A DNA stretch of 64,000 bases, from positions 1 to 64,000 of the forward strand of contig MEOF01000043.1 in assembly GCA_001769505.1 (NCBI GenBank), given 5' to 3'. A program made the position numbers and the translations under genes. The DNA comes from Bacteroidetes bacterium GWF2_33_38 (GTDB lineage Bacteria > Bacteroidota > Bacteroidia > Bacteroidales > GWF2-33-38). Position 1 is the first letter of the stretch; the number at the start of each line of letters is the position of its first letter. Shown piece by piece: positions 1 through 64,000 of this stretch. Under the pieces are notes generated by a model, which was not told where the DNA came from, searched no databases, and saw nothing but the letters and a program-made list of their open reading frames with translations.

Positions 1-178
1 ATATTTATTTCACATGCTTTATTTAACAGAATAACAGTAGATTATAAAAAATGCCTCAATCTTTTGTCATGTACTTAGAACTTAATATTTTAATCTAGCT
101 CTCACCAAGCAATCTAGAATAAATCAGAAATTGCATCAGTTCACTTACAATAACAAGAGACTTGCTGTAAGGCTACAA

Positions 179-2623
179 TTACATTTCATCACCACCCATA
201 TCATCGCGATTTTGATCACGTTTTTGTTGTTGTTTGTAATTATTTATTTTGTAGCTCAAACTAAAGATAATGCTTGGGTATTTGCTCTTAAAATCGTCAT
301 ACAATTTAAAACCTTCGCCATACGAATAAGAACTATGTCTTCCTGTGTTGAAAATATCTCGCATATTTACAGTTAAAGCTAATTTTCGATTAAAAAAATC
401 TTGCTTAACTGCCATACCAATCGCATATGAAGAATATTCTTCTTCGTATGCTTCAATTGTAGGAGCTCTGTATGAACCATTTATCTGAATTCTAGTATTG
501 GATTTTATTTTTAAAGTAGATGACATGCGAGTATCCCAAGTAAAAGTAGATTGAGATATATCGTTATCATATAATTCGCCCTCGATACTATAATGAAAAA
601 CATTTAAAGAAGCATTAATTGTCCACCATTTTTTGATATCATTATTGTACATAAGTTCAGAACCAATTGCCAAATCGCGGCTAATGTTTTCAAAGGTCGT
701 CATCATTACATTATTGTCTCCTAATCTTGAAATTCTGTCAATTAAATTGTTTGTTTGACGACGGTAGGTTTCGAGAGAAATAAATGATTTATCGAATTTT
801 GCTTGTAAATTTATCTCATACGAATCAGTAAATTCGGGCAATAAATCGGGATTTCCTTGACGAGCATTGTATTTGTCCATGTAATTGATAAATGGATCTA
901 GATAATATTCTTGTGGTCGATTAATTCTGCGACTATAACTTGCTTGAGCTTGCAAAATTTTATTTATGGGTTTAGAAATATGAACCGAAGGGAAATAATC
1001 CATTCTATCAACAATATATTCAACCCCTGCAGCATCGGTAATATTTCGATATGTGTACTCTCCTCTAAAACCAAGCAAAAATTCAAAGCCCTTGAACTGG
1101 TTTGAAAAAGTTGTATACGCCGACTGTATTAATTGGTCGAAATCAATACTGTTACGAAGCGAATCATTTTCTTGCCAATCGTCGAGAATATAGTTGAAAT
1201 CAGAATTTATATAATCGGTTGCTTGATAATAATCCCTAATTTGATATCCAGCTTCAAATTTTCCTTTTTCGCCGATGGGTCTTGTATAATCTATTTTCAT
1301 ATCAAGGTCGTTAGAAGCGGAATTTTCTAAGGATTGATTCATGTATGATTCTACTCCCAAATCGTTCCAATAACTATCGGTTTCGGTTTCTACTAAAATA
1401 CCATCGTTATCACCATTTTTATTTGAATAAAATCCGGTAATTAAAAACTCGTGCCCCTTACGTTCAAATTGGTGCATATAGGTTGATGTTACTGAGTAAT
1501 ATTTTCGTGTAACATCAAAATCGCTATTTGAAGTATAGTAATTATTTATACTTACAGGCTCGGTATAATCGTGCGTATTTGAATAGGCAAATCGTTTAAA
1601 CCCGCCTTGTCCGATTTCACCTGAAAGCGAAAATGAATTACTTTTATTGATATTGTAATCAAAACCAAGCTTTCCGTTTAATCTATCGTGCCCACCACCT
1701 CGTTCCACCTCTTTTGAAATATAAAAAATTTCGTCGTCTAAAGACGATTCTCGTCGTGAAGTTCCACTTCCACGCCTACTGCTGTTATCGTATCCAGCTC
1801 CGGCAAAAAAATTAAATTTTCCCGAACGATAGTTAAATAAAGCATCAATTCCATAGTTGTTAAAAGTTCCGACTTTTCCGTTTACAATTCCGCTAAATCC
1901 TTTTTCTTTTTGCTTTTTTAACACAACATTGATAATTCCTGCGACTCCATCTGGCTCATATTTAGCCGAAGGATTTGTAATTATTTCGATGTTATCGATT
2001 GACGAAGCTGGGATTTGTTGCAAAATTTCATCGCTTTCCAATACACTAGGTTTTCCATCGACCAAGACCTTAAAATTTGAACTTCCACGTAAAGAAACAT
2101 TCCCATCTATATCTGTCTGAATCGAAGGTGTATTTTCCAGCACATCAACAGCAGAACCTCCCGCAGCAATTATATCTTGACCAACATTGATAACTTTTTT
2201 GTCGATTTTATATTCAACATATTTTTTGTCTGCAACAATTTCGACTTCTTTAATAGCTTGAATGTTTTTTTCGATTTTAATCGTTCCAAGATTTACATCT
2301 TTCTGAGGCGGTTTTATAAAAATTTCTTCGATAAATTTTTTCTTGTAACCAATAAAAGAAATCTCGGCATAAAATCGACCATAAGGTAGTTTTTCCATCA
2401 AAAAAGTTCCTTTCACATCGGCAATAGTTCCACTAACCATGGTCGAATCTTTTTTCTTGTAAAGTACAATATTTGCATATTCAACAGGAGTATCGGTATC
2501 GATGTCGTAAATTATTCCTGACAAACTTGCATCCATTGGCATTTGTCCCTCGTAACCTCCAGGTCGCTGTGCATTTGATAAGATTGAAGTAATCAGTAAA
2601 AAAGAAAATAAAATATATTTCAT
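179..2623 (-). CDS. TonB-dependent receptor-like outer-membrane beta-barrel protein
   Basis: An outer-membrane receptor-type barrel of 814 residues. A signal peptide (about 1-18, ending SILSNA) is followed by a carboxypeptidase-regulatory-like beta-sandwich (about 33-115), a plug-like domain (about 150-240, with LRGSSNFKVLVDGKPS) and a long strand-rich region to the C-terminus. The order matches the Bacteroidota 'outer membrane beta-barrel family' of TonB receptors, which import large or scarce ligands using energy from TonB. The extreme C-terminus is odd: it ends in a polar tail rich in Q, R, D and M instead of an aromatic residue. No SusD-like partner is adjacent, so I do not call it SusC, and the ligand cannot be told. 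It is a single gene, divergent from the next. Confidence 0.85.
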   Translation of the reverse strand: MKYILFSFLLITSILSNAQRPGGYEGQMPMDASLSGIIYDIDTDTPVEYANIVLYKKKDSTMVSGTIADVKGTFLMEKLPYGRFYAEISFIGYKKKFIEEIFIKPPQKDVNLGTIKIEKNIQAIKEVEIVADKKYVEYKIDKKVINVGQDIIAAGGSAVDVLENTPSIQTDIDGNVSLRGSSNFKVLVDGKPSVLESDEILQQIPASSIDNIEIITNPSAKYEPDGVAGIINVVLKKQKEKGFSGIVNGKVGTFNNYGIDALFNYRSGKFNFFAGAGYDNSSRRGSGTSRRESSLDDEIFYISKEVERGGGHDRLNGKLGFDYNINKSNSFSLSGEIGQGGFKRFAYSNTHDYTEPVSINNYYTSNSDFDVTRKYYSVTSTYMHQFERKGHEFLITGFYSNKNGDNDGILVETETDSYWNDLGVESYMNQSLENSASNDLDMKIDYTRPIGEKGKFEAGYQIRDYYQATDYINSDFNYILDDWQENDSLRNSIDFDQLIQSAYTTFSNQFKGFEFLLGFRGEYTYRNITDAAGVEYIVDRMDYFPSVHISKPINKILQAQASYSRRINRPQEYYLDPFINYMDKYNARQGNPDLLPEFTDSYEINLQAKFDKSFISLETYRRQTNNLIDRISRLGDNNVMMTTFENISRDLAIGSELMYNNDIKKWWTINASLNVFHYSIEGELYDNDISQSTFTWDTRMSSTLKIKSNTRIQINGSYRAPTIEAYEEEYSSYAIGMAVKQDFFNRKLALTVNMRDIFNTGRHSSYSYGEGFKLYDDFKSKYPSIIFSLSYKINNYKQQQKRDQNRDDMGGDEM

Positions 2624-2736
2624 TTAAATGAGATTTTTATAAAATAAAGCCCTTTGACTAAATCAAAACGCAAAGGTTTAAAAACAAAACGTAAAATAAA
2701 TAAATAATTTTGTGGGTTTTATTGTAATTTTGATGT

Positions 2737-3339
2737 ATGAAAAGATTTGTAATCATAATTTTTGTCGCAGCTTGGTCGCAATTATTATTTGCCCAACAGT
2801 TTAAAGGAGGATTGACCGGAGGATTAATCGTAAGCCAAGTCGATGGTGACAATTGGGGCGGATACAACAAACCAGGCGTTAATTTTGGAGGTTTTGTTTA
2901 CGTTATGTTTAAGAAGAATGTTGGTTTTGGAACCGAATTAAAATACATTCAAAAAGGAAGTTTCAAAGCTCCTAACTACGAAAAAGGTGATTATACTTAT
3001 TACAAAATGAGACTTTCGTACATCGAAATGCCTTTTTTGGCAAAATATGTATTGAATGAAAAACTAAATTTCGATGCAGGCTTGGGAATTTCATATTTGT
3101 TTAAAGCAACCGAAGATAAAGACGGAAATGGCGGTATAGAAGCCGCCCCTCCATTTTTTAAATACGAAATTCCGTTTATTTGCAGCGTTCACTACCAAAT
3201 GTCGGAAAAAGTTGAAGTTTTTTTGCGATTTTCTTACTCAGTGTTGCCCATAAGAAACCATCCGGGTGATCATACTTATTTTCTTGACAGAGGACAATGC
3301 AACAAACTTTTGAATTTATCATTTAATTACACGTTTTAA
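2737..3339 (+). CDS. Small outer-membrane beta-barrel protein (porin/OmpW-like fold)
   Basis: A protein of 200 residues with a signal peptide (about 1-20, ending WSQLLFAQ) and alternating aromatic/polar stretches typical of an eight-stranded barrel. It starts after the signal with the QFKGGLTGGLIVSQVDGD pattern seen in Bacteroidota 'porin family / outer membrane beta-barrel' proteins and ends in a final strand with a C-terminal phenylalanine (LSFNYTF), as expected for BAM-folded barrels. No catalytic residues are visible; the role is structural or unknown. TAATTTTG at 2705-2712 fits a Bacteroidota -7 box. The next gene starts 3 bp after its stop, so the two are probably co-transcribed. Confidence 0.75.
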   Translation: MKRFVIIIFVAAWSQLLFAQQFKGGLTGGLIVSQVDGDNWGGYNKPGVNFGGFVYVMFKKNVGFGTELKYIQKGSFKAPNYEKGDYTYYKMRLSYIEMPFLAKYVLNEKLNFDAGLGISYLFKATEDKDGNGGIEAAPPFFKYEIPFICSVHYQMSEKVEVFLRFSYSVLPIRNHPGDHTYFLDRGQCNKLLNLSFNYTF

Positions 3340-3341
3340 TT

Positions 3342-3914
3342 TTGAAAAATAAGAAAAAAATAATTGTCGGAATTACTGGTGCTAGCGGAGCAATTTATGC
3401 CGATTTATTGCTAAAAAAAATGTTTACCCTTTCGGAACAAATCGAAAAGGTGGGAATCGTTTTTTCGACAAATGCCAAAGATATCTGGCAAGAAGAATTG
3501 GGCGAAAATTATCCGAAAAGCGATTTGTTTATCGAGTACAGTGACAAAGATTTTTATGCTCCTTTTGCCTCCGGCTCTTCGAAATTCGACGCCATGATAA
3601 TTTGTCCTTGCTCGATGGGAACACTTGGACGAATTGCAAGTGGAGTTTCTGATGGTTTAATTACCCGAGCTGCTGATGTTATGCTTAAAGAACGTCGAAA
3701 ACTGATTCTTGTAACACGCGAAACCCCGTTGAGTTTAATTCACATCAACAACATGAAACTGGTAACCGAAGCAGGCGGAATTATTTGTCCAGCAAATCCT
3801 TCGTTTTACAGCAAACCAACTACTATTGATGAATTGGCATCGACCGTCGTAAATAGAATTATCGATTTAATTGGTTTGGAAAACAAGGCTTTTCGCTGGC
3901 AAGAAAAAGCCTAG
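3342..3914 (+). CDS. ubiX: UbiX family flavin prenyltransferase
   Basis: UbiX joins dimethylallyl phosphate to FMN to make the prenylated flavin cofactor of UbiD-type decarboxylases. The 190-residue length is normal for the family. The N-terminal Rossmann-like motif VGITGASGAIYADLLL (about 8-23) binds FMN, and the block CPCSMGTLGRIASG followed by LVTRETPLSLIHINNM is the family signature. The start is a TTG three bases after the stop of the previous gene; no in-frame ATG precedes the FMN motif. No ubiD is in the window, so the partner decarboxylase must be elsewhere. Its stop codon overlaps that of the convergent ferredoxin gene in a CTAG palindrome at 3911-3914. Confidence 0.92.
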   Translation: MKNKKKIIVGITGASGAIYADLLLKKMFTLSEQIEKVGIVFSTNAKDIWQEELGENYPKSDLFIEYSDKDFYAPFASGSSKFDAMIICPCSMGTLGRIASGVSDGLITRAADVMLKERRKLILVTRETPLSLIHINNMKLVTEAGGIICPANPSFYSKPTTIDELASTVVNRIIDLIGLENKAFRWQEKA

Positions 3915-4099
3915 CAACCCGAGCATTGAAATGCAGGACATGTACGTACACATTTTCCGCACTTTGTGCATTTTTCATTATCGATTTTAGGAGCTGAATA
4001 TGGCGAATCTTGAATGATTGCTCCCGAAGGGCAAACCGATAATGTTGGACAATGATGACTCTTCGGACAATAGTTTTCGTTTACAAAAAATTCTTTCAT
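3911..4099 (-). CDS. Small 4Fe-4S ferredoxin-like protein
   Basis: A cytoplasmic iron-sulfur protein of 62 residues. One canonical cluster motif, CTKCGKCVRTCP, lies at about 44-55. The N-terminal half has the looser pattern C-x5-C-x5-CP (about 11-24), and the protein ends with CSGC, giving ten cysteines in all. This resembles the short Bacteroidota ferredoxins that hold one or two [4Fe-4S] clusters and act as electron carriers; the partner is unknown. It converges on ubiX with overlapping stop codons. The irregular first motif means the second cluster is uncertain. Confidence 0.8.
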   Translation of the reverse strand: MKEFFVNENYCPKSHHCPTLSVCPSGAIIQDSPYSAPKIDNEKCTKCGKCVRTCPAFQCSGC

Positions 4100-4359
4100 G
4101 TGTTGTATTAAATTAATTTTTCACAAAAGTAATTATAATATTTATTTATTGCAATATATAGATATGTACTTGGGCGAAATAAAAAACCGAAAAGGTTCTT
4201 ACTATAAAAAATTAAATAAGCCCATTCTCCAACAAACATCTGTGCTCAGAAAACATTTACAATTTTCAAGTATTTGAGTTTCCCATCAGAATAATTATCG
4301 AAAGGTTTGAAAAATTTATCAAACTGTTGTATCTTAGCCTTATAATTTACAAGTATTAA

Positions 4360-5454
4360 ATGCCTACACTCAAACAAAAATTTCGCTGGTATTTATATCC
4401 ATTTTCTATCATTTACGGCACTATTGTTTCGTTTCGAAATTTTTTGTTTAACGCAAATATTTTAAAAACAGAAGAATTTGATATTCCTGTTATTTCAGTT
4501 GGAAATATTACTGTTGGAGGAACCGGAAAAACTCCGCACACCGAATATTTGATAAAATTGTTGAGCGAAAAGCTCAATGTTGCTGTATTAAGTCGAGGGT
4601 ATAAACGTAAAAGTAAAGGCTTTGTATTCGCATCACCGCAATCAACTATTTTTGATATTGGCGATGAACCTAAACAAATAAAACAAAATTTTAAAGATGT
4701 TGATGTTGCAGTGTGCGAAAGCCGCGTAAAAGGCATTAATCGCCTTTCGAACGACGAAAACAGAAAAAATCTGAATGTCATTTTGTTAGACGATGCATAC
4801 CAACACCGATATGTAAAACCTGGCTTATCGATATTGTTGATTGATTATTATCGTCCGATAAACGAAGACCATTTGCTTCCTTATGGCTCGCTCCGCGAAA
4901 ATCAACACGAAAAATCGCGAGCAAATATTATTATCGTCAGCAAAACGCCTAAAAATATTAAGCCCATTGAGCGAAGAATAATCGAAAAAAACTTAGCCCT
5001 TTTTCCATATCAATCTTTGTATTTTACAAGTCTTAATTACGGCGAATTAAAATCGGTTTTCGAATCTTCACAATTGGTTGATTTAAACGATAATTATCAC
5101 ATTCTTTTGGTTACCGGTATTGCAAATCCACTTCCCTTGAAAAATCATCTCGCAGAATATTCAAAAAATATTTTTCATCTCCAATACAGAGATCATCATG
5201 CGTTTTCGCCTGCTGATTTTGAAAAGATTCAATCCACATTCAACGAAATTAAATCGGATAAAAAAATAATTATTACCACCCAAAAAGACGGTATGCGAAT
5301 TCAAGATTTAAAAGGACATGAAAATTTAAAATCTCTTCCAATATTTTACATCCCGATAGAAATTGAATTTTTAAATCAAGACAAAATCACATTTAATAAT
5401 CAAATAATCGACTATATTACTAAAAATAAACGAGTTAATAAGTCGATTTCGTAA
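4360..5454 (+). CDS. lpxK: Tetraacyldisaccharide 4'-kinase
   Basis: LpxK phosphorylates the 4' position of the tetraacyldisaccharide to make lipid IVA, the sixth step of lipid A synthesis, at the inner face of the cytoplasmic membrane. The protein has 364 residues, normal for the family. An N-terminal hydrophobic segment (about 10-30) anchors it, and the P-loop GNITVGGTGKTPHTEYL (about 49-65) is unmistakable. LLDDAYQHRYV (about 141-151) corresponds to the conserved D-D-x-x-Q-H block. The next gene begins 12 bp after its stop, suggesting co-transcription. The 260 bp upstream hold no gene that I can support. Confidence 0.93.
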   Translation: MPTLKQKFRWYLYPFSIIYGTIVSFRNFLFNANILKTEEFDIPVISVGNITVGGTGKTPHTEYLIKLLSEKLNVAVLSRGYKRKSKGFVFASPQSTIFDIGDEPKQIKQNFKDVDVAVCESRVKGINRLSNDENRKNLNVILLDDAYQHRYVKPGLSILLIDYYRPINEDHLLPYGSLRENQHEKSRANIIIVSKTPKNIKPIERRIIEKNLALFPYQSLYFTSLNYGELKSVFESSQLVDLNDNYHILLVTGIANPLPLKNHLAEYSKNIFHLQYRDHHAFSPADFEKIQSTFNEIKSDKKIIITTQKDGMRIQDLKGHENLKSLPIFYIPIEIEFLNQDKITFNNQIIDYITKNKRVNKSIS

Positions 5455-5466
5455 ACCGTAAAAAAT

Positions 5467-6402
5467 ATGATAAAATTTATTTTAACAGCCATTGCAATTG
5501 TTTCGATTGGTAATATAGTTTCAGCACAAGGAGCCGGAAATTGGTATAAAAATCAAGCTCAAGAAAGCGTAGCCAACAATCGTTTGAGCAATTCGTACGA
5601 CGAGTATTATCAATCAGCGAATCAATCGATTAATTATATTACATCGACATCTAACGATACAGTTATTGAGTTAACAACAAAAGTAATGATGAATGTAAAA
5701 TCGGATACTTACATTGTCATACTTGGAATTACTCAAATTGGTGATTCTATCGAAACCTGCCACCAACTGATAAACGCTCGCATTAATAAATTTATCAAAA
5801 AATTGGAAAAGTTGAACATCAAAAAAGAAGATATTTATATTGACTTTATTTCGCAAGTTCCTGTTTTTGAATACGAAGTGGAGAAAAAACTATTCAGCAA
5901 GTCGTACAATGAAATCCCAAAAGGCTTTGAACTGAAAAAAAATGTTCACATAAAATACACTGACAATAAAATTGCCGAACAACTTTTAATTGAAGCCGCA
6001 AAAAGTGAGATTTACGACATCATAAAAGTCGATTATATTATCGACAATGTTGATGCTGTTTACGATACATTGCGACAAGTGTCGATAAATATTATGAATA
6101 AAAAGGTACAAGAATTTAAAAAACTTGGTATTCAGTTTACATCAATGTATCAAACCGTTTCGGAAAATATCAACAGCACTTTTCCTATTGAGCGTTATTC
6201 GGGTTATACCGAGTTTAATAAGGCATCGTTTGGAGCCATGAGTAAAAGTTCTTCGGTAGCAACTATTTCCGATTCAAAAAGTTTGTACTACAACAAACTC
6301 TCGTACAATAGTTTCGACCAAATTATTAACCCTACTGTAGTTGAGCCTTCGGTTCAATTTTCGTACACGATTAAAACTAGGTTTGTGTTGAAGAAATTAT
6401 AG
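5467..6402 (+). CDS. Periplasmic SIMPL (DUF541)-domain protein
   Basis: A 311-residue exported protein. A signal peptide (about 1-20, ending GNIVSAQ) is followed by a SIMPL-like core (about 60-235): the pattern DTVIELTTKVMMNVKSDTYIVILGI, the long helix TCHQLINARINKFIKKL and the strand IYIDFISQVPVFEYE match the family, whose members are periplasmic or outer-membrane proteins of ill-defined role. A serine-rich segment (about 255-280) precedes a final strand ending in FVLKKL. The gene follows lpxK by 12 bp, so a link to envelope biogenesis is possible but is only inference from position. The domain call is by pattern, not by profile search. Confidence 0.6.
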   Translation: MIKFILTAIAIVSIGNIVSAQGAGNWYKNQAQESVANNRLSNSYDEYYQSANQSINYITSTSNDTVIELTTKVMMNVKSDTYIVILGITQIGDSIETCHQLINARINKFIKKLEKLNIKKEDIYIDFISQVPVFEYEVEKKLFSKSYNEIPKGFELKKNVHIKYTDNKIAEQLLIEAAKSEIYDIIKVDYIIDNVDAVYDTLRQVSINIMNKKVQEFKKLGIQFTSMYQTVSENINSTFPIERYSGYTEFNKASFGAMSKSSSVATISDSKSLYYNKLSYNSFDQIINPTVVEPSVQFSYTIKTRFVLKKL

Positions 6403-6433
6403 TTTAAATTGCTACAAATCAAGCAAAAACTAA

Positions 6434-7675
6434 CTATTTTTTAGATTTCTTCTTTTTTTTGTATTGCGAGCTTGTTTCGTCTTCTTCAATCAGCGATTTC
6501 CAATCGGTTTCGTCTTCCTCTTTGGCATAGACTAGGGTTTCGTTGTATTCCGATTTCGAAATTTCCATAACATTGATTTTTTTGGTAACAAAACCTTCAA
6601 TTTCCTCTAACATCGGTTTTTCTTCCTCGCTGCAAAAAGAAATAGCGATTCCTTTTTCGGTTCCTCTACCTGTTCGACCAACTCGGTGGACATAGTTTTC
6701 GGCTTTATCGGGCAAATCGTAATTTATGATGTACTGAACTTTTGCAACGTCGATTCCACGAGCACTTACATCGGTTGCAATCAGAATTTTCACAATCCCT
6801 TCTTTGAATTGTTTCATAATGCTGGTTCTATCTTTTTGTTCTTTGTCGCCATGGATAGTAAAACATACTATTCCGACACGCTCCATTGCTTTTTGCACTC
6901 TTTCGGCACGAACTTTTGTGCGGACAAAAATAAGAATTTTTGTATCGGGATTTTCTTTAATAATTCGTTCTAAAAAAAATCGTTTATCGTCCATTTCGAT
7001 AAAAGCAACAGAGTGCGTTACATTTTTTGAAACTGGATCTTTTGGCGAAATTTGAATACGAATTGGGTTTTCAACTAAAGAATAGGCTAGTTTTTTGATA
7101 TTTTCGTTTATGGTTGCCGAAAAAAATAATGTTTGGTGCTTGCGAGGAATATGTCGAATCACGTCGCGAATATCGTTAATAAAACCCAAGTCTAGCATAT
7201 GGTCAGCTTCGTCGAGAATTAAAATTTCGACGGTGTTTAAATGAATATATTTCTGACTTACCAAGTCAAACATTCTTCCGGGTGTGGCAACCAAAATATC
7301 AATTCCTTTTTCGAGTTGAGCAATCTGTGAATCTTGTTCAACTCCTCCGTGAACACAAAAAGTATTAACTCTGGTGTGTTTACACAACTCGGAAAAAACT
7401 TCGGTAATTTGCAAAGCAAGTTCCCGAGTCGGAGCCATTACAATACATTTTATTCCCTCAGTTCTTTTACTCGATTTGCTATCGTGCAAAATATTAATAA
7501 CCGGAATCGCAAATGCTGCGGTTTTCCCTGTTCCGGTTTGGGCAATTGCTAAAACATCTTCGCCCTTTAATATTGGAGGAATTGCTTTGTATTGTATATC
7601 TGTTGGGCGGTTGAAATTTAAGTTTTCGAGATTCCACTTAATTTCAGGAGCTATATTGTAGTCAGTAAATTTCAT
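6434..7675 (-). CDS. DEAD-box ATP-dependent RNA helicase (RhlE-like)
   Basis: A 413-residue RNA helicase that uses ATP to unwind short RNA duplexes, typically in ribosome assembly or RNA decay. All motifs are visible: the Q motif (NFNRPTDIQYKAIPPIL, about 18-34), motif I AQTGTGKT (about 45-52), PTRELALQ, TPGR, motif II DEAD (about 155), SAT, and HRVGRTGRG in the second RecA domain. The short basic tail ending KYKKKKKSKK is the usual RNA-binding extension of RhlE-type proteins. It is separated from its neighbours by ordinary gaps and appears to be transcribed alone. Subfamily assignment below DEAD-box is less certain. Confidence 0.95.
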   Translation of the reverse strand: MKFTDYNIAPEIKWNLENLNFNRPTDIQYKAIPPILKGEDVLAIAQTGTGKTAAFAIPVINILHDSKSSKRTEGIKCIVMAPTRELALQITEVFSELCKHTRVNTFCVHGGVEQDSQIAQLEKGIDILVATPGRMFDLVSQKYIHLNTVEILILDEADHMLDLGFINDIRDVIRHIPRKHQTLFFSATINENIKKLAYSLVENPIRIQISPKDPVSKNVTHSVAFIEMDDKRFFLERIIKENPDTKILIFVRTKVRAERVQKAMERVGIVCFTIHGDKEQKDRTSIMKQFKEGIVKILIATDVSARGIDVAKVQYIINYDLPDKAENYVHRVGRTGRGTEKGIAISFCSEEEKPMLEEIEGFVTKKINVMEISKSEYNETLVYAKEEDETDWKSLIEEDETSSQYKKKKKSKK

Positions 7676-7743
7676 TTAAAAAAATTTATATTCAAATGGT
7701 TAATCAAAGCAAAGATACGTTCAAAATATTCAAAAAAGAATGG

Positions 7744-8673
7744 TTACAAAATATTTACAAAAAAACGTATGTGTTTGTGAATAATTCCAAATTCGAATGG
7801 CGATTTACCCAAAATTTCGCCATCGGCTTCGAGTAAAAACTTATCGGTTGAATTTATGGTAATTTTCTGACCCCGAAGTGTTTCTACTTTTGGATGTTTG
7901 GTGAAAGAACCATCGTATAATTTTTTAATGTTCCGCACAACATCAAACTTACTGATATTTTTGATAATCGTAACATCAAGCAAATTATCATCGTGAACGG
8001 CGAATGGAACTTGCATCATTCCTCCCCCACTATACTTGCAAATTCCTACGTTCATACTAAAAACCTTGTCGTCAATCAAAACATCATCAACCAAAATCGA
8101 AGCCGGTTGTTTTTTATAAGCCATCAAACTTGTTATTAGAGATAACAAATATGATGTTTTTTTACCTTTTTTGGTTTCTTTTTTACGAGTAATATTTGCA
8201 ACTACAGCCGCATCAAAACCAAGTCCTGCAACATTTACAAAATATCTCGTTTCTTTTCCCTCGTTGAACTTTACATATCCAACATCGTGAAAAACATCTT
8301 GTTGCATTTTTATAATTTCGATAGCTTTGCTGTAATCACTTGGGATAGCGAACATTTTACACCAATCGTTTCCGCTTCCAACCGGAATAATTCCAATACC
8401 AACATCGCATGGAGAACAGTGATTTTGCGAAACGACTCCGTTTACAATTTCGTTGAGAGTTCCATCTCCACCAACTGCGATTATTTTTCGACCTCCCGAT
8501 TCAATATATTTTTTAACGATATTCGTTGCATCGCTTCTTTTTTCGGTAAAATGAGCCTGAAAATCAAATTTATTTGCAATCAATTTTTGTTCAATATCTG
8601 ACCAATCCAACAAACCTTTTTGATTTCCGGAAACAGGATTTACAACTACCAGCCAATCTTTAATATTTGACAT
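7744..8673 (-). CDS. Diacylglycerol kinase-family lipid kinase (YegS/BmrU-like)
   Basis: A soluble kinase of the DAGK catalytic family, which phosphorylates lipids such as diacylglycerol at the membrane. The N-terminal VVVNPVSGNQKGL and the ATP-binding signature GGDGTLNEIVNG are clear, followed by the IPVGSGNDW block and the C-terminal all-beta domain (ending PFEFGIIHKHIRFFVNIL). An upstream in-frame ATG at 8704-8706 would add 11 residues (MKIKRTIDFSN). I prefer the start at 8673 because family members begin only a few residues before the NP motif, and because the extra codons lie in a 24-bp block (8680-8703) that is repeated at 42458-42481 next to the same kind of inverted-repeat element. 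The exact lipid substrate is unknown. Confidence 0.88.
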   Translation of the reverse strand: MSNIKDWLVVVNPVSGNQKGLLDWSDIEQKLIANKFDFQAHFTEKRSDATNIVKKYIESGGRKIIAVGGDGTLNEIVNGVVSQNHCSPCDVGIGIIPVGSGNDWCKMFAIPSDYSKAIEIIKMQQDVFHDVGYVKFNEGKETRYFVNVAGLGFDAAVVANITRKKETKKGKKTSYLLSLITSLMAYKKQPASILVDDVLIDDKVFSMNVGICKYSGGGMMQVPFAVHDDNLLDVTIIKNISKFDVVRNIKKLYDGSFTKHPKVETLRGQKITINSTDKFLLEADGEILGKSPFEFGIIHKHIRFFVNIL

Positions 8674-8723
8674 GTTCGAAAAATCAATAGTTCGTTTAAT
8701 TTTCATATTATGCTGATAATCAA

Positions 8724-8807
8724 AACTTTGACAAAGTTGCGTTAATTTTATTAAACTACTGAATATTAGGCATTTACAATTCTCATAAAAATAACTTTGT
8801 CAAAGTT
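8724..8807. repeat. Inverted-repeat element copy A (15-bp arms, MITE-like)
   Basis: Arms AACTTTGACAAAGTT (8724-8738) and AACTTTGTCAAAGTT (8793-8807) are exact reverse complements, each itself palindromic apart from the centre. The 84-bp unit lies upstream of the lipid-kinase gene and has no ORF. Two related copies lie at 25550-25630 and 42502-42584. The interior shares blocks with the third copy (GCGT near the left arm, CTGA-TAT and GCAT in the middle, AAAAT at the right). Confidence 0.8.
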
Positions 8808-8879
8808 GACCGAAGTATTAAAAAATATGATGTAAATATAACCCGATTTACTAATTTTCAGAAAACAAATTTTCTATGT

Positions 8880-10424
8880 TTAATTAACCTTATACAACTC
8901 CACATTGAGTTCATCATCAGAAAAAGTTTTGATTAATTGAAATTTATCCTTCCATTTATCGGTATGTAACTCGTTTAACATGGGATAAAATTCGAAATCG
9001 GGTTTTAATAAAACCAAATATCTGGGCGAAAAACCACTAATATATTTGTACAAATCGGCAATATTTTCAGTATAAATAGGCTTTCGCAACCAAAAATTCC
9101 AGTGTTTTGAAAAATAAACTTGATTTCTTGCAGTTGTGATATCTTTAACAAAAAAAACGGTTCTGATATTTTCGCTTCCTCCGTACATAAAAATATTTCC
9201 CGATGTATTTTTTGAAACCCACACAGCCCACTGCTTTTCTTTAGGCAATGAAAAATTAGCTGAATTAATTTTACTTGTCGTATTGTATAAATTTGAAATT
9301 ACAATAATCGCAATTAATCCAAAACTTATTATTTTACCATATTTCCAATTGTAAATAAAATGAAAAGGGTATGCTGAAACAAGAAAAATAATCGGTAGTA
9401 AAATATATATATGCCGATGGGAATGATAAATATCAAACACGAAACACAGTGCAGCAATATTAATCACAAAAAAAAGGATAATCGGAATAAAGATTTTGAA
9501 TTTTTTAAATTTCAAAAGCAAGAACAATCCAGCAGAGAAAAAAACATAAATTACAATACTTAACGAATCAAAAATATAAGAGTTAACTTTAAATAATCCG
9601 GTCAATATAAATTTTCGATAAATCTCATACACACTACTTTCCGACAGAAATTGAAATAGAGAAGGCGACTCCGTATTTTTAAACCAAACTTTATTGTAAT
9701 TATCGATAAAATATTTAGAATTGGCTCCATAATCGAAAATTGTACCGTGAGTTATATAGCGAAGATAAAAATCGGGCAACAAGCACGCAACATAAACTCC
9801 GATAATTAAAATTGAATAATACCATTTCGATTTTCCTTTAAACGATAAATATAATTGGTAAAAAACAATTGTTGCAATCAAAAAGCTACCATTAAATCGA
9901 ATATAATAACTCAATGCCGCTAAAAATGAAGCAGCAAGAAAATGTTTGAGCGTTGATTCGTCGGAAAGAAATAATAAAGAAGACAATGTTATAAAAACGA
10001 AAATTGGCTCAGTCATTCCTGAACCGGAGTGCAAAATCAAAACCGAAGAAAACACGTAAAATACAATTGGCAACACGTATAATGGTTTTGGGAGCATTTT
10101 TTTTGATAATAACCATAGAGGAATTATTGACAATACAGTAAAAAAAATGGTCAAAATTCTTGAAAGAAGCATTCCGCCTAAAAGAGAATCAATGCTTAAC
10201 AATTTCATAAGAACATATAATAGCACCGGCAATCCAAAAGCATCTGACTTAAAAACTTCCCAATTGCCATATTTCATTTCAAAAGCTTTGAGCAAATAAT
10301 AAAACTCATCGCCAAATAAAGGTTTCGAAAAATTTGTTGATAAAACAGACATAACTGCCATCAAAAAAATAGAAATGCTAATAATGTTTTTACTGTTATT
10401 AGCTATTGAATCAAGCACCTTCAT
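8880..10424 (-). CDS. Polytopic GT-C glycosyltransferase (ArnT/PMT-like, family 39-type)
   Basis: An integral membrane protein of 514 residues with about 11 hydrophobic segments across the first 380 residues and a soluble C-terminal part. The first extracytoplasmic loop carries FGDEFYYLLKA (about 37-47), the acidic D-E motif where GT-C enzymes bind the polyprenyl-phosphate sugar donor. Such enzymes transfer sugars from lipid carriers to lipid A or proteins on the periplasmic side. The donor and acceptor cannot be told here. It lies between the lipid-kinase gene and the TauE-type gene on the same strand but with gaps of 66-206 bp, so an operon is not certain. Confidence 0.75.
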   Translation of the reverse strand: MKVLDSIANNSKNIISISIFLMAVMSVLSTNFSKPLFGDEFYYLLKAFEMKYGNWEVFKSDAFGLPVLLYVLMKLLSIDSLLGGMLLSRILTIFFTVLSIIPLWLLSKKMLPKPLYVLPIVFYVFSSVLILHSGSGMTEPIFVFITLSSLLFLSDESTLKHFLAASFLAALSYYIRFNGSFLIATIVFYQLYLSFKGKSKWYYSILIIGVYVACLLPDFYLRYITHGTIFDYGANSKYFIDNYNKVWFKNTESPSLFQFLSESSVYEIYRKFILTGLFKVNSYIFDSLSIVIYVFFSAGLFLLLKFKKFKIFIPIILFFVINIAALCFVFDIYHSHRHIYILLPIIFLVSAYPFHFIYNWKYGKIISFGLIAIIVISNLYNTTSKINSANFSLPKEKQWAVWVSKNTSGNIFMYGGSENIRTVFFVKDITTARNQVYFSKHWNFWLRKPIYTENIADLYKYISGFSPRYLVLLKPDFEFYPMLNELHTDKWKDKFQLIKTFSDDELNVELYKVN

Positions 10425-10490
10425 TAATGGCTATTTTGAAATATTGAGTAAAAGTATAATAATTTGACTTAAAGAAAACTAGATATTCGC

Positions 10491-11237
10491 TTAAAAACCT
10501 ATAAACAATTTAATTGCGGATACAAGGATTGTAATAATTAGAAAATATCGAATAAATTTCGTCCCCAATTTTAAGGCCGCTTTAGCCCCAATCCATCCTC
10601 CAATCATATTTCCAACTGCCAGCACAAGTCCCAACGTATAATCGATTTGATTGTTCAGAACAAAAACACCCAATGCAAAAAACGTGTAAATTGCCATAAC
10701 ATAAACTTTTGCTGCATTTGCTCTTACTAAATCATATCCAACACCAATTACCAATGTTGCTAACATAAAAAATCCCGCTCCAATTTGAATAAAACCGCCA
10801 TACAATCCCACCAAAAACATGTATATAATTTGGAGAAATCCTGGTTTTTCAAAAACAATTGATTCCTGAATCCATTTTTCTGGTTTATATACAATCAAAC
10901 CCAACATCAGAATCAAAGCAATTCCTATTGCTTTTTCCATGATATTTTCATCTAAAACCGAAGCAAATTGAGCTCCGATTATAGCTCCAACTACCGAAGG
11001 AATGGCAAGAATTGTAGCATGTTTAATATTAATTTTTTGATGTTTTTTGAAACTTGATGTTGCAACAACATTTTGCATTAAAATCCCAATTCTATTGGTT
11101 CCGTTTGCAATGTTGGCGGGAAGTCCCAAGAAAATCAAGAAAGGCAAGGTAAGAGCAGAACCTCCTCCGGCAATTGTATTTATAAATCCTGCGGCAAAAC
11201 CTACCGCAATTACTCCAATAATTAATATCCAATCCAT
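10491..11237 (-). CDS. TauE/SafE-family membrane transporter
   Basis: A 248-residue membrane protein with about eight transmembrane helices in two similar halves. The N-terminal GFAAGFINTIAGGGSALTLP (about 15-34) is the family signature, and the second half repeats it in weaker form (GGFIQIGAGFFMLATL). TauE/SafE proteins are probable exporters or permeases for sulfonates, sulfite or other small organic anions. Here nothing nearby fixes the substrate. The ATG sits just 1 bp beyond the T-run of the glyA terminator, so the gene probably depends on read-through or on a promoter inside that short gap. Confidence 0.85.
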   Translation of the reverse strand: MDWILIIGVIAVGFAAGFINTIAGGGSALTLPFLIFLGLPANIANGTNRIGILMQNVVATSSFKKHQKINIKHATILAIPSVVGAIIGAQFASVLDENIMEKAIGIALILMLGLIVYKPEKWIQESIVFEKPGFLQIIYMFLVGLYGGFIQIGAGFFMLATLVIGVGYDLVRANAAKVYVMAIYTFFALGVFVLNNQIDYTLGLVLAVGNMIGGWIGAKAALKLGTKFIRYFLIITILVSAIKLFIGF

Positions 11238-11260
11238 AAAAAAAGGGGCAAAGCCCCTTG
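11238..11260 (-). terminator. Rho-independent terminator of glyA
   Basis: Stem AAGGGGC (11243-11249), loop AAA, stem GCCCCTT (11253-11259). Read on the - strand the stem is followed by seven T residues. It lies directly after the glyA stop and directly before the start codon of the TauE-type gene. Confidence 0.8.
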
Positions 11261-11267
11261 ATTATTT

Positions 11268-12548
11268 TTAATACGCAAACATCGGAAATTGCAACATAAA
11301 TTCATTTACTCGTTTTCGAACTGAGTCAATTACCTCTTGATTTTCGATATTAGAAATTACTTCATCAATCATTTCAACAACCATAGGCATATGATTTTCT
11401 TTCATTCCTCTAGTTGTAACAGCAGGAGTTCCAACTCTTAAGCCAGAAGTTGTAAAAGGCGAACGAGAATCAAACGGAACCATATTTTTATTTATGGTTA
11501 TATCTGCCAAAACCAACGCATTTTCAACTTGTTTGCCAGTAATATTCGGGAATTTTGTTCGTAAATCAATCAACATTGAATGATTGTCGGTTCCTCCAGA
11601 AACAACTTTGTAGCCTCGCTTGATAAATTCAGCTGCCATAACCTTAGCGTTTTTTTGCATTTGAATAGCATACTCAGTATAACTATCGCTTAATGCTTCG
11701 CCAAATGCAACGGCTTTCGCAGCAATAACATGCTCGAGCGGACCACCTTGCTGACCTGGAAATACTGCAAAATCTAGTACTTGCGACATCATTTTTATTT
11801 CTCCTTTTGGAGTTGTTTGCCCCCATGGGTTTTCAAAATCTTTTCCCATCATGATTACACCACCACGAGGACCACGCAATGTTTTATGAGTTGTGGTTGT
11901 AACAATGTGACAATGTGGCATTGGGTTATTTAATAAACCTTTTGCTATTAATCCTGCAGGATGGGCAATGTCAGCCATAAGCAACGCTCCTACTTTATCC
12001 GCTATTTTTCGCATTCTTGCAAAATCCCAATCTCTTGAATAAGCCGAAGCTCCTGCAATAATCATTTTGGGATTATGTTTAATTGCCAACATTTCCATCT
12101 CATCATAATCAACCATTCCGGTTTCCTCTTTTACGTGATATGCAATTGGATTATAATTCACTCCCGAAAGATTTACTGGCGAACCGTGTGAAAGATGACC
12201 TCCATGAGCTAAATCCAATCCAAGAAATGTGTCTCCGGGTTTCATACATGCAAAAAATACGGCAGCATTTGCTTGTGCTCCTGAATGTGGTTGAACATTC
12301 GCATATTCTGCTCCAAAAAGTTGTTTCAACCGGTCAATTGCCAATTGTTCAGTTTGATCAACTATCTGACAACCGCCATAATATCTTTTGCCTGGGTAAC
12401 CTTCGGCATATTTGTTTGTTAAACAAGAGCCCATGGCTTGCATAACTTGTTCGCTGACAAAATTTTCTGAAGCAATAAGTTCAATTCCGTGCAATTGTCT
12501 TTTGTATTCTTCTTCTATTAGGTTAAAAATTTTATTATCTCTTTCCAT
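11268..12548 (-). CDS. glyA: Serine hydroxymethyltransferase
   Basis: GlyA interconverts serine and glycine with tetrahydrofolate, supplying one-carbon units. It is a pyridoxal-phosphate enzyme of fold type I in the cytoplasm. The PLP lysine lies in [15 protein letters not shown] (about 217-231 from the chosen start), and the N-terminal [15 protein letters not shown] and [15 protein letters not shown] blocks are family signatures. I chose the ATG at 12548 (MERDNKIF), giving 426 residues as is usual; a TTG at 12572 would add eight residues with no family support. A strong terminator follows. No nearby gene suggests special regulation. Confidence 0.97.
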
Positions 12549-12734
12549 TTTAATAAATTTATTTTTTGACAAACGTATATTTTTTTCAAATATATTGAAT
12601 AAAAAGGATAATTAAAAGCACGTTTTGCAGAATCTAACATTTTAAATATTCACATAAAAATTTTGAAATATAAAAATCTTGCCTTACATTCGTTTCAAAG
12701 AATATTATTTTTACTAACTTAAAATTTATTTATT

Positions 12735-13232
12735 ATGGAAGAACAAGCTACTAAAAAAAGACCAACATTCGTTACTGTATTAGGTATTTTAGGATTTATT
12801 GGCGTAGGCTGGCAAGTTATTTCTGGTATCATACAAATGATGGCAGGAGCTGTTACAGGTGCTGTAATGGACGTGGCTGAACAAAATGTCGAAAGTCTTG
12901 AAGGTTTAGAAGGCATGGAAGGCTTAGAAAACGTTGAAGGCATGGAAGAATTTGGAAGTGCTATGGAAGGCGTTGGTAACTTAATGCAACACCAATCAAC
13001 ACTAGGTTTAATTAGCATCATTGCTGCTTTAGTGTGTTTATTAGGTGTTATTTGGATGTGGAATCTTAAGAAAAAAGGATTCTATGTTTATATTATTGGA
13101 GAAATTGCTCCTGCAATCGCTACTTTAGTATTAGTTGGATTTGGCTTAGGTGGATTTATGGCTACTTTAGGCTTCATTATTCCAGTTGTTATGATTATTT
13201 TATGGGGACTTAACCTAAAACATATGTCATAA
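12735..13232 (+). CDS. Small multi-pass membrane protein with acidic (L/M-E-G) loop
   Basis: I do not recognise a family. The 165-residue product has one hydrophobic segment at about 13-45, then an acidic loop (about 48-85) and two or three further membrane segments (about 90-165). The loop contains a short triplet repeat, LEGLEGMEGLEN then VEGMEEF, encoded by a 9-bp-like DNA repeat. The upstream 186 bp are AT-rich, and a good terminator follows, so it is an independent unit. The next gene encodes another small membrane protein and may be related in role. Function unknown. Confidence 0.7.
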   Translation: MEEQATKKRPTFVTVLGILGFIGVGWQVISGIIQMMAGAVTGAVMDVAEQNVESLEGLEGMEGLENVEGMEEFGSAMEGVGNLMQHQSTLGLISIIAALVCLLGVIWMWNLKKKGFYVYIIGEIAPAIATLVLVGFGLGGFMATLGFIIPVVMIILWGLNLKHMS

Positions 13233-13245
13233 TTCATATTATGAT

Positions 13246-13280
13246 TAAAAAAAAGCCGAAGCATTGTTTCGGCTTTTTTT
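13246..13280 (+). terminator. Rho-independent terminator
   Basis: Stem AAAAAGCCGAA (about 13250-13260), loop GCATTG, stem TTCGGCTTTTT (about 13268-13278), continuing the T-run. It follows the stop of the small membrane protein gene by about 15 bp. Confidence 0.85.
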
Positions 13281-13318
13281 ATATCTTTAAATCAACTATT
13301 TAACACCAAAATAAACAG

Positions 13319-13822
13319 ATGAAAGCAGTAGGAATAATTTCAATCATAATTGGAGGATTGTCGGCTCTACAAAGTTTAATGAGCATTTTAATAATCGGAA
13401 TCGAAGACATGATTTTTAGTAAAATTCCAAACGAAATATTTACAAGTCCAAATATTCCATTTGACATGCCAATTTTTATTCATCAAGTTGCAAAATTAAT
13501 CTATGTTTTCATGCCCATTCAAATTATTATTGGGGTGATTTTTATTTTCGCTGGAATAAAATTAGTTAATAAAAAAGCTGAAGGAATTATTCATATTCGT
13601 TTTGCTTCGCTTTTTCAAATTGTTTGGTACGTGGCATACTCTATTGTTTTCTATCAAATATTTACTTCTTTGTTTACAAACATGTTCAGTCCTATTTTAG
13701 ACACGCGTTTTTTCGACACAATCTACATAATTTCAATATTTATTGGAGGAATTTTTACTTGTGGATTTCCTATTTTTAATTTGATATTTTTCAGAAAACA
13801 TTCGTGGAAAATAAACTCCTAA
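13319..13822 (+). CDS. Hypothetical four-helix membrane protein
   Basis: The 167-residue product has about four hydrophobic segments (about 1-28, 55-80, 95-120 and 135-158) and no recognisable motif. The first segment ends in a polar, proline-rich loop (KIPNEIFTSPNIPFDMP). It may belong with the preceding small membrane protein, because gene size and topology are similar, but a terminator separates the two. The ATG lies 39 bp after that terminator. Function unknown; this is a hypothetical gene supported by length, codon pattern and a clear gap on each side. Confidence 0.6.
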   Translation: MKAVGIISIIIGGLSALQSLMSILIIGIEDMIFSKIPNEIFTSPNIPFDMPIFIHQVAKLIYVFMPIQIIIGVIFIFAGIKLVNKKAEGIIHIRFASLFQIVWYVAYSIVFYQIFTSLFTNMFSPILDTRFFDTIYIISIFIGGIFTCGFPIFNLIFFRKHSWKINS

Positions 13823-13918
13823 ATTTAGAATAAATCTAAATTATAAAATAAATAGGTACTGAATATCCTATATATAAAAAAATGTTTATCTTCGCATGCA
13901 AGATAAATATATAATAAG

Positions 13919-14515
13919 ATGTTCAATTCTTTAATTTATTTCTTTATTCCTCCTCAAAAATGGCGAATTCCGGTAATTATTTTACTTGGAATTTTGTTTG
14001 GGTTGGTGCTTAGTTTATTTTATATTTCTAAAGCTCATTCATATTTATCTGACTCTCCTGCTACATGCGTAAATTGTCATATTATGGCTCCGCAGTATGC
14101 AACATGGAATCATAGTTCGCATCGCGAGGTTACGAATTGCAACGACTGCCATGTTCCTCACAATAATTTTATAAATAAATATTATTTTAAGGCAAAAGAT
14201 GGAATGAGACATGCAACTATTTTTACTATGAGAGCCGAGCCTGAAGTAATTTTTATTAAAGAAGAGGGTCAAGAAGTTGTACATCAAAATTGTATTCGTT
14301 GCCACAAAGACCAACTAAGCGATGCAAAGATGATGGCTGCAGTAAAAAATCACGATATTCACACTCAAAATCGAAAGTGCTGGGACTGTCATAGGGAAGT
14401 TCCTCATGGTAGGGTAAATAGTTTATCTAGCGTTCCAAATGCAAGAGTTCCATTGCCCGAAAGTCCTGTTCCAGAATGGCTGAAAAATAAGTTGAAAGTG
14501 AAGAGTGAAAAGTGA
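13919..14515 (+). CDS. nrfH: Cytochrome c nitrite reductase, small (quinol-oxidising) subunit
   Basis: NrfH is the membrane-anchored tetrahaem cytochrome that passes electrons from menaquinol to NrfA. The 198-residue product has one N-terminal membrane helix (about 17-38), then four CxxCH haem sites: CVNCH, CNDCH, CIRCH and CWDCH. This is the NapC/NirT fold in its short NrfH form. A TATCTTCG sequence at 13887-13894 resembles the -7 box. NrfA follows after 211 bp of AT-rich, GTTGA-type intergenic sequence, an unusually wide gap for this pair. The gene product acts on the periplasmic face of the inner membrane. Confidence 0.95.
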   Translation: MFNSLIYFFIPPQKWRIPVIILLGILFGLVLSLFYISKAHSYLSDSPATCVNCHIMAPQYATWNHSSHREVTNCNDCHVPHNNFINKYYFKAKDGMRHATIFTMRAEPEVIFIKEEGQEVVHQNCIRCHKDQLSDAKMMAAVKNHDIHTQNRKCWDCHREVPHGRVNSLSSVPNARVPLPESPVPEWLKNKLKVKSEK

Positions 14516-14726
14516 AAAGTTGATGAAATACGTTGATGAGTTGATAGGTTGATGGGGTGAAAGATAGAATAAAGTTGGAAGGTAGATGTTAGAAATTGGA
14601 AGGTGTAAAATTGAAAACTGTAAAACTATTAAAAAATAACTCGGTCATTCTTGTCCGATAAAAAATTAAAATTAAAATAATAATATTTCTCATTACTAGT
14701 AACTAATTACTAATAACTTAATAAAT
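14516..14726. repeat. AT-rich intergenic stretch with GTTGA-type simple repeats
   Basis: The 211 bp between nrfH and nrfA hold no ORF. They consist of degenerate direct repeats (GTGAAAAGT, GTTGATGAGTTGATAGG, TTGGAAGGT) and a short TCATTCTTGTCCG block near 14643. Very similar text recurs at 19640-19770, 21525-21675, 22014-22200 and 22830-22880, always between genes. The TGTCC block recurs at 22158-22171 as GGACATTCTTGTCC, a stem of GGACA/TGTCC. Confidence 0.6.
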
Positions 14727-16241
14727 ATGAAATCAATAAATGAAATCGTAAAAAATAAACCTTGGTTAGGTTGGCTAATGTTTTTTGCAACCATGTTCGT
14801 TGTGTTTTTGTTGGGATTATTGGCTTCGTCGATAATGGAACGAAGTGCCGAAGCACAATTTGCTTATACTCCACTGGTAAAATTTGATAGTTCAGAGCCA
14901 AGAAATGAAGTATGGGGTCAAAATTTTCCTCGCGAATATCAATCATACTATAGAACTGCCGATACAACATTCAAAAGTGAATACAACGGAAATGTGATGA
15001 TTGATGAATTGGAAGAAGATCCTAAATTAGTTGTTTTATGGGCAGGATATGGTTTTTCAAAAGATTACAACCAAGGACGAGGACATTATTATGCTATTGA
15101 AGACATCAGAAATACATTACGTACAGGTGCTCCAATGAACGGAGAAGCTAGTGCTATGCCAAACACATGCTGGACTTGCAAAAGCCCAGATGTTCCTCGA
15201 ATGATGAAAGAAATGGGAATTGCCGAGTTTTATAAAGGTTCGTGGGAGCAACTTGGCGACCAAATTATAAATCCTATTGGCTGTGCCGATTGCCACGATG
15301 CTGAAACAATGAATTTGAGAATTTCGAGACCAGCTTTAGTCGAAGCATACGAACGAACGGGTAAAGACATTACAAAAGCATCTCATCAAGAAATGCGTTC
15401 GTTGGTTTGTGCTCAATGCCATGTTGAATATTATTTTAATAAGAAAAAAATAGAAGGAGTACCATATCTTACTTTCCCTTGGGATAATGGAATGTCGTGC
15501 GAAAAAATTGAAGAATACTATGATAAGATAGAGTTTTCTGATTGGACTCATCAAATTAGCAAAGCTCCAATGATTAAAGCTCAACACCCTGATTATGAAG
15601 TGTATTTAACAGGTGTTCATGCAGATAGAGGTGTTTCGTGTGCCGATTGCCACATGCCTTACAAAAGTGAAGGTGGACAAAAATTTACCGATCACCACAT
15701 TCAAAGTCCATTGAATAATGTAGCAAATTCTTGTCAGGTTTGCCATCGAGAAGAAACCACCAAGCTTATCGAAAATGTGTACGAACGTCAACGCAAAAAT
15801 CGAGAAAATCAAATTGTATTAGAAGAATTATTGGTAAGAGCACACGTCGAAGCAGGAAAAGCGTGGGAACTTGGAGCTTCCGAAGAACAAATGAAACCTA
15901 TTCTTATGGATATTCGACATGCACAATGGCGTTGGGACTATGCTGTTGCAGGTCATGGAGGTTCGTTTCATGCTCCACTCGAAACAAGTCGAATTTTTTC
16001 TACCGGAATTAAAATAGCACAAGATGCAAGAATTAAACTTTCGAGACTTTTGGCATCATACAATTTTAATCAAGAAGTTCCATATCCAGATATTGCATCG
16101 AAAAACAAAGCTCAAGAATATATCGGCCTTGATGTAAAAAAATTAAAAGCCGACAAACAAGAATTCTTGAAAACGGTTGTTCCCGAATGGCTTGAAAAAG
16201 CAAAGAAAAGAGAAAGTACATACCAAGTAAAAAATATTTAA
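14727..16241 (+). CDS. nrfA: Ammonia-forming cytochrome c nitrite reductase, catalytic subunit
   Basis: NrfA reduces nitrite to ammonium with six electrons in the periplasm and can also reduce NO and hydroxylamine. The 504-residue product has an N-terminal membrane or signal segment (about 14-36). Five haem sites are visible: CWTCK (about 148-152, the active-site haem with lysine as axial ligand, diagnostic for NrfA), CADCH, CAQCH, CADCH and CQVCH. The gene lies in a run with nrfH and cytochrome c maturation genes, which matches its need for five covalent haems. Such operons are commonly induced by anaerobiosis and nitrite, but no operator is evident here. Confidence 0.97.
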   Translation: MKSINEIVKNKPWLGWLMFFATMFVVFLLGLLASSIMERSAEAQFAYTPLVKFDSSEPRNEVWGQNFPREYQSYYRTADTTFKSEYNGNVMIDELEEDPKLVVLWAGYGFSKDYNQGRGHYYAIEDIRNTLRTGAPMNGEASAMPNTCWTCKSPDVPRMMKEMGIAEFYKGSWEQLGDQIINPIGCADCHDAETMNLRISRPALVEAYERTGKDITKASHQEMRSLVCAQCHVEYYFNKKKIEGVPYLTFPWDNGMSCEKIEEYYDKIEFSDWTHQISKAPMIKAQHPDYEVYLTGVHADRGVSCADCHMPYKSEGGQKFTDHHIQSPLNNVANSCQVCHREETTKLIENVYERQRKNRENQIVLEELLVRAHVEAGKAWELGASEEQMKPILMDIRHAQWRWDYAVAGHGGSFHAPLETSRIFSTGIKIAQDARIKLSRLLASYNFNQEVPYPDIASKNKAQEYIGLDVKKLKADKQEFLKTVVPEWLEKAKKRESTYQVKNI

Positions 16242-16253
16242 AATACTTGTAGC

Positions 16254-17447
16254 GTGTGGAAATTTCCTTGGAAACTTTCTGAAAGCCTTTTTTTTGGGTT
16301 TGGACTTTTACTAACAGGATTTTTAATTGAAATTGTTAGTCGAGTTGAAATTAGTGCTCCAGCATGGCCATTGAATCTTATAGTCATCCTGGTATTTGCT
16401 TTTATCATAATTCTTTGTGGAATTTTCCTAAAAAATAACCCTTTTATTAAATGGCTTTCAGGAATTAATGCGGCAATCAGTGCAATCGTTTTCTTTACCG
16501 GATTAACCGTATTAATGGGACTAATTCCACAGCTCCCAACCGACAATAAATTTATTTCTCATCTTGGATTAAATCGCATAACATCTTCCTTTCCTTACGC
16601 CATTTTACTCATATATTTTCTTACTTCCTTAGGATTTGTAACCATAAAAAGGCTAAAACCATTTAATAAAAAAAATCTCGGATTCTTTTTTAACCATTTC
16701 GGATTATGGTTAGTAATTATTTCGGCAAATTTAGGAACAGGCGATTTGCAAAAACTAAACATGACTGTTAACGAAAATCAAACCGAATGGAGGGCTGTTG
16801 ATGAATACAACCAAGTTATAGAACTACCTATTGCCATTGAGTTAAAAGATTTCGACATCGAAGAATTTAATCCGAAATTATTAATTTTCAACAATCAAAC
16901 ATCAGAAATAGAATCCAAACCATACTTAATCGACACCATAAATAATATCTTTCATTTAAATGATTATGAAATTGCTATTGAAAAATTCTACAAATACTCA
17001 TCATGGTATAATGATTCGTTTCACAAAATGCTGGAAATAGGAAATCCATCATCGGTATTTGTAAAAATTAAACTAGCCGGAAATATTATAACAGAAGGTT
17101 GGATTTCATCTGAAACATTCATTCAACGCCAGCGAAACTTACAAATTGATTCTCTTTACACAATTGTGATGGTTGCTCCTGAGCCCAAACGATATTTTTC
17201 TGAGATAACTGTTTATTCTGACAATGATGAAACGATTAAAACAACTCTCGAAGTTAACAAACCCCTACGAATTAATGGCTGGACATTATATCAAGTTAGT
17301 TACGACGAAACAAAAGGAAAGTGGTCAAATTATTCAATAATTCAATTTGTTCGAGACCCATGGCTTCCAGTTGTTTACATAGGAATAGGATTTTTGATAA
17401 TCGGAGTCTTTTTTATAATTATTCGAGGCGAAAAACTCAAACATTAA
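16254..17447 (+). CDS. ResB-like cytochrome c biogenesis protein
   Basis: A 397-residue membrane protein of the ResB/Ccs1 type, which together with CcsA delivers haem to apocytochrome c on the outside of the inner membrane (System II). Membrane segments lie at about 10-28, 38-60, 70-90, 107-125 and 370-390. The long domain between the fourth and last segment (about 150-365) is extracytoplasmic. The start is a GTG 12 bp after nrfA (MWKFPWKLSESLFFGFG); no ATG lies near. The ccsA-like gene follows by 7 bp, as expected for a ResB-CcsA pair. Sequence similarity to the family is modest by eye, and context carries much of the call. Confidence 0.75.
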   Translation: MWKFPWKLSESLFFGFGLLLTGFLIEIVSRVEISAPAWPLNLIVILVFAFIIILCGIFLKNNPFIKWLSGINAAISAIVFFTGLTVLMGLIPQLPTDNKFISHLGLNRITSSFPYAILLIYFLTSLGFVTIKRLKPFNKKNLGFFFNHFGLWLVIISANLGTGDLQKLNMTVNENQTEWRAVDEYNQVIELPIAIELKDFDIEEFNPKLLIFNNQTSEIESKPYLIDTINNIFHLNDYEIAIEKFYKYSSWYNDSFHKMLEIGNPSSVFVKIKLAGNIITEGWISSETFIQRQRNLQIDSLYTIVMVAPEPKRYFSEITVYSDNDETIKTTLEVNKPLRINGWTLYQVSYDETKGKWSNYSIIQFVRDPWLPVVYIGIGFLIIGVFFIIIRGEKLKH

Positions 17448-17454
17448 TAAAAAT

Positions 17455-18261
17455 ATGGAAGTTTTATCGTACAAATATTTTGCAATCGCAGCTTTGATTT
17501 CTTGGAGTATTGGAATATTAGCTTTTTTGTTTCAAAAAAGATTAGCTGAAAAAATAAAAAAAATATTTCCACTCGGTCTGGTTATTATTGGTATTGGAGC
17601 ATTAGCTTATTTTACAATTGCTCTTTGGATTCACATTGACCGTCCACCAATGCGAACACTTGGAGAAACTCGACTTTGGTATTCACTTTTTGTTCCAATA
17701 ATCGGTCTTGCGGTTTATTTTAGGTGGAAATACAATTGGTTTATGATTTACAGTTTGTTTTTGGCAAATGTTTTTATCCTTGTGAATTTATTTTCGCCCG
17801 AAAATTTCGAAAAAACCTTAATGCCAGCACTTCAAAGTATTTGGTTTGTACCACACGTAGTTGTTTATATTTTTTCATACGCATTACTTGCAGCATCGTC
17901 ATTAGTTGCCGTAAAAGGGTTATACACTATTTATTTCAAAGAATTCGACCGAAATACGCTACATTTAGCTGACAATTTGGTTTACATCGGCTTTGGATTT
18001 TTAACGCTTGGTCTTTTATTTGGAGCCTTATGGGCAAAAGAAGCATGGGGACATTATTGGACTTGGGATCCAAAAGAAACTTGGGCATTTATAAGTTGGA
18101 TGGGATATTTAATTTATATGCATTATCGATTTCGGAATCCTCAAAATACAGTGGCTCCAATCTGGATTTTATCATTAGCTTTTGTAATTTTGCTTGTCTG
18201 TTGGTTTGGAATAAATTATTTACCAACGGCTCAAAATAGCGTTCACACATATTCCGGCTAA
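17455..18261 (+). CDS. ccsA: CcsA/ResC-type cytochrome c haem lyase subunit
   Basis: A 268-residue membrane protein with about eight helices. The tryptophan-rich WWD-type signature is clear: GHYWTWDPKETWAFISW (about 198-214). The haem-ligand histidines expected before and after it can be seen in PHVVVYIFSY (about 140) and at the C-terminal HTYSG. The protein handles and presents haem for attachment to the CxxCH motifs of cytochromes such as NrfH and NrfA just upstream. It lies in a tight run: 7 bp after the ResB-like gene, and the next start codon follows its stop directly. Confidence 0.92.
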   Translation: MEVLSYKYFAIAALISWSIGILAFLFQKRLAEKIKKIFPLGLVIIGIGALAYFTIALWIHIDRPPMRTLGETRLWYSLFVPIIGLAVYFRWKYNWFMIYSLFLANVFILVNLFSPENFEKTLMPALQSIWFVPHVVVYIFSYALLAASSLVAVKGLYTIYFKEFDRNTLHLADNLVYIGFGFLTLGLLFGALWAKEAWGHYWTWDPKETWAFISWMGYLIYMHYRFRNPQNTVAPIWILSLAFVILLVCWFGINYLPTAQNSVHTYSG

Positions 18262-19242
18262 ATGATTTCGAGTAAAAAAATATTGTTTCCCTTTCTTACT
18301 TTTTGTATTTCGTTCTCTCTCCTATCTGCCATTCAACTTAACATTGAAAGTCCAATGTTATTGCTCGAACGATTTTATCGGAATTTTGGTTGGATTGAAG
18401 TACTTGTGTTTAGCTTATTTGGAAGTTTTCTTGTTTTTAAAATGATTGACGAAACAAAAATTGCCTATTGGAGACGAATAAGCTGGCTTATTTTCGGTTT
18501 TTTCTTTTTTATTCAATTAATTCTGGGATTATCGGGGTTTGATAAATTTTTAATGACCGGTGATTTACATTTGCCGATACCTGCAATTATTATTGGTGGT
18601 GCAATTTTTAAATTAAAAATTTCGTTTATGGTAATTTTATTAATTGCTAATATAATTATTTCAGGACCAGCATGGTGCAGTCAACTTTGTTATTTTGGAG
18701 CATTCGACAATTGGGCTGCATCAAAAAATAAATATTCAAAATTTACCATCAAAAATATTTGGGCATATAAACACGTGATATTGTTGATTTTTGTACTTGG
18801 AACTATTTTGTTACGATTTTTTGATGTAAGTATCGATACTGCCATAATTTTCGGTTCTGTATTTGGGACAATTGGTTTATTGATATTATTGATTTTATCG
18901 CTACAAAAAGGCAAAATGATACATTGCGTAGCCTATTGTCCAATTGGAACAATCGTATCGTATCTAAAATTCATAAACCCTATACGAATGTACATTGATC
19001 AATCTTGCACAAATTGCATGAAATGTACGACTTCATGCAATTATATTGCTTTAGAAAAAGAAAACATTGAACGCAAAGTTATCGGGGTAACTTGCACATA
19101 CTGTGGAGACTGTTTGGCAACTTGTAAATCAAATTCAATAAAATACAAAGCTTTTGGTATAAAATCAGAAAATGTTCGATACATTTATTTAACCATTACA
19201 GTTAGTCTTTATGTAGTTTTTCTTGCTGTTGCGAGAATTTAA
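18262..19242 (+). CDS. NapH/CcoG-like membrane-bound 4Fe-4S protein
   Basis: A 326-residue polyferredoxin with about six membrane helices. Two cytoplasmic-type cluster motifs are seen near the C-terminus: CTNCMKCTTSC (about 252-262) and CTYCGDCLATC (about 277-287). Two further cysteine pairs, WCSQLCYFG (about 139) and CVAYCPIG (about 221), are the membrane-proximal CxxxC(P) motifs known from NapH, NosR and RdxA/CcoG. These proteins take part in electron transfer between quinols, ferredoxin and periplasmic reductases, or in redox-dependent cofactor insertion. The start codon abuts the ccsA stop, so the gene is part of the nrf-ccs operon. Its exact role here is inference. Confidence 0.82.
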   Translation: MISSKKILFPFLTFCISFSLLSAIQLNIESPMLLLERFYRNFGWIEVLVFSLFGSFLVFKMIDETKIAYWRRISWLIFGFFFFIQLILGLSGFDKFLMTGDLHLPIPAIIIGGAIFKLKISFMVILLIANIIISGPAWCSQLCYFGAFDNWAASKNKYSKFTIKNIWAYKHVILLIFVLGTILLRFFDVSIDTAIIFGSVFGTIGLLILLILSLQKGKMIHCVAYCPIGTIVSYLKFINPIRMYIDQSCTNCMKCTTSCNYIALEKENIERKVIGVTCTYCGDCLATCKSNSIKYKAFGIKSENVRYIYLTITVSLYVVFLAVARI

Positions 19243-19276
19243 TTTTACATTAGTGTCGAATAAACAACTATTGAAA

Positions 19277-19639
19277 ATGAAATCGAAACTATCGGACATA
19301 AAACTACGATACAAAATTTGGATTGAAATTGACGGAAAAGGAGCTTTCGGTGATGGAAAATGGGAGCTACTCAAAGCCATTGACGAAACAGGTTCGCTGA
19401 AAGAAGCTATGGAAAAATTAAATCTAACGTATCGGAAGACATGGAATAACTTACAAAAGATGGAAGAATTGCTAGGAGTTCCATTGATTCAAACGAACAG
19501 AGGAGGAACTGATGGAGGCAGCTCATGCTTAACGCCTGAAGGAAAAAAAATCATAACTATTTTCCATAAATTTCACGAAAAATACGATGCGGAAATAAAT
19601 AAGGAATTTGAAAAAATTCTTAGTGAATTGAAAGCTTAA
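19277..19639 (+). CDS. ModE-type winged-helix transcriptional regulator (no molybdate domain)
   Basis: A 120-residue DNA-binding protein. The segment WELLKAIDETGSLKEAMEKL followed by YRKTWNNLQKMEELLG and PLIQTNRGGTDGG matches the N-terminal winged helix-turn-helix of ModE, including the glycine-rich wing before SSCLTPEGK. No molybdate-binding (TOBE) domain is present, as in many small ModE-like regulators of Bacteroidota and Clostridia. I chose the ATG at 19277; a longer TTG start at 19223 would overlap the preceding gene. It lies at the end of the nrf-ccs run and may control it or a molybdoenzyme elsewhere; neither is shown by the sequence. Confidence 0.88.
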   Translation: MKSKLSDIKLRYKIWIEIDGKGAFGDGKWELLKAIDETGSLKEAMEKLNLTYRKTWNNLQKMEELLGVPLIQTNRGGTDGGSSCLTPEGKKIITIFHKFHEKYDAEINKEFEKILSELKA

Positions 19640-19775
19640 CAAGAAACTGGGGAAATTTATTAATGTGATAATTTGCTAATTTGAAAATTACTAATTGATT
19701 TAAACCTTTCAACTTTACAAACTTTATGGACTTTTAGAACTTGATAAACTTTACAAACTCTTATCTTAAATAATT

Positions 19776-20474
19776 ATGAATTACGAAGCTTTTTTTAAAA
19801 TATCATACGGACTTTACATAATAAGTTCGAGTAGCGGAAACAAAAAAAACGGATTTATTGGAAACACTGTTTTCCAAGTTACAGCCGAGCCTGCACAAAT
19901 TGCCATGTGTTGCAGTAAAAACAATTTTACCTTAGGTTTAATTCGCGAAAGCAAAGCATTTTCAATATCAATATTGCAACAAAACACATCGTCGGAAACC
20001 ATGGGATTGTACGGATATAAAAGCGGAAAAGACATTAACAAATTTGAGAATGCAAATTACAAAATAGGAAAAACAGGAACTCCAATTGTGTTAGACGAAA
20101 CCATCGCTTGGTTCGAGTGTAAAGTAATGCAAGAGTTTGATTTAGGCACACACATGATGTTTATCAGCGAAATAGTTGATAACGAACTTATTTCCGACGA
20201 AGCCCCATTAACTTACGCCTATTACCGAGAAGTAAAAAAAGGAGTTGCCCCAAAAAATGCTCCTACCTATATCGATAAATCGAAACTAAACTCAAACATA
20301 AAAATAGAATCGAAAATGGGAAAATACGAATGCCAAGTATGTGGTTATATTTACGACCCAATAATTGGAGACAAAAACCATGGAATTGAGCCTAACAGAG
20401 CGTTTGAAGATTTACCAAATGATTGGGTTTGCCCAACATGCGGAGCAATAAAAGACGAATTTGAAAAAATGTAA
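19776..20474 (+). CDS. Flavin reductase-rubredoxin fusion (high-molecular-weight rubredoxin type)
   Basis: A 232-residue fusion. The N-terminal part (about 1-165) is a flavin-reductase-like FMN domain, with the pattern [21 protein letters not shown] and the CCSKNNFT segment. The C-terminal part (about 180-232) is a complete rubredoxin with CQVCGY and CPTCGA iron ligands. The same arrangement is the NAD(P)H:rubredoxin-type 'Hrb' of clostridia and others, which passes electrons to flavodiiron proteins that reduce O2 or NO. No flavodiiron gene is in the window, but its place after the nitrite reductase block suggests a role in nitrosative or oxidative stress. That link is inference. Confidence 0.9.
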
Positions 20475-20603
20475 AAATTACTCTGTTTGCATTTTTTTAA
20501 TTTATATTCATTTATTCTCAAAAAGTGAACAAATACTCTTTAAATAAAAGATATTTGTCTCACAGTCAATGATATTTTTCTTCGCAAAATAAAAAAAACA
20601 GTT

Positions 20604-20611
20604 TATATTTG
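20604..20611 (+). promoter_or_regulatory. Candidate cas1 promoter -7 box
   Basis: TATATTTG fits the Bacteroidota TAnnTTTG -7 consensus and lies 23 bp before the cas1 ATG. No clean TTTG is at the -33 position; TTCG at 20581-20584 is the nearest. The leader downstream carries AAACCACAAC (20615-20624), the same ten bases that end the CRISPR repeat. Confidence 0.5.
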
Positions 20612-20633
20612 TTTAAACCACAACAAATAAAAC

Positions 20634-21524
20634 ATGTTAAAACGCACACTTTTTTTCAGTAATCCATGTTACTTATCTTCGAAAAATAACCAAATGTTAA
20701 TCACCAATAAAGATACTGGTGAAATAAAACAAGTTCCCGTTGAAGACATTGGATTTGTGATTCTTGAAAATTATCAAATAACTTTCACAACAAATTTAAT
20801 CCAATTATTATCAGAGAATAACGTTGCTGTTGTTTTTTGTAATTCAAAATTTCATCCAACTGCGATGTTGCTGAATTTAGAAAATAATCATTTGCAAAAC
20901 GAAATGTTTAGCAATCAAATAAAAGCCACAGAACCGCTGAAAAAACAATTATGGAAACAAACCATAGTTGCAAAAATCGGCAATCAAGCCAATGTTTTGA
21001 AAATTTTAGGAAAACAATATTTGAATTTGCTTGAATACGCTAAAAATGTTCAAAGTGGCGATTCTACCAATCGAGAAGCTCAAGCCGCTCGATTTTATTG
21101 GAGCGAACTTTTTGGTAAAGATTTTTTGCGAGAAAGAATTGGACATCCGCCAAATAATGCGTTGAATTATGGTTATGCAATTCTCAGAGCTGCGGTTGCT
21201 CGTGCGTTAGTTGGCTCTGGTTTGTTGCCAACGTTGGGGATTCATCATCACAACAAATACAATGCTTTTTGTTTAGCCGACGATATTATGGAACCTTACC
21301 GCCCTTATGTTGATTTGTTGGTCTATAATCTAAATCAAAATCACAAAATTGAATCTGATTTAACAACCGAACTTAAATTAGAAATTCTAAAAATTTTAAC
21401 TTTTGATGTTGAGTTTGAAAACACAAAACGTCCGCTAATGTTAGGTTTATCGCAAACAACAGCATCATTATCGAAATGTTTTGCGGGTGAAATTAAAAAA
21501 CTTTCTTTTCCCGAAATCATTTAA
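20634..21524 (+). CDS. cas1: CRISPR-associated endonuclease Cas1 (type II)
   Basis: Cas1 is the integrase that, with Cas2, inserts new spacers into the array. The 296-residue length and the N-terminal MLKRTLFFSNPCYLSSKNNQ are typical of subtype II-C. The metal-binding residues are visible: E148 in NREAQAARFYW, the histidine in LGIHHHNKYNAF (204-206) and E220 in DDIMEPYRPYVD. Cas1 and Cas2 are on the + strand, opposite to cas9, and 153 bp of AT-rich filler separate cas1 from cas2 although these usually overlap or nearly abut. No csn2 or cas4 is present, which supports II-C. Confidence 0.97.
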   Translation: MLKRTLFFSNPCYLSSKNNQMLITNKDTGEIKQVPVEDIGFVILENYQITFTTNLIQLLSENNVAVVFCNSKFHPTAMLLNLENNHLQNEMFSNQIKATEPLKKQLWKQTIVAKIGNQANVLKILGKQYLNLLEYAKNVQSGDSTNREAQAARFYWSELFGKDFLRERIGHPPNNALNYGYAILRAAVARALVGSGLLPTLGIHHHNKYNAFCLADDIMEPYRPYVDLLVYNLNQNHKIESDLTTELKLEILKILTFDVEFENTKRPLMLGLSQTTASLSKCFAGEIKKLSFPEII

Positions 21525-21677
21525 AATGTGATAATTTGGGAATGTGCTAATATGCTAATTATAGAAAAGGCATCAAGGCAAATAGGTATCAAGGCAACGA
21601 GAAAAAATTGAAAATTGTTAATTGCTAATTGTCTTTCAACTTTATGGACTTTAAGAACTTTATGAACTAATAATGAA

Positions 21678-22013
21678 ATGCAAACACGTTTAAATGCTTA
21701 CAGAATTATGTGGTTATTTGTATTTTTCGATTTGCCGACAAACACTAAATTGGAACGCAAAAAAGCTTCTAAGTTTAGAAAATTTTTATTGGACGATGGT
21801 TTTACAATGATGCAATATTCGGTTTATATTCGACATTGTGCCAGTAGCGAAAGTGCCGATGTTCACCAAAAACGAATTGAAAATAACATTACGAATAAAG
21901 GACAAATTAGCATTTTGCGAATAACCGATAAACAATATGGTAACATTGCCAATTTTTGGGGCAAAACCACAACTCCACTTGAAACGGCTCCGCAACAATT
22001 GGAACTTTTTTGA
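21678..22013 (+). CDS. cas2: CRISPR-associated protein Cas2
   Basis: Cas2 is the structural partner of Cas1 in the integration complex. The 111-residue product has the ferredoxin-like pattern MWLFVFFDLPTNTKLERKKA with the conserved aspartate in FFDLP (about 15-19), then FRKFLLDDGFTMMQYSVYIRHC. The C-terminal PQQLELF tail is common in type II Cas2. It is followed by 207 bp of the same repetitive filler found before it, then by a convergent toxin-antitoxin pair. Confidence 0.95.
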   Translation: MQTRLNAYRIMWLFVFFDLPTNTKLERKKASKFRKFLLDDGFTMMQYSVYIRHCASSESADVHQKRIENNITNKGQISILRITDKQYGNIANFWGKTTTPLETAPQQLELF

Positions 22014-22220
22014 GTTAAAAGTTTATAAAGTTGAAAGTTAGTAAAGTTGGGGAAATAGTTGATGAGTTTATAGGTTGATAAGTTGAAAGGTTTTAAATAA
22101 AGAATAATATATTTTCAGATATATTTAAAATTGAAATTGAAAAAACGAGTAACTTGGACATTCTTGTCCGAGAAAGTTGAAAGTTAGTAAAGTTTTTTAT
22201 GGGAAGGTTGAAATCATTTT
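22014..22220. repeat. Intergenic filler with GTTGA repeats and a GGACA stem
   Basis: No ORF is seen. The stretch contains AAAGTTGAAAGTTAGTAAAG twice (near 22022-22045 and 22172-22192), GTTGATGAGTTTATAGG, and GGACATTCTTGTCC (22158-22171), a 5-bp stem with TTCT loop. The text resembles that at 14516-14726, 19640-19775 and 21525-21677. Confidence 0.55.
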
Positions 22221-22508
22221 TTAAAGAATATTCTTTAAATCTTGTTTTCCCACAATAAACATTATTTCAACAAATTCATTATTGATTTTGAAATAAATTG
22301 TATCAGAACCACATACGCACCTTCTGTATCCTTCTTTCAAATAATCAACTGCTTCAAAAGCGTAAGGTTGCTTAGCAATGATTTCAAAACATTCGAAAAA
22401 TGAATTAAAAAACTTATCGGCTTGTGTTGTTCCAAATTTTTCAACTCCAAAATGGTGTATTCTGATTAAATCGTCTTTTGCCTCATTACTTAATCTAAAT
22501 TTCGCCAT
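22221..22508 (-). CDS. parE: ParE/RelE-superfamily toxin
   Basis: A 95-residue toxin of the ParE/RelE fold: RLSNEAKDDLIRIHHFGVEKFG at the start, a central helix pair and the C-terminal strands YRRCVCGSDTIYFKINNEFVEIMFIVGKQDL. ParE proteins poison DNA gyrase, while RelE proteins cut mRNA; the sequence alone favours ParE because its antitoxin is ParD-like. The gene overlaps the antitoxin gene by 14 bp (22495-22508), the usual coupled arrangement. It sits between cas2 and the CRISPR array. Confidence 0.88.
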   Translation of the reverse strand: MAKFRLSNEAKDDLIRIHHFGVEKFGTTQADKFFNSFFECFEIIAKQPYAFEAVDYLKEGYRRCVCGSDTIYFKINNEFVEIMFIVGKQDLKNIL

Positions 22509-22740
22509 TAAGTAATTTTTTTGATTGTTTTAAAATTTGTTCTTTTGTGTCTTCGGTAAAGCCACTATTTTCGGCTTTTTCTAATTTTAATTTTAACCAA
22601 TCAATTTCAATTTGTTGTTTTCGGGCTTGTCTGATTAAATCGTTTACAAGCTCACTTTTGCTCGAATATTCGCGTGTGTTCATTTGAGCTTGAAGCCATT
22701 CATTATTTGGCTCTGTGAAAGAAATACTTTGCCTTATCAT
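22495..22740 (-). CDS. parD: ParD-like ribbon-helix-helix antitoxin
   Basis: An 81-residue antitoxin. The N-terminal strand and two helices, MIRQSISFTEPNNEWLQAQ then YSSKSELVNDLIRQAR, are the ribbon-helix-helix DNA-binding pattern of ParD/CopG proteins. The C-terminal half, rich in K and E, would wrap the ParE toxin. The gene precedes and overlaps the toxin gene. A 20-bp near-perfect palindrome lies 14-33 bp before the start codon and is the likely site at which the complex represses its own promoter. Confidence 0.88.
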   Translation of the reverse strand: MIRQSISFTEPNNEWLQAQMNTREYSSKSELVNDLIRQARKQQIEIDWLKLKLEKAENSGFTEDTKEQILKQSKKLLNGEI

Positions 22741-22753
22741 AATTATACTTTTT

Positions 22754-22773
22754 GTGGTGTAAATTTACATCAC
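22754..22773. promoter_or_regulatory. Palindromic operator of the parDE pair
   Basis: GTGGTGTAAATTTACATCAC is a 20-bp palindrome with one mismatched pair, centred 24 bp upstream of the parD ATG. Ribbon-helix-helix antitoxins bind short palindromes at this position to autoregulate, so this is the likely operator. Confidence 0.65.
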
Positions 22774-22932
22774 TTTTGCATCAAAAGCAAATAAGTTTAC
22801 AAACCACAACGGAAAAATGTCTGAACCATAGTTATTGAGTTAAAAGTTTATCAAGTTTTTAAAGTTCCTAAAGTTGAAATCAAAGGTCATCGAGCGGAGT
22901 CGAGATGCCGATGAATTTGTAGAGTAAAAAAT

Positions 22933-23241
22933 TTAAATTCCAGAAATTGTTCCTCCAGGGATAACTCTTCTTATAACAACAATATCATTGTGAATTGTAT
23001 AAATTATGGCAATTTTTTTATAGTTAACTCGTCTTGCATTATGACCATATTTTAAAATAGATTTACGAGTTGCAATTTGGTAAATGTGAGCTTTGTTGCT
23101 TAAGCTGTTAACTTCTTTACGAATGCCGTCAACATATTGTTTTGCAGTTATTGGAGATTTGCATACAATTTCAATAAAATCAAGAATATCTTTAATATCT
23201 GAACGTGCTGATTCAGAAAATATAATTGAAAATTTTTTCAT
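22933..23241 (-). CDS. Second RelE/ParE-superfamily toxin
   Basis: A 102-residue toxin-like protein: FSIIFSESARSDIKDILDFIE at the start, a central helix (PITAKQYVDGIRKEVNSL) and a C-terminal sheet with RRVNYKKIAIIYTIHNDIVVIRRVIPGG. The order fits the ParE/RelE fold. Its start overlaps the stop of the upstream gene by 4 bp (ATGA type), as in toxin-antitoxin operons. It is clearly different in sequence from the toxin at 22221-22508, so this is not a local duplication. Confidence 0.8.
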   Translation of the reverse strand: MKKFSIIFSESARSDIKDILDFIEIVCKSPITAKQYVDGIRKEVNSLSNKAHIYQIATRKSILKYGHNARRVNYKKIAIIYTIHNDIVVIRRVIPGGTISGI

Positions 23242-23450
23242 ATTTTTCGAATGTCAACTCCATATCGATTTGACAAACCATCATAAATTTCATCAAAAAA
23301 TTCGTCAACAGTATAAAATTTTTCGGGTAAACCATCTTCTCCAACAGGTATAGGATTTGAAATTTTAACAATTTTCTTGTGTTTTTCCAATTCACGAACC
23401 AATTTGCGACCAGCAGGCGTACTTACATCTATAGTTGCGGTTACTGTCAT
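23238..23450 (-). CDS. Putative antitoxin of the second toxin-antitoxin pair
   Basis: A 70-residue protein with start MTVTATIDVSTPAGRKLVREL. I chose the ATG at 23450 over a TTG at 23471, because the promoter -7 box lies at 23474-23481. The segment TPAGRKLVRELEKHKKIVKI is a basic helix, and the rest (FYTVDEFFDEIYDGLSNRYG) resembles the acidic, toxin-binding tail of small antitoxins found with RelE/ParE toxins in Bacteroidota. No classic DNA-binding domain is obvious. The antitoxin role rests on size and on the 4-bp overlap with the toxin. Confidence 0.7.
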   Translation of the reverse strand: MTVTATIDVSTPAGRKLVRELEKHKKIVKISNPIPVGEDGLPEKFYTVDEFFDEIYDGLSNRYGVDIRKI

Positions 23451-23473
23451 ATTTTTAATTTTTGATAACAATA

Positions 23474-23505
23474 CAAATATACGAATTATTTAAAAAAATT
23501 TCCAA
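23474..23505 (-). promoter_or_regulatory. Promoter of the second toxin-antitoxin pair
   Basis: On the - strand TTG (23503-23505) is followed after 21 bases by TATATTTG (23474-23481), a match to the Bacteroidota -33/-7 consensus. It lies just before the antitoxin ATG at 23450. Confidence 0.6.
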
Positions 23506-23516
23506 GTTTTGTTTTG

Positions 23517-23588
23517 AAACAAAAAAAACGGTAGAAGAACTCACAAATCTGCTCAACTACCGCTATTTTTTACAAAAATATTTACTCC
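23517..23588. repeat. 72-bp module, copy 1, left of the CRISPR array
   Basis: This copy shares 68 of 72 positions with 23862-23933. It contains an inverted pair CGGTAG...CTACCG followed by a T-rich run, so it could form a hairpin or act as a terminator. It has no ORF. Confidence 0.8.
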
Positions 23589-23861
23589 ATATTCTGTCAT
23601 GCCTGTGCAGACAGGCATCTTACATAATAATGATTCATAAATCAAATTATCCGAGTTTTATTGTTCTTTTTTCTACCGCAAAAAAGAACCAAAAACCCAC
23701 CACATAAGCCAACTTTCGCTTTTATTCTGAATTTCAATTTTTAATTTGTAGTTCTATTTCAGCTCAAGTTCACACCTTATGTGGACGCCAACCGCACGTA
23801 TTTCAAAAAATATATTTTATCAAATTACAACATTTCTAAACCGATGATTTCGCTAATTTTA
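23589..23861. other. Non-coding spacer between the two 72-bp modules
   Basis: No gene is supported. Two inverted repeats are visible: ATGCCTGT-GCAG-ACAGGCAT at 23599-23618 (8-bp perfect stem) and CCACATAAG (23700-23708) with CTTATGTGG (23776-23784). The segment lies between the second toxin-antitoxin pair and the array, where a leader could lie if spacers are added at the left end. Confidence 0.55.
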
Positions 23862-23933
23862 AAACAAAAAAAACGGTAGAAGAAATCACAAATCTGCTCA
23901 ACCACCGTTATTTTTTACAAAAATATTTACTCC
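23862..23933. repeat. 72-bp module, copy 2, adjacent to the CRISPR array
   Basis: The second copy of the module at 23517-23588, ending 35 bp before the first CRISPR repeat. Two of its four differences fall in the inverted pair (CGGTAG versus CCACCG), which weakens the stem by one pair. As the nearest conserved element to the array it is a leader candidate. Confidence 0.75.
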
Positions 23934-23968
23934 TTACAAATTGAATATTAGAAGATTACAAATCAACT

Positions 23969-25379
23969 AATATTTATGTTTCCATTTTTTAATCAAACCA
24001 CAACTAAGTCAGTATAGTATAAATTGTTTCTAAAAATATTTATGTTTCCATTTTTTAATCAAACCACAACTCATATTATCATTATGATTTAGAATAACAC
24101 AATATTTATGTTTCCATTTTTTAATCAAACCACAACAGGTGGTAAAGATAGTACAGCATTATTTCAAATATTTATGTTTCCATTTTTTAATCAAACCACA
24201 ACCGGTATCGGAATAACTGTTTAAAAATTCGTAAATATTTATGTTTCCATTTTTTAATCAAACCACAACTGCATTGATTGAGTTCGCTAACCAACTTGAA
24301 ATATTTATGTTTCCATTTTTTAATCAAACCACAACTCAAATTAATAACTTAAAATATAGAAAAAAAATATTTATGTTTCCATTTTTTAATCAAACCACAA
24401 CTACTTTGCCTTTTGCTGTGATGTAATGCTCAATATTTATGTTTCCATTTTTTAATCAAACCACAACCGAAGCACAACAATCACGTTTAAGTGCGGAAAT
24501 ATTTATGTTTCCATTTTTTAATCAAACCACAACTGAACTCCTTTAATTTGTTTACAAAATCAAATATTTATGTTTCCATTTTTTAATCAAACCACAACAC
24601 TAACATAAAAATAACTTACGATGAAAAAAATATTTATGTTTCCATTTTTTAATCAAACCACAACTAACCTTTGAGACTAAATTATCAAATTTTTAATATT
24701 TATGTTTCCATTTTTTAATCAAACCACAACCCTCTAAGGCTTCGAAATAATCGGTCAACGAATATTTATGTTTCCATTTTTTAATCAAACCACAACAACG
24801 CTGTCAGCCTCCAAAATACTTGTTTTAATATTTATGTTTCCATTTTTTAATCAAACCACAACTAGCATCTGGAACTTGGATTGACGTAACACAATATTTA
24901 TGTTTCCATTTTTTAATCAAACCACAACTACGAGTGCAGTTGAAGGACTTACTAATTTAATATTTATGTTTCCATTTTTTAATCAAACCACAACCGTATT
25001 GATTAATAACTATATCTAATAATTAATATTTATGTTTCCATTTTTTAATCAAACCACAACATCGCAACTAAAAGTGATTCTGATTGTATAATATTTATGT
25101 TTCCATTTTTTAATCAAACCACAACTAATGGGTGTTGTTTATATGATTCTTAAGAAATATTTATGTTTCCATTTTTTAATCAAACCACAACGGCTGTGTT
25201 ATTAGGCATGTTGACAAGTTAATATTTATGTTTCCATTTTTTAATCAAACCACAACAAATCACTCCAATTTATGGTGTTGGTGTTAATATTTATGTTTCC
25301 ATTTTTTAATCAAACCACAACAAACACTCCTAAATCAGATAAAAATAATGAAATATTTATGTTTCCATTTTTTAATCAA
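23969..25379 (-). CRISPR. Type II-C CRISPR array, 21 intact repeats plus one truncated, 21 spacers
   Basis: The 36-nt repeat, read on the - strand, begins GTTGTGGTTTGATTA and ends AAACATAAATATT; I saw no difference among the 21 intact copies. Repeats recur every 66 bp in most cases, with spacers of 29-31 nt. The first + strand repeat is 23969-24004 and the last intact one 25286-25321. The final unit, 25352-25379, keeps 28 bases and then diverges. The orientation is set by the GTTGTGG start and by complementarity to the tracrRNA anti-repeats at 30259-30271 and 30401-30430. Transcription is therefore from right to left. No spacer origin can be given without a search. Confidence 0.98.
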
Positions 25380-25434
25380 TTGTGGAGCGTAGCGTAACAA
25401 TCGCAAACACCATAAAAAACAAACAATACGTTTG

Positions 25435-25496
25435 CAAACCACAACGGGAAATCGAACTTAATCAATTTCTGCACAACGATTTCCCGTTGTGGTTTG
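25435..25496. repeat. Perfect 20-bp inverted repeat carrying the CRISPR repeat end
   Basis: Left arm 25435-25454 begins CAAACCACAACGGGAAA and the right arm 25477-25496 is its exact reverse complement, with a 22-nt loop. The first 11 bases of the arm, CAAACCACAAC, equal the end of the CRISPR repeat. A related copy, CAAACCACAACGGAAAA, is at 22800-22816. Confidence 0.85.
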
Positions 25497-25507
25497 GTTG
25501 TTTAGGA

Positions 25508-25529
25508 TTTGACATCTTTATATGTCAAA
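25508..25529. terminator. Small hairpin between array and cas9
   Basis: TTTGACAT (25508-25515), loop CTTTAT, ATGTCAAA (25522-25529): an 8-bp perfect stem. It may end transcription of cas9 or of array transcripts, but no clean T-run follows on either strand, so the terminator call is weak. Confidence 0.35.
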
Positions 25530-25549
25530 GAACGTTTTGTGTTGTTTCC

Positions 25550-25630
25550 AACTTTGTCAAAGTTTATCAAAACTAATTCTGCAAAATAATCAAAATCAGC
25601 ACATTTTGCAAGTTCAACTTTGACAAAGTT
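25550..25630. repeat. Inverted-repeat element copy B (15-bp arms, MITE-like)
   Basis: Arms AACTTTGTCAAAGTT (25550-25564) and AACTTTGACAAAGTT (25616-25630) are exact reverse complements; the unit is 81 bp. It sits 17 bp past the cas9 stop codon. The interior best matches copy C when reversed (shared GCTGATT and GCA blocks), but the orientation is not certain. Confidence 0.78.
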
Positions 25631-25647
25631 TTACGAAGAATTAAAAC

Positions 25648-28600
25648 TTATGAATTTAATTCAATAAATGCTTTAGAAAAATTTACATCAATTTTACCCA
25701 AAGCATCTATTTTTGCTGGTATAACTCTTAATGTTGAAGGGCTTCTTCTTAAAACAATTTCTGTCAAATCTGATAAGTTACTTTCACTTTTAATAGGGTT
25801 TGGTGTACCCGTAATTCCAAGAGCACAATTATGCCGTTTTAAAATAATTATCCCATTTTCATCAAATTGAACAAGCACAAATAATCTATTTTGTATATCA
25901 CTTTTGCAATTCCAATCAATTTCATCAAAGTGTTTATCAAAAACTAAAAACATATCATTTTGATGTAATTTTAATATTGGTTTGGAATCTTCTATACTAA
26001 AACGACCTTTAACGATGTTGTAGTGATTGATTAATTTATAATTTCTGTTTTTAAATTTTCCTGTTTCATCAGGAATTAAATCTCCAAAAATTCTTGCTTC
26101 ATAATTACTTCCGGGTTCTTTGGCAAAATAATAATTATGCTGCCAATCATACTCTGACTTATCTATTTTCCTATATTCTTTATAGGGCTTAATATTTGTA
26201 TCTGTTTTCCCTGATTTTAATCTTATATTTTTAATTACCATTCTTCCAATCTGTTTATTTTTCTTTTCATCGTAAAACTCTGGAAGAATTATAACGCCAT
26301 CGCTTTCTTTCAACAATATTTCCAAGCCTTTTGTTCGAGTAAGATTGGCCACTTCATTTGTGATTTTCTCATTGTAATTTACTCTTTTCTTTTCATCAAT
26401 ATCGTATCTAATTGTTGCATTAAACAACATTTCAATAAGTTCTTTAAAGTCGGAAAATTCAGTTGAAAAATTTTGTTTTGTAATATTATCTATCACTATT
26501 TCTTTTTTCTTATCATCTTTTTTAATTTTTTCATAAATTTTAAAAGCAATACCTTTTTTGTGTTCTATTTCCTTTTCTGCAGCAACTTCATTTTCTTTTA
26601 CAGTAAATTCCATTAATTTTTCCCAACCTTTAGTGTCAGCAAGATTTAATAATCTAATTTTTATTCCATCATCAATAATATCTTCAATGTCTCCACCACT
26701 TATTTTTGTAATTGGTTTTCGTTGTGCGAATATAAGCTTGTCATTCTTTTTAATGTGTGCATAAGGATTTTGGCTATTTAATTTACCTCTCAAATTTTGT
26801 TTTGTATTATTTCCTTTTTCAACTGCATCTAAAAATGGTTTAACTCTATCAATTTGTTTATGAAATATTAAAACTTCATTATGAAGATTGTGCATTCTAT
26901 TGGCAAAATCTTGCATTGGTTGTTTAATTTTGTATTTTGGATTATTATTTCCCTTGAAATAATCACTTTCGTAATTGTGAAAAGCTTCTGAAATCAAATT
27001 TGCAGTTCCTTTTTCAACGCAGGCAACAGTTACAGCATCAATGCAATGATGTATATGATTATCTCTATTTTTTATTTCATATTCTTTTTCTAAACCCCAC
27101 ATTTTACGCAATGTTTCTGTTATTTTACCATTAACTACGTTCACTTTTTTAAAATATGAATTTAAATAAGCTCTGGCGTATTTTGCAATTATTCTAGTAT
27201 CAACAAGATTGGCATTTGTAAATTGATTGGTTATTTCTACACATTCAAAATTTTTATATTTTTTGCTCAAATAATCTAACTTTATTTTTGTGTAATGTGC
27301 TTTTGTCATTACTTCATCGTGAGAAATTGGGTCTGTAATTGCTTTTGCTGCATTCTTATATTTTTTATATTCTTCTTTCAAACTCCAAAGACTAACATTC
27401 CATTGAATACTAACCTTTTGTAGTTGACTTGAAATTGAATATGATTTTAGATTTTTATCTCTATTTCTAATTATAGTTTCTATATTTATTAATTCTCCAT
27501 TATAGTTTGTATTTAAAAGACCTGGAAGAATATCTTTTTTAATTGTTCGGTTAAAATCAGCATTTGCAAGTGTTTTGTTCGATAATGAATTATCGTGATA
27601 TTTACTTCTTGGAATTGTATGTTCTATATCATAAGTTGTTTTACCATCAAGAAAATCGCAAATGGATATTGGTTTATAACTAGTATATAAACATTGATGA
27701 TTTTGCTCTTTCCACAAAATATATTTTATAATATCTGTATCCGTTGGATTTATCTCTTTTTGACATTCTTTAGGATAAGTATTAATAATTTCAGTTCGAG
27801 CCCATTCTCTAATAATTTCTTGTTCTTTTTGCCATAGAGCAATTGCTTTTCTATAACTTGCACTATTTATTTCGCCTGCAACTTCAACATTCACTTCTGT
27901 ATCTTTATCAACAATTCCTTTTTTAATTAACTCGTTACACAATCTTTTTATTTGATGCATTGACCTGTTAAAAACAGGGTTTTTTATTGAACTTATTTCG
28001 GGGTTTCCTAATTTTTTATCCACCTGTTTATAAACTTCCATTGCAGAAGGATGATATAATTTTGAAACATCAATTTTATCTTTTGGAAAAGCTTCTGTAA
28101 GTTTGTCAAGAATGAATTCGGGTATTGTTTTAGTTGAAATGTAAATTACTTCCTTTGAAGATTTCTCTAAAGAAACAAGCGAAAATTTATCCCAACAATT
28201 TTTAAAAAGTTGGTCTTTTTCTTCAGGTTTTAATTTGTTATATTCCGTTTCTCCAATCCATTCAATTATTTCTTTTTTTATTCCATTTTTATGTGCGTCA
28301 ATACTAATTTCATTGTTTCCAAGGCTTTCTTTATTTTCTTTTACTTTGCTTATGTAATTGTTTGCAATGCCAATGTTTTGTTTTTCAAGGTTATGAATAT
28401 TAATTGCTTCATTTATTTTTTCAGAAACTATTTTTTGTTCATTTTCAGACAATTTTCGGTTAAGCACTTCTGAAATATTCGCTAAAAATACTGCATTAGA
28501 ATATATTTCTCCTTTTTCGAGAAAAGGAACAATTTTTTTAAGAGCCGATTTACTCAAATTTCCATAACCTTTTACCAATTTAATTTTCTGAAAATCTTCA

Positions 28601-30216
28601 ATTCCTTTTTCATCAAGTTTAAGATGTTTTTCTGCAAATTCTTTTCTGATTGTATTTCTGTCTTTTTTTCCAAAATCATCTAAAAACAAACAATGCCAAA
28701 TATCTTCAACACTTATTTGTGTTTTGTTTTTTTCATCTTTGTATCCACTATTTAAAAACGGTATTTCATTGTATTTATCTTTACCCAATAGCTTTGATAA
28801 AGCAGAAATAGTAGGACAAGCAGAAAACTTTTTATCTAATGGAAAATTAAAAAATATGTTTGCAACGCCACCCTCAATAATATTTCCTTTATAAAAAACT
28901 TCTTGTGGTTTTTTAATATAGCAATACATTTCTTCACCGCTTAATTTATTTGCTATTTTAACAAAATCGAAATCTGTTTTTTGCAGAAATAATGGTTTAA
29001 TTAATTCTTTTTCTTCTTTCGTTAAAAAATCTAATTTTGTTTTTTCTCTACCTATTTTTATTCTATTTATACTTTCCCACATTCTAAATTCTTCAAAAAG
29101 TGGATGTGAAATAGCTATTCTTTTTCGTTTGGGTTCTAAAGGACACATTGCAACCATTCCTTTTTGGCTTTTTAGCGGTCTTTGATAAAAAATAGCGTGA
29201 TGAAGTTTTTCTTTTAAATCCTTTTCGATATTTTGCTTATCACAGATGTAATTAAACTCTGCTAAATAATGCTCGTTTCTATGCGTGTATCTTCCTCTTA
29301 ATTTAGTAATCAAACCTGTTTTTTTATCTGCTTTTGCATAAATTGAATAGAAAAAACTTCCCATTGTTGGAGCACATTCACCATTTTTCACAGCAATTTT
29401 AATATTATCGGAAAGCTCCCCAATAGATTTCATTACTTTGCCCAAGTTTTCGGGTTTATCAAATTCTGTAATTATAAAATCTTTGATTTTATCAAAATTA
29501 ATCTCAGTTTTCAGTAATTTAATAATTTTGTTTCCTAATGTATTTACAACTTTATCGCTTTTTCTATTATCTAATAAAACTTGAAACGGTTCTTTAAAAG
29601 AAGTATAATCATTTGTTTCTTCAAGCAATTTTCTAACTTCTGTTTTGAATAATTCTAATTTATCGTCTGATTGTTCTTCTTCTCCGTTTGAAAGATAACC
29701 TCTTCTTTGTGCTAAATGATAAAAAGCTCTGCCAAGTTGTAATTTCCCTTGTTCACTATTCATTAAACCATCTTTTGTTGCTGCTAAATGTCGCAAATAA
29801 TATGGTTGTTTTAATTTTTCGGTTTCTCTATTTCCATTCTTTTTCCCGGTTCTTTGCCAATCTATAAATTTTTCATTTTCGCAAGGATATATTTTTTTAT
29901 TTTTCCAATTTCCCAACTCATTTTCTTCAAATTTTGGGCATAATCCAAATTCATTAAGTACTTTTAGAGTAGCAATTTTTCTTAAAATTAATCTTTCTAA
30001 TCGTCTTCTTGCTCCTCTAAAACCTGTTCTTTCTGCTGCTTTTGAATTTTCATCGGCATTTACTCCTTTTGGAAAAATATAACTTCCTTTGGTTGGAATT
30101 AAATCTCCATTTTTATCTAATTTTTCAAGAAAATCATATTTTCCATCTTGTTTTTCAATTACAGCCCAACCAATACTGTTAGTTCCTAAATCGAGACCGA
30201 GTTTAATTTTTCTCAT
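25648..30216 (-). CDS. cas9: Type II-C CRISPR effector nuclease Cas9
   Basis: Cas9 cuts both strands of DNA matched by a crRNA-tracrRNA guide. The product has 1522 residues, at the long end for II-C and usual for Bacteroidota forms. RuvC-I is at the N-terminus (IKLGLDLGTNSIGWAV, D9), followed by an arginine-rich bridge helix (RGARRRLERLILRK). RuvC-II has E778 in VNVEVAGEI; the HNH domain has TTYDIEHTIPRS with D863 and H866 and the asparagine in ANADFNRTIK; RuvC-III has HHCIDAV with H1056-H1057 and D1060. All catalytic residues are intact. A promoter and two tracrRNA-like genes lie upstream. Unusually, cas9 is not joined to cas1-cas2. Confidence 0.98.
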   Translation of the reverse strand: MRKIKLGLDLGTNSIGWAVIEKQDGKYDFLEKLDKNGDLIPTKGSYIFPKGVNADENSKAAERTGFRGARRRLERLILRKIATLKVLNEFGLCPKFEENELGNWKNKKIYPCENEKFIDWQRTGKKNGNRETEKLKQPYYLRHLAATKDGLMNSEQGKLQLGRAFYHLAQRRGYLSNGEEEQSDDKLELFKTEVRKLLEETNDYTSFKEPFQVLLDNRKSDKVVNTLGNKIIKLLKTEINFDKIKDFIITEFDKPENLGKVMKSIGELSDNIKIAVKNGECAPTMGSFFYSIYAKADKKTGLITKLRGRYTHRNEHYLAEFNYICDKQNIEKDLKEKLHHAIFYQRPLKSQKGMVAMCPLEPKRKRIAISHPLFEEFRMWESINRIKIGREKTKLDFLTKEEKELIKPLFLQKTDFDFVKIANKLSGEEMYCYIKKPQEVFYKGNIIEGGVANIFFNFPLDKKFSACPTISALSKLLGKDKYNEIPFLNSGYKDEKNKTQISVEDIWHCLFLDDFGKKDRNTIRKEFAEKHLKLDEKGIEDFQKIKLVKGYGNLSKSALKKIVPFLEKGEIYSNAVFLANISEVLNRKLSENEQKIVSEKINEAINIHNLEKQNIGIANNYISKVKENKESLGNNEISIDAHKNGIKKEIIEWIGETEYNKLKPEEKDQLFKNCWDKFSLVSLEKSSKEVIYISTKTIPEFILDKLTEAFPKDKIDVSKLYHPSAMEVYKQVDKKLGNPEISSIKNPVFNRSMHQIKRLCNELIKKGIVDKDTEVNVEVAGEINSASYRKAIALWQKEQEIIREWARTEIINTYPKECQKEINPTDTDIIKYILWKEQNHQCLYTSYKPISICDFLDGKTTYDIEHTIPRSKYHDNSLSNKTLANADFNRTIKKDILPGLLNTNYNGELINIETIIRNRDKNLKSYSISSQLQKVSIQWNVSLWSLKEEYKKYKNAAKAITDPISHDEVMTKAHYTKIKLDYLSKKYKNFECVEITNQFTNANLVDTRIIAKYARAYLNSYFKKVNVVNGKITETLRKMWGLEKEYEIKNRDNHIHHCIDAVTVACVEKGTANLISEAFHNYESDYFKGNNNPKYKIKQPMQDFANRMHNLHNEVLIFHKQIDRVKPFLDAVEKGNNTKQNLRGKLNSQNPYAHIKKNDKLIFAQRKPITKISGGDIEDIIDDGIKIRLLNLADTKGWEKLMEFTVKENEVAAEKEIEHKKGIAFKIYEKIKKDDKKKEIVIDNITKQNFSTEFSDFKELIEMLFNATIRYDIDEKKRVNYNEKITNEVANLTRTKGLEILLKESDGVIILPEFYDEKKNKQIGRMVIKNIRLKSGKTDTNIKPYKEYRKIDKSEYDWQHNYYFAKEPGSNYEARIFGDLIPDETGKFKNRNYKLINHYNIVKGRFSIEDSKPILKLHQNDMFLVFDKHFDEIDWNCKSDIQNRLFVLVQFDENGIIILKRHNCALGITGTPNPIKSESNLSDLTEIVLRRSPSTLRVIPAKIDALGKIDVNFSKAFIELNS

Positions 30217-30233
30217 ACCATAAGTAGTTTACT

Positions 30234-30265
30234 CAAAAATATTATTTACATTTGTCATAATCAAA
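30234..30265 (-). promoter_or_regulatory. cas9 promoter inside a degenerate CRISPR repeat
   Basis: On the - strand TTTG (30262-30265), 20 bases, then TATTTTTG (30234-30241) match the Bacteroidota TTTG/TAnnTTTG consensus exactly, 18 bp before the cas9 ATG. The TTTG lies in TTGTGATTTGATTA, a near-copy of the CRISPR repeat start TTGTGGTTTGATTA, so the promoter and the anti-repeat of the first tracrRNA overlap on opposite strands. Confidence 0.75.
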
Positions 30266-30360
30266 TCACAATAAGGCGAAGTCCAAAAGACAAAGCCGTA
30301 GAATGATCCGCAAGGTGACAAAATTTAGAGCCCTCAGTTTACTGGGGGTTCGTTGTTTTT
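30255..30360 (+). ncRNA. tracrRNA-like gene 1 (divergent, expanded nexus)
   Basis: The anti-repeat core AATCAAATCACAA (30259-30271) matches 12 of 13 bases of the repeat complement. It is followed by AAGGC, an expanded stem with GGC (30275-30277) and GCC (30295-30297) around an inner GTC/GAC hairpin, then CGTAG. A 10-bp terminal stem GAGCCCTCAG (30328-30337), loop TTTA, CTGGGGGTTC (30342-30351) is followed by GTTGTTTTT. A TACATTTG at 30247-30254 fits a -7 box just upstream. The layout parallels gene 2, but the scaffold differs. It may be a second functional tracrRNA, a regulator or a decaying copy. Confidence 0.65.
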
Positions 30361-30397
30361 ATTTACAAGTTCAATTTAGTCTTAAAAAATATAATAT

Positions 30398-30489
30398 CAA
30401 AATTATAATTCCATTTTAATCTTACCACAATAAGGCTATATGCCGTAGGTGAAAACCTTTAGTCCTGCTTCGGTGGGACTTTTTGTTTT
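30398..30489 (+). ncRNA. tracrRNA gene 2 (canonical II-C type)
   Basis: The anti-repeat at 30401-30430 contains TTCCATTTT, AATC and ACCACAA, pairing with most of the 36-nt repeat apart from a 2-nt gap and a 2-nt mismatch, as is normal for tracrRNA bulges. Then follow the nexus GGC-TATAT-GCC (30434-30444), a second stem AGGT-GAAA-ACCT (30447-30458) and a terminator AGTCCTGC-TTCG-GTGGGACT (30461-30480) with TTTTGTTTT. This is the usual Bacteroidota II-C scaffold. It would guide processing of the crRNA and activate Cas9. Confidence 0.9.
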
Positions 30490-30539
30490 ACGATAATTGG
30501 GTTTTTCTATACCGAATTATTTGTTGTTTCAACAAAAGC

Positions 30540-30576
30540 AAAAGAGCTTCATTTCCAGCTGAAATGAAGCTCTTTT
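30540..30576 (-). terminator. Strong bidirectional terminator
   Basis: AAAGAGCTTCATTTC (30541-30555), 5-nt loop, GAAATGAAGCTCTTT (30561-30575): a 15-bp perfect stem with A and T runs on both sides. It ends the M28 peptidase transcript and isolates the tracrRNA region. Confidence 0.88.
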
Positions 30577-30592
30577 ACTAGATGTTTTTAAT

Positions 30593-32068
30593 TTAGTATG
30601 TAGAACATCTAATTTTTTCGGTTCTCGATAAATTGATAATTATTTCTGACGCAAAATCAAGAATTTTTTCAATTCCTGCATAATTAATTTTGGATGCATC
30701 GTCAAATGGTGTGTGATAATCATTATGCAAACCTGTGTGAAAAAATAATACGGGAATTTTGTCTAAATAAAAATAAACATGGTCAGATGGGGCAGTTCCT
30801 TCGGGTATTAATTGTACATTAATCGGAGTATTTGTCATAATCCCTTTCAGTAAAAATTCATATTCTACAGCCGTTTTAGCTCCACCAAGCACGAAAGATT
30901 TATTTTCCTCGTCAAATCGACCAATCATATCAAAATTTAACATCGATTTAATATTCTCTTTTGGAATCAAAGGATTTGTTATAAAATATTTTGATCCGAT
31001 TAGGCCTTCTTCCTCTCCGCTAAATGCGATAAAAACAATACTTCTACGAAGCGTATCTTTAATTTGATTTAAGAATTTTGCTAATTCAATTATTCCGGCA
31101 ACTCCTGATGCATTATCATCAGCTCCATTATGAACGGCAATTGTATCGGGCATTCTAGAGCCTGAAAGAATCCCTCCAATTCCAAGATGATCGTAATGAG
31201 CTCCAACTACAATATATTCTTTTTTCATAATGCTATCGGTGCTTTCGAGCAGACCAACAACATTATGAGTGCTTTTTTTTATGTAACGAATGTTGGTAAC
31301 TAAAGATAGGTTTGACATTGTTTCAAACGAATGGGCTTTATTTTCTGTATTTATTTTTTTTTCAAGATGTTCAATCGTTTCCTTATTCTTTCTCAAAAGT
31401 TTATCGGCTATATTTCTAGTAATGTAAACAATTGGTATTTTTTCTTGATGGGTGCCGGGCAAAATGTAAATAGGAGGAAGCTTGTCTATTGGATTTTGCT
31501 CTTTTCCCGAAACGAATAAAATTCCTGCACATTCTTTTTTCTTAGCAATTTCAATCTTATCGTAGATTGAAATATTTACATCTAAATTAGTTGCACTACT
31601 ACGTGGACTGCCTTCAATGATGATAAGTAATTTATTTTTTGCCGAAATATTTTCATAATCGTTCCATGTTGAACCCGAATACTCATCATCAATACCATAA
31701 CCTACGAATACGACTTGACTTGTCAACGAATCGTTTGCGGAGAAAGCTGCTGGAATATAATCGAAAAAAAGTTCAACATTAATTTTTTTTATTGAAAGTG
31801 TATTGTTCTTTTCGTAAAACAAATCGGTGGTAATATCGAAATGTTGATACCCGTTATCAGCCAAGAGCTTTAATCCAGACGCTTTAAACTGATTCGCTAT
31901 ATATTTTGCGGCTTCTTCATCTTCGTGTGTTCCTGGATAGCGTCCTCGCATAGAATCGGAAGCTAAGTATTCAATGTGAAAACTTACATTATCGATAGAA
32001 ATTTGTGGTTGCGAAAATGCATTAATGGAAATTAAGAACAAGCCGTAAATAAGTTTTTTTAAAATCAT
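30593..32068 (-). CDS. Secreted M28-family zinc aminopeptidase
   Basis: A 491-residue exported exopeptidase. A signal peptide (about 1-19, ending INAFSQ) precedes an N-terminal part and an inserted PA-like domain (about 100-220), then the M28 catalytic domain. Zinc ligands are visible in VVGAHYDHLG (histidine and aspartate), HNGADDNASG (aspartate), FSGEEEGLIGSKY (catalytic glutamate pair), DMIGR and the final histidine in GLHNDYHTPFDD. Such enzymes release N-terminal residues from peptides in the periplasm or outside. The next gene upstream, an NfeD-type protease, is 14 bp away, so the two are probably co-transcribed. Confidence 0.92.
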   Translation of the reverse strand: MILKKLIYGLFLISINAFSQPQISIDNVSFHIEYLASDSMRGRYPGTHEDEEAAKYIANQFKASGLKLLADNGYQHFDITTDLFYEKNNTLSIKKINVELFFDYIPAAFSANDSLTSQVVFVGYGIDDEYSGSTWNDYENISAKNKLLIIIEGSPRSSATNLDVNISIYDKIEIAKKKECAGILFVSGKEQNPIDKLPPIYILPGTHQEKIPIVYITRNIADKLLRKNKETIEHLEKKINTENKAHSFETMSNLSLVTNIRYIKKSTHNVVGLLESTDSIMKKEYIVVGAHYDHLGIGGILSGSRMPDTIAVHNGADDNASGVAGIIELAKFLNQIKDTLRRSIVFIAFSGEEEGLIGSKYFITNPLIPKENIKSMLNFDMIGRFDEENKSFVLGGAKTAVEYEFLLKGIMTNTPINVQLIPEGTAPSDHVYFYLDKIPVLFFHTGLHNDYHTPFDDASKINYAGIEKILDFASEIIINLSRTEKIRCSTY

Positions 32069-32082
32069 TTTTGAGACTTATT

Positions 32083-33462
32083 TTACTCAATCAACTTAAC
32101 AACCTGTATTTGACCAGTTTCGTATTTTATAACTTTTATCTTGGTTCCTTTTTCTATAAAACCATCAACCGAAATTGCATCGTAGGTTTCATCATCAATC
32201 ATTACTTTTCCTGATGGTCGCAATACAGTGTAAGCGATGCCTGATTTTCCCTTTAGTTCATGTTGTTTCATTTCAACACCTATGAAGCCATCAGATGTGT
32301 TTTGAACCTCGTGTAATGCCAAATAACTAAATCGCGACGAAGTGAGAATTTTACTGCTCAAGTATATCGATAATATTAAGGATATTACTGTTGAAACTGT
32401 AACAATTAAAAAGGCACGAAACACTATCTCAATATTAAGCGGGCGATATTCGTAACTAAAATCATCGACCATGCTCAGCGAAAGCCCTATTACAACTAAG
32501 GCGATTCCGCTAATCCCGGTAACTCCAAATCCAGGGATAGCAAAAATTTCTATCAAAACAAGGACTAAGCCAGCAACAAAAATTAATATTTCCCAATTTT
32601 CGGCAAGTCCTTCCAGATACAAAGGAGCAAAATACAGAATTGCAGCACCAACGGCAGCCAAAGCCGGAAGTCCGATGCCAGGCGACTGTATTTCGAAATA
32701 TATTCCTCCCACAATTATCATAATAATAATGCCTTGAACAACAGGATTTATAAGAAATAAAATGAAGCTTTCTAGCGTTGAAATTTTATACTCAACTATT
32801 TCGTAATCTTTAATGCCTAATTCTGAAATAACTTCTGAAATATTTTCGGCTTTTCCTTCGCAGTATCCATTTGCAATAGCTTCGTTGGTTGTAAATGTTA
32901 GAACCTTCCCGGAATCTATAATATTTTCTATATAAATATCCATATCAACCATTGCTTCGGCAATCATTGGGTCACGTTTCCATTTGTAAATGGTATCTGT
33001 TCCATTGATTAGAGTATCTTTTCCGTGCGATTCAGCAGTCGAACGCATCATCGACCTCATATAGGCTTGGTATTTATCGGGCAAAACTTTGCCTTCTTGG
33101 TCAACAACAGTTGCGGCTCCAATATTTGCACCTTTTCGCATGAAAATTTTATCGCAAGCAATAGAAATTAAAGCTCCAGCAGAAGCAGCATTGTTGTCGA
33201 TAAAAACAAAAACAGGTATTTTGCTGTTTAATATTTTGGTTCGGATAGAATCTGCTGCATCGAGCATTCCGCCGTAAGTATTCATGTGAATAAGTATGTA
33301 ATCGCATTTAAGTCGTTCGGCTTCGGCAAATGCTTTCAATGTAATTCGGCTGGTACGAGGGTCGATTTGATCTTTAATATCAAATTTATAAACCACAACC
33401 TTTTCTGTAGAAAACATATTGAACGACAATGCAATGTATGCAAGTACAAGTAAATATTTCAT
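32083..33462 (-). CDS. NfeD-family membrane protein with ClpP-type serine protease domain
   Basis: The long form of NfeD (about 459 residues). A signal or membrane segment is followed by a ClpP/crotonase-like protease domain with the nucleophile region DNNAASAGALISIACD, then four or five membrane helices (about 235-390) and a C-terminal NfeD OB-fold domain ending in GTKIKVIKYETGQIQVVKLIE. Long NfeD proteins work with stomatin/flotillin proteins in membrane quality control and cut such partners near the C-terminus. I chose the ATG at 33462; a start at 33516 would fall in the terminator hairpin of the upstream gene. No flotillin gene is adjacent. Confidence 0.9.
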   Translation of the reverse strand: MKYLLVLAYIALSFNMFSTEKVVVYKFDIKDQIDPRTSRITLKAFAEAERLKCDYILIHMNTYGGMLDAADSIRTKILNSKIPVFVFIDNNAASAGALISIACDKIFMRKGANIGAATVVDQEGKVLPDKYQAYMRSMMRSTAESHGKDTLINGTDTIYKWKRDPMIAEAMVDMDIYIENIIDSGKVLTFTTNEAIANGYCEGKAENISEVISELGIKDYEIVEYKISTLESFILFLINPVVQGIIIMIIVGGIYFEIQSPGIGLPALAAVGAAILYFAPLYLEGLAENWEILIFVAGLVLVLIEIFAIPGFGVTGISGIALVVIGLSLSMVDDFSYEYRPLNIEIVFRAFLIVTVSTVISLILSIYLSSKILTSSRFSYLALHEVQNTSDGFIGVEMKQHELKGKSGIAYTVLRPSGKVMIDDETYDAISVDGFIEKGTKIKVIKYETGQIQVVKLIE

Positions 33463-33497
33463 CGATTTAAACATTAGAATGAACATTATTAAATAAA

Positions 33498-33524
33498 AAA
33501 ACGATGTGAATTTCACATCGTTTC
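33498..33524 (-). terminator. Terminator between the TPR-PD40 gene and the NfeD gene
   Basis: AAACGATGTG (33499-33508), loop AATTT, CACATCGTTT (33514-33523), flanked by A residues that read as T on the - strand. It ends the transcript of the gene at 33542-35197. Confidence 0.75.
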
Positions 33525-33541
33525 AATTATGATAGTACTAT

Positions 33542-35197
33542 CTATTTTTTGTTTAGAATTAAGTGTTTCGTCATAGTGTATGTTTCTCCAACTCCTTTCG
33601 GAAGTTTGAATTTGATATCCAAGGGCTTGTACTTCGATTGATTTACAACAAACTGATATTTTTTCTCAGCTGGAAGTGTTATAAAATATTCTCCTTTTTC
33701 ATTTGAAGTTATTTTGGTTACTTCTTTATTTTCGTCAGCATCGAATATTATAATTTCAACTTGTATTGGTTCGCTTGTTTCGCCATCAACTACCGAGCCT
33801 TTTATAATTGATAAAGCAGGACCCGACAAAACGGTTGTCGTTTGTTCGTCAATTTTTGAATTCTCGTCGTAATATTTACTCATATCAACCGAATAAATGT
33901 CGGTCTTTCCTTTTCCTTCACTTCTTGTGCTTGATAAATATGCAGTTTTACCATCAGTTGAAAGTACAAAATGAATTTCGTCTTTGGTTGTATTAACTGG
34001 ATATCCCATGTTTATAGGTGACGACCAAGAACCATTTTTAAAAACGGACATAAAAATATCGTATCCGCCCATGGTATTGTGCCCTTTTGAGCTAAAGAAA
34101 AGTGTTTTTCCGTCGGGATGAACAAAAACTCCGATTTCGTCTTCAATGGTATTGATAATACTTCCCAAATTTACTGGTTTTCCCCAAGCGGTTCCTTCCT
34201 TCACTGCCATATAAATATCACCGTTACCATACCCGTCTTTTAGTCGTTCGCTAACAAAATACATGGTATTTCCATCTGCTGTGATGCAGGCAGAACTTTC
34301 GAAATAGGTTGAATTTACGTTTTTTTCATCAACCGGTATAGGTTCTGCCCAATTAACATCGTCCTCTTTTGTTGAGACATAAATATCGCCACTTTTGGTT
34401 ACGCCTGTAACATTTTTGTACACAAAAACTTTTTTCCCATCAGGCGAAATACTAGTGTTTGCATCATGCCCGTTGGTATTTATCTTACCTGGAATTTGTA
34501 TGGCTTTAGTCCAAGATTTGCTTGCATTGTCCCACGATGAAATATAAATATCGTCGAAATATTCGTCGTTACTTGGCTCTATCAATCCTCCGGTATTTTC
34601 AGGGCGACGAGAAGTGAAAATTAGCGTTTTGCCATCTGCACTAACCGATGGGCAAGCATCGGTAAAATTTGAATTAATATTGTCGCCTAAGTTTGTAATT
34701 TTTACATTTACAGGTTTTGCAATCAGTTCTTGAGCCGTAAGACATTGTGCAAACAAATCGTTAACCTGATGTTTTTCCAATTGTTTTTCTGACAAGCTCG
34801 ATTTGAAATTCAAAAATGCTTGTTTGGCATCGTCAATTTTGCCTTCGTACTGATATGCTTCACCAATATAGAAATATGCGTTTTTTTTATCGATGGTATC
34901 GTTAGCAATAACTTTTTCGAGATGTAAAATTGCCTTATCCATTTCTTTTATAAATACATAGCACTCTCCCATTCGGTAATTCAATTGCAAATTTTCAGCA
35001 TTTGTTTTGTACAACTCAGTATAAATTCGCAACGCACCACGGAAATCTTCCTCGTTTTGTTTAACTCTACCTCGAGTCATATTGATAAGGAAATAGTCAT
35101 TTTCGCCATCTTTTCCTCTATTAGCTTCGATTCCAAAACTAAAATCGGAGAATAAAAACGCACACAGTGTTAATGAAATTAAAAGCAATCTATTCAT
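33542..35197 (-). CDS. TPR-PD40 (WD40-like) envelope protein with carboxypeptidase-regulatory-like domain
   Basis: A 551-residue exported protein; start MNRLLLISLTLCAFLFSDFS gives a good signal peptide (a longer ATG at 35233 would bury it). TPR-like helices lie at about 25-150. Then come five or more PD40 beta-propeller repeats (about 170-430) with the pattern DGKTLIFTSRR, PDGKTLFFSSKG, TDGKTAYLSSTRSEGKG, and a carboxypeptidase-regulatory-like domain (about 460-545). The same order occurs in Bacteroidota OmpA-family proteins such as PorE, but the peptidoglycan-binding OmpA domain is missing here. Role in envelope assembly or secretion is likely but not shown. Confidence 0.85.
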   Translation of the reverse strand: MNRLLLISLTLCAFLFSDFSFGIEANRGKDGENDYFLINMTRGRVKQNEEDFRGALRIYTELYKTNAENLQLNYRMGECYVFIKEMDKAILHLEKVIANDTIDKKNAYFYIGEAYQYEGKIDDAKQAFLNFKSSLSEKQLEKHQVNDLFAQCLTAQELIAKPVNVKITNLGDNINSNFTDACPSVSADGKTLIFTSRRPENTGGLIEPSNDEYFDDIYISSWDNASKSWTKAIQIPGKINTNGHDANTSISPDGKKVFVYKNVTGVTKSGDIYVSTKEDDVNWAEPIPVDEKNVNSTYFESSACITADGNTMYFVSERLKDGYGNGDIYMAVKEGTAWGKPVNLGSIINTIEDEIGVFVHPDGKTLFFSSKGHNTMGGYDIFMSVFKNGSWSSPINMGYPVNTTKDEIHFVLSTDGKTAYLSSTRSEGKGKTDIYSVDMSKYYDENSKIDEQTTTVLSGPALSIIKGSVVDGETSEPIQVEIIIFDADENKEVTKITSNEKGEYFITLPAEKKYQFVVNQSKYKPLDIKFKLPKGVGETYTMTKHLILNKK

Positions 35198-35531
35198 ATT
35201 CAAGACATTTACTGTAAGTTCTTTTGGAAACACTTATAAAACTCAAATTTAAGAAAATAAAGCAGAAAATAAATTAAATTTTTATTAACAGAAAAATAGA
35301 AAGGACGAACGTTAAAACTCTTTGATTTTAAAAATCTTAAAATTTAAATACTTTTTCGACCTTATGCTCATTGTTAATAAACAATAAATGATTAAAAATC
35401 AAGTATATGATAAATAAAAAGCATAAGGTTAATTCAGATTTTTTTATGTTTTAATATATTTATTAAAAATATTTGTTCTCTTTGTATTTTTGGTGATTCG
35501 ATTATCAACAAATGAGCAAATAAACGAATTA
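35198..35531. other. AT-rich intergenic region with nested inverted repeats
   Basis: No gene is seen in this 334-bp gap. CCTTATGCT (35360-35368) and AGCATAAGG (35420-35428) are perfect inverted arms 51 nt apart and enclose a smaller hairpin ATTGTT-AATA-AACAAT (35370-35385). The gap lies upstream of the TPR-PD40 gene and downstream of the sulfatase-fold gene, so it should hold the former's promoter. Confidence 0.5.
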
Positions 35532-37448
35532 CTAATTTTCGGGGTTCTCGTTTGGTTGTTTATAAATCAACTCATTGTTTATCATTCGGTTGTTATATGT
35601 TTGAATAATAGCTTTAAGTTTGTTTTCCATATTAATTCTCGTTTTGTGTTTATACGAAATTAAATTTTCTTTTAAAAGTTTATCCGTTTTGATTTTGTAC
35701 AACGATTTGCTTTTTTCTCCATCAAATAATAAAGTAAAGTCTTCTTCGATTAGTTGATACAAAACCGAATTATAATTGAAAGCACAAGCCGAATTTGCGG
35801 AATCTAACACATTTTTGCCGAATGAAAATATGGGTTCGTTGTAGTTGAGTAAACCCAAAATTGTGGGAGTTATATCACAGTGTTGAGTAATGGTGGCATT
35901 TTTACCCTTTAATAAGCTGTCTCCAGGCATATAATATACAATTGGAATTGAATAAGAGCCTAGTTTATTCGAATAATATTTATTGAGCGAATAAGGTGTG
36001 TGATCAGCGGTAACTACAAAAAGTGTATTTTTAAACCAATCTGCTTTTGAAATTGAGGCAAAAAAACGCTCCAATGAATAATCAACGTATCCTATGCTTT
36101 CGTGAATTTTATTGTTGCCTTTCGGGAATTTGTTTTTGTATTTCTGCGGAATATTGTAAGGATGGTGCGACGAAAGCGTAAATACACAAGATAAAAATGG
36201 TTGCTGAAAATTGGTTAATTCTTTAGCAAAATATTGTAAATATTCTTCGTCGTAAATCCCCCACGTTTCGTCGTAATGGGCTTTATTTGGATATTCGTAT
36301 AATCCATAATACTTTTCAAACCCTGCCAAATGAGCAAATGCGTCAAATCCCATAGTGCCGTTTATTCCGCCATGAAAAAATGAAGTGTTGTAACCTTTTT
36401 CTTTTAAAATTGTTCCGATTCCCTTTATATTATTGGTTGAGTATTTTGAAGTAATATATGGATTATCGGCAAACGAAGGAATTCCTGCAAATATAGCAGG
36501 CAGTGCTTCAATAGAGCGTTTGCCATTTGCGAAAGCATGTTCAAAAACCAATGATTTCGCAAAAAGCGAATCTAAAAATGGAGTAAATGATTTTTCTTGA
36601 GAAATAAACCCAATGAATTCCGAAGAAAAACCTTCGAGAATGATGATAACTACATTAAGCCTTTTGAATTTTTTTTCTTGCGATGGAGTTGTTATCGGTG
36701 AAAAAATGTTTATTAATTTTTCTTCTGAATAAAAATTTACCGAATTCAAATTTTCTTTGCTCCACGATTTAAGCATGGTAAAGGGCGTGTTTAATACCAA
36801 GGGAATGGTTTGACTTCGAACATATTTTGCCGCACTTATGTTATTCAATGGTCTTAACTCAATGCCTCTAAAACCCACAAAAGAAATTGAAATTACAAAC
36901 GCAAAAATTAAAAATTGGAATACAAATGTTTTAATGGTCAAGCTCGACTTTTCGAATACCTTTTGTTTAGGATAAAATTTACAACTAAAAAATATTAACA
37001 CAATAAATGCCACTACTGTGTACCAAAAGTCTTTTAAAAAAGCAGGAATAAGATTTTTAAAATCGTCGCCTAAACTAATCAATTGACCAATATCAGACGA
37101 CATTCTTTTGTTTGTATAGCTAAAATATTCAGAGTCAATAAAGTTAGTTCCCAAAAGTATAGAATTAACGAAAACAAAAAGAATAAATAGCACAAGCTGG
37201 TAAGTTTTATAACTTTTAAAATTTCCTGGAATAGTGTGCAAAACAATGAACAAACTATTGAAAAATGTTATGGCCGCAATATCAAATCGAAGCCCATAAA
37301 AAAAACTTTTCAGTATGCTCCAAAAACCTACAGTTTCGAAATAACTGAAATTCAATACAAAAAAGTAAAGCCTGCTTATCGAAAATAAGATTAGCAAAAA
37401 TGCAATTCTTTTGCTAAAAAGGATAATATGTTGAAAATAGTTTTTCAA
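35532..37448 (-). CDS. LtaS-type membrane sulfatase-fold enzyme (phosphoglycerol transferase-like)
   Basis: A 638-residue protein with about five N-terminal membrane helices (about 1-190) and an extracytoplasmic alkaline-phosphatase-superfamily domain (about 255-560). The nucleophile region reads NVVIIILEGFSSEF, with a serine or threonine-type metal site, and the second metal cluster is visible in TADHTPYS followed by IPIVYYMPG. LTA synthases and related enzymes transfer phosphoglycerol, phosphoethanolamine or sulfate groups on the outer face of the inner membrane. In a Gram-negative the acceptor is more likely a glycan or lipid A than LTA. It is a single gene. Confidence 0.88.
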   Translation of the reverse strand: MKNYFQHIILFSKRIAFLLILFSISRLYFFVLNFSYFETVGFWSILKSFFYGLRFDIAAITFFNSLFIVLHTIPGNFKSYKTYQLVLFILFVFVNSILLGTNFIDSEYFSYTNKRMSSDIGQLISLGDDFKNLIPAFLKDFWYTVVAFIVLIFFSCKFYPKQKVFEKSSLTIKTFVFQFLIFAFVISISFVGFRGIELRPLNNISAAKYVRSQTIPLVLNTPFTMLKSWSKENLNSVNFYSEEKLINIFSPITTPSQEKKFKRLNVVIIILEGFSSEFIGFISQEKSFTPFLDSLFAKSLVFEHAFANGKRSIEALPAIFAGIPSFADNPYITSKYSTNNIKGIGTILKEKGYNTSFFHGGINGTMGFDAFAHLAGFEKYYGLYEYPNKAHYDETWGIYDEEYLQYFAKELTNFQQPFLSCVFTLSSHHPYNIPQKYKNKFPKGNNKIHESIGYVDYSLERFFASISKADWFKNTLFVVTADHTPYSLNKYYSNKLGSYSIPIVYYMPGDSLLKGKNATITQHCDITPTILGLLNYNEPIFSFGKNVLDSANSACAFNYNSVLYQLIEEDFTLLFDGEKSKSLYKIKTDKLLKENLISYKHKTRINMENKLKAIIQTYNNRMINNELIYKQPNENPEN

Positions 37449-37630
37449 TTTTAAATTCTTACAAACCTACATAATTTTTTGTTTTCAACATAGTATGAAA
37501 TCTCGTTTTTTATTATGTGCTTATAGAAATGTATATATTCACATTGTTTCATTTGAAATGAATCCCTAAAGCCTATAAACACTAATATTTTATGTTGTTC
37601 AACAATTCGTGCTTTTTATGTTTTTTATCA

Positions 37631-37662
37631 TTGATTTAAAGCTCGTCTTATAGATACTTTTG
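37631..37662 (+). promoter_or_regulatory. Promoter of the methylmalonyl-CoA decarboxylase operon
   Basis: TTG (37631-37633), 21 bases, TACTTTTG (37655-37662) matches the Bacteroidota -33/-7 consensus and lies 26 bp before the first ATG of the operon. Confidence 0.6.
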
Positions 37663-37688
37663 CATTACAATTTTATAAACTACTTACA

Positions 37689-38102
37689 ATGAAGCCAAAA
37701 CATATTGAACACATCGGAATAGCCGTAAAAAATTTGGAAGAATCGATTAAATTTTATGAAAATATTTTCGGATTAAAATGTTATGCTGTCGAAGAGGTTA
37801 AAGAGCAAAAAGTAAAAACTGCTTTTTTTATGGTTGGACAAACTAAAATTGAACTTCTTGAATCAACAGATTCGGAAGGACCAATTGGTAAATTTGTTGA
37901 GAAAAAAGGCGAGGGAATTCATCATATTGCTTTTGCTGTTGATAATATCGAAAAAGTGTTGACTGAAACAGCCGAAAAAGGGGTTCAACTTATTGATAAA
38001 ACGCCACGAAAAGGAGCAGAGGGGCTCGATATTGCTTTCATACATCCAAAATCGACATTTGGAGTTCTTATTGAAATATGCGAAGACAAAAACAAAAAAT
38101 AA
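37689..38102 (+). CDS. mce: Methylmalonyl-CoA epimerase
   Basis: Mce interconverts (R)- and (S)-methylmalonyl-CoA, linking methylmalonyl-CoA mutase to the decarboxylase or carboxylase. The 137-residue product has the two vicinal-oxygen-chelate modules: HIEHIGIAVKNLEESIKFYENIFG and GEGIHHIAFAVDNIEKVL. The metal ligands are the histidine at about 7 in IEHIGIAV, Q (about 53), the histidine in IHHIAF (about 79) and the glutamate near the end (LIEICED). It starts the operon, 23 bp before the decarboxylase alpha subunit gene. Confidence 0.95.
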   Translation: MKPKHIEHIGIAVKNLEESIKFYENIFGLKCYAVEEVKEQKVKTAFFMVGQTKIELLESTDSEGPIGKFVEKKGEGIHHIAFAVDNIEKVLTETAEKGVQLIDKTPRKGAEGLDIAFIHPKSTFGVLIEICEDKNKK

Positions 38103-38125
38103 ATTAACATACTTATCAAATAATC

Positions 38126-39685
38126 ATGAGTAATCAAGATAAAATCAATCAATTAATTGACTTAAGAGTTCAAGCAAAGCTTGGAGGAGGTCAAAAAAGA
38201 ATTGATGCACAACACGCTAAGGGTAAATTTACTGCACGCGAAAGAATTGAAATGCTACTTGATGAAGGTAGTTTCGAGGAATTCGATATGTTCGTAACGC
38301 ATCGTTGTACGAATTTTGATTTAGATAAACAAAAATACTTATCGGATGGCGTTATTACCGGATATGGCACAATTGATGGCAGATTGGTATATGTTTTCTC
38401 GCAGGATTTTACGGTATTTGGAGGTTCTCTTTCCGAATCGTATGCAAAGAAAATTTGTAAAGTAATGGATCAAGCCATGAAAGTTGGAGCTCCTATAATT
38501 GGAATTAACGATAGTGGTGGAGCAAGAATTCAAGAAGGTGTTGCAAGTTTGGCTGGATATGCTGAAATTTTTCAACGAAATATTATGGCTTCAGGTGTGA
38601 TTCCACAAATTTCAGCCATTTTCGGTCCTTGTGCCGGAGGAGCCGTTTATTCGCCAGCTTTAACCGATTTTATTTTGATGTCGGAAAAAAATAGTTACAT
38701 GTTCGTTACTGGACCTAAAGTTACAAAAACCGTAACGGGCGAAAATATTACAGACGAAGAATTGGGTGGAGCAAATGTTCATGCATCGAAATCTGGGGTT
38801 TGTCATTTTGTTTCGCAATCAGAAGAAGATGGAATAATGATGATTCGTAAACTAATAAGTTACGTTCCGCAAAATAATTTGGAAGAACCTCCAGTAACCG
38901 AATGTTCTGATCCTATTAATCGATTGGAAGATTCGTTAAACGAGATTATTCCAGACAGTGCAAACAAACCGTATAATGTTATTGATGTTATTGATGCTGT
39001 AGTAGATAATGGAGAATTTTTCGAAGTTCACAAGCATTATGCACGAAATATTGTTGTTGGGTTTGCTAAATTTAATGGAATGCCTGTTGGAATGGTAGCA
39101 AATCAACCAATGGTATTGGCTGGAGTTCTCGATATTGATGCGTCGAAAAAAGCGGCTCGTTTTGTTCGATTTTGCGATGCTTTTAATATTCCAATCGTAA
39201 CGCTAGTTGATGTTCCAGGATTTTTACCTGGCAGTGGTCAAGAATATAATGGGATTATTACAAATGGAGCAAAATTATTGTTTGCATATGGTGAAGCAAC
39301 CGTTCCAAAAGTTACCATAACTCTTCGTAAATCGTATGGCGGAGCACACGATGTAATGAGTTCAAAACAATTACGTGGCGACATAAATTATGCATGGCCA
39401 ACTGCTGAAATAGCAGTTATGGGTGCAAAAGGAGCAATTGAAGTGTTGTATTTCAAAGAATTAAGCAGCATTGAAAAACCTGAGGATAAGTTGAAGTTTA
39501 TTGCCGATAAAGAATCGGAATATGTAAACAAATTTGCAAATCCCTACGAAGCTGCAAAACTTGGATACATTGATGATGTAATTGAGCCTAGAAATACTAG
39601 ATTTAGGATTACAAGGGCTTTACAAACATTATCAACAAAGAAAGATTCAAATCCGCCTAAAAAACATTGTAATTTACCATTATAA
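38126..39685 (+). CDS. mmdA: Methylmalonyl-CoA decarboxylase alpha subunit (carboxyltransferase)
   Basis: A 519-residue acyl-CoA carboxyltransferase of the propionyl/methylmalonyl type. It moves the carboxyl group from (S)-methylmalonyl-CoA to the biotin of the small subunit. Signatures are [22 protein letters not shown] near the start, [29 protein letters not shown] and [18 protein letters not shown] followed by the glycine-rich [13 protein letters not shown]. The neighbours (OadG-like, biotin protein and the Na+-pumping beta subunit) show it belongs to the decarboxylase, not to a biotin-carboxylase-driven enzyme; no biotin carboxylase gene is here. Confidence 0.95.
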
Positions 39686-39696
39686 AATAAAAAAAG

Positions 39697-40059
39697 ATGT
39701 TGTGTGAAATTAAATTTGATTATTCAGCCATAACAAGCGAACATGTCATAATTGCGATTGTCGGTATGGGAGTTGTTTTCGCTTCATTGATTATCCTTTT
39801 TTATTTATTTTCTTTAGTTCCGATTTTAATCAATATTCCAATTAGAAATAGATTAAGAAAAGAAGGAAAAATTGAATTAGCAGAATCAGATGATTTGCAT
39901 ATTCCGGCAGATGTGAGTGCTGCAATTAGTTTGGCATTGCATTTACATTTTAACGAAATGCACGATAAAGAAGACGCTATTATAACAATGAAAAAAATAA
40001 CAAAAAAATACTCTCCATGGAGTTCTAAACTTTACAGTGTGTATAATCTTGGAAAATAA
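39697..40059 (+). CDS. OadG/MmdD-like small membrane subunit
   Basis: A 120-residue protein with one membrane helix near the N-terminus (about 19-45, VIIAIVGMGVVFASLIILFYLF) and a charged cytoplasmic part. OadG-type delta/gamma subunits hold the complex of alpha, biotin and beta subunits together. The N-terminal VxxxGMGxVFxxLxxL pattern is the OadG signature. The start is an ATG 11 bp after mmdA, and the next gene follows in 5 bp. Residues of the C-terminal half are poorly conserved in the family, so context supports the call. Confidence 0.85.
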   Translation: MLCEIKFDYSAITSEHVIIAIVGMGVVFASLIILFYLFSLVPILINIPIRNRLRKEGKIELAESDDLHIPADVSAAISLALHLHFNEMHDKEDAIITMKKITKKYSPWSSKLYSVYNLGK

Positions 40060-40064
40060 TATTT

Positions 40065-40484
40065 ATGAAGAAATTTAAATTTACGATACAAGGTCATGAT
40101 TATGACGTTGATATAAAAAAAATTGAAGGTAATGTTGCTGACGTAGAAGTAAATGGCTCAGTATATTCTGTCTTAATACATAAAGAGCTACAAACTACTA
40201 AGACACCAACGCTTATTCGGTCAAATGTTGCTCCACCGAAAGAAAATAAACCATTACAACGAACTTCGGGATTATGCATCATTAAAGCTCCACTTCCCGG
40301 AGTCATTTTAAGTTTTGCTATTAAGGAAGGGGATCAAGTGGTAAAAGGGCAAAAATTATTAGTAATGGAAGCCATGAAAATGGAAAATAATATTCTTGCT
40401 GAAACAGATGGTGCGGTTAAGTCTATTATGGTTAAAACTGGACAGAATGTTATGCAGGGTGACGTATTAATGGAAATTCAATAA
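40065..40484 (+). CDS. mmdC: Biotin carboxyl carrier subunit of methylmalonyl-CoA decarboxylase
   Basis: A 139-residue carrier. The C-terminal lipoyl-type domain has the biotinylation site MEAMKM (lysine at about 106), with flanks PLPGVILSFAIKEGDQV and VMQGDVLMEIQ. The N-terminal half (KFKFTIQGHDYDVDIKKIEG) is a small beta domain seen in other decarboxylase gamma subunits, linked by a proline/threonine-rich hinge (about 43-68). The biotin carries CO2 from the alpha subunit to the beta subunit. Confidence 0.95.
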   Translation: MKKFKFTIQGHDYDVDIKKIEGNVADVEVNGSVYSVLIHKELQTTKTPTLIRSNVAPPKENKPLQRTSGLCIIKAPLPGVILSFAIKEGDQVVKGQKLLVMEAMKMENNILAETDGAVKSIMVKTGQNVMQGDVLMEIQ

Positions 40485-40491
40485 ATTTTGT

Positions 40492-41670
40492 ATGGAAGGC
40501 ATCTATCGTTTTATGGAATTTACAGGTTTTGCAAATGCAACACCTGGGCATTTAATCATGATTTGTGTAGGATTATTGTTTATTTTTCTTGCAATTAAAT
40601 ATGAGTACGAACCTTTGCTTTTAGTTCCGATAGGATTTGGAATCATAGTTGGAAATATACCATTTGCTCAACCCGAAGAATTTAGCTTGCAGGTGGGTAT
40701 TTACGAACAGGGAAGCGTACTAAGTTATCTGTATTTTGGTGTAATGAAAGGAATTTATCCACCATTGATATTTTTGGGGATTGGGGCTATGCTCGACTTT
40801 TCTACATTAATTTCAAATCCTAAATTAATTTTGATTGGAGCGGCCGCTCAGATTGGAATTTTCGCAACTTTTTTTGGTGCATTGGCTCTCGGTTTTTATC
40901 CTCAAGAAGCTGGGGCAATAGGAATAATAGGCGGAGCCGATGGTCCTACAGCAATTTTTCTTGCTTCAAAATTAGCCAATGGAGTAAATATTTTGCCCGA
41001 TGGAACAACGGTTCAAAATTTAATTGGTCCAATTGCAATTGCTGCATATTCTTATATGGCTCTTGTACCAGTTATTCAACCTCCGATTATGCGACTTTTT
41101 ACTACTAAAAAAGAGCGATTAATAAGAATGAAGCCTCCTCGCTCGGTTTCAAAATTGGAAAAAATATTATTCCCAATTCTTGGAATTTTACTTACCTGCT
41201 TTATTTCTCCGAGTGCTTTGCCCTTATTAGGAATGTTGTTTTTTGGAAATTTATTGAAAGAGTCAACCGTTACCAATCGATTGGCAGAAACAGCTAGAAC
41301 ATCTTTAATCGATATTGTTACTATACTTATTGGCTTAACAGTTGGAGCATCGACACAAGCTGACGTTTTTTTAACACCGCAATCTATATTAATATTTGTG
41401 CTTGGAGCCTTGTCGTTTATGGTAGCAACTGCCGGTGGAGTTCTATTTACAAAATTTATGAACTTGTTTCTTTCAAAAGAGAATAAAATTAATCCATTGA
41501 TTGGAAATGCAGGTGTTTCGGCGGTTCCTGATAGTGCTAGAGTGTCTCAAATTGAAGGATTAAAAGCTGACCCAACGAATCATTTATTGATGCATGCTAT
41601 GGGACCAAATGTTGCTGGAGTAATTGGCTCTGCAGTTGCTGCTGGTATTTTGCTGAGTTTTTTAATGTAA
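40492..41670 (+). CDS. mmdB: Sodium-pumping decarboxylase beta subunit
   Basis: The integral membrane subunit, 392 residues with about ten helices, that decarboxylates carboxybiotin and exports Na+. The signature GIIGGADGPTAIFLASKL (about 143-160) and the aspartate in this loop needed for Na+ transfer are present; the second conserved region NAGVSAVPDSARVSQIEG lies near the end. The enzyme turns the free energy of decarboxylation into a sodium gradient, typical of anaerobic propionate/succinate metabolism. It is the last gene of the operon and a strong terminator follows. Confidence 0.95.
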   Translation: MEGIYRFMEFTGFANATPGHLIMICVGLLFIFLAIKYEYEPLLLVPIGFGIIVGNIPFAQPEEFSLQVGIYEQGSVLSYLYFGVMKGIYPPLIFLGIGAMLDFSTLISNPKLILIGAAAQIGIFATFFGALALGFYPQEAGAIGIIGGADGPTAIFLASKLANGVNILPDGTTVQNLIGPIAIAAYSYMALVPVIQPPIMRLFTTKKERLIRMKPPRSVSKLEKILFPILGILLTCFISPSALPLLGMLFFGNLLKESTVTNRLAETARTSLIDIVTILIGLTVGASTQADVFLTPQSILIFVLGALSFMVATAGGVLFTKFMNLFLSKENKINPLIGNAGVSAVPDSARVSQIEGLKADPTNHLLMHAMGPNVAGVIGSAVAAGILLSFLM

Positions 41671-41709
41671 AAATCGCATTCTAATTTATAGAAATTTGTA
41701 AGGTAAAAC

Positions 41710-41738
41710 AAAACGGACAATTTATAATTGTCCGTTTT
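41710..41738. terminator. Bidirectional terminator of the decarboxylase operon
   Basis: AAACGGACAATT (41711-41722), loop TAT, AATTGTCCGTTT (41726-41737): a 12-bp perfect stem with A and T flanks. It overlaps the last codons of the convergent DUF4294 gene, so it can serve both. Confidence 0.85.
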
Positions 41739-42327
41739 CGATTCTAACTAAAATATCTTCTATCATTTTATCTTCGCCTTCGGCGTCGTATTCGGTTTTT
41801 AAATCTGAGCCGAACAATTTGGCTAATGACTGCCAAAAGAAAGCAGATAAAGAACCTCGAAGTTGTTTAACAATCTCATAAGTTGTTTGCCCAGTTTCTC
41901 GGTCAACTAACTTAATCAACAATTTTCCCTGAGTCATCGTAAGATTTTTGAGTTCATCTTCAAATTCGTCTCGTAAGTTTTTTTCGTATATTTTCATTAA
42001 GCGTTTACGTTCGGTTTCATCCTCAACTTGTTCGAGTTTTGCATTTATTTCATACATTTTTGCACTAGCAAGTCGTGCATAAGGATATACTTTTTTAATG
42101 TTGTAAACCAATCGTTTATATCGTTTCTTTTCCGCTTGACTTTTAAAGGTTTTTGGAGGTAAAATTATGATTTCTCTCAACGAAATATATGGTAGAGTAT
42201 CGCCATTTTCGACAATAGCTTTAACTATATAATATGTTCTGCCATTAACCACAACTTGCTTTTGTGCATTTCCGACAAAAGGTATCAGAAGAAAAATTAT
42301 TGCAATGTGAATGATTATTCGTTTCAT
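41722..42327 (-). CDS. DUF4294-family exported protein
   Basis: A 201-residue protein with a signal peptide (about 1-21, ending FVGNAQ). The pattern GDTLPYISLREIIILPPKTFKS, then RLVYNIKKVYPYARLASAKMYEIN and LVDRETGQTTYEIVKQLRGSLSAFFWQ, fits the Bacteroidota family DUF4294, whose function is unknown. Several of its conserved charged residues lie in a long helical region (about 85-130). The gene ends in the terminator of the operon opposite. It is preceded by 394 bp that carry the third inverted-repeat element. Confidence 0.8.
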   Translation of the reverse strand: MKRIIIHIAIIFLLIPFVGNAQKQVVVNGRTYYIVKAIVENGDTLPYISLREIIILPPKTFKSQAEKKRYKRLVYNIKKVYPYARLASAKMYEINAKLEQVEDETERKRLMKIYEKNLRDEFEDELKNLTMTQGKLLIKLVDRETGQTTYEIVKQLRGSLSAFFWQSLAKLFGSDLKTEYDAEGEDKMIEDILVRIENGQL

Positions 42328-42721
42328 TTTATTTTTTGGAGTAGGTCTTTTTTCAACTTTTGTGCCAATCTAATTTTGAGGCAATTTACAAATTAATTTC
42401 AAAAGTATATTTTTCTTTATATATTTTTTCGAATTCGGGCATTTTATCTCCTTCTATAAAATCAATAGTTCGGTTAATTTTTGTATGTCTCTGATTTTAA
42501 GAACTTTGCCAAAGTTTGCGTGAATTGAGATGTTGCTGATTATCTGCATGTTATACTTTGATTAAAATCAACTTTGGCAAAGTTGAACGAACAATAGTAA
42601 AATCTAACATGTATTTTAAAAAGAAGCAAGTAGGTAAAGGGATTGCGACTAAATATGTTTTAGGCAGTGTGTTTTTTTTGCGAAATGTGTAATTAGGAGG
42701 ATTTAAATCAAAAAATCGATT
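42328..42721. other. Non-coding region with inverted-repeat element and remnant block
   Basis: No intact gene. It contains element copy C (42502-42584) and, at 42458-42481, a 24-bp block equal at 23 of 24 positions to 8680-8703. On the - strand this block sits in a frame reading KINRTIDF and on to a stop near 42400, without a start codon, and it reads like a broken piece of coding sequence. Confidence 0.6.
42502..42584. repeat. Inverted-repeat element copy C (15-bp arms, MITE-like)
   Basis: Arms AACTTTGCCAAAGTT (42502-42516) and AACTTTGGCAAAGTT (42570-42584) are exact reverse complements; the unit is 83 bp. The same orientation as copy A is supported by interior similarity and by the shared 24-bp block 20 bp to the left. 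Confidence 0.8.
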
Positions 42722-43615
42722 TTAAATACGTTCTAAAATAATGTCTTCACGTAAAACTTTTGCTATTTCATGAATTTGGAACATGTGCTTTTTGAGGAGC
42801 TTTACCTGTTGAATTTCATTTTTTTTGCCAAGGCTATATTCAATGTTTATAGTAGTGAATAAATTTTGTAAGGTCTTAAATCTTAACACAAAAGGTTCTA
42901 TTTTCGGATCATTAAACGATTCTAAAAGTTCGATGAGATTATCTAAAAATATGGCTTGTTGAAGTATCGAGGTATTCAAACTTTTTTCCATAAACGGAGT
43001 TAGCGATTTTGTGTAAAAGCTATTTTGATACATTTCGCTTAACAAGTACAAGCCCTCGATATAAACTCCACTGACAATTAAGAATGTTTTTTGTTTTTCG
43101 TCGCTTACCGAATAATAATCTTCAAATTGTTGTTGGTACAAACCAATGTAGTGATACAGTGAATCTTTATTGTCGAGATTATTTTCAATCCGATTGGCAA
43201 ATTTTGAAAACTTTACGGATTTCATACCCGACTCATACATTAACTCGTCAACACGTTGTAAAAATACGGCAGAAGTTGGATATTCCTCAAAAATTGTTGT
43301 GTAGTATAAATCAACCAAACTTGCACCAAGATTCAATGATTTGTATTCAGGCGAACTGTACAAATTTGAATGTTTCATTGGCATCTCAATAATGTTCTTT
43401 TCATAATCAATACCTGCAATTTTTATTAGCGATGAAACTTGATATGGAGATGGCAATGAGTATACCATTGCTTCGTTTGCCGATAAACCATTTGATGCGT
43501 CAGTTGATTCGCTACTTTCATCAAAATTGATGTTTTTAGCATTTTTGCATCCGTATGCAATAAGTAGAAGAACAATCAGAAATACAAGATTGTTTACATT
43601 AAATAATTTATTCAT
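42722..43615 (-). CDS. Putative lipoprotein of unknown function
   Basis: A 297-residue protein. The N-terminus is a hydrophobic segment (about 10-22) followed by a cysteine at 23 (LLIAYGCKNAKN), a passable lipobox. The rest is mostly helical and soluble, with the patterns SLNLGASLVDLYYTTIFEEYPTS, SVKFSKFANRIENNLDNKDSLYHY and KTFLIVSGVYIEGLYLLSEMY. I do not recognise the family with confidence; similar helical lipoproteins are common in Bacteroidota. The gene overlaps the upstream T9SS cargo gene by 8 bp, so the two are likely translated from one message. Confidence 0.7.
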   Translation of the reverse strand: MNKLFNVNNLVFLIVLLLIAYGCKNAKNINFDESSESTDASNGLSANEAMVYSLPSPYQVSSLIKIAGIDYEKNIIEMPMKHSNLYSSPEYKSLNLGASLVDLYYTTIFEEYPTSAVFLQRVDELMYESGMKSVKFSKFANRIENNLDNKDSLYHYIGLYQQQFEDYYSVSDEKQKTFLIVSGVYIEGLYLLSEMYQNSFYTKSLTPFMEKSLNTSILQQAIFLDNLIELLESFNDPKIEPFVLRFKTLQNLFTTINIEYSLGKKNEIQQVKLLKKHMFQIHEIAKVLREDIILERI

Positions 43616-44747
43616 TTTTTTGGAGTATCGTTTTTTTATCTAATATTTTGCTTTCGGTTGATCCGCGAACAATGTAAACCGCAGGTTTTAGGTTGTTGTT
43701 TACATTAAAACTAAAGCTTGCTTTTCCTTGTTCAATGGTTTTGTTTAACGAAGTGTAAACAACGTGCCCAGTTGCATCGTAAACCATAAAACTTGCATTT
43801 TTCATCTCATCGTCCATGCAATCATCAAATACAATTTCGCACTTTCCGACACAAGGGTTTGGGTTGACACTCAGGTTACAATTATTTCCTAATTTTTCGT
43901 TGCTTACCGAAATTAAATCAAAAATTTCATAATCGCCGTTATAATCAACTTGTTTTAACATATAGTACAAAGTTGCACTTGGAACCGACATGTCGGTATA
44001 GCTATATTCAAGAGAACTAGAACTGTTTCCGGCTCCTCCAATTCTTGTCAGCGAAATAAAATCAACTCCATTTTCGCTTCTAAAAAGTTCAAAATAATTA
44101 TTGTTTTTCTCACTTGCGGTTGTCCAATTAACAAATACGTCTTCATTTGATAATTCGGCTGAAAAATTTACCAATTCAATTGGCATAATACTCATTCGTA
44201 TGCAAGAACCAGCAGCAATTTCACTTGATGGAATTCTGCCAAAGGTTGTTCCAGCTCCAGCGTAAGAACCGCTTGTGCAAATTTCGCCTGTTCCAACAAT
44301 TAAACCCCCATTTCCATTATCCAAATCGCCTGATATATTAAAAAGACCATCAATAATAACATCGTCGCTATTGTTTCTATTAGTAAAATCATTTTCAATA
44401 TCTACGGTTCCTGTGCTCTCAATATTAACAATTGAGCCATTGTAGAATGTTAAATTAAAGACTTGTAAAGAGCCAACAACATTTAATGTTGCTCCTGATT
44501 TGACTTCTAAACTACTTGTTGTAGATGTTAATGAGGCTCCAAAACTAACCGAAATAGATGTTTTTGTTGTAACCGAAACGTCAAGAATAATATCGTGATT
44601 TATGGTAACCACATCGTTGGTACTAGGAACGTCTCCATTGCTCCATGTGTCGTCGTCAGACCAATCTCCATTACGGATTGATTCTATATCATCTGCTTTT
44701 AGACAATTAACTGCAAAAAACATTAGTATAATTAAAACGCTTTTCAT
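43608..44747 (-). CDS. T9SS-secreted protein with type A sorting domain
   Basis: A 379-residue secreted protein. A signal peptide (about 1-18) is followed by IRNGDWSDDDTWSNGDVPSTNDVVTI, the usual start of Bacteroidota G8-like/right-handed beta-helix repeats, with strands to about residue 165. A fibronectin-like segment (about 190-270, VNFSAELSNEDVFVNWTTASEKNNNYFELFRS) and a C-terminal type A sorting domain (about 295-379, SVNPNPCVGKCEIVF and LKPAVYIVRGS) follow. The last domain directs export by the type IX system. The beta-helix suggests a surface-layer or adhesive role. It is coupled to the downstream lipoprotein. Confidence 0.8.
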   Translation of the reverse strand: MKSVLIILMFFAVNCLKADDIESIRNGDWSDDDTWSNGDVPSTNDVVTINHDIILDVSVTTKTSISVSFGASLTSTTSSLEVKSGATLNVVGSLQVFNLTFYNGSIVNIESTGTVDIENDFTNRNNSDDVIIDGLFNISGDLDNGNGGLIVGTGEICTSGSYAGAGTTFGRIPSSEIAAGSCIRMSIMPIELVNFSAELSNEDVFVNWTTASEKNNNYFELFRSENGVDFISLTRIGGAGNSSSSLEYSYTDMSVPSATLYYMLKQVDYNGDYEIFDLISVSNEKLGNNCNLSVNPNPCVGKCEIVFDDCMDDEMKNASFMVYDATGHVVYTSLNKTIEQGKASFSFNVNNNLKPAVYIVRGSTESKILDKKTILQKNE

Positions 44748-44893
44748 GTTCCTAAATTTTTATTAAATATAATAAATAAAAAATCGCTTTTCAACTCATA
44801 TTTACTAATCTCTTATTTTCATTTATAAACGCATAATATTTTTATGATAAACGAATTTAGATACCAATTTTATGTAAAGTCAAATACAATATT

Positions 44894-44901
44894 TATATTT
44901 G
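44894..44901 (+). promoter_or_regulatory. Candidate -7 box of the rhodanese-thioredoxin gene
   Basis: TATATTTG fits TAnnTTTG and lies 30 bp before the chosen ATG at 44932. No clear TTTG is found at the -33 position. Confidence 0.4.
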
Positions 44902-44931
44902 TACGTATTTATATATGTAATTGTAATTAAT

Positions 44932-45645
44932 ATGAAATATTTATTTTTGTTGCTGGTTTTCATATCTGTTGAGGGATTTAAAACAAATGCACAAGTTATT
45001 GAAAATGTTGATGCTGTTAAGTTTAAGCAGCTTGTTGATTCGGGTGAGGGCATAATCCTTGATGTGCGAACACCCGGCGAAGTAGCTCGTGGACATATTA
45101 AAGGTGCAACAGCTATAAATATTGGAGAACAGAGTTTTGCTACAAAAGTTAATTTACTCCAAAAGGAAAAACCGATTTATGTATATTGCTTAACGGGTAG
45201 TAGGAGTGTTTACGCTGCAAAATATATGGCTCAAGTAGGGTTTAAAAAAATTTATAACCTTCAATTAGGAATTGTTGAGTGGAATAAATATGGATATCCC
45301 GTAGAAAAAGATGAAGCCACGGTTGCTTCAACAAGTGTACAATACAATGAATACTCTTTTAGTAAACTCATCGAATCAAATAAACTTGTTTTAATCGATT
45401 TTCATGCAATTTGGTGTGCTCCATGCAAAAAAATGGCTCCCGATATCGATAAATTAAAAGTTGATTACAAAGGAAAGGCAGAAATCGTGAAAGTTGATAT
45501 TGAGGCGAATGAAAGCATTGCAAAATTATATAATGTGGTGTCTGTTCCTACGCTCATTCTTTTTAAAAATGGGAAACAAGTTTGGTCAAAATCTGGAGCT
45601 ATGAATTATGATGAACTATCAAGTATAATCAAACAATATTTATAG
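44932..45645 (+). CDS. Exported rhodanese-thioredoxin fusion protein
   Basis: A 237-residue exported two-domain protein; the start at 44932 (MKYLFLLLVFISVEGFKTNA) gives a clean signal peptide, while the earlier ATG at 44899 adds a charged-poor extension. The rhodanese domain (about 25-125) has the active cysteine in YVYCLTGSRSV. The thioredoxin domain (about 130-237) has the redox motif WCAPCK. The fusion could move sulfane sulfur or reduce periplasmic disulfides. No partner genes are near, and the order rhodanese then thioredoxin in one exported chain is less common than separate genes. Confidence 0.85.
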   Translation: MKYLFLLLVFISVEGFKTNAQVIENVDAVKFKQLVDSGEGIILDVRTPGEVARGHIKGATAINIGEQSFATKVNLLQKEKPIYVYCLTGSRSVYAAKYMAQVGFKKIYNLQLGIVEWNKYGYPVEKDEATVASTSVQYNEYSFSKLIESNKLVLIDFHAIWCAPCKKMAPDIDKLKVDYKGKAEIVKVDIEANESIAKLYNVVSVPTLILFKNGKQVWSKSGAMNYDELSSIIKQYL

Positions 45646-45734
45646 AAACAACCAAGGATTAGAATTCCTTATCTGGAATTAATCGAATTGAAAAACGTAG
45701 GCATGTTGGCATTGTATAATAACAGAGACAAAGC

Positions 45735-46487
45735 CTAAAAATTAATAAAAGCCAAATCAAATTTTCCGCTTCTCAATAAATCGTATTTTTCTTTATTGAT
45801 TGTGAATAATTCGGCTGGTTTGTGAGTTACGGCAGTTTGTTTTTTGAATGTGTTTTCGAATAATCCGGAATTCAAAATCTTCCTTCTGAAATTTCGTTTA
45901 TCAAAACTTGTGTCAAGAACGGTTTCATAAAGTGCTTGAAGTTCGCTTAGTGTAAAATTATCGGGAAGTAATTCAATACCAAGAGCTTCGAATTTTAACT
46001 TTCGTTTTAGTGTAAGAAGAGCTTTCTCAACAATGTCATTATGATCAAAAGCTAATTTGGGTAGTTTATTAAATGGAATCCACTCTGTTTTTTTATCAAA
46101 CAGCGTTTGTTCTGATACAAATAAATCAGGCTTTAATAATGCAAAATATGTAACGCTTATTAAGCGTTCATCAGCGTGTAATCCGAGTAATCTCATCCAT
46201 TCAATATCGTGCTTCTTGTTACGGTCAACTTTGCCGAAAGTATATAATTGTTCAAAATACACTTTGTCTGGATTTGTGAAGTCTTTTAATATTCTTTTTG
46301 CTGAATCTTTTAGCGATTCTTCATGTCGAATTAAACTTTCGGGTAAAGCATAAACCGATGAAACATTTTTCCCTTTTTTTACTTCGTTAATATTAACTAG
46401 CACTTTAAGTTCGTTTTGTGCAAAGCCAAGTGTAACGCAGTTTACAGATATGTTTGGATTTAATTCCGAAAAAATAGTTTTTTGCAT
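45735..46487 (-). CDS. Nudix-fold transcriptional regulator (NrtR/AraR-like)
   Basis: A 250-residue protein with an N-terminal Nudix-like domain (about 1-150) and a C-terminal winged helix (about 160-225, LLPDNFTLSELQALYETVLD then FDKRNFRRKILNSG). This is the NrtR/AraR layout. The Nudix box appears degenerate: the expected G-x5-E-x7-REUXEE is replaced by ESLKDSAKRILKDF, so it should not hydrolyse nucleotides but bind a ligand. In Bacteroidota such proteins regulate sugar genes. It faces the sugar transporter and amylase genes across an 86-bp divergent region with a palindrome. Confidence 0.85.
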   Translation of the reverse strand: MQKTIFSELNPNISVNCVTLGFAQNELKVLVNINEVKKGKNVSSVYALPESLIRHEESLKDSAKRILKDFTNPDKVYFEQLYTFGKVDRNKKHDIEWMRLLGLHADERLISVTYFALLKPDLFVSEQTLFDKKTEWIPFNKLPKLAFDHNDIVEKALLTLKRKLKFEALGIELLPDNFTLSELQALYETVLDTSFDKRNFRRKILNSGLFENTFKKQTAVTHKPAELFTINKEKYDLLRSGKFDLAFINF

Positions 46488-46496
46488 ATTTATTTT

Positions 46497-46534
46497 ATTA
46501 AATTTAGGTGTTCAAAACACACAATGAATTTAAT
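46497..46534. promoter_or_regulatory. Palindromic candidate operator between the Nudix-type regulator and the sugar genes
   Basis: Outer arms ATTAAATT (46497-46504) and AATTTAAT (46527-46534) enclose GTGTT-CAA-AACAC (46508-46520). The site lies in the short divergent region and is the best candidate for binding by the regulator at 45735-46487. Confidence 0.45.
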
Positions 46535-46573
46535 TATTGTCAAAAGTACATAAATTTTATTAAATAAGGAAAA

Positions 46574-47866
46574 ATGATAAAAAAACCTAAATTATCTTTT
46601 TGGCAAATCTGGAATATGAGTTTCGGATTTTTGGGAATTCAATTTGGTTTTGCTCTGCAAAATGCAAATGCATCTAGAATTTTACAAACCTTAGGTGCTG
46701 ATGTTCATGAACTATCATGGTTTTGGCTTGTTGCTCCAATAACGGGCATGATTATTCAGCCAATAATTGGATATTTTAGTGATAAAACTTGGACTCGTTT
46801 AGGAAGAAGAAGACCATATTTTTTAATTGGAGCTGTAATGACAAGTATTGCTTTAATTCTTATGCCCAATGCTCCGAGTTTAGCCGGAATTATTTCGCCA
46901 ATGTTAATTGGAGGAGGTTTATTAATGATTATGGATGCATCAATAAATATTTCGATGGAACCTTTTAGGGCATTAGTTGCTGACAAATTGCCAGAAGAAC
47001 AGCATACTTTAGGTTTTTCGATGCAAACTTTATTAATTGGGATTGGAGCTGTTGTTGGTTCATGGTTGCCTTATATTTTAGGTAATTTTTTCGGCATTTC
47101 AGTCGAGGCAGAAAATGGTATGATTCCCCAAAACGTAATTTATTCGTTTTACATAGGAGCTGCTGTTTTAATTTCTGCAATTATATGGACTGTTACTAGC
47201 ACAAAAGAATATCCTCCTGAGTTTTATGCTGAAAAGGAAACAGAAGATAAACCTGAGTCAACAAAATTCAAAATTCCGAAAGTAATGTGGCAATTATTAA
47301 TTGTACAATTTTTTTCGTGGTTTGCTTTATTTTTAATGTGGGTTTATACAACATCTGCAATTGCTCAAAATTTTTATGGAACAGTTGACAGCAATTCTCC
47401 TGAATTTCAAGAAGCAGGAAATTGGGTTGGAATTTTATTCGGAATTTACAATGGCGTTTCAGCAATAATAGCTTTATCGCTGCCTTTAATTGCTCAAAAA
47501 TTTGGACGAAAAAAAACACATTCAATTGCTTTATTAGTTGGCGGAATTTCATTGCTCTCGTTCTATTTATTTTCAGATCCAACGTACTTAATTATCCCTA
47601 TGATTGGAATTGGTTTTGCATGGGGGAGCATTTTGGCAATGCCTTACGCAATTGTAGCAAATTCAATCCCTCAAAAAAGTATGGGAATGTTTATGGGAAT
47701 TTTCAATATGTCGATTACGATTCCTCAAATTGTAAGTGGCGTTTTTGCTGGTTTAATTGTAAGATATTTTTTTAACGATAACACTATTTATGCAATTTAT
47801 TTAGCCGGTGCTTTTATGATTTTAGGAGCTGTGAGTGTTATGTTTATTAATGAAAATAAAAAGTAG
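46574..47866 (+). CDS. MFS sugar transporter (maltose/disaccharide type)
   Basis: A 430-residue inner-membrane transporter with 12 helices. The N-terminal WQIWNMSFGFLGIQFGFALQNANASRILQ and the loop PIIGYFSDKTWTRLGRRRPYFLIGA are typical of the glycoside/sucrose-like MFS family (SLC45-type) which Bacteroidota use for maltose and related sugars. A second conserved loop, AQKFGRKKTHSIALL, lies between helices 8 and 9. It heads the alpha-glucan gene run. Substrate preference for maltose or maltooligosaccharides is inferred from MalQ and GH13 neighbours. Confidence 0.88.
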   Translation: MIKKPKLSFWQIWNMSFGFLGIQFGFALQNANASRILQTLGADVHELSWFWLVAPITGMIIQPIIGYFSDKTWTRLGRRRPYFLIGAVMTSIALILMPNAPSLAGIISPMLIGGGLLMIMDASINISMEPFRALVADKLPEEQHTLGFSMQTLLIGIGAVVGSWLPYILGNFFGISVEAENGMIPQNVIYSFYIGAAVLISAIIWTVTSTKEYPPEFYAEKETEDKPESTKFKIPKVMWQLLIVQFFSWFALFLMWVYTTSAIAQNFYGTVDSNSPEFQEAGNWVGILFGIYNGVSAIIALSLPLIAQKFGRKKTHSIALLVGGISLLSFYLFSDPTYLIIPMIGIGFAWGSILAMPYAIVANSIPQKSMGMFMGIFNMSITIPQIVSGVFAGLIVRYFFNDNTIYAIYLAGAFMILGAVSVMFINENKK

Positions 47867-47969
47867 ATTTTTATTTAAACATTATGATTTGTTAACAAAT
47901 ATCAAGACAAACGGAGTTTGGCTGTAGAGGGAAGTGAAACGACGAGAAATCTAAAATTTTGAATTGAAA

Positions 47970-48077
47970 TGAGATTTCTCACATACGTTCGAAATGACAA
48001 AAAAAAGGAAGTTCGAATTGACAAATTGAAATTAGGCTGTCATTTCGAAATGAGCGATAGCGATTGAGAAATCTCAA
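47970..48077. repeat. Intergenic inverted repeat of the GAGATTTCTC type
   Basis: GAGATTTCTC (47971-47980) with TTCGAAATGACA after it, and the reverse-complement pair TGTCATTTCGAAATGAG...GAGAAATCTC (48038-48075). Repeats of this kind are frequent between genes of Bacteroidota. The arms are related but not identical. No ORF is inside. Confidence 0.6.
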
Positions 48078-48121
48078 TATTATAAATGAAATAGAAATTA
48101 ACATAAATCATCTTTCTTAAA

Positions 48122-48142
48122 CCCCCTTTGGGGGCAAGGGGG
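48122..48142. repeat. C5/G5 hairpin motif before malQ
   Basis: CCCCCTTTGGGGGCAAGGGGG: the C run can pair with either G run. This G-rich motif is a common intergenic signature in Bacteroidota and lies 17 bp before the malQ ATG. Confidence 0.55.
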
Positions 48143-48158
48143 CTAAAACATAAAAAAT

Positions 48159-49652
48159 ATGAATTTTGAACGTTCATCAGGGATTTTATTACATATAACT
48201 TCGTTGCCAAATAAATTCGGAATTGGAAGTTTAGGTCGTGAAGCCTTTGATTTTATCGATTTTTTAAAAGAATCAGGTCAATCTCTTTGGCAGATATTGC
48301 CAATGGGACCAACGGGATACGGAGATTCTCCCTATCAGTGTTTTTCTGCATTTGCAGGTAACGCATTGTTAATCGACATTGATAATTTGATTGAACGCAA
48401 ATTATTGAATAGAGATGATGTTGCTATAATTCCTGAATTTTCCAACGATATTGTTGAATATGACAGAGTACGGGAGTATAAAAATAAATTGTTTGAAACA
48501 GCATTTTTAAATTTCACCGAATTTGCCGATTTGGAAGAACAGGCTGAATTTGAAGCGTTTTGTATTAAAAATAGTGAATGGCTCGACGATTTTTCTCTTT
48601 TTATGTCACTAAAAGAACATTTTAATCTTAAACCTTGGTACGAATGGAACGAAGCAATTAAAATTAGAAAGTCAAAAGACTTAAATAAACTCAAAATCGA
48701 GTTAGAAGAGAGAATCGAGTTTTATAAATATTTGCAATTTTTGTTTTTTGTGCAGTGGTCAGACTTGAAAAAATATGCAAACGAGTCGGGTGTAAGAATT
48801 ATTGGCGATATTCCTTTGTATGTTTCTCTTGATAGTGTTGAGGCGTGGGCAAATCCAGAATTATTTTTGTTTGATGAGGACAGAAACCCAACATTTGTAG
48901 CAGGAGTTCCTCCAGATTATTTTAGTGAGACCGGTCAACTTTGGGGAAACCCAATTTACGATTGGAAGAAGCACAAACGAACAAATTTTCGATGGTGGAT
49001 AAATCGAGTAAAAGCGAATTTAGAAATGTATGATATTATTCGAATTGACCACTTTAGAGGTTTAGTTGCGTATTGGTCAATTCCATTTGGCGAAGAAACG
49101 GCAATCAATGGAACTTGGGTGGATGCTCCAGGTAAAGAGTTGTTTACGGCATTGAAAAATGAAATGGGAGATTTGCCAATAATTGCTGAAGATTTGGGTG
49201 TGATAACCGACGATGTAGTTGAATTACGTGAGAAATTTGCTTTGCCAGGAATGAAAATTTTACAATTCGCTTTTGATGCCAGCGAAGAAAATAATTATTT
49301 GCCACATACATACGACAAAAATTGTGTTGTATATACTGGCACTCACGACAACGATACGACATTGGGCTGGCATTTATCTACCAACGATATAAACAGAAAT
49401 TTTGCTCGAGAATATTTAGGAATTTGTGAATTCGAACACGAAATTGTATGGAAATTTATTATAGAAGCGTGGAAATCGGTTGCTAATATTGCAATTGTTC
49501 CAATGCAGGATATTTTGAATTTAGATTCCGAATGTAGAACAAACATTCCGGGAACATCTTCAGGAAATTGGAAATGGAGATATAATGAGACAATTTCATC
49601 TGAAATAATTGAAAAATTAAAAAAACTGAGCCATATTTACGGTCGGATTTAA
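48159..49652 (+). CDS. malQ: 4-alpha-glucanotransferase (amylomaltase)
   Basis: MalQ moves alpha-1,4-glucan segments between maltooligosaccharides and releases glucose in the cytoplasm. The 497-residue length and GH77 motifs fit: ILLHITSLPNKFGIGSLG at the start, SLWQILPMGPTGYGDSPYQ, the nucleophile region IIRIDHFRGLV (aspartate about 293), the acid/base IIAEDLGVI (glutamate about 340) and YTGTHDNDTTLGW with the transition-state aspartate. It lies between a sugar transporter and two GH13 enzymes. The gap upstream is 292 bp and holds intergenic repeats, so it may have its own promoter. Confidence 0.96.
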   Translation: MNFERSSGILLHITSLPNKFGIGSLGREAFDFIDFLKESGQSLWQILPMGPTGYGDSPYQCFSAFAGNALLIDIDNLIERKLLNRDDVAIIPEFSNDIVEYDRVREYKNKLFETAFLNFTEFADLEEQAEFEAFCIKNSEWLDDFSLFMSLKEHFNLKPWYEWNEAIKIRKSKDLNKLKIELEERIEFYKYLQFLFFVQWSDLKKYANESGVRIIGDIPLYVSLDSVEAWANPELFLFDEDRNPTFVAGVPPDYFSETGQLWGNPIYDWKKHKRTNFRWWINRVKANLEMYDIIRIDHFRGLVAYWSIPFGEETAINGTWVDAPGKELFTALKNEMGDLPIIAEDLGVITDDVVELREKFALPGMKILQFAFDASEENNYLPHTYDKNCVVYTGTHDNDTTLGWHLSTNDINRNFAREYLGICEFEHEIVWKFIIEAWKSVANIAIVPMQDILNLDSECRTNIPGTSSGNWKWRYNETISSEIIEKLKKLSHIYGRI

Positions 49653-49676
49653 AAAAATAGAAAATATTTAAAAAAA

Positions 49677-52073
49677 ATGAAAAATTTAAGATTTATTATA
49701 ATTATGAGTGTAGTAATGGCGACTTCGTGCAGCGAAGAAAAAAAAGAAGAGAAAAAAGTAACTTTTCCTTTACCTACAGAAACACATGATTTGATTCAAC
49801 CCGTTATGCTTAATGACGATAGCACCATTATCGATTTGAGCGATTATTTCATGAATCCCTACAAAATTAAGTCCTTAACATTTAGCAAATGCCTTATTCC
49901 CGGAAAATTAGAGGCAGGAAAAGCATTGACCTTAAATTATTCTGGCGAACCAGTTCCTCCAGTTATGGTTACTAGAGCTTGGTTTGGCGATACAGCGTAT
50001 TCGTTTATCATGAAAAGATCGCCAAAAGTAGAATATAATCTTCAATATAAACCGACTAGAGAAGTTAAATCAGTATTTGTTGCTGGCGATTTTAATGGTT
50101 GGAGTGCAACGCAAACGCCATTGAATTTTAAAGATGGTATTTGGAAAGCAGACTTAAAATTATATCCCGGACGTTTTTCGTATAGAATTGTTGTTGATGG
50201 AGATTGGATTCTTGATCCAGCAAACAAAGATACTGTAAGTAATAATATGGGAGGAGTTAACTCGGTTCTCACGGTTGGTGATGTTCAAAACGAAAATGCT
50301 CCTAAACTTTGGTTGCATTCTACCGATGGAAATACCATTTTGGTTTCGTATGACAAAAAGCCTGACCAAATTTTTGTTCTTTGGGATAATTATCAATTGG
50401 TAAATAGGTTAGTTATTATTGATGAAGATAATAAGTTGATTCGTTTTCCAATACCTGAAAATGCTACTCAAGTTGACCGTTCGTTTATGCGAGTATTTTC
50501 GTTCAATGCTAGCGGAGCATCAAATGATTTAATGATTCCATTAAAAGGTCAGCAAGTTGTTAAAACTGCCGCTGATTTGAATAGAAAAGATTATGAAGCT
50601 TCGATACTTTATTTCTTGTTGGTTGATAGATTTAATAATGGCGACAAATCAATCGATAAGCCGATAAACGACCCTGAAGTTCACGAAAGAGCAAATTACC
50701 ATGGTGGTGATATAAAAGGAATTTTAGATAAACTTAAGTCGGGATATTTCAAGGAACTTGGAATAAACACTATCTGGTTATCGCCAATTGCTCAAAATCC
50801 TGAAAAAGCTTACAAAGAATATCCAAAACCAAATCGTAAATTTTCTGGTTATCATGGATATTGGCCTATTTCTTCGACCGAAATTGATTATCGTTTTGGA
50901 AACGAAGCTGTTTTCACAGAATTAATTAACGAAGCTCATAATCAGAATGTTAATGTGATTCTTGATTATGTAGCGAATCACGTACACGAAAATCACCCAA
51001 TAATAAAAGCAAACCCAAGTTGGGCTACCAATATGATGTTACCCGATGGAACTCCAAATATCAGAATTTGGGACGCACAACGCCTCACAACTTGGTTCGA
51101 TTCGTTTTTGCCAACCTTGGATTATTCAAAGCCTGAGGTTGTAGATACGATGACCAGTTTTGCAGTACAATGGATTAGAAAATATAATCTCGACGGATTT
51201 CGTCACGATGCCACTAAACACATTCCTGAAGTGTTTTGGCGTTCGTTGACTAAAAAGCTTAAAAAGGAAGTAATTTTTCCTCAAAATAATCGACTACTTC
51301 AAATTGGCGAAACTTTTGGAAGTCGCGAATTAATTGGTAGTTATGTTGGCTCAGGGATGCTCGATGCTCAGTTCGATTTTAACCTTTATTTCGATGCTCG
51401 TTCGGTATTTGCTATAGATAAAGAACCGTTTACAAAACTCGAAACATCATTGAAAGAATCTTTCCTTTTTTATGGAAATCATCATTTGATGGGAAATGTT
51501 ACGGGAAATCATGATATTGCTCGCTTTATTTCATATGCTAGTGGAGCCTTGTCGTTTGAAGAAGATGATAAAGAAGCAGGTTGGAGTCGAGATATAAAAG
51601 TTGAAAATCCGATTGGATACGCTAAACTGAAAATGCTCGATGCGTTTATTATGACAATACCTGGAATACCTGTAATCTATTACGGCGATGAAATTGGAAT
51701 GCCTGGTGCAAATGACCCTGATAATCGTCGAATGATGAAATTCGATAATTTAACCAACGACGAAAAAGGTGTTAAGGAAATGGTTAAAAAGTTAACAGAG
51801 TTTAGAAAAAATAATTTGGCTTTGACCTATGGCGATTTTCAAACCCTATTGGTTACCGATAAGCAATACGCATTTGTTAGAAAATATTTCGATAATGTTG
51901 TGGTAGTTGTTTTTAATAAAAGTGAGAAAACAGAAAAAGTTGAAATCACGCTTTCCGAAACTTTTGTAGGAGATAATGCAACTGCTTTGTTTGGAACAAA
52001 AATTTCTAAATCAGACAACAAAATCAATTTGAGTTTAAGCAAATATTCTTTCGAAATAATAACCATAAAATAA
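49677..52073 (+). CDS. GH13 alpha-amylase-type lipoprotein with starch-binding-like domains
   Basis: A 798-residue exported lipoprotein (lipobox VMATSC, cysteine at 14). Two N-terminal beta-sandwich domains follow: one at about 25-115, and a CBM48/E-set-like domain at about 125-205 (VFVAGDFNGWSATQTPL, RFSYRIVVDGDWILDP). The GH13 barrel starts near 305 (ILYFLLVDRFNNGD). Catalytic residues are in DGFRHDATKH (nucleophile D about 508), IGETFG (acid/base E about 545) and VTGNHDIARF (D about 612). It likely cuts alpha-glucans at the cell surface or in the periplasm, like SusG-type or neopullulanase-like enzymes. The gene follows malQ by 24 bp. Confidence 0.93.
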   Translation: MKNLRFIIIMSVVMATSCSEEKKEEKKVTFPLPTETHDLIQPVMLNDDSTIIDLSDYFMNPYKIKSLTFSKCLIPGKLEAGKALTLNYSGEPVPPVMVTRAWFGDTAYSFIMKRSPKVEYNLQYKPTREVKSVFVAGDFNGWSATQTPLNFKDGIWKADLKLYPGRFSYRIVVDGDWILDPANKDTVSNNMGGVNSVLTVGDVQNENAPKLWLHSTDGNTILVSYDKKPDQIFVLWDNYQLVNRLVIIDEDNKLIRFPIPENATQVDRSFMRVFSFNASGASNDLMIPLKGQQVVKTAADLNRKDYEASILYFLLVDRFNNGDKSIDKPINDPEVHERANYHGGDIKGILDKLKSGYFKELGINTIWLSPIAQNPEKAYKEYPKPNRKFSGYHGYWPISSTEIDYRFGNEAVFTELINEAHNQNVNVILDYVANHVHENHPIIKANPSWATNMMLPDGTPNIRIWDAQRLTTWFDSFLPTLDYSKPEVVDTMTSFAVQWIRKYNLDGFRHDATKHIPEVFWRSLTKKLKKEVIFPQNNRLLQIGETFGSRELIGSYVGSGMLDAQFDFNLYFDARSVFAIDKEPFTKLETSLKESFLFYGNHHLMGNVTGNHDIARFISYASGALSFEEDDKEAGWSRDIKVENPIGYAKLKMLDAFIMTIPGIPVIYYGDEIGMPGANDPDNRRMMKFDNLTNDEKGVKEMVKKLTEFRKNNLALTYGDFQTLLVTDKQYAFVRKYFDNVVVVVFNKSEKTEKVEITLSETFVGDNATALFGTKISKSDNKINLSLSKYSFEIITIK

Positions 52074-52080
52074 GCTGGAT

Positions 52081-53451
52081 ATGAAAATTATAAAGTTAGG
52101 AATCGTACTTTTTGTTATTGTTGCAATTTTTGGAGCATGCAATAATTCTCAAACAGTTCAAAATGAGCAACAGTCAGATTCTACACAATTGGTTCACCCT
52201 AAGTGGAGTTATAATGCGACTATTTACGAAGTCAATGTTCGACAATTTACCGAAGCGGGAACATTTAAGGCTTTCGAAGAACATTTACCACGATTAAAAG
52301 CAATGGGAGTTGATATTATTTGGATAATGCCGATTCATCCTATTGGAGAAAAAGAACGTAAAGGCTCTTTAGGTAGCTATTATTCAGTAAAAGATTACAA
52401 AGGTGTTAATCCTGAATTTGGAACAATGGAAGATTTTAAACAATTGGTAAATAAAATTCATGAATTGGGAATGTATGTTATTTTAGATTGGGTTGCAAAT
52501 CACACTGCATGGGATAATGCTTGGGTTAGTGAGCATCCCGAATGGTACACAAAAGATTCCTTAGGAAAAATGGTTTCTCCTTTCGATTGGACTGATGTCG
52601 CCGACTTAAATTATGACGAAAAAGGATTGCACGAAGCAATGATTGATGCCTTGAAATTTTGGATTACCGATGCCAATATTGATGGATATCGTTGCGATGT
52701 AGCAGAACTTGTTCCGGTAGAATTTTGGAACGAAGCTCGCACCGAATTAGATAAAATAAAACCTGTTTTTATGCTTGCCGAAGCCGATAAAGCCGATCTG
52801 CAAACAAAAGCTTTTGATATGACTTATGGATGGGAATTCCATTTTATTATGAATGATGTTGCACAAGGAAAAAAGAAAATTAAAGATATTAACGAATATT
52901 TTGAACGAGAAAAAACGAAGTATAAAGCTGACGATTTTCGTATGCAATTTACCTCTAATCATGACGAAAATTCGTGGAAAGGAACTGAATTTACACGATT
53001 GGGAGGAGGATACAAAACTTTTGCTGTAATGGCAGCAACCATTCCGGGAATGCCTTTGATTTATAATGGACAAGAAGCTGAAATGGATAAAATGCTCCGT
53101 TTTTTTGAAAAAGATACGATTTTCTGGGATAAAAAACCTCTCGAACAATTTTATACAAAACTTATGACCCTAAAACATAACAACAAAGCATTGTGGAATG
53201 GCGAAAGAGGTGGCGAAATGAAATTGATTTCGAATTCGGCTGATTCGGTAGTATATTCTTTTGCAAGAGTTAAAGACGAAAATTCCGTTCTTGTTTTTCT
53301 GAATTTATCGGCAACACCGACAAAAGTAAGCTTTAAAACAAACGATTTTAAAGGAGAATACACTGATTTATTTACTGATGCTAAAACTAATATATTAGAT
53401 CAACTCGAAATTTCATTAACTCCTTGGGAGTACAAAGTCTTGAGTAAATAA
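52081..53451 (+). CDS. GH13 alpha-amylase-type lipoprotein
   Basis: A 456-residue lipoprotein (lipobox IFGAC, cysteine at 20). A single GH13 barrel begins with WSYNATIYEVNVRQFTEAGTF. Catalytic residues lie in DGYRCDVAELVP (nucleophile D about 206), FMLAEADK (acid/base E about 235) and TSNHDENSW (D about 295). A short C-terminal beta domain (about 385-456) ends the protein. The pattern resembles small periplasmic maltooligosaccharide-degrading amylases. It starts 7 bp after the stop of the larger amylase, so both are in one operon with malQ. Confidence 0.92.
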   Translation: MKIIKLGIVLFVIVAIFGACNNSQTVQNEQQSDSTQLVHPKWSYNATIYEVNVRQFTEAGTFKAFEEHLPRLKAMGVDIIWIMPIHPIGEKERKGSLGSYYSVKDYKGVNPEFGTMEDFKQLVNKIHELGMYVILDWVANHTAWDNAWVSEHPEWYTKDSLGKMVSPFDWTDVADLNYDEKGLHEAMIDALKFWITDANIDGYRCDVAELVPVEFWNEARTELDKIKPVFMLAEADKADLQTKAFDMTYGWEFHFIMNDVAQGKKKIKDINEYFEREKTKYKADDFRMQFTSNHDENSWKGTEFTRLGGGYKTFAVMAATIPGMPLIYNGQEAEMDKMLRFFEKDTIFWDKKPLEQFYTKLMTLKHNNKALWNGERGGEMKLISNSADSVVYSFARVKDENSVLVFLNLSATPTKVSFKTNDFKGEYTDLFTDAKTNILDQLEISLTPWEYKVLSK

Positions 53452-53473
53452 TTCAACACTCTTTTTTGAACTA

Positions 53474-53971
53474 TTAATTATCTTTTGGAAGGTTATTTTC
53501 GAGTACATTTCCAGTTTCATCCCAAACAATGCTACCGATAAAAAGACCATTGTTATATACGGCTGATTTTTTCTTTTGTCCGTTTTGAAAATACCAAGTT
53601 GATTTTCCATGCAGTTCGTCATTTTCGTACTTTGATTCTGACTGCAAATGACCATTTTTAAACCAATAGGTTGTTAAACCGTGCTTTTTATCGTTCACAT
53701 AATTGCTTTCTCGCTTTTTTTTCCCTTCTTGATACCACCAAACCCAAAGCCCCTCTTTTTTCCCTTCTTTATAATTTCCTTCCATTCCTTTTTTCCCATT
53801 TTCGTATTTTTCAACGCATAATCCCGTAAATGGCTCACTCGTACCATTTTTATACATTAAACCTTCAATCAGCGTTAAATTATTGGGTGAAACTTGAGAA
53901 AAAGAAGAAAAACCAATAATTAAAAGTATTGTTAAGAAAAAAAACGAATATAAATTTTTGACTATCAACAT
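53474..53971 (-). CDS. YwqK-like MORN-variant repeat protein
   Basis: A 165-residue exported protein with a signal peptide (about 1-25, ending FSSFSQ). Five or six tandem repeats follow with the pattern ENGKKGMEGNYKEGKKEGLW, WYQEGKKKRESNYVNDKKHG and WFKNGHLQSESKYENDELHG. These are MORN-variant repeats, also called 'toxin-antitoxin YwqK family antitoxin' in databases, but no toxin is next to it and the name need not reflect function. The gene is convergent with the GH13 gene. A beta-hairpin scaffold on the cell surface is likely; its role is unknown. Confidence 0.8.
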   Translation of the reverse strand: MLIVKNLYSFFFLTILLIIGFSSFSQVSPNNLTLIEGLMYKNGTSEPFTGLCVEKYENGKKGMEGNYKEGKKEGLWVWWYQEGKKKRESNYVNDKKHGLTTYWFKNGHLQSESKYENDELHGKSTWYFQNGQKKKSAVYNNGLFIGSIVWDETGNVLENNLPKDN

Positions 53972-54000
53972 AAAAAATTAATACGACAATAATTATACAA

Positions 54001-54023
54001 AAAAAGGGCAATGCCCTTTTTTT
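54001..54023 (-). terminator. Terminator of the peptide transporter gene
   Basis: AAAAAGGGC (54001-54009), loop AAT, GCCCTTTTT (54013-54021), preceded by further A residues that read as T on the - strand. Confidence 0.8.
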
Positions 54024-54025
54024 AT

Positions 54026-55546
54026 TTATTTAGCAACTCTTTCGAGCCATTTTATCATAAATAACATGGTAAACATTGATATTGCAGTTGCAATTACAAA
54101 AATTCCCCAAGTCATCCAAATAGGAATTTGTTCGTATAAAACAGCACCAATAAATAATAAACCATTCCCTAAAGCTGTAGCACCCAGCCATCCACCTTGC
54201 ATCATTCCTTGATATTGAGGAGGGGCAACTTTCGAAACAAAGGAAATTCCCATTGGACTAATAAATAATTCGGCTACAGTTAAAATAAAATATGTCCCTA
54301 ATAATAAAAAAGGAGTTACTCTAGATGCTTCGTCAAGCGGCATACCTCCTGATTGTGGATTAATTGTTTCAAACAATGGTAAACCAAAAGAGCCTAAAAC
54401 CATAACAACAAAACCTAAAGATGCAATTCCCATTCCAATAGCAATTTTTTTAGGAGTTGATGGCTCCATATTTCTGCCGCGTAACCAACCAAATAATCCA
54501 ACAACAATTGGAGTTAAAAACACAACAAAAAATGGATTCATTGATTGGAAAATTTCAGCTGAAAAACTCCAAGAACCAAATTTTAATAAAGTGTAATCTC
54601 TTGCGAAAAATGTCAATGATAATCCATTCTGATGAAATGAAAACCAGAAGAAAATAACAATACCAAATACAGCCAATAAAGCATACATCCGTTGCTTAAT
54701 TTCATTTGCTTCCATTTTTATTTCGTCGGTAATTTCACCAACTTTAGTGGTTTTCCTAGGATTCGGAAAATTCTTTTTATTTTTCACGAAAACTAACAAC
54801 GAAATAATCATAGCAATAATTGCAATTCCAAAAGCATAATGAAATCCTGTGTTAAATACGTTCAAATAATTATTTGAAAAAGTAGTTAAATCGGAAACAG
54901 GTATTCCTGATGCTTTATCTGCCATTGCTTGAAACGAAGTTTGTGCTTTTTCAGAAATGGAATCATTTAAAAATGAATGACACATTGCTGGTAAATCTGC
55001 ATCATAACTTAATTGATTTTTTCCTAACCACCAATTTCTGATTCCAACAGCAGTAAAAGGTGCGAAAATTGCTCCTATATTTATAAACATATAGAACAAC
55101 GAAAATCCAGAATCTCTTAATTTTCCATATTCCTTATTATCATACATTTGTCCGACTAATGCTTGTAAGTTTCCTTTAAAAAGACCATTTCCAAAAGCAA
55201 TTACAAATAATCCGACAACTGTTATCGATAAATATAATGGAATACTTGAAACAGGAGTTGGGGTTGGAAAAGCTAAAATTACGTAGCCTAAAGCCATTAA
55301 TATTAATCCAGTTAAAATAGTTCCTTTATAATTTTGAATCCTATCTGCAATAATTCCTCCGATTAATGCTAAAATATAGATTGAAAAATAGAACGCCCCG
55401 TAAATAATTCCTGCATTTTGTCCGTCAAGTCCGAATTTAGCTTGTAAAAACAATACTAAAATAGCCATCATGGTATAAAAACCAAAGCGTTCTCCCATGT
55501 TTGCAAAAGCTGCTGCCAATAATCCTTTTGGTTGTCCTTTAAACAT
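54026..55546 (-). CDS. POT-family proton-coupled oligopeptide transporter
   Basis: A 506-residue inner-membrane transporter with about 14 helices. The POT signatures are GERFGFYTMMAILVLFLQ near the start (E-R-F-G-F-Y motif) and FSLFYMFINIGAIFAP (PTR2 family signature). I chose the ATG at 55546 (MFKGQPKGLLAAAFANMGERFG), because the longer ATG at 55630 adds a 28-residue tail not seen in the family. It imports di- and tripeptides with protons. It is single, ends in a strong terminator and is convergent with the MORN-like gene. Confidence 0.93.
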   Translation of the reverse strand: MFKGQPKGLLAAAFANMGERFGFYTMMAILVLFLQAKFGLDGQNAGIIYGAFYFSIYILALIGGIIADRIQNYKGTILTGLILMALGYVILAFPTPTPVSSIPLYLSITVVGLFVIAFGNGLFKGNLQALVGQMYDNKEYGKLRDSGFSLFYMFINIGAIFAPFTAVGIRNWWLGKNQLSYDADLPAMCHSFLNDSISEKAQTSFQAMADKASGIPVSDLTTFSNNYLNVFNTGFHYAFGIAIIAMIISLLVFVKNKKNFPNPRKTTKVGEITDEIKMEANEIKQRMYALLAVFGIVIFFWFSFHQNGLSLTFFARDYTLLKFGSWSFSAEIFQSMNPFFVVFLTPIVVGLFGWLRGRNMEPSTPKKIAIGMGIASLGFVVMVLGSFGLPLFETINPQSGGMPLDEASRVTPFLLLGTYFILTVAELFISPMGISFVSKVAPPQYQGMMQGGWLGATALGNGLLFIGAVLYEQIPIWMTWGIFVIATAISMFTMLFMIKWLERVAK

Positions 55547-55710
55547 AATTTTGTTTTTTTTATTTAGAATTTGAGACAAATATATTAAAAGTTTTTTTAT
55601 AAGTAATATATTCGCAATTAAGCTAATCAAAAAAGTGAAATATTAAGTCCTTTTGAACTCATTTTAACTTTGAATCCTTGTGATTTTTTTAAATTTAAAT
55701 ATGTAACGAA

Positions 55711-57981
55711 ATGAATTTCAACGATAACCTCGACGCCCTAACCACAATTCGATTTGTAAATGGAACAAATCGTTCAATTTTTCTTACCGGAAAAGCTGGA
55801 ACTGGAAAAACAACTTTGCTTCGAAATATTGTTCAAAACACTCACAAAAACACAATAATTGTTGCTCCAACAGGAATTGCAGCGTTAAATGCTGGCGGAG
55901 TTACCATTCACTCAATGTTTCAAGTTCCGTTTGGAGCTTTTGTTCCTGCAACAAATTTATTGGATTTACAAACTGCTAGCTTTCAAATTCATACATTAAA
56001 TCAATTACCTAAAAAAGTTCAATTAAATTCGGCAAAACGAAATATGATTTTGCAACTCGAACTTTTAATTATTGATGAAGTTAGTATGTTGCGTGCCGAT
56101 TTGTTGGATGCAATTGACACAATTTTGCGATACGTTCGCCGAAAACGAAATCAAGCATTTGGCGGAGTTCAAGTTTTGTTTATTGGCGATATGTTGCAAC
56201 TTCCTCCAATTGTGAAAGACGATGAATGGAATTATTTGAAGCAATTTTACAAAAGCATGTACTTTTTTGATGCTCAAGTATTTGCCGAACAAAAACCTAT
56301 TGTAATTGAACTCGGGAAAATTTATCGCCAAAGCGATTTGCAATTCGTTTCAATCTTGAATAATTTGCGAAATAATGTTTTTGAACCCGAAGATATTCGA
56401 GTTTTGAATTCGCATTATCAACCAAATTTCAAAAAATCGGAGAAAGATTCATACATTTTTTTAACCACTCACAATAGAAAAGCCGATGCAATAAATTCTG
56501 ATGAATTGCGAAAATTGAAATCGGAAACTTTTACTTACAAAGCCGAAATTCGTGATGAATTTCCCGAACATATTTATCCAATTGAATATTCGATGGAATT
56601 GAAAGAAGGTTCGCAAATTATGTTCATCAAAAATGATTATTCGGGCGGACAAAATTATTACAACGGAAAAATTGGAAAAATTCACAAACTAACGTCTGAT
56701 TCTGTTCAAGTAATTTTCTCGGAAACTGGAAATATTGTAAATGTTGACAAATATACTTGGGAAAATAAACGTTTCGTTTTGAACAAAACCACAGGTTTAA
56801 TTGAAGAAACAACAAACGGAACTTTCACGCATTTTCCTTTGAAATTGGCTTGGGCTGTTACGGTTCACAAAAGTCAAGGTTTGACATTTAAACAAGCCAT
56901 AATTGATGTTTCAGAAGCTTTTGCACCAGGTCAAATTTATGTTGCACTTTCTCGATTAGAATCGCTCGAAGGTTTGGTTTTATCTGAAAAAATTATTGCC
57001 AAAGCTCCGGAGCAATCGGCTCGTTTACTGAATTTTACAAATCGAAAATTAGAACAAATTGATTTGGATAAAGAATATAATCAATCGGCTGTTGAATATT
57101 TGCATTCGGTTGTGTTGGAATCATTCGATTTGCACAGTTTGAAACAAGAATTTTTGTATCATTTAGAATCTTACGATAAAGATGAAAATAGGTCGGCAAA
57201 ACAATCATTTTTTGAACAAGCAAAAGAAATTAATATAAAATTGCTTCCAATTATTGAAGTTGCGGAAAAATTTCAAAAACAACTTTCACAAATTATTGTA
57301 AATAAAGGAACTAACGAACAATTAAAAGATAGAATTAAATCTGCAATTAATTATTTTGAACCATTAATTCAAGAAATTTCAAAAGATATTTTTGCAATAA
57401 TTTCCGAAATTGACGGAGTTCGTGGAGTGAAACAATACAACAATGAATTGAGAAATTTAGAATCTTTGTTTTTTAACCGATTGCAAAAAATGAAAAAAGC
57501 AATGCTTTTAATTGATGCAATTATAAATAATTCAAATATTAAGAAAGAAAATTTGTTGCCACAAGCCTTGGTAAACGAACGTCAAGACTTAACTGCTGTA
57601 AAAGCAAAATCAAAAAGACCAAAAAAAGCAAAAGAGCAAAAAATTAAAATTCCAAAAGCTGAAAAGCGAGAAAGCAAAGAAGTTACATTTGAATTATATT
57701 CGCAAGGAAAAAATATTAAAGAAATTGTCTCGGAACGAGGTTTATCAGCTATGACAATTGAACTTCACTTATCGTATTTTGTTGCCGAAGGCTTAATTGA
57801 TGTGAGTGAATTTGTTGAAAAACAAAAACTTAAAACCATAACAAATAAAATTAAAGAACTAAAAACCAAATCGTTAAAGGAAATTAAAGAAAGCTTAAGC
57901 GATGATTTTTCTTACACTGAAATTAAATTTGCAATGGCTCATTTAGAGTTTTCGGGACAATTGTATAACGAAGTTATTTAA
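55711..57981 (+). CDS. Pif1-like DNA helicase with C-terminal helix-turn-helix domain
   Basis: A 756-residue SF1B helicase. Walker A is FLTGKAGTGKTTLLRN (about 24-39), Walker B is LLIIDEVSMLRADLLD (about 116-131), and the C-terminal RecA motif reads AWAVTVHKSQGLTFKQ (about 383-398) then VALSRLESLEGLVLS. After the helicase core (about 1-440) comes a coiled region (about 440-620), a lysine-rich linker (KSKRPKKAKEQKIKIPKAEK) and a HTH_40-type domain (about 660-720, TFELYSQGKNIKEIVSERGL). This layout is common in Bacteroidota. Role is likely in DNA repair or replication; the stop overlaps the convergent sialidase-fold gene by 8 bp. Confidence 0.92.
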   Translation: MNFNDNLDALTTIRFVNGTNRSIFLTGKAGTGKTTLLRNIVQNTHKNTIIVAPTGIAALNAGGVTIHSMFQVPFGAFVPATNLLDLQTASFQIHTLNQLPKKVQLNSAKRNMILQLELLIIDEVSMLRADLLDAIDTILRYVRRKRNQAFGGVQVLFIGDMLQLPPIVKDDEWNYLKQFYKSMYFFDAQVFAEQKPIVIELGKIYRQSDLQFVSILNNLRNNVFEPEDIRVLNSHYQPNFKKSEKDSYIFLTTHNRKADAINSDELRKLKSETFTYKAEIRDEFPEHIYPIEYSMELKEGSQIMFIKNDYSGGQNYYNGKIGKIHKLTSDSVQVIFSETGNIVNVDKYTWENKRFVLNKTTGLIEETTNGTFTHFPLKLAWAVTVHKSQGLTFKQAIIDVSEAFAPGQIYVALSRLESLEGLVLSEKIIAKAPEQSARLLNFTNRKLEQIDLDKEYNQSAVEYLHSVVLESFDLHSLKQEFLYHLESYDKDENRSAKQSFFEQAKEINIKLLPIIEVAEKFQKQLSQIIVNKGTNEQLKDRIKSAINYFEPLIQEISKDIFAIISEIDGVRGVKQYNNELRNLESLFFNRLQKMKKAMLLIDAIINNSNIKKENLLPQALVNERQDLTAVKAKSKRPKKAKEQKIKIPKAEKRESKEVTFELYSQGKNIKEIVSERGLSAMTIELHLSYFVAEGLIDVSEFVEKQKLKTITNKIKELKTKSLKEIKESLSDDFSYTEIKFAMAHLEFSGQLYNEVI

Positions 57982-59383
57982 TCAGAACCATTTTCTTGGT
58001 GGTTTCGACTTGATTTGCTTTATATGTGTAGTAATAAACACCAGAACTCAAATCTGAAATATCGAGGTATGCTGAGTTCATTCCAATATCATAATTATCA
58101 AAATTTATCGTCATTTTTTCGTTTCCATTCAAATCATAAATCGAAATCATCCCATCTTCGGAATTTGATTTGTAAAAGTCAATAGAAGTGTAATTGGTTG
58201 CCGGGTTTGGATAATTTTGTGATAATAGAGAGTTGCTGTCAATTTCTCTATCATTAGATGAAATCAAAGAATATTTAATCTCGAATTGATAAAAATCAGA
58301 GTCTTCCAGACCGTTATATTTTTTAATTGCATCTGAGACAATTACCAAATAGTTTCCATTTTGCATCTTGGTTACACATGGATAACCATATAAGCGATAA
58401 ATATTGGGTGTTGGTCGCCTAATTTTATGGAAAAGAGAAAATCCTTTTGCGTTATCAATAATATCAGAAGTTTTATTCCGATATATCCAAAATTCAGAGT
58501 CAAGATTGCTATAATTCGGATCAATTAAACCGCGGCGGTCTGATGCAATCGACCAAATATCTTTGTGTTCATCGTTATAAAATATTAGCGGAGATGGGCA
58601 ATAAAAACTATCAGCAATATTTGTTGGCATAGGCTCTGTCCAAGTTTCTCCGTAATCATTTGATTTAACAAACAAATACGATGAACCGTAGTTTCCAACA
58701 GTATTTCGGAATAAGCCTAGCATAAGTCCATTTTCAATATAAGCAAAACTTGGCTCGCCAACACTGTATTTTAAGCTATCCAGATAATTCCATGAATATG
58801 CAATACTATCCCAATATATTCCATGTCGACTAAAGCGTGTTTCGATATAATATAATTTACCAAAAGCATTCATGTAGCCTTTGGTTGGAACGTTTAATAG
58901 TTTGTGTGACGCACTAGAAAGTCCGATAGTATTAATAATGCTTGGTTCTGACCAAGAGTAACCATTATCATCGCTATAAATTAAATTAACATCAATGGTT
59001 GTATTATCGGTTACGTTATATCTTCTAAAAAAAACAAGTAGTCGAAACCCTTCAACTAAACCGCCATGAACATTACGGTCATCATATTCACTTTCATAAA
59101 TTGTTTCAGGTTCTGTCCAAGAAGCTCCATCGTCATACGAATATCTTTTTACAATTCGACTTGCGTTCCCAATGTGACCACCGGCAAGACCAGGGTCAAG
59201 TCTAAAAATGTGAATTATCGAACCGTCATTTAGTGTTTCCAACATTCCCTCTCCAGTATGATCTTCTCCTACCAAACTTGGTTTTAATTCAGTAACAAAT
59301 GCTTCCACTTGCGAGGTGTATTGAGAAAAAGAAAAATACGACAGTAAATTTAAGAAAACTAGAATTATGATTTTTCTCATCAT
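57974..59383 (-). CDS. T9SS-secreted sialidase-fold (BNR/Asp-box) protein
   Basis: A 469-residue secreted protein with a signal peptide (about 1-20). Asp-box motifs are visible: YSYDDGASWTEP (about 85), YSDDNGYSWSEP (about 137) and KSNDYGETWTEP (about 238), the marks of six-bladed beta-propellers such as sialidases. Residues LVGEDHTGEG and RLDPGLAGGH lie where an active site could be, but I do not see the sialidase arginine triad clearly, so the substrate is open. The C-terminus is a type A sorting domain (about 390-469, SQNYPNPATNYTSIDFY and LSSGVYYYTYK). It is convergent with the helicase gene. Confidence 0.8.
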   Translation of the reverse strand: MMRKIIILVFLNLLSYFSFSQYTSQVEAFVTELKPSLVGEDHTGEGMLETLNDGSIIHIFRLDPGLAGGHIGNASRIVKRYSYDDGASWTEPETIYESEYDDRNVHGGLVEGFRLLVFFRRYNVTDNTTIDVNLIYSDDNGYSWSEPSIINTIGLSSASHKLLNVPTKGYMNAFGKLYYIETRFSRHGIYWDSIAYSWNYLDSLKYSVGEPSFAYIENGLMLGLFRNTVGNYGSSYLFVKSNDYGETWTEPMPTNIADSFYCPSPLIFYNDEHKDIWSIASDRRGLIDPNYSNLDSEFWIYRNKTSDIIDNAKGFSLFHKIRRPTPNIYRLYGYPCVTKMQNGNYLVIVSDAIKKYNGLEDSDFYQFEIKYSLISSNDREIDSNSLLSQNYPNPATNYTSIDFYKSNSEDGMISIYDLNGNEKMTINFDNYDIGMNSAYLDISDLSSGVYYYTYKANQVETTKKMVLIK

Positions 59384-59471
59384 GTTTGTTTATAAAAGAT
59401 AGTTCTAACTTTTATGTCACAAAAATGAGAGCGAGAAGTTAAAGGGTAATTAAATTGAGATTAAAAAGAGA

Positions 59472-60839
59472 TTAAAAAATATTTTGCAGAATAATCAAGA
59501 TATCTGTTCCGATATCTATTTTAGATTTGACTTCTATTTTCCCGTTGTGGAGTTCAATAATTTTTTTTGATAAAGCTAAACCTAAACCGTGCCCTTTGTA
59601 TTTTCTTGCATTTTTAGCCCTATAAAAAGGCTCGAAAATCTTATTTAGTTCGGTTTCTGCTATTCCAATTCCAGAGTCTGAAAATTTAATGCTAATTTTT
59701 TTGTCAGAAACATCCAAACTAAGCCTTACCGTTTTATTATCAGAATATTTACAGCCATTTTCAAGAATATTTAGTATTGCAATTTTAATTAAGGTCTCGT
59801 TTCCGAGAACTATATATTTTTCTTCTTCACTTGGCATTTCTCCAAATGCGAATTCGATATTATAGTCGGGTTTATGTTTTAATAATTCTGCTCGCACAGT
59901 CCAAATAATTTCATCGATTCTAACTTTTGAAAAGTGAGACTCATTGATTTCGAGAGTAGCTTGAGCTAAGTTTAATAAGCCGTCAGAGAGGATATTTATA
60001 TTTTTTATATCGTCTAAAATAGATAAGAGTACGGTTTCATAATATTCTGAATCTCTTTTGTTTAGCAATGTAACCTCGATTTGTCCGGTGATAGAAGTTA
60101 GAGGAGTTCTAAGTTCATGAGATGCATTTGAAACGAATATTTTTTGGATATTAAATGCTTCTTCCAAACGGTCAAGCATTTTGTTGAATGTTTGTGCTAA
60201 TTGTGCAATTTCGTCCTTTTTGTTTTCAGTTTCAACTCTTAAATTTAAACTAGTTTCCTTAATTTCGTCAACACGTTTAATTACTTTTGACATAGGTTGA
60301 AGAGCTTGCCCTGCATAAAACCAGCCGACAAAAAGGATAATTAATATACTGATAAGAAAATTTATAAGCAGAATTAATTTTAGATTATTCAGCTTCCCCA
60401 ATCCATATTTATCGTAAGCTGATGCAATGACGACGAATTGGTTGTTATTGTCAGTATATAGTATTCCTAAAGACTCAGTTATTTCGCTTTTGAACTGTAT
60501 CTTGCTTCTTAATCGTACTTGATTTAATAAATCGATAGAAATTACTATAGAATCTTTTTCAATACTTGAATATATCTTTTCATTTAGCGAATTATAAATA
60601 GATATCTCTTCATGAGGGAGTAAAATCGTATTCTCTCCTATTATTTTAAGTAGTTCAACATCAATTTCTTTTACGCTAATTAAAAGTCGAGTTGTTGTTA
60701 ATGCATGATCTTCTAAACGATTATAAAATTGTTCTTTACGAAAGGTTTCTGACGAATAATATATGGATAACGAAAACAAAATAAGAATTGAAGCAGAAAT
60801 CAGGGCAAATAATAAACTTAATTTAGTTCTTATCTTCAT
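59472..60839 (-). CDS. Two-component sensor histidine kinase
   Basis: A 455-residue membrane kinase. A first membrane helix (about 7-29), a periplasmic sensor part (about 30-152) and a second helix (about 153-175) are followed by a HAMP domain (about 178-230). The dimerisation/phosphoacceptor domain has the histidine in SNASHELRTPLTSI (about 241), and the ATPase domain has N (ILNILENGCKYSD), G1 (SDSGIGIAE) and G2 (GHGLGLALSKKI). It pairs with the OmpR-type regulator, whose stop codon shares one base with its start codon (60839). The signal is unknown. Confidence 0.95.
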   Translation of the reverse strand: MKIRTKLSLLFALISASILILFSLSIYYSSETFRKEQFYNRLEDHALTTTRLLISVKEIDVELLKIIGENTILLPHEEISIYNSLNEKIYSSIEKDSIVISIDLLNQVRLRSKIQFKSEITESLGILYTDNNNQFVVIASAYDKYGLGKLNNLKLILLINFLISILIILFVGWFYAGQALQPMSKVIKRVDEIKETSLNLRVETENKKDEIAQLAQTFNKMLDRLEEAFNIQKIFVSNASHELRTPLTSITGQIEVTLLNKRDSEYYETVLLSILDDIKNINILSDGLLNLAQATLEINESHFSKVRIDEIIWTVRAELLKHKPDYNIEFAFGEMPSEEEKYIVLGNETLIKIAILNILENGCKYSDNKTVRLSLDVSDKKISIKFSDSGIGIAETELNKIFEPFYRAKNARKYKGHGLGLALSKKIIELHNGKIEVKSKIDIGTDILIILQNIF

Positions 60840-61528
60840 TATTCTTCGTTTTCTTTTAGAATATAACCCATTCCAATACTTGTATGTATAAGTTTAGATG
60901 AAAAATCCTTGTCAATTTTTTTTCTAAGAAAAGTTACGTAAACATCAATTACATTTGTTCCTGTATCAAAGGTGATGTCCCATACTTTTTCGGCAATTGT
61001 CGCTCGTGATAAAACTCTGCCCTTATTTCTGATTAAAAACTCAAGAAGCATAAATTCTTTTGCAGTTAATTCAATTATTTTCCCTCCTCTTTTCACAATT
61101 TTTGTATCAAGATTCATTTCTAGATCAGCAATTGAAAGGATATTGTTTGTAAAAGATTCACTTTTTGTTCGTTTTAATTGAGCTTTAATCCTTGCTAGTA
61201 ATTCTCTGAATTCAAATGGTTTAACGACATAATCGTCAGCCCCGGCATCGAACCCTATAATTTTATCGTCGGTTGTTCCTAAGGCAGTCAGCATTATAAT
61301 CGAAACATCAGGTTTTGATTTTCTAATTTCTTTGCAAAGTTCGTATCCATTGATATACGGAATATTTATATCAAGAATAATGATGTCATAATTATTTGAC
61401 AGTCCTTTGTTTTTTCCTATAAGTCCATCAAATGCAATATCTACATCGTACTTATTTTCCTCAAGTCCTTGTTTTATAAACGCTGCAACTTTAGGTTCAT
61501 CTTCGACTATCAATATTTTTGCTGACAT
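60839..61528 (-). CDS. OmpR-family response regulator
   Basis: A 229-residue regulator. The receiver domain has the phosphate-accepting aspartate in IIILDINIPYINGYELC (about 51-52), the acidic pair in ILIVEDEPKVAAF and the lysine in DYVVKPFEFRELLAR. The C-terminal winged helix (about 125-229) has ELTAKEFMLLEFLIRNKGRV and the wing SSKLIHTSIGMGYIL. I chose the ATG at 61528 (MSAKILIVEDEP); the ATG at 61573 adds 15 residues without family support. It is co-transcribed with the kinase and likely controls envelope or metal-related genes, as OmpR-type pairs often do; the targets are unknown. Confidence 0.95.
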   Translation of the reverse strand: MSAKILIVEDEPKVAAFIKQGLEENKYDVDIAFDGLIGKNKGLSNNYDIIILDINIPYINGYELCKEIRKSKPDVSIIMLTALGTTDDKIIGFDAGADDYVVKPFEFRELLARIKAQLKRTKSESFTNNILSIADLEMNLDTKIVKRGGKIIELTAKEFMLLEFLIRNKGRVLSRATIAEKVWDITFDTGTNVIDVYVTFLRKKIDKDFSSKLIHTSIGMGYILKENEE

Positions 61529-61590
61529 GTTTTTTGAAATTATTGTCGAATATACAAACAATTTATTCTGCAACTACAATTTGAAATATA

Positions 61591-61618
61591 AAAAAAACCG
61601 CTCAAATTGAGCGGTTTC
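61591..61618 (-). terminator. Terminator of the SprB-repeat adhesin gene
   Basis: AAACCGCTCA (61595-61604), loop AAT, TGAGCGGTTT (61608-61617), preceded by A residues that read as T on the - strand. It ends the gene at 61642-64000. Confidence 0.82.
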
Positions 61619-61641
61619 TATTTCTGATAAATTGGATTGAA

Positions 61642-64000
61642 TTATTTTACAACAACTTTTTGAACTCCAACTTTATTTCCTTTCAAAATCTTCACAAAAT
61701 AAATTCCTTTAGCTTGTGATGATAAGTCAATTTGAGTTTTAACATTAGAAACATTTGCTTCTTTATATGAGTATATTGACTGTCCTTGAATGTTGAATAT
61801 TTCGATATTCACATCATTTGTTTCTTTATCTTCGATACGAACAGTTATCATTCCATTTGTTGGATTTGGATAAAGTGTAATGTTGTTTGTAAATACGTTT
61901 TCTTCAACGCTGTCATCAATTTTTCCAGTGTCGTCCATGTTAGAAATAGATTGGCTGTAAGGACCTAATTGAGTTTTGTTTAATGTATTTGGAGCACAAA
62001 TATCTTCGGTCTTAATCCCAATAGTATAGAAAAATTGTTGAACATTTTCAGTATTATCTGTATAAGAACTTAAGTTACTTGGAATTGAGTCAATAGCAAC
62101 CCAATCGGTAGTTGCTGTTTTACGATAGATATAATATGTTAAATAATCAATTCCTTCGTATTCGTCCCAAATTAAGTTCACCGAGTTTCCAATTCCTTGG
62201 TTAACAGTTAAGTGAATAGTTTTATGTAAATCACTTAATTCGGATTCTCCACCGCAAGCATCTACGCTAGATATTTTATATCTCCATGAGCGTAATAATG
62301 GGTTAGAGAATGTGTCAACAAAAACACTTAAATCGTCATACGATACATTTCCAATTTGGAAATAAACTCCTGCCATACTTGATTCTTTGTAAACATTATA
62401 CGATTCAATACTTGTTGTTACTGGGCGTTCCCAAACAATTAGGTTACTTCCCAACACAGAATCAACAGTAACAACGCAAATTTGAGGAATTTCAGGGGTA
62501 TTGGTTTCAATTTCAGCTTCTACAACAGCATTGCAACCGCTGTCAGTAACTGTTAACGAATAACTTCCTGCATTAACTCCTGATATGTTTTGGGTTGTTT
62601 GTCCACTTGACCAAGCAAAGCTATAAACACCGGATGTTCCTCCTGATACGCTTATTGTTACTCCTCCAGTTGCATCACCGCACTCAATATTTTGAACATC
62701 GGCTACGACAACAGTTGGTGCTCCATTTTCGCTAATAGCAGTTGTTTTTTGTTTTTCGCAAGCTTTTGAGTCTGTAACCGTAACAGTATAAATTCCAGCA
62801 GCTAAACCTGAATTTAAGGCTGTTAATGTTCCATTTGACCATTCAAATGAAAATGGGGAAGTACCTCCGCTAACATATGCAACAAGACTTCCGTTAGAAG
62901 AACCGCAGTCTGCATTTGTTATTCCTGATGTTATTTGAATTTGGGCAGGTTCTGTAACCACAAAACTCTTAACGGCTTGACATAAATTTACGTCAGAAAC
63001 TACTATTTCGTAAGGTCCTGCAGGTAAATTTGAAATATCTTCAGTAGTAGCTCCATTTGACCATTCGTATGTGTATGCTCCTGAGCCTCCAGTAACGCTA
63101 ATGCTGATGCTTCCATTTTCTCCGTCGTTACAAGAAACATTGGTTAATGAAACTAGTGAAATACTTGGACCATCTCCATCATTTACAGTTCCTTGAGCGG
63201 TTCCTAAACAATGATTAGCATCTATTACGTATGCAAAATAATAACCTGATGCTAAACTATCAATTGTTGTTGTATTTCCACCTGTATTCCATTGGTAAGA
63301 ATATGGAAGTGTTCCTCCGATTGCACTAACTGTTGCAGTTCCATTGGTTGTTCCACACGATGCGTTTGTTGTGGTAATAGTAGCTTGTATTTTATTTGGT
63401 TCAACAATATTGGCATATTGAACATCAATATTTGAACTTGCGTCGGTAACCGTAACAGAATAAAATCCTGCTGATAAGTTAGTTATAGATGAAGTTGTTG
63501 CACCATTTGACCATAAATAGGTGTATGGAGCAGTGCCGTTTGTTACACTTGAAACGGATATTTCTCCATCAGTTAAGTCAAAGCAGCTAATATTTTTAAC
63601 TGTAATATTTGCCGTCAACTCAATAATAGCAGGCGAAATCACAACGCTTCCAGTATATGTTTCTGAAACACCGCAAGAGTTTGAAATTGTCAAACTTACT
63701 TGGTATGTTCCTGCTGCTTGATAAATATGTGTTAATGTACTAAATGCTTCTCCTGTTACAGTTGTTGTAGTTCCATCGCCAAAATTCCAAAGGTAAGTAT
63801 GTCCTCCTGCACCCAAAAATCCAACTTCTTCGCCAACAAATGCAGATTCTTGAAATTGAAGGGAGCCATTAATAATTGTACTTGTACTTGAAACATAAGC
63901 TTGTAATTCTGTTTCAAAACTATTGCCACAAGCATTTGTAACTTGAACTGTAATGTCGTAATTACCTTCGGTGGTATAGGTGTGTGTAATAATATCCACC
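61642..64000 (-). CDS. Large T9SS-secreted adhesin with PKD and SprB repeats (5' part outside the window)
   Basis: The C-terminal 786 residues or so of a long surface protein; the frame runs open to the window edge, so the true start is missing. It shows two PKD-like modules (VGFLGAGGHTYLWNFGDGTT and the partial one before it). Five SprB-type repeats follow, with the pattern ISCFDLTDGEISVSSV, APYTYLWSNGATTSSITNL and SGFYSVTVTD-like lines. A fibronectin-like region (about 500-680) and a type A sorting domain (TLYPNPTNGMITVRIEDKE, KGIYFVKILKG) end it. Such proteins are exported by the type IX system and act in adhesion or gliding. Confidence 0.9.
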   Translation of the reverse strand, partial: VDIITHTYTTEGNYDITVQVTNACGNSFETELQAYVSSTSTIINGSLQFQESAFVGEEVGFLGAGGHTYLWNFGDGTTTTVTGEAFSTLTHIYQAAGTYQVSLTISNSCGVSETYTGSVVISPAIIELTANITVKNISCFDLTDGEISVSSVTNGTAPYTYLWSNGATTSSITNLSAGFYSVTVTDASSNIDVQYANIVEPNKIQATITTTNASCGTTNGTATVSAIGGTLPYSYQWNTGGNTTTIDSLASGYYFAYVIDANHCLGTAQGTVNDGDGPSISLVSLTNVSCNDGENGSISISVTGGSGAYTYEWSNGATTEDISNLPAGPYEIVVSDVNLCQAVKSFVVTEPAQIQITSGITNADCGSSNGSLVAYVSGGTSPFSFEWSNGTLTALNSGLAAGIYTVTVTDSKACEKQKTTAISENGAPTVVVADVQNIECGDATGGVTISVSGGTSGVYSFAWSSGQTTQNISGVNAGSYSLTVTDSGCNAVVEAEIETNTPEIPQICVVTVDSVLGSNLIVWERPVTTSIESYNVYKESSMAGVYFQIGNVSYDDLSVFVDTFSNPLLRSWRYKISSVDACGGESELSDLHKTIHLTVNQGIGNSVNLIWDEYEGIDYLTYYIYRKTATTDWVAIDSIPSNLSSYTDNTENVQQFFYTIGIKTEDICAPNTLNKTQLGPYSQSISNMDDTGKIDDSVEENVFTNNITLYPNPTNGMITVRIEDKETNDVNIEIFNIQGQSIYSYKEANVSNVKTQIDLSSQAKGIYFVKILKGNKVGVQKVVVK

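Follow-up and report, generated by a model that had tools for sequence, protein, structure and literature searches.

The CRISPR-Cas locus and the hairpin beside cas9

The window, by which we mean the whole stretch of 64,000 nucleotides analysed here (contig MEOF01000043.1 of Bacteroidetes bacterium GWF2_33_38), carries a type II-C CRISPR-Cas locus with cas9, a type II cas1, cas2 and a predicted tracrRNA; a plain look through the open reading frames at 15000-36000 showed no recognisable csn2 or cas4. A hairpin lies between cas9 and the CRISPR array, 151 nt past the cas9 stop codon. The features of the locus are as follows.

20634-21524, plus strand: cas1 (type II)
21678-22013, plus strand: cas2
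22779-22816, plus strand: partial copy of 25411-25451, before parD
23929-23968, minus strand: flank past the last repeat (AGTTG...CTTCTAAT), kept in relatives; predicted acquisition leader
23969-25321, minus strand (crRNA sense): CRISPR array of 21 intact, identical 36-nt repeats, between cas2 and cas9
25352-25379, minus strand: remainder of an extra repeat, nucleotides 9-36 (the "truncated repeat")
25380-25434, no strand assigned: 55 nt interrupting the extra repeat, with repeat nucleotides 9-11 (TTG) on both sides
25435-25454, minus strand: hairpin 3' arm, of which 25435-25445 are nucleotides 1-11 of the extra (outermost) repeat
25455-25476, minus strand: hairpin loop, 22 nt, apparently inverted relative to the loops of relatives
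25477-25496, minus strand: hairpin 5' arm (array strand), anti-repeat CAAACCACAAC plus 9 nt
25500-25528, minus strand: upstream block common to relatives, TTGACAT (25522-25528) ... CTAAAC (25500-25505)
25648-30216, minus strand: cas9, 1522 aa
30405-30486, plus strand: predicted canonical tracrRNA, with its anti-repeat at 30411-30430 and a terminator near 30486

On the minus strand the order is thus cas9, the TTGACAT...CTAAAC block, the anti-repeat arm, the loop, the second arm, the 55 nt, the repeat remainder and the array. The block may be promoter-like or an extended anti-repeat. As an earlier note on this DNA had claimed, the arms form a perfect 20-bp inverted repeat (20 nt, 100% complementary, 22 nt apart) and contain 11 bases of the repeat end: the arm at 25435-25454 reads CAAACCACAACGGGAAATCG, and CAAACCACAAC is the reverse complement of CRISPR repeat nucleotides 1-11. 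On both strands, the fold of 25380-25647 lies well under those of 200 dinucleotide shuffles, with a z of about -7 that owes part to a second hairpin at 25549-25631. The inverted pair found there, AACTTTGTCAAAGTT / AACTTTGACAAAGTT, has related copies at many sites in the genome. An Rfam scan of the window at the gathering threshold returned no family. The note would have abandoned its reading had the hairpin been a general repeat of the genome; a genome-wide search found CAAACCACAACNGNAAA with 0 mismatches at only three places in 3.9 Mb, the two arms and the near copy at 22800-22816, all at the CRISPR locus, showing that the hairpin is not of that kind.

Two ParE-type toxin genes lie between the array and cas2 (22221-23471), one at 22221-22508 with a ParD-like partner at 22495-22740 and the other at 22933-23241 with a small neighbour at 23238-23471. 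The segments 23512-23591 and 23857-23936 are 80-nt copies that are 94% identical, and one of them adjoins the predicted acquisition end of the array. The same genome has a second, different type II locus (G000:C20; L018:7102-12948) with a cas9 of 1302 aa, cas1, cas2 and a tracrRNA-like sequence upstream of cas9; its contig ends past cas2. A 16-nt likeness near this second cas9 was attributed to chance (E 0.14, inside a coding gene).

The hairpin in related loci

The search of relatives that the earlier note had proposed, for the hairpin beside related II-C arrays, found it at 13 related loci, in each case at this very boundary and next to a first repeat that is whole. Among six loci identified by Cas9 similarity, it immediately precedes an intact first repeat in five (L031, L032, L033, L034 and L036). 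The sixth, L035, and the 54% Cas9 relative G006/L053 are without it, and in both the gene order is cas9-cas1-cas2-array. A hairpin pattern was sought in the 397 genomes of the family to which L033's genome belongs (Mariniflexile maritimum, Flavobacteriaceae), giving matches in 9, one of them L033's own genome, and none with the reversed pattern as control; in all 9 the hairpin is at the array start, with no repeat ahead of it. Eight of the 13 relatives were picked by this pattern, which required repeat nucleotides 1-14 to be intact, and the unselected hairpin rate is only 5/6, or 5/7 counting G006/L053. The first repeat equals the consensus in 12/13 relatives, although for 8 of them the pattern itself demanded intact nucleotides 1-14; among the unselected loci the figure is 5/5. 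A narrower pattern (loop 3-33), blind to the window's own long loop, matched in 1/395 genomes of the class. One pattern match in L034's genome (L040), located within an array, was discarded as due to chance. The comparison left out L054 and L055 (34-36% Cas9 relatives), whose arrays were missed by the repeat expression, and other Cas9 relatives of about 36-40% identity. Plasmids searched with Cas9 and phages searched with the region gave no match.

At the eight pattern-found loci, Cas9 is only 27-36% identical to that of the window over the aligned part, and the hairpin therefore tracks the array and its layout and not one Cas9. In all 14 hairpin loci cas9 lies upstream of the hairpin on the same strand (with parDE in between in L057). 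The arrangement cas9-hairpin-array, with converging cas2-cas1 on the far side, is found in 11/14 loci including the window, and the remaining three have no cas1 or cas2 within the available stretch.

A helix of Watson-Crick pairs only, running through the junction, measures 20 bp in the window and 12-21 bp at the first repeats of 11/13 relatives; in L034 (0) and L057 (8) it is broken by G-U. The maximum was 7 bp among 356 internal repeats (0 at the window's 21 internal repeats) and 12 in 4500 shuffles. We chose this count because two others failed to discriminate first repeats, namely paired repeat bases in minimum-energy folds and helices with G-U allowed, in which 85/356 internal repeats reach 11 bp.

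Across the 14 loci, the stem table has 248 Watson-Crick, 11 G-U and 14 unpaired cells (273 in total), and stem positions 12, 13, 14, 16 and 17, which lie outside the repeat, have changed on both sides. In the 13 distinct stems, 94.5% of cells pair and 22 cells have changed on both sides. The covariation score was 0.264 versus 0.115 in shuffled data (0/500 as high), and versions in which the arms were slid scored at most 0.123. Less decisive were the number of pairs changed on both sides (39/500 shuffles as high) and the number of pair types (118/500). The arms had been picked by best complementarity ahead of counting, which biases these figures towards structure, and kinship among the sequences inflates counts of this sort; with arms so chosen, the stem is conserved as structure and not as sequence alone. 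The suggestion that the hairpin is a side-product of Cas1-Cas2 does not survive the finding of 13 other loci in which the hairpin recurs, the first repeat is whole and the stem changes are compensatory.

Array polarity and apparent rearrangement of the window copy

A motif, AGTTG...CTTCT, lies past the last repeat in L031-L034, L056-L060 and L062, and in the window as AGTTGATTTGTAATCTTCTAAT; it is divergent in L063 and absent in L036 and L061, the latter cut by a contig end. In F. columnare, according to the available excerpts of PMC8092290, repeats of this kind have the leader on their base-36 side. Because the conserved flank is at the other end, and given the polarity in F. columnare (same excerpts), the hairpin would be at the oldest, crRNA-5' end of the array. 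In the convergent loci the array 3' end is the cas2 side, which fits a hairpin at the 5' end. The earlier idea of a structured leader holds insofar as a structured element does stand at the array 5' boundary and is kept in relatives; this is, however, the end opposite the predicted acquisition leader.

In the window, repeat nucleotides 1-11 are at 25435-25445 and nucleotides 9-36 at 25352-25379, and we therefore regard them as one extra repeat split by 25380-25434. Compared with the genome, this 55-nt stretch has no other good match except for a partial likeness at 22779-22816. The near copy that the earlier note had placed at 22800-22816 is thus real, and the likeness reaches further, over 22779-22816 (80% identical to 25411-25451, E 1e-4). 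The 55 nt may have arisen through an insertion that duplicated TTG, or else through recombination involving the partial copy at 22779-22816. A candidate terminator in the interruption (CAAACGTATTGTTTGTTTTTT, array strand) has only 2 G-C pairs and was rejected; the terminator scan gave no call.

The window loop aligns better to the loops of relatives when it is reversed (12/13 comparisons, the exception being L063), several of the margins being small. At the eight long-loop relatives (L032, L033, L036 and L056-L060), the loop contains a copy with which the 5' arm can pair alternatively; the window differs in that its loop pairs with the 3' arm instead of the 5' arm. The simple reading of these alignments, as an inference, is that the window copy has been rearranged, its loop flipped between identical arms, and an inversion seems to have touched this copy of the hairpin. 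The view of the region as a relic of an inverted repeat is borne out to the extent that the window loop looks inverted, but the 13 other loci, with their whole first repeats and compensatory stem changes, indicate that the hairpin is not merely a relic.

Proposed function and known systems

In type II systems, an extra first repeat that is transcribed from upstream and pairs with tracrRNA yields a crRNA with a guide that is not a spacer. We consider it probable on balance that the element is an upstream/extra-repeat hairpin at the cas9-proximal, oldest, crRNA-5' array boundary, which masks the extra repeat from tracrRNA and so suppresses extraneous crRNA. In transcripts that reach the array from cas9 or start at a promoter upstream, the anti-repeat arm would fold over the initial 11-14 nt of the extra repeat, the required pairing site of tracrRNA. 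Pairing in cis, an anti-repeat over 11-14 nt is expected to compete well with tracrRNA, and Cas9 would be spared loading with an extraneous crRNA whose guide comes from outside the array. In the window, the splitting of the extra repeat by 55 nt would be a second block with the same outcome; the split should already prevent extraneous crRNA, and the window hairpin may no longer have a role. If promoters lie within these II-C repeats themselves, transcription may seldom come in from upstream. The crRNA-suppressing function is one that we infer from sequence.

A canonical tracrRNA is encoded upstream of cas9, on the opposite strand, at all 13 loci examined. For the window, the predicted energy of its duplex with the repeat is -23.8 kcal/mol versus -36.3 for the hairpin region, a rough comparison because the sequence lengths differ; L057 and L063 show the opposite order, the tracrRNA-repeat duplex being the stronger (-31.3 versus -26.9 and -28.4 versus -27.0 for the hairpin). 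At 30255-30364 on the plus strand, the window has another tracrRNA-like element, which includes an anti-repeat (TAATCAAATCACAATAAGG) and a terminator of its own. It is present 29-32 nt upstream of cas9 in all six long-Cas9 loci (the window, L031-L034 and L036) and not at that place in seven other loci examined; L060 has a similar fragment farther upstream. This second RNA of long-Cas9 loci complicates the pairing picture. That the hairpin might itself be a tracrRNA gene is suggested by its 11-nt anti-repeat. This reading is ruled out, for practical purposes, by the canonical tracrRNAs upstream of cas9 at 13/13 loci examined (anti-repeat, AAGGCTATATGCC-type hairpin and terminator): a tracrRNA has a nexus hairpin and terminator after its anti-repeat, whereas the hairpin has the anti-repeat only, is without such a tail and would pair with itself.

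RNase III has an established use in type II systems. The 20-bp duplex could be a site at which RNase III cuts, parting cas9 message and pre-crRNA and in doing so destroying the extra repeat, and the long, near-perfect stems and the position of cas9 upstream on the same strand at 14/14 loci are in favour of such a site. We regard this as possible though unlikely; its outcome overlaps with that of masking, with which it is compatible, and sequence alone does not separate the two. Doubtful, too, and somewhat more so, is a bistable RNA switch, responding to transcription speed or to the level of tracrRNA or Cas9, that would mask or free array transcripts coming from the cas9 side and of which the window would hold a flipped version. 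It draws on the two possible partners of the 5' arm, the loop copy (7-10 bp) or the 3' arm (long stem), in 8/8 long-loop loci, where 3-16 of 300 shuffles fold as well.

The structured character of the element and its distance of 151 nt from the cas9 stop would also suit a hairpin that terminates the cas9 message or stabilises its 3' end. In the relatives, though, no U-run follows the stem and the repeat comes next; the terminator scan gave none on the array strand and only one plus-strand site, inside the hairpin; and the anti-repeat part would be superfluous, making this function improbable. A DNA-level element (a cruciform or Cas1-Cas2 boundary) or a relic of repeat inversion would account for the perfect palindromic arms, the inverted loop and the interrupted repeat of the window. 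It is about equally improbable when set against the 13 relatives that have the hairpin with a whole first repeat, their G-U pairs (11/273 cells), acceptable in RNA but not in a DNA palindrome, and the predicted acquisition flank at the opposite array end (polarity from excerpts of PMC8092290).

Hairpins with an extra repeat have precedents, and a leader-repeat hairpin in type II-A is said to have been reported by Liao et al. in 2022. In line with such hairpins, the extra repeat here is paired over its 5' part (nucleotides 1-11 in the window) by sequence upstream of the array. The II-A hairpin is described by Feussner et al. 2025 (PMC12080349); there too, RNA from upstream pairs with the first, extra repeat, a pairing believed to keep extraneous crRNA from forming, but the II-A extra repeat is at the acquisition end, whereas the one described here adjoins cas9 at the oldest end, with the conserved flank at the opposite end (polarity from excerpts of PMC8092290). 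Being at the oldest end, the present hairpin cannot serve the newest spacer. In type VI, the Cas13 leader-repeat hairpin likewise pairs with the repeat that forms an extraneous crRNA, according to excerpts of PMC13187072, although the effector described there targets RNA and is tracrRNA-independent. The F. columnare II-C locus, compared by its description in excerpts of PMC8092290, shares 36-bp repeats starting GTTGT, parDE in the locus and a base-36-side leader; those excerpts mention no hairpin at the opposite end.

Closest are the II-C loci surveyed by Feussner et al. 2025 (PMC12080349), which share the subtype, the array end and the problem to be solved. In that survey the II-C extra repeat is at the same array end, 60% of extra repeats are mutated, as is the one in the window, and the mechanisms given are terminators, hairpins in the guide part and repeat mutations; a hairpin with the extra repeat itself is not reported, and no leader-repeat hairpins were identified in II-C. 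Searches of the open-access literature gave hairpins of the leader-repeat type in II-A and type VI, other mechanisms in II-C, and no hairpin involving a II-C extra repeat. Contrary to the published survey, a group of II-C loci of Flavobacteriaceae and other Bacteroidota do have extra-repeat hairpins, and the place of these hairpins at the oldest end could make it possible to separate the two roles proposed for the II-A hairpins.

Follow-up and report, generated by a model that had tools for sequence, protein, structure and literature searches.

Which of two different tracrRNA genes serves the Cas9 of a type II-C CRISPR-Cas locus, and how did a single cas9 come to adjoin both of them? The question is raised by the window, i.e., the whole 64,000-nucleotide stretch of Bacteroidetes bacterium GWF2_33_38 that was analyzed, in which cas9, the type II cas1, cas2, and a CRISPR array are all present and two tandem tracrRNA-type genes on the + strand, designated unit 1 and unit 2, adjoin the one cas9 and have the array in common. 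The features of the locus are as follows.

20634 to 21524, + strand: cas1 (type II), matching TIGR03639.
21678 to 22013, + strand: cas2, matching TIGR01573.
23968 to 25388, - strand: CRISPR array with 36-nt repeats, crRNA sense GTTGTGGTTTGATTAAAAAATGGAAACATAAATATT.
25648 to 30216, - strand: cas9 (1522 aa), matching TIGR01865 and placed in the clade Cas9B by the Cas9 tree.
30247 to 30254, + strand: predicted -7 promoter box of unit 1, TACATTTG, matching TAnnTTTG, with its function presumed from the Bacteroidetes consensus.
30259 to 30358, + strand: unit 1, a short tracrRNA and proposed cognate of Cas9B, based on conservation and compensatory pairs.
30259 to 30271, + strand: unit 1 anti-repeat AATCAAATCACAA, pairing unbroken with the first 13-14 nt of the repeat.
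30275 to 30277 with 30295 to 30297, + strand: unit 1 nexus stem GGC/GCC with an inner GTC/GAC hairpin, from folding.
30328 to 30359, + strand: unit 1 terminal stem of 10 bp (30328-30337/30342-30351) and T-run, an intrinsic terminator.
About 30402 to 30486, + strand: unit 2, the canonical tracrRNA of the 36-nt-repeat Bacteroidetes II-C family, with the same RNA at 37 related loci.

The RuvC and HNH residues are present in the window Cas9, with D9, H866, and D1060 invariant, and neither csn2 nor cas4 was recognized among the window's listed open reading frames, as judged from that list. An Rfam scan of 25-41 kb gave no match, and the tracrRNAs were located by motif and synteny after this null scan. 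The motif CACAATAAGGC occurs twice in the window (30267 and 30426, + strand) at an expectation of 0.06 copies, and none of 100 shuffles reached two. Both tandem + strand units that an earlier note on this DNA had described beside one Cas9 were found where it had placed them, with the anatomy correctly given. Between cas2 and the array, two toxin-antitoxin-like gene pairs were seen at 22221-23241, RelE/ParE-like by eye and each with a small partner, and the distal array end is adjoined by an 80-bp direct repeat (23512-23591 and 23857-23936, 94% identical) containing the hairpin CGGTAG...CTACCG. A second II-C cas9, distant from the first (about 26% identity, about 1302 aa), is present in the same genome (L095, G000:C20:99000-111129); its tracrRNA is of the Bacteroides type, and no matching repeats were seen in the 12 kb analyzed there.

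Both units belong to a known kind of RNA, the II-C tracrRNA. Unit 2 possesses its family's anti-repeat, nexus, and terminator and is the tracrRNA of the Flavobacterium/Bacteroidetes II-C loci with 36-nt repeats, as in the FpCas9 loci of F. psychrophilum (PMC10309648, PMC12609912), sharing with it the anti-repeat, the AATAAGGC nexus, the terminal hairpin, and the position upstream of and divergent from cas9; the known loci, however, have one tracrRNA. With the repeat, unit 2 forms 7 bp, a UU/UU internal loop, and then a long upper stem (-22.4 kcal/mol), and the canonical tracrRNAs at related loci all have this UU. Unit 1 differs from the FpCas9-type RNA in its continuous pairing without the UU/UU loop, its short anti-repeat, its variable nexus, and its other terminator, and it has AA at the place of the unit 2 UU in all seven loci encoding a Cas9B. 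Its duplex with the repeat consists of 13-14 continuous bp including one G-U (-15.5 kcal/mol), so the match of 12 of 13 bases noted earlier was real but counted too low, the odd base being the G-U. Bacteroides-type II-C systems have 47-nt repeats. Their tracrRNA (AAGCAAATCACAATAAGGATTATTCCGTTGTG) has a continuous anti-repeat core nearly identical to that of unit 1, but its nexus and terminator are different and the Cas9s are distant (22-28% identity).

TAnnTTTG is the Bacteroidetes -7 consensus, and such a box lies 4-5 nt upstream of the unit 1 anti-repeat in 7/7 Cas9B loci (4 nt in the window), so that the predicted 5' end of the unit 1 RNA coincides with the start of the anti-repeat at about 30259, for an expected RNA of about 90-100 nt beginning AAUCAAAUCAC. 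The unit had been delimited earlier as 30255-30360 and does lie there, but the predicted start is at about 30259, and what precedes 30255 is the -7 box and hence probably untranscribed. A closing stem UUUGUCA/UGACAAA obtained by folding 30240-30360 (z -5.0) was rejected, its 5' half being the promoter box and the stem being absent in relatives. About 40 bp separate the predicted start of unit 1 from the cas9 start codon, so that the divergent promoters overlap; no consistent cas9 promoter inside unit 1 was recognized by eye across the relatives. The box of unit 2 is perfect in 30/37 comparison loci versus 4/7 Cas9B loci, and the window, L002, and L003 lack it, the best match in the window (4/6) being at background level. 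In L076/L102 and L079, the -7 box stands about 15 nt before the tracrRNA core and the anti-repeat appears naturally short, resembling unit 1 but with the UU loop.

The distribution of the two units was analyzed in loci of related Cas9s, the genomes searched being 329 of the F. daejeonense genus, 177 of the L006 host's order, 385 of the class, and smaller sets. In every one of the seven Cas9B loci found, i.e., the window and L002-L007 (Lutibacter, Flavobacterium, Mariniflexile, and others, with F. daejeonense and Mariniflexile maritimum as culturable carriers; Cas9s of L002-L007 58-75% identical), unit 1 is adjacent to cas9B and unit 2 lies farther out. The unit 1 core TCAAATCACAATAAGG occurs in 0/39 comparison loci, the Cas9s of which are mostly 29-42% identical to that of the window; 37 of them have only a unit-2-type tracrRNA, and L071 and L081 are without a recognizable one. 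The rule that II-C loci normally have one tracrRNA, as stated in the earlier note, held for 36 of the 37 comparison loci with a recognizable tracrRNA, the exception being L060. This Cas9A locus (G810:C12, genus of F. daejeonense) has two tandem canonical unit-2 tracrRNAs upstream of cas9, a true tandem duplication whose copies differ in their nexus stems. In the Cas9 tree, the unit 1 bearers form one group (90/67), and their clade with L076 is supported at 100/100. L076, the closest outgroup (51-54% identity), has a unit-2-type tracrRNA only, so this Cas9 lineage can probably function without unit 1.

Further Cas9B searches gained only this outgroup, no close Cas9B was found on plasmids, unit 1 was absent from phage records, and no locus with unit 1 and without unit 2 occurred among those found. 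Plasmid matches to unit 1 were weak Borrelia matches and were rejected, and an 18-mer with one mismatch, AAGCAAATCACAATAAGG, present in many genomes of the window's order, belongs to canonical tracrRNAs of another Cas9 group. At the end of one viral contig (6.3 kb; L038:68-105, IMGVR_UViG_2920168565_000005), which has no cas9, stand an anti-repeat and nexus resembling those of a tracrRNA, AATCAAATCACAATAAGGATTATTCTGTTGTG; this may be a tracrRNA mimic carried by a phage, or the contig may be a piece of host DNA.

The stems of unit 1 are conserved in pairing while their sequence changes, as had been proposed from the window alone: across the seven loci, 90/90 cells of the nexus and terminal stems are paired, with four compensatory pairs. 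The terminal stem keeps 69/69 pair cells with three compensatory pairs, and in the nexus both GGC/GCC and GGU/ACC occur. Because MAFFT misaligned the nexus, the count was made on a manual alignment that had been verified against the sequences. The nexus loop and the linker vary in sequence and length, and the anti-repeat and the terminator base are invariant apart from a change in L006, the unit 1 of which was read from L040/L111, representing the same locus. There, repeat GATG faces CATC in unit 1, and the other six loci have GATT and AATC, so that covariation of the anti-repeat with the repeat has one informative locus only. The earlier suggestion that unit 1 is a second guide scaffold gains sequence support from these compensatory changes and from the anti-repeat, nexus, terminator, and promoter present in 7/7 loci.

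The origin of the pair is recorded in the relatives. In Lutibacter, the Cas9B locus L106 and the Cas9A locus L103 occupy the same site and are collinear, with 78% identity from the upstream flank across unit 2 to codon 17 of cas9A; the alignment resumes 35 nt past the cas9A stop at 85% identity, and the difference between the two is exactly unit 1 plus cas9B (positions 2478-7181). In L005, a shorter stretch of the L106 locus, the relic MTKILGLDLGTNSIGWA of the cas9A N terminus stands between the units with 17/17 residues matching. The relic between the units of L006 comprises about 52 codons (52-residue alignment) and is closer to Cas9A than to Cas9B, and the unit 2 flank of this locus resembles residents of the L079/L080 type. 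Noncoding DNA 3' of cas9B in L003, L004, and L007 matches that 3' of cas9A, and identity between Cas9B and the product of the resident cas9A is only 31-38%. No cas9A relic was found between the units of the window, where the cas9 replacement observed in relatives probably took place as well. Since the residents are of two kinds and their repeats differ, the exchange appears to have occurred at least twice; a single exchange followed by recombination would also explain this and is possible.

In view of this replacement pattern, unit 1 is most likely Cas9B's own tracrRNA. The preferred reading, with a probability of about 0.72, is that unit 1 is a genuine short tracrRNA of Cas9B that moves with cas9B as a cassette and that unit 2 is the retained tracrRNA of the displaced resident. 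The observations behind it are the presence of both units, their conservation, compensatory pairing, and repeat matching, and the in-place replacement with cas9A relics in relatives. The ancestral resident locus would have had the order tracrRNA unit 2, cas9A, array, and cas2/cas1. The incoming cas9B with unit 1 would have replaced the resident cas9A from its start to its stop codon and left the resident tracrRNA in place, giving a locus with two tracrRNAs predicted to pair with the same crRNAs. Unit 1 would be transcribed from its own promoter, pair with the crRNA, and load Cas9B as the main guide partner. The earlier note was right in calling unit 2 canonical, as its occurrence at 37 related loci attests, but it took unit 2 for the scaffold of this Cas9 and unit 1 for the extra; by comparison of the loci, the history was probably the reverse, unit 1 having come with cas9B and unit 2 being that of a displaced cas9.

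In all Cas9B loci tested, the upper anti-repeat of unit 2 fits the repeat of its own locus best, with the own pairing ahead for 5/5 repeats, and unit 2 is thus not obviously a gene in decay; its less well preserved promoter box in the Cas9B loci points the other way. Unit 2 may persist because it still functions, perhaps in crRNA maturation, or because an inherited gene is lost only slowly. If it works, it would perhaps serve RNase III maturation of long crRNA precursors, for which the 13-bp duplex of unit 1 may be too short. A division of labor in which unit 2 drives this maturation and unit 1 loads Cas9B is compatible with the cassette origin and is put forward tentatively: both units are retained in 7/7 loci, the long duplex of unit 2 is retuned to each repeat while unit 1 covers only the first 13-14 nt, and unit 1 pairs only with the repeat part kept in the mature crRNA. 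Flavobacterium II-C arrays, however, are reportedly transcribed from repeat promoters (PMC10309648), so that RNase III may be dispensable, the unit 2 promoter box is missing in three of the loci (the window, L002, and L003), and L076 and L079 manage with one tracrRNA that has its box near a short anti-repeat. The stricter form, in which the two tracrRNAs are non-redundant, the inherited long one maturing crRNAs and the short loop-free one forming the effector complex, is rather doubtful; if true, each of the two genes would have taken over one of the two classical tasks of a tracrRNA.

Three other accounts of unit 1 were weighed against the cassette. An in-place tandem duplication of the tracrRNA and the cas9 5' end with subsequent divergence of unit 1 would produce the observed order of cas9 start, unit 1, cas9 5' relic, and unit 2, and L060 proves that tandem tracrRNA duplication exists, but the L006 relic is like Cas9A (DTGVRIF) and unlike Cas9B (TKGSYIFPKG), both flanks align to the cas9A locus, and Cas9B has only the 31-38% identity to the resident, which makes this account improbable. 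A regulatory role, with unit 1 as a cleavage-inactive RNA of the tracr-L or scaRNA kind that represses cas9 or sequesters crRNAs, was considered in view of the about 40 bp to the cas9 start codon, at which the divergent promoters must overlap, and of the missing internal loop, a feature of every comparison tracrRNA. It is quite improbable, since unit 1 pairs with the crRNA in the predicted duplex and travels with cas9; the 4 nt between the -7 box and the anti-repeat leave no room for a guide, and nothing in unit 1 resembles a repeat that could pair with a tracrRNA. In a scaRNA, part of the sequence resembles the repeat and pairs with tracrRNA. Unit 1 is like the F. novicida and N. meningitidis scaRNA (PMC13431127) in being an additional gene for a small RNA that is linked to a type II locus, but 30259-30358 on the + strand has anti-repeat polarity only and a tracrRNA scaffold, and the scaRNA-like option of the earlier note was dropped. 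In the II-A system of S. pyogenes, one Cas9 has two tracrRNA forms, tracr-L and tracr-S, of which tracr-L is a 5'-extended isoform of one gene and a natural single guide (PMC11417352); here, in contrast, there are two separate genes, and unit 1 lacks a guide extension. The candidate natural single guide was rejected, as the box is 4 nt from the anti-repeat and nothing repeat-like stands on the + strand, and with it fell the earlier idea of a long cas9-repressing form, the predicted start leaving no 5' guide extension. The overlapping promoters of unit 1 and cas9 could possibly influence each other without unit 1 being a dedicated regulator. A functionless decaying duplicate, also offered in the earlier note, would fit the variable nexus loop and linker, but it is contradicted by the conservation in 7/7 loci, with an invariant anti-repeat and terminator base, the promoter box in all of them, and the fully paired stem cells (90/90) with four compensatory changes, and it is extremely improbable.

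The cassette reading has a precedent in part. In F. psychrophilum, the foreign cas9 of Fp2Cas9 replaced the cas9 between the tracrRNA and the rest of the locus and the resident tracrRNA was kept, but no second tracrRNA was reported to have arrived with the new cas9 (PMC10309648). A literature search, thin on subscription journals, found no report of a clade-conserved pair of different tracrRNAs per Cas9 resulting from cas9-tracrRNA cassette exchange.

The locus would be a snapshot of a Cas9 swap without array loss, in which cas9 and its tracrRNA enter a resident CRISPR locus as one cassette and the resident tracrRNA stays. It offers a natural setting in which to ask what a Cas9 requires of its tracrRNA (internal loop, upper stem, or nexus) and whether maturation can be separated from the effector role. 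For users of new Cas9s it holds a warning, since the canonical-looking tracrRNA here might be the wrong guide scaffold.
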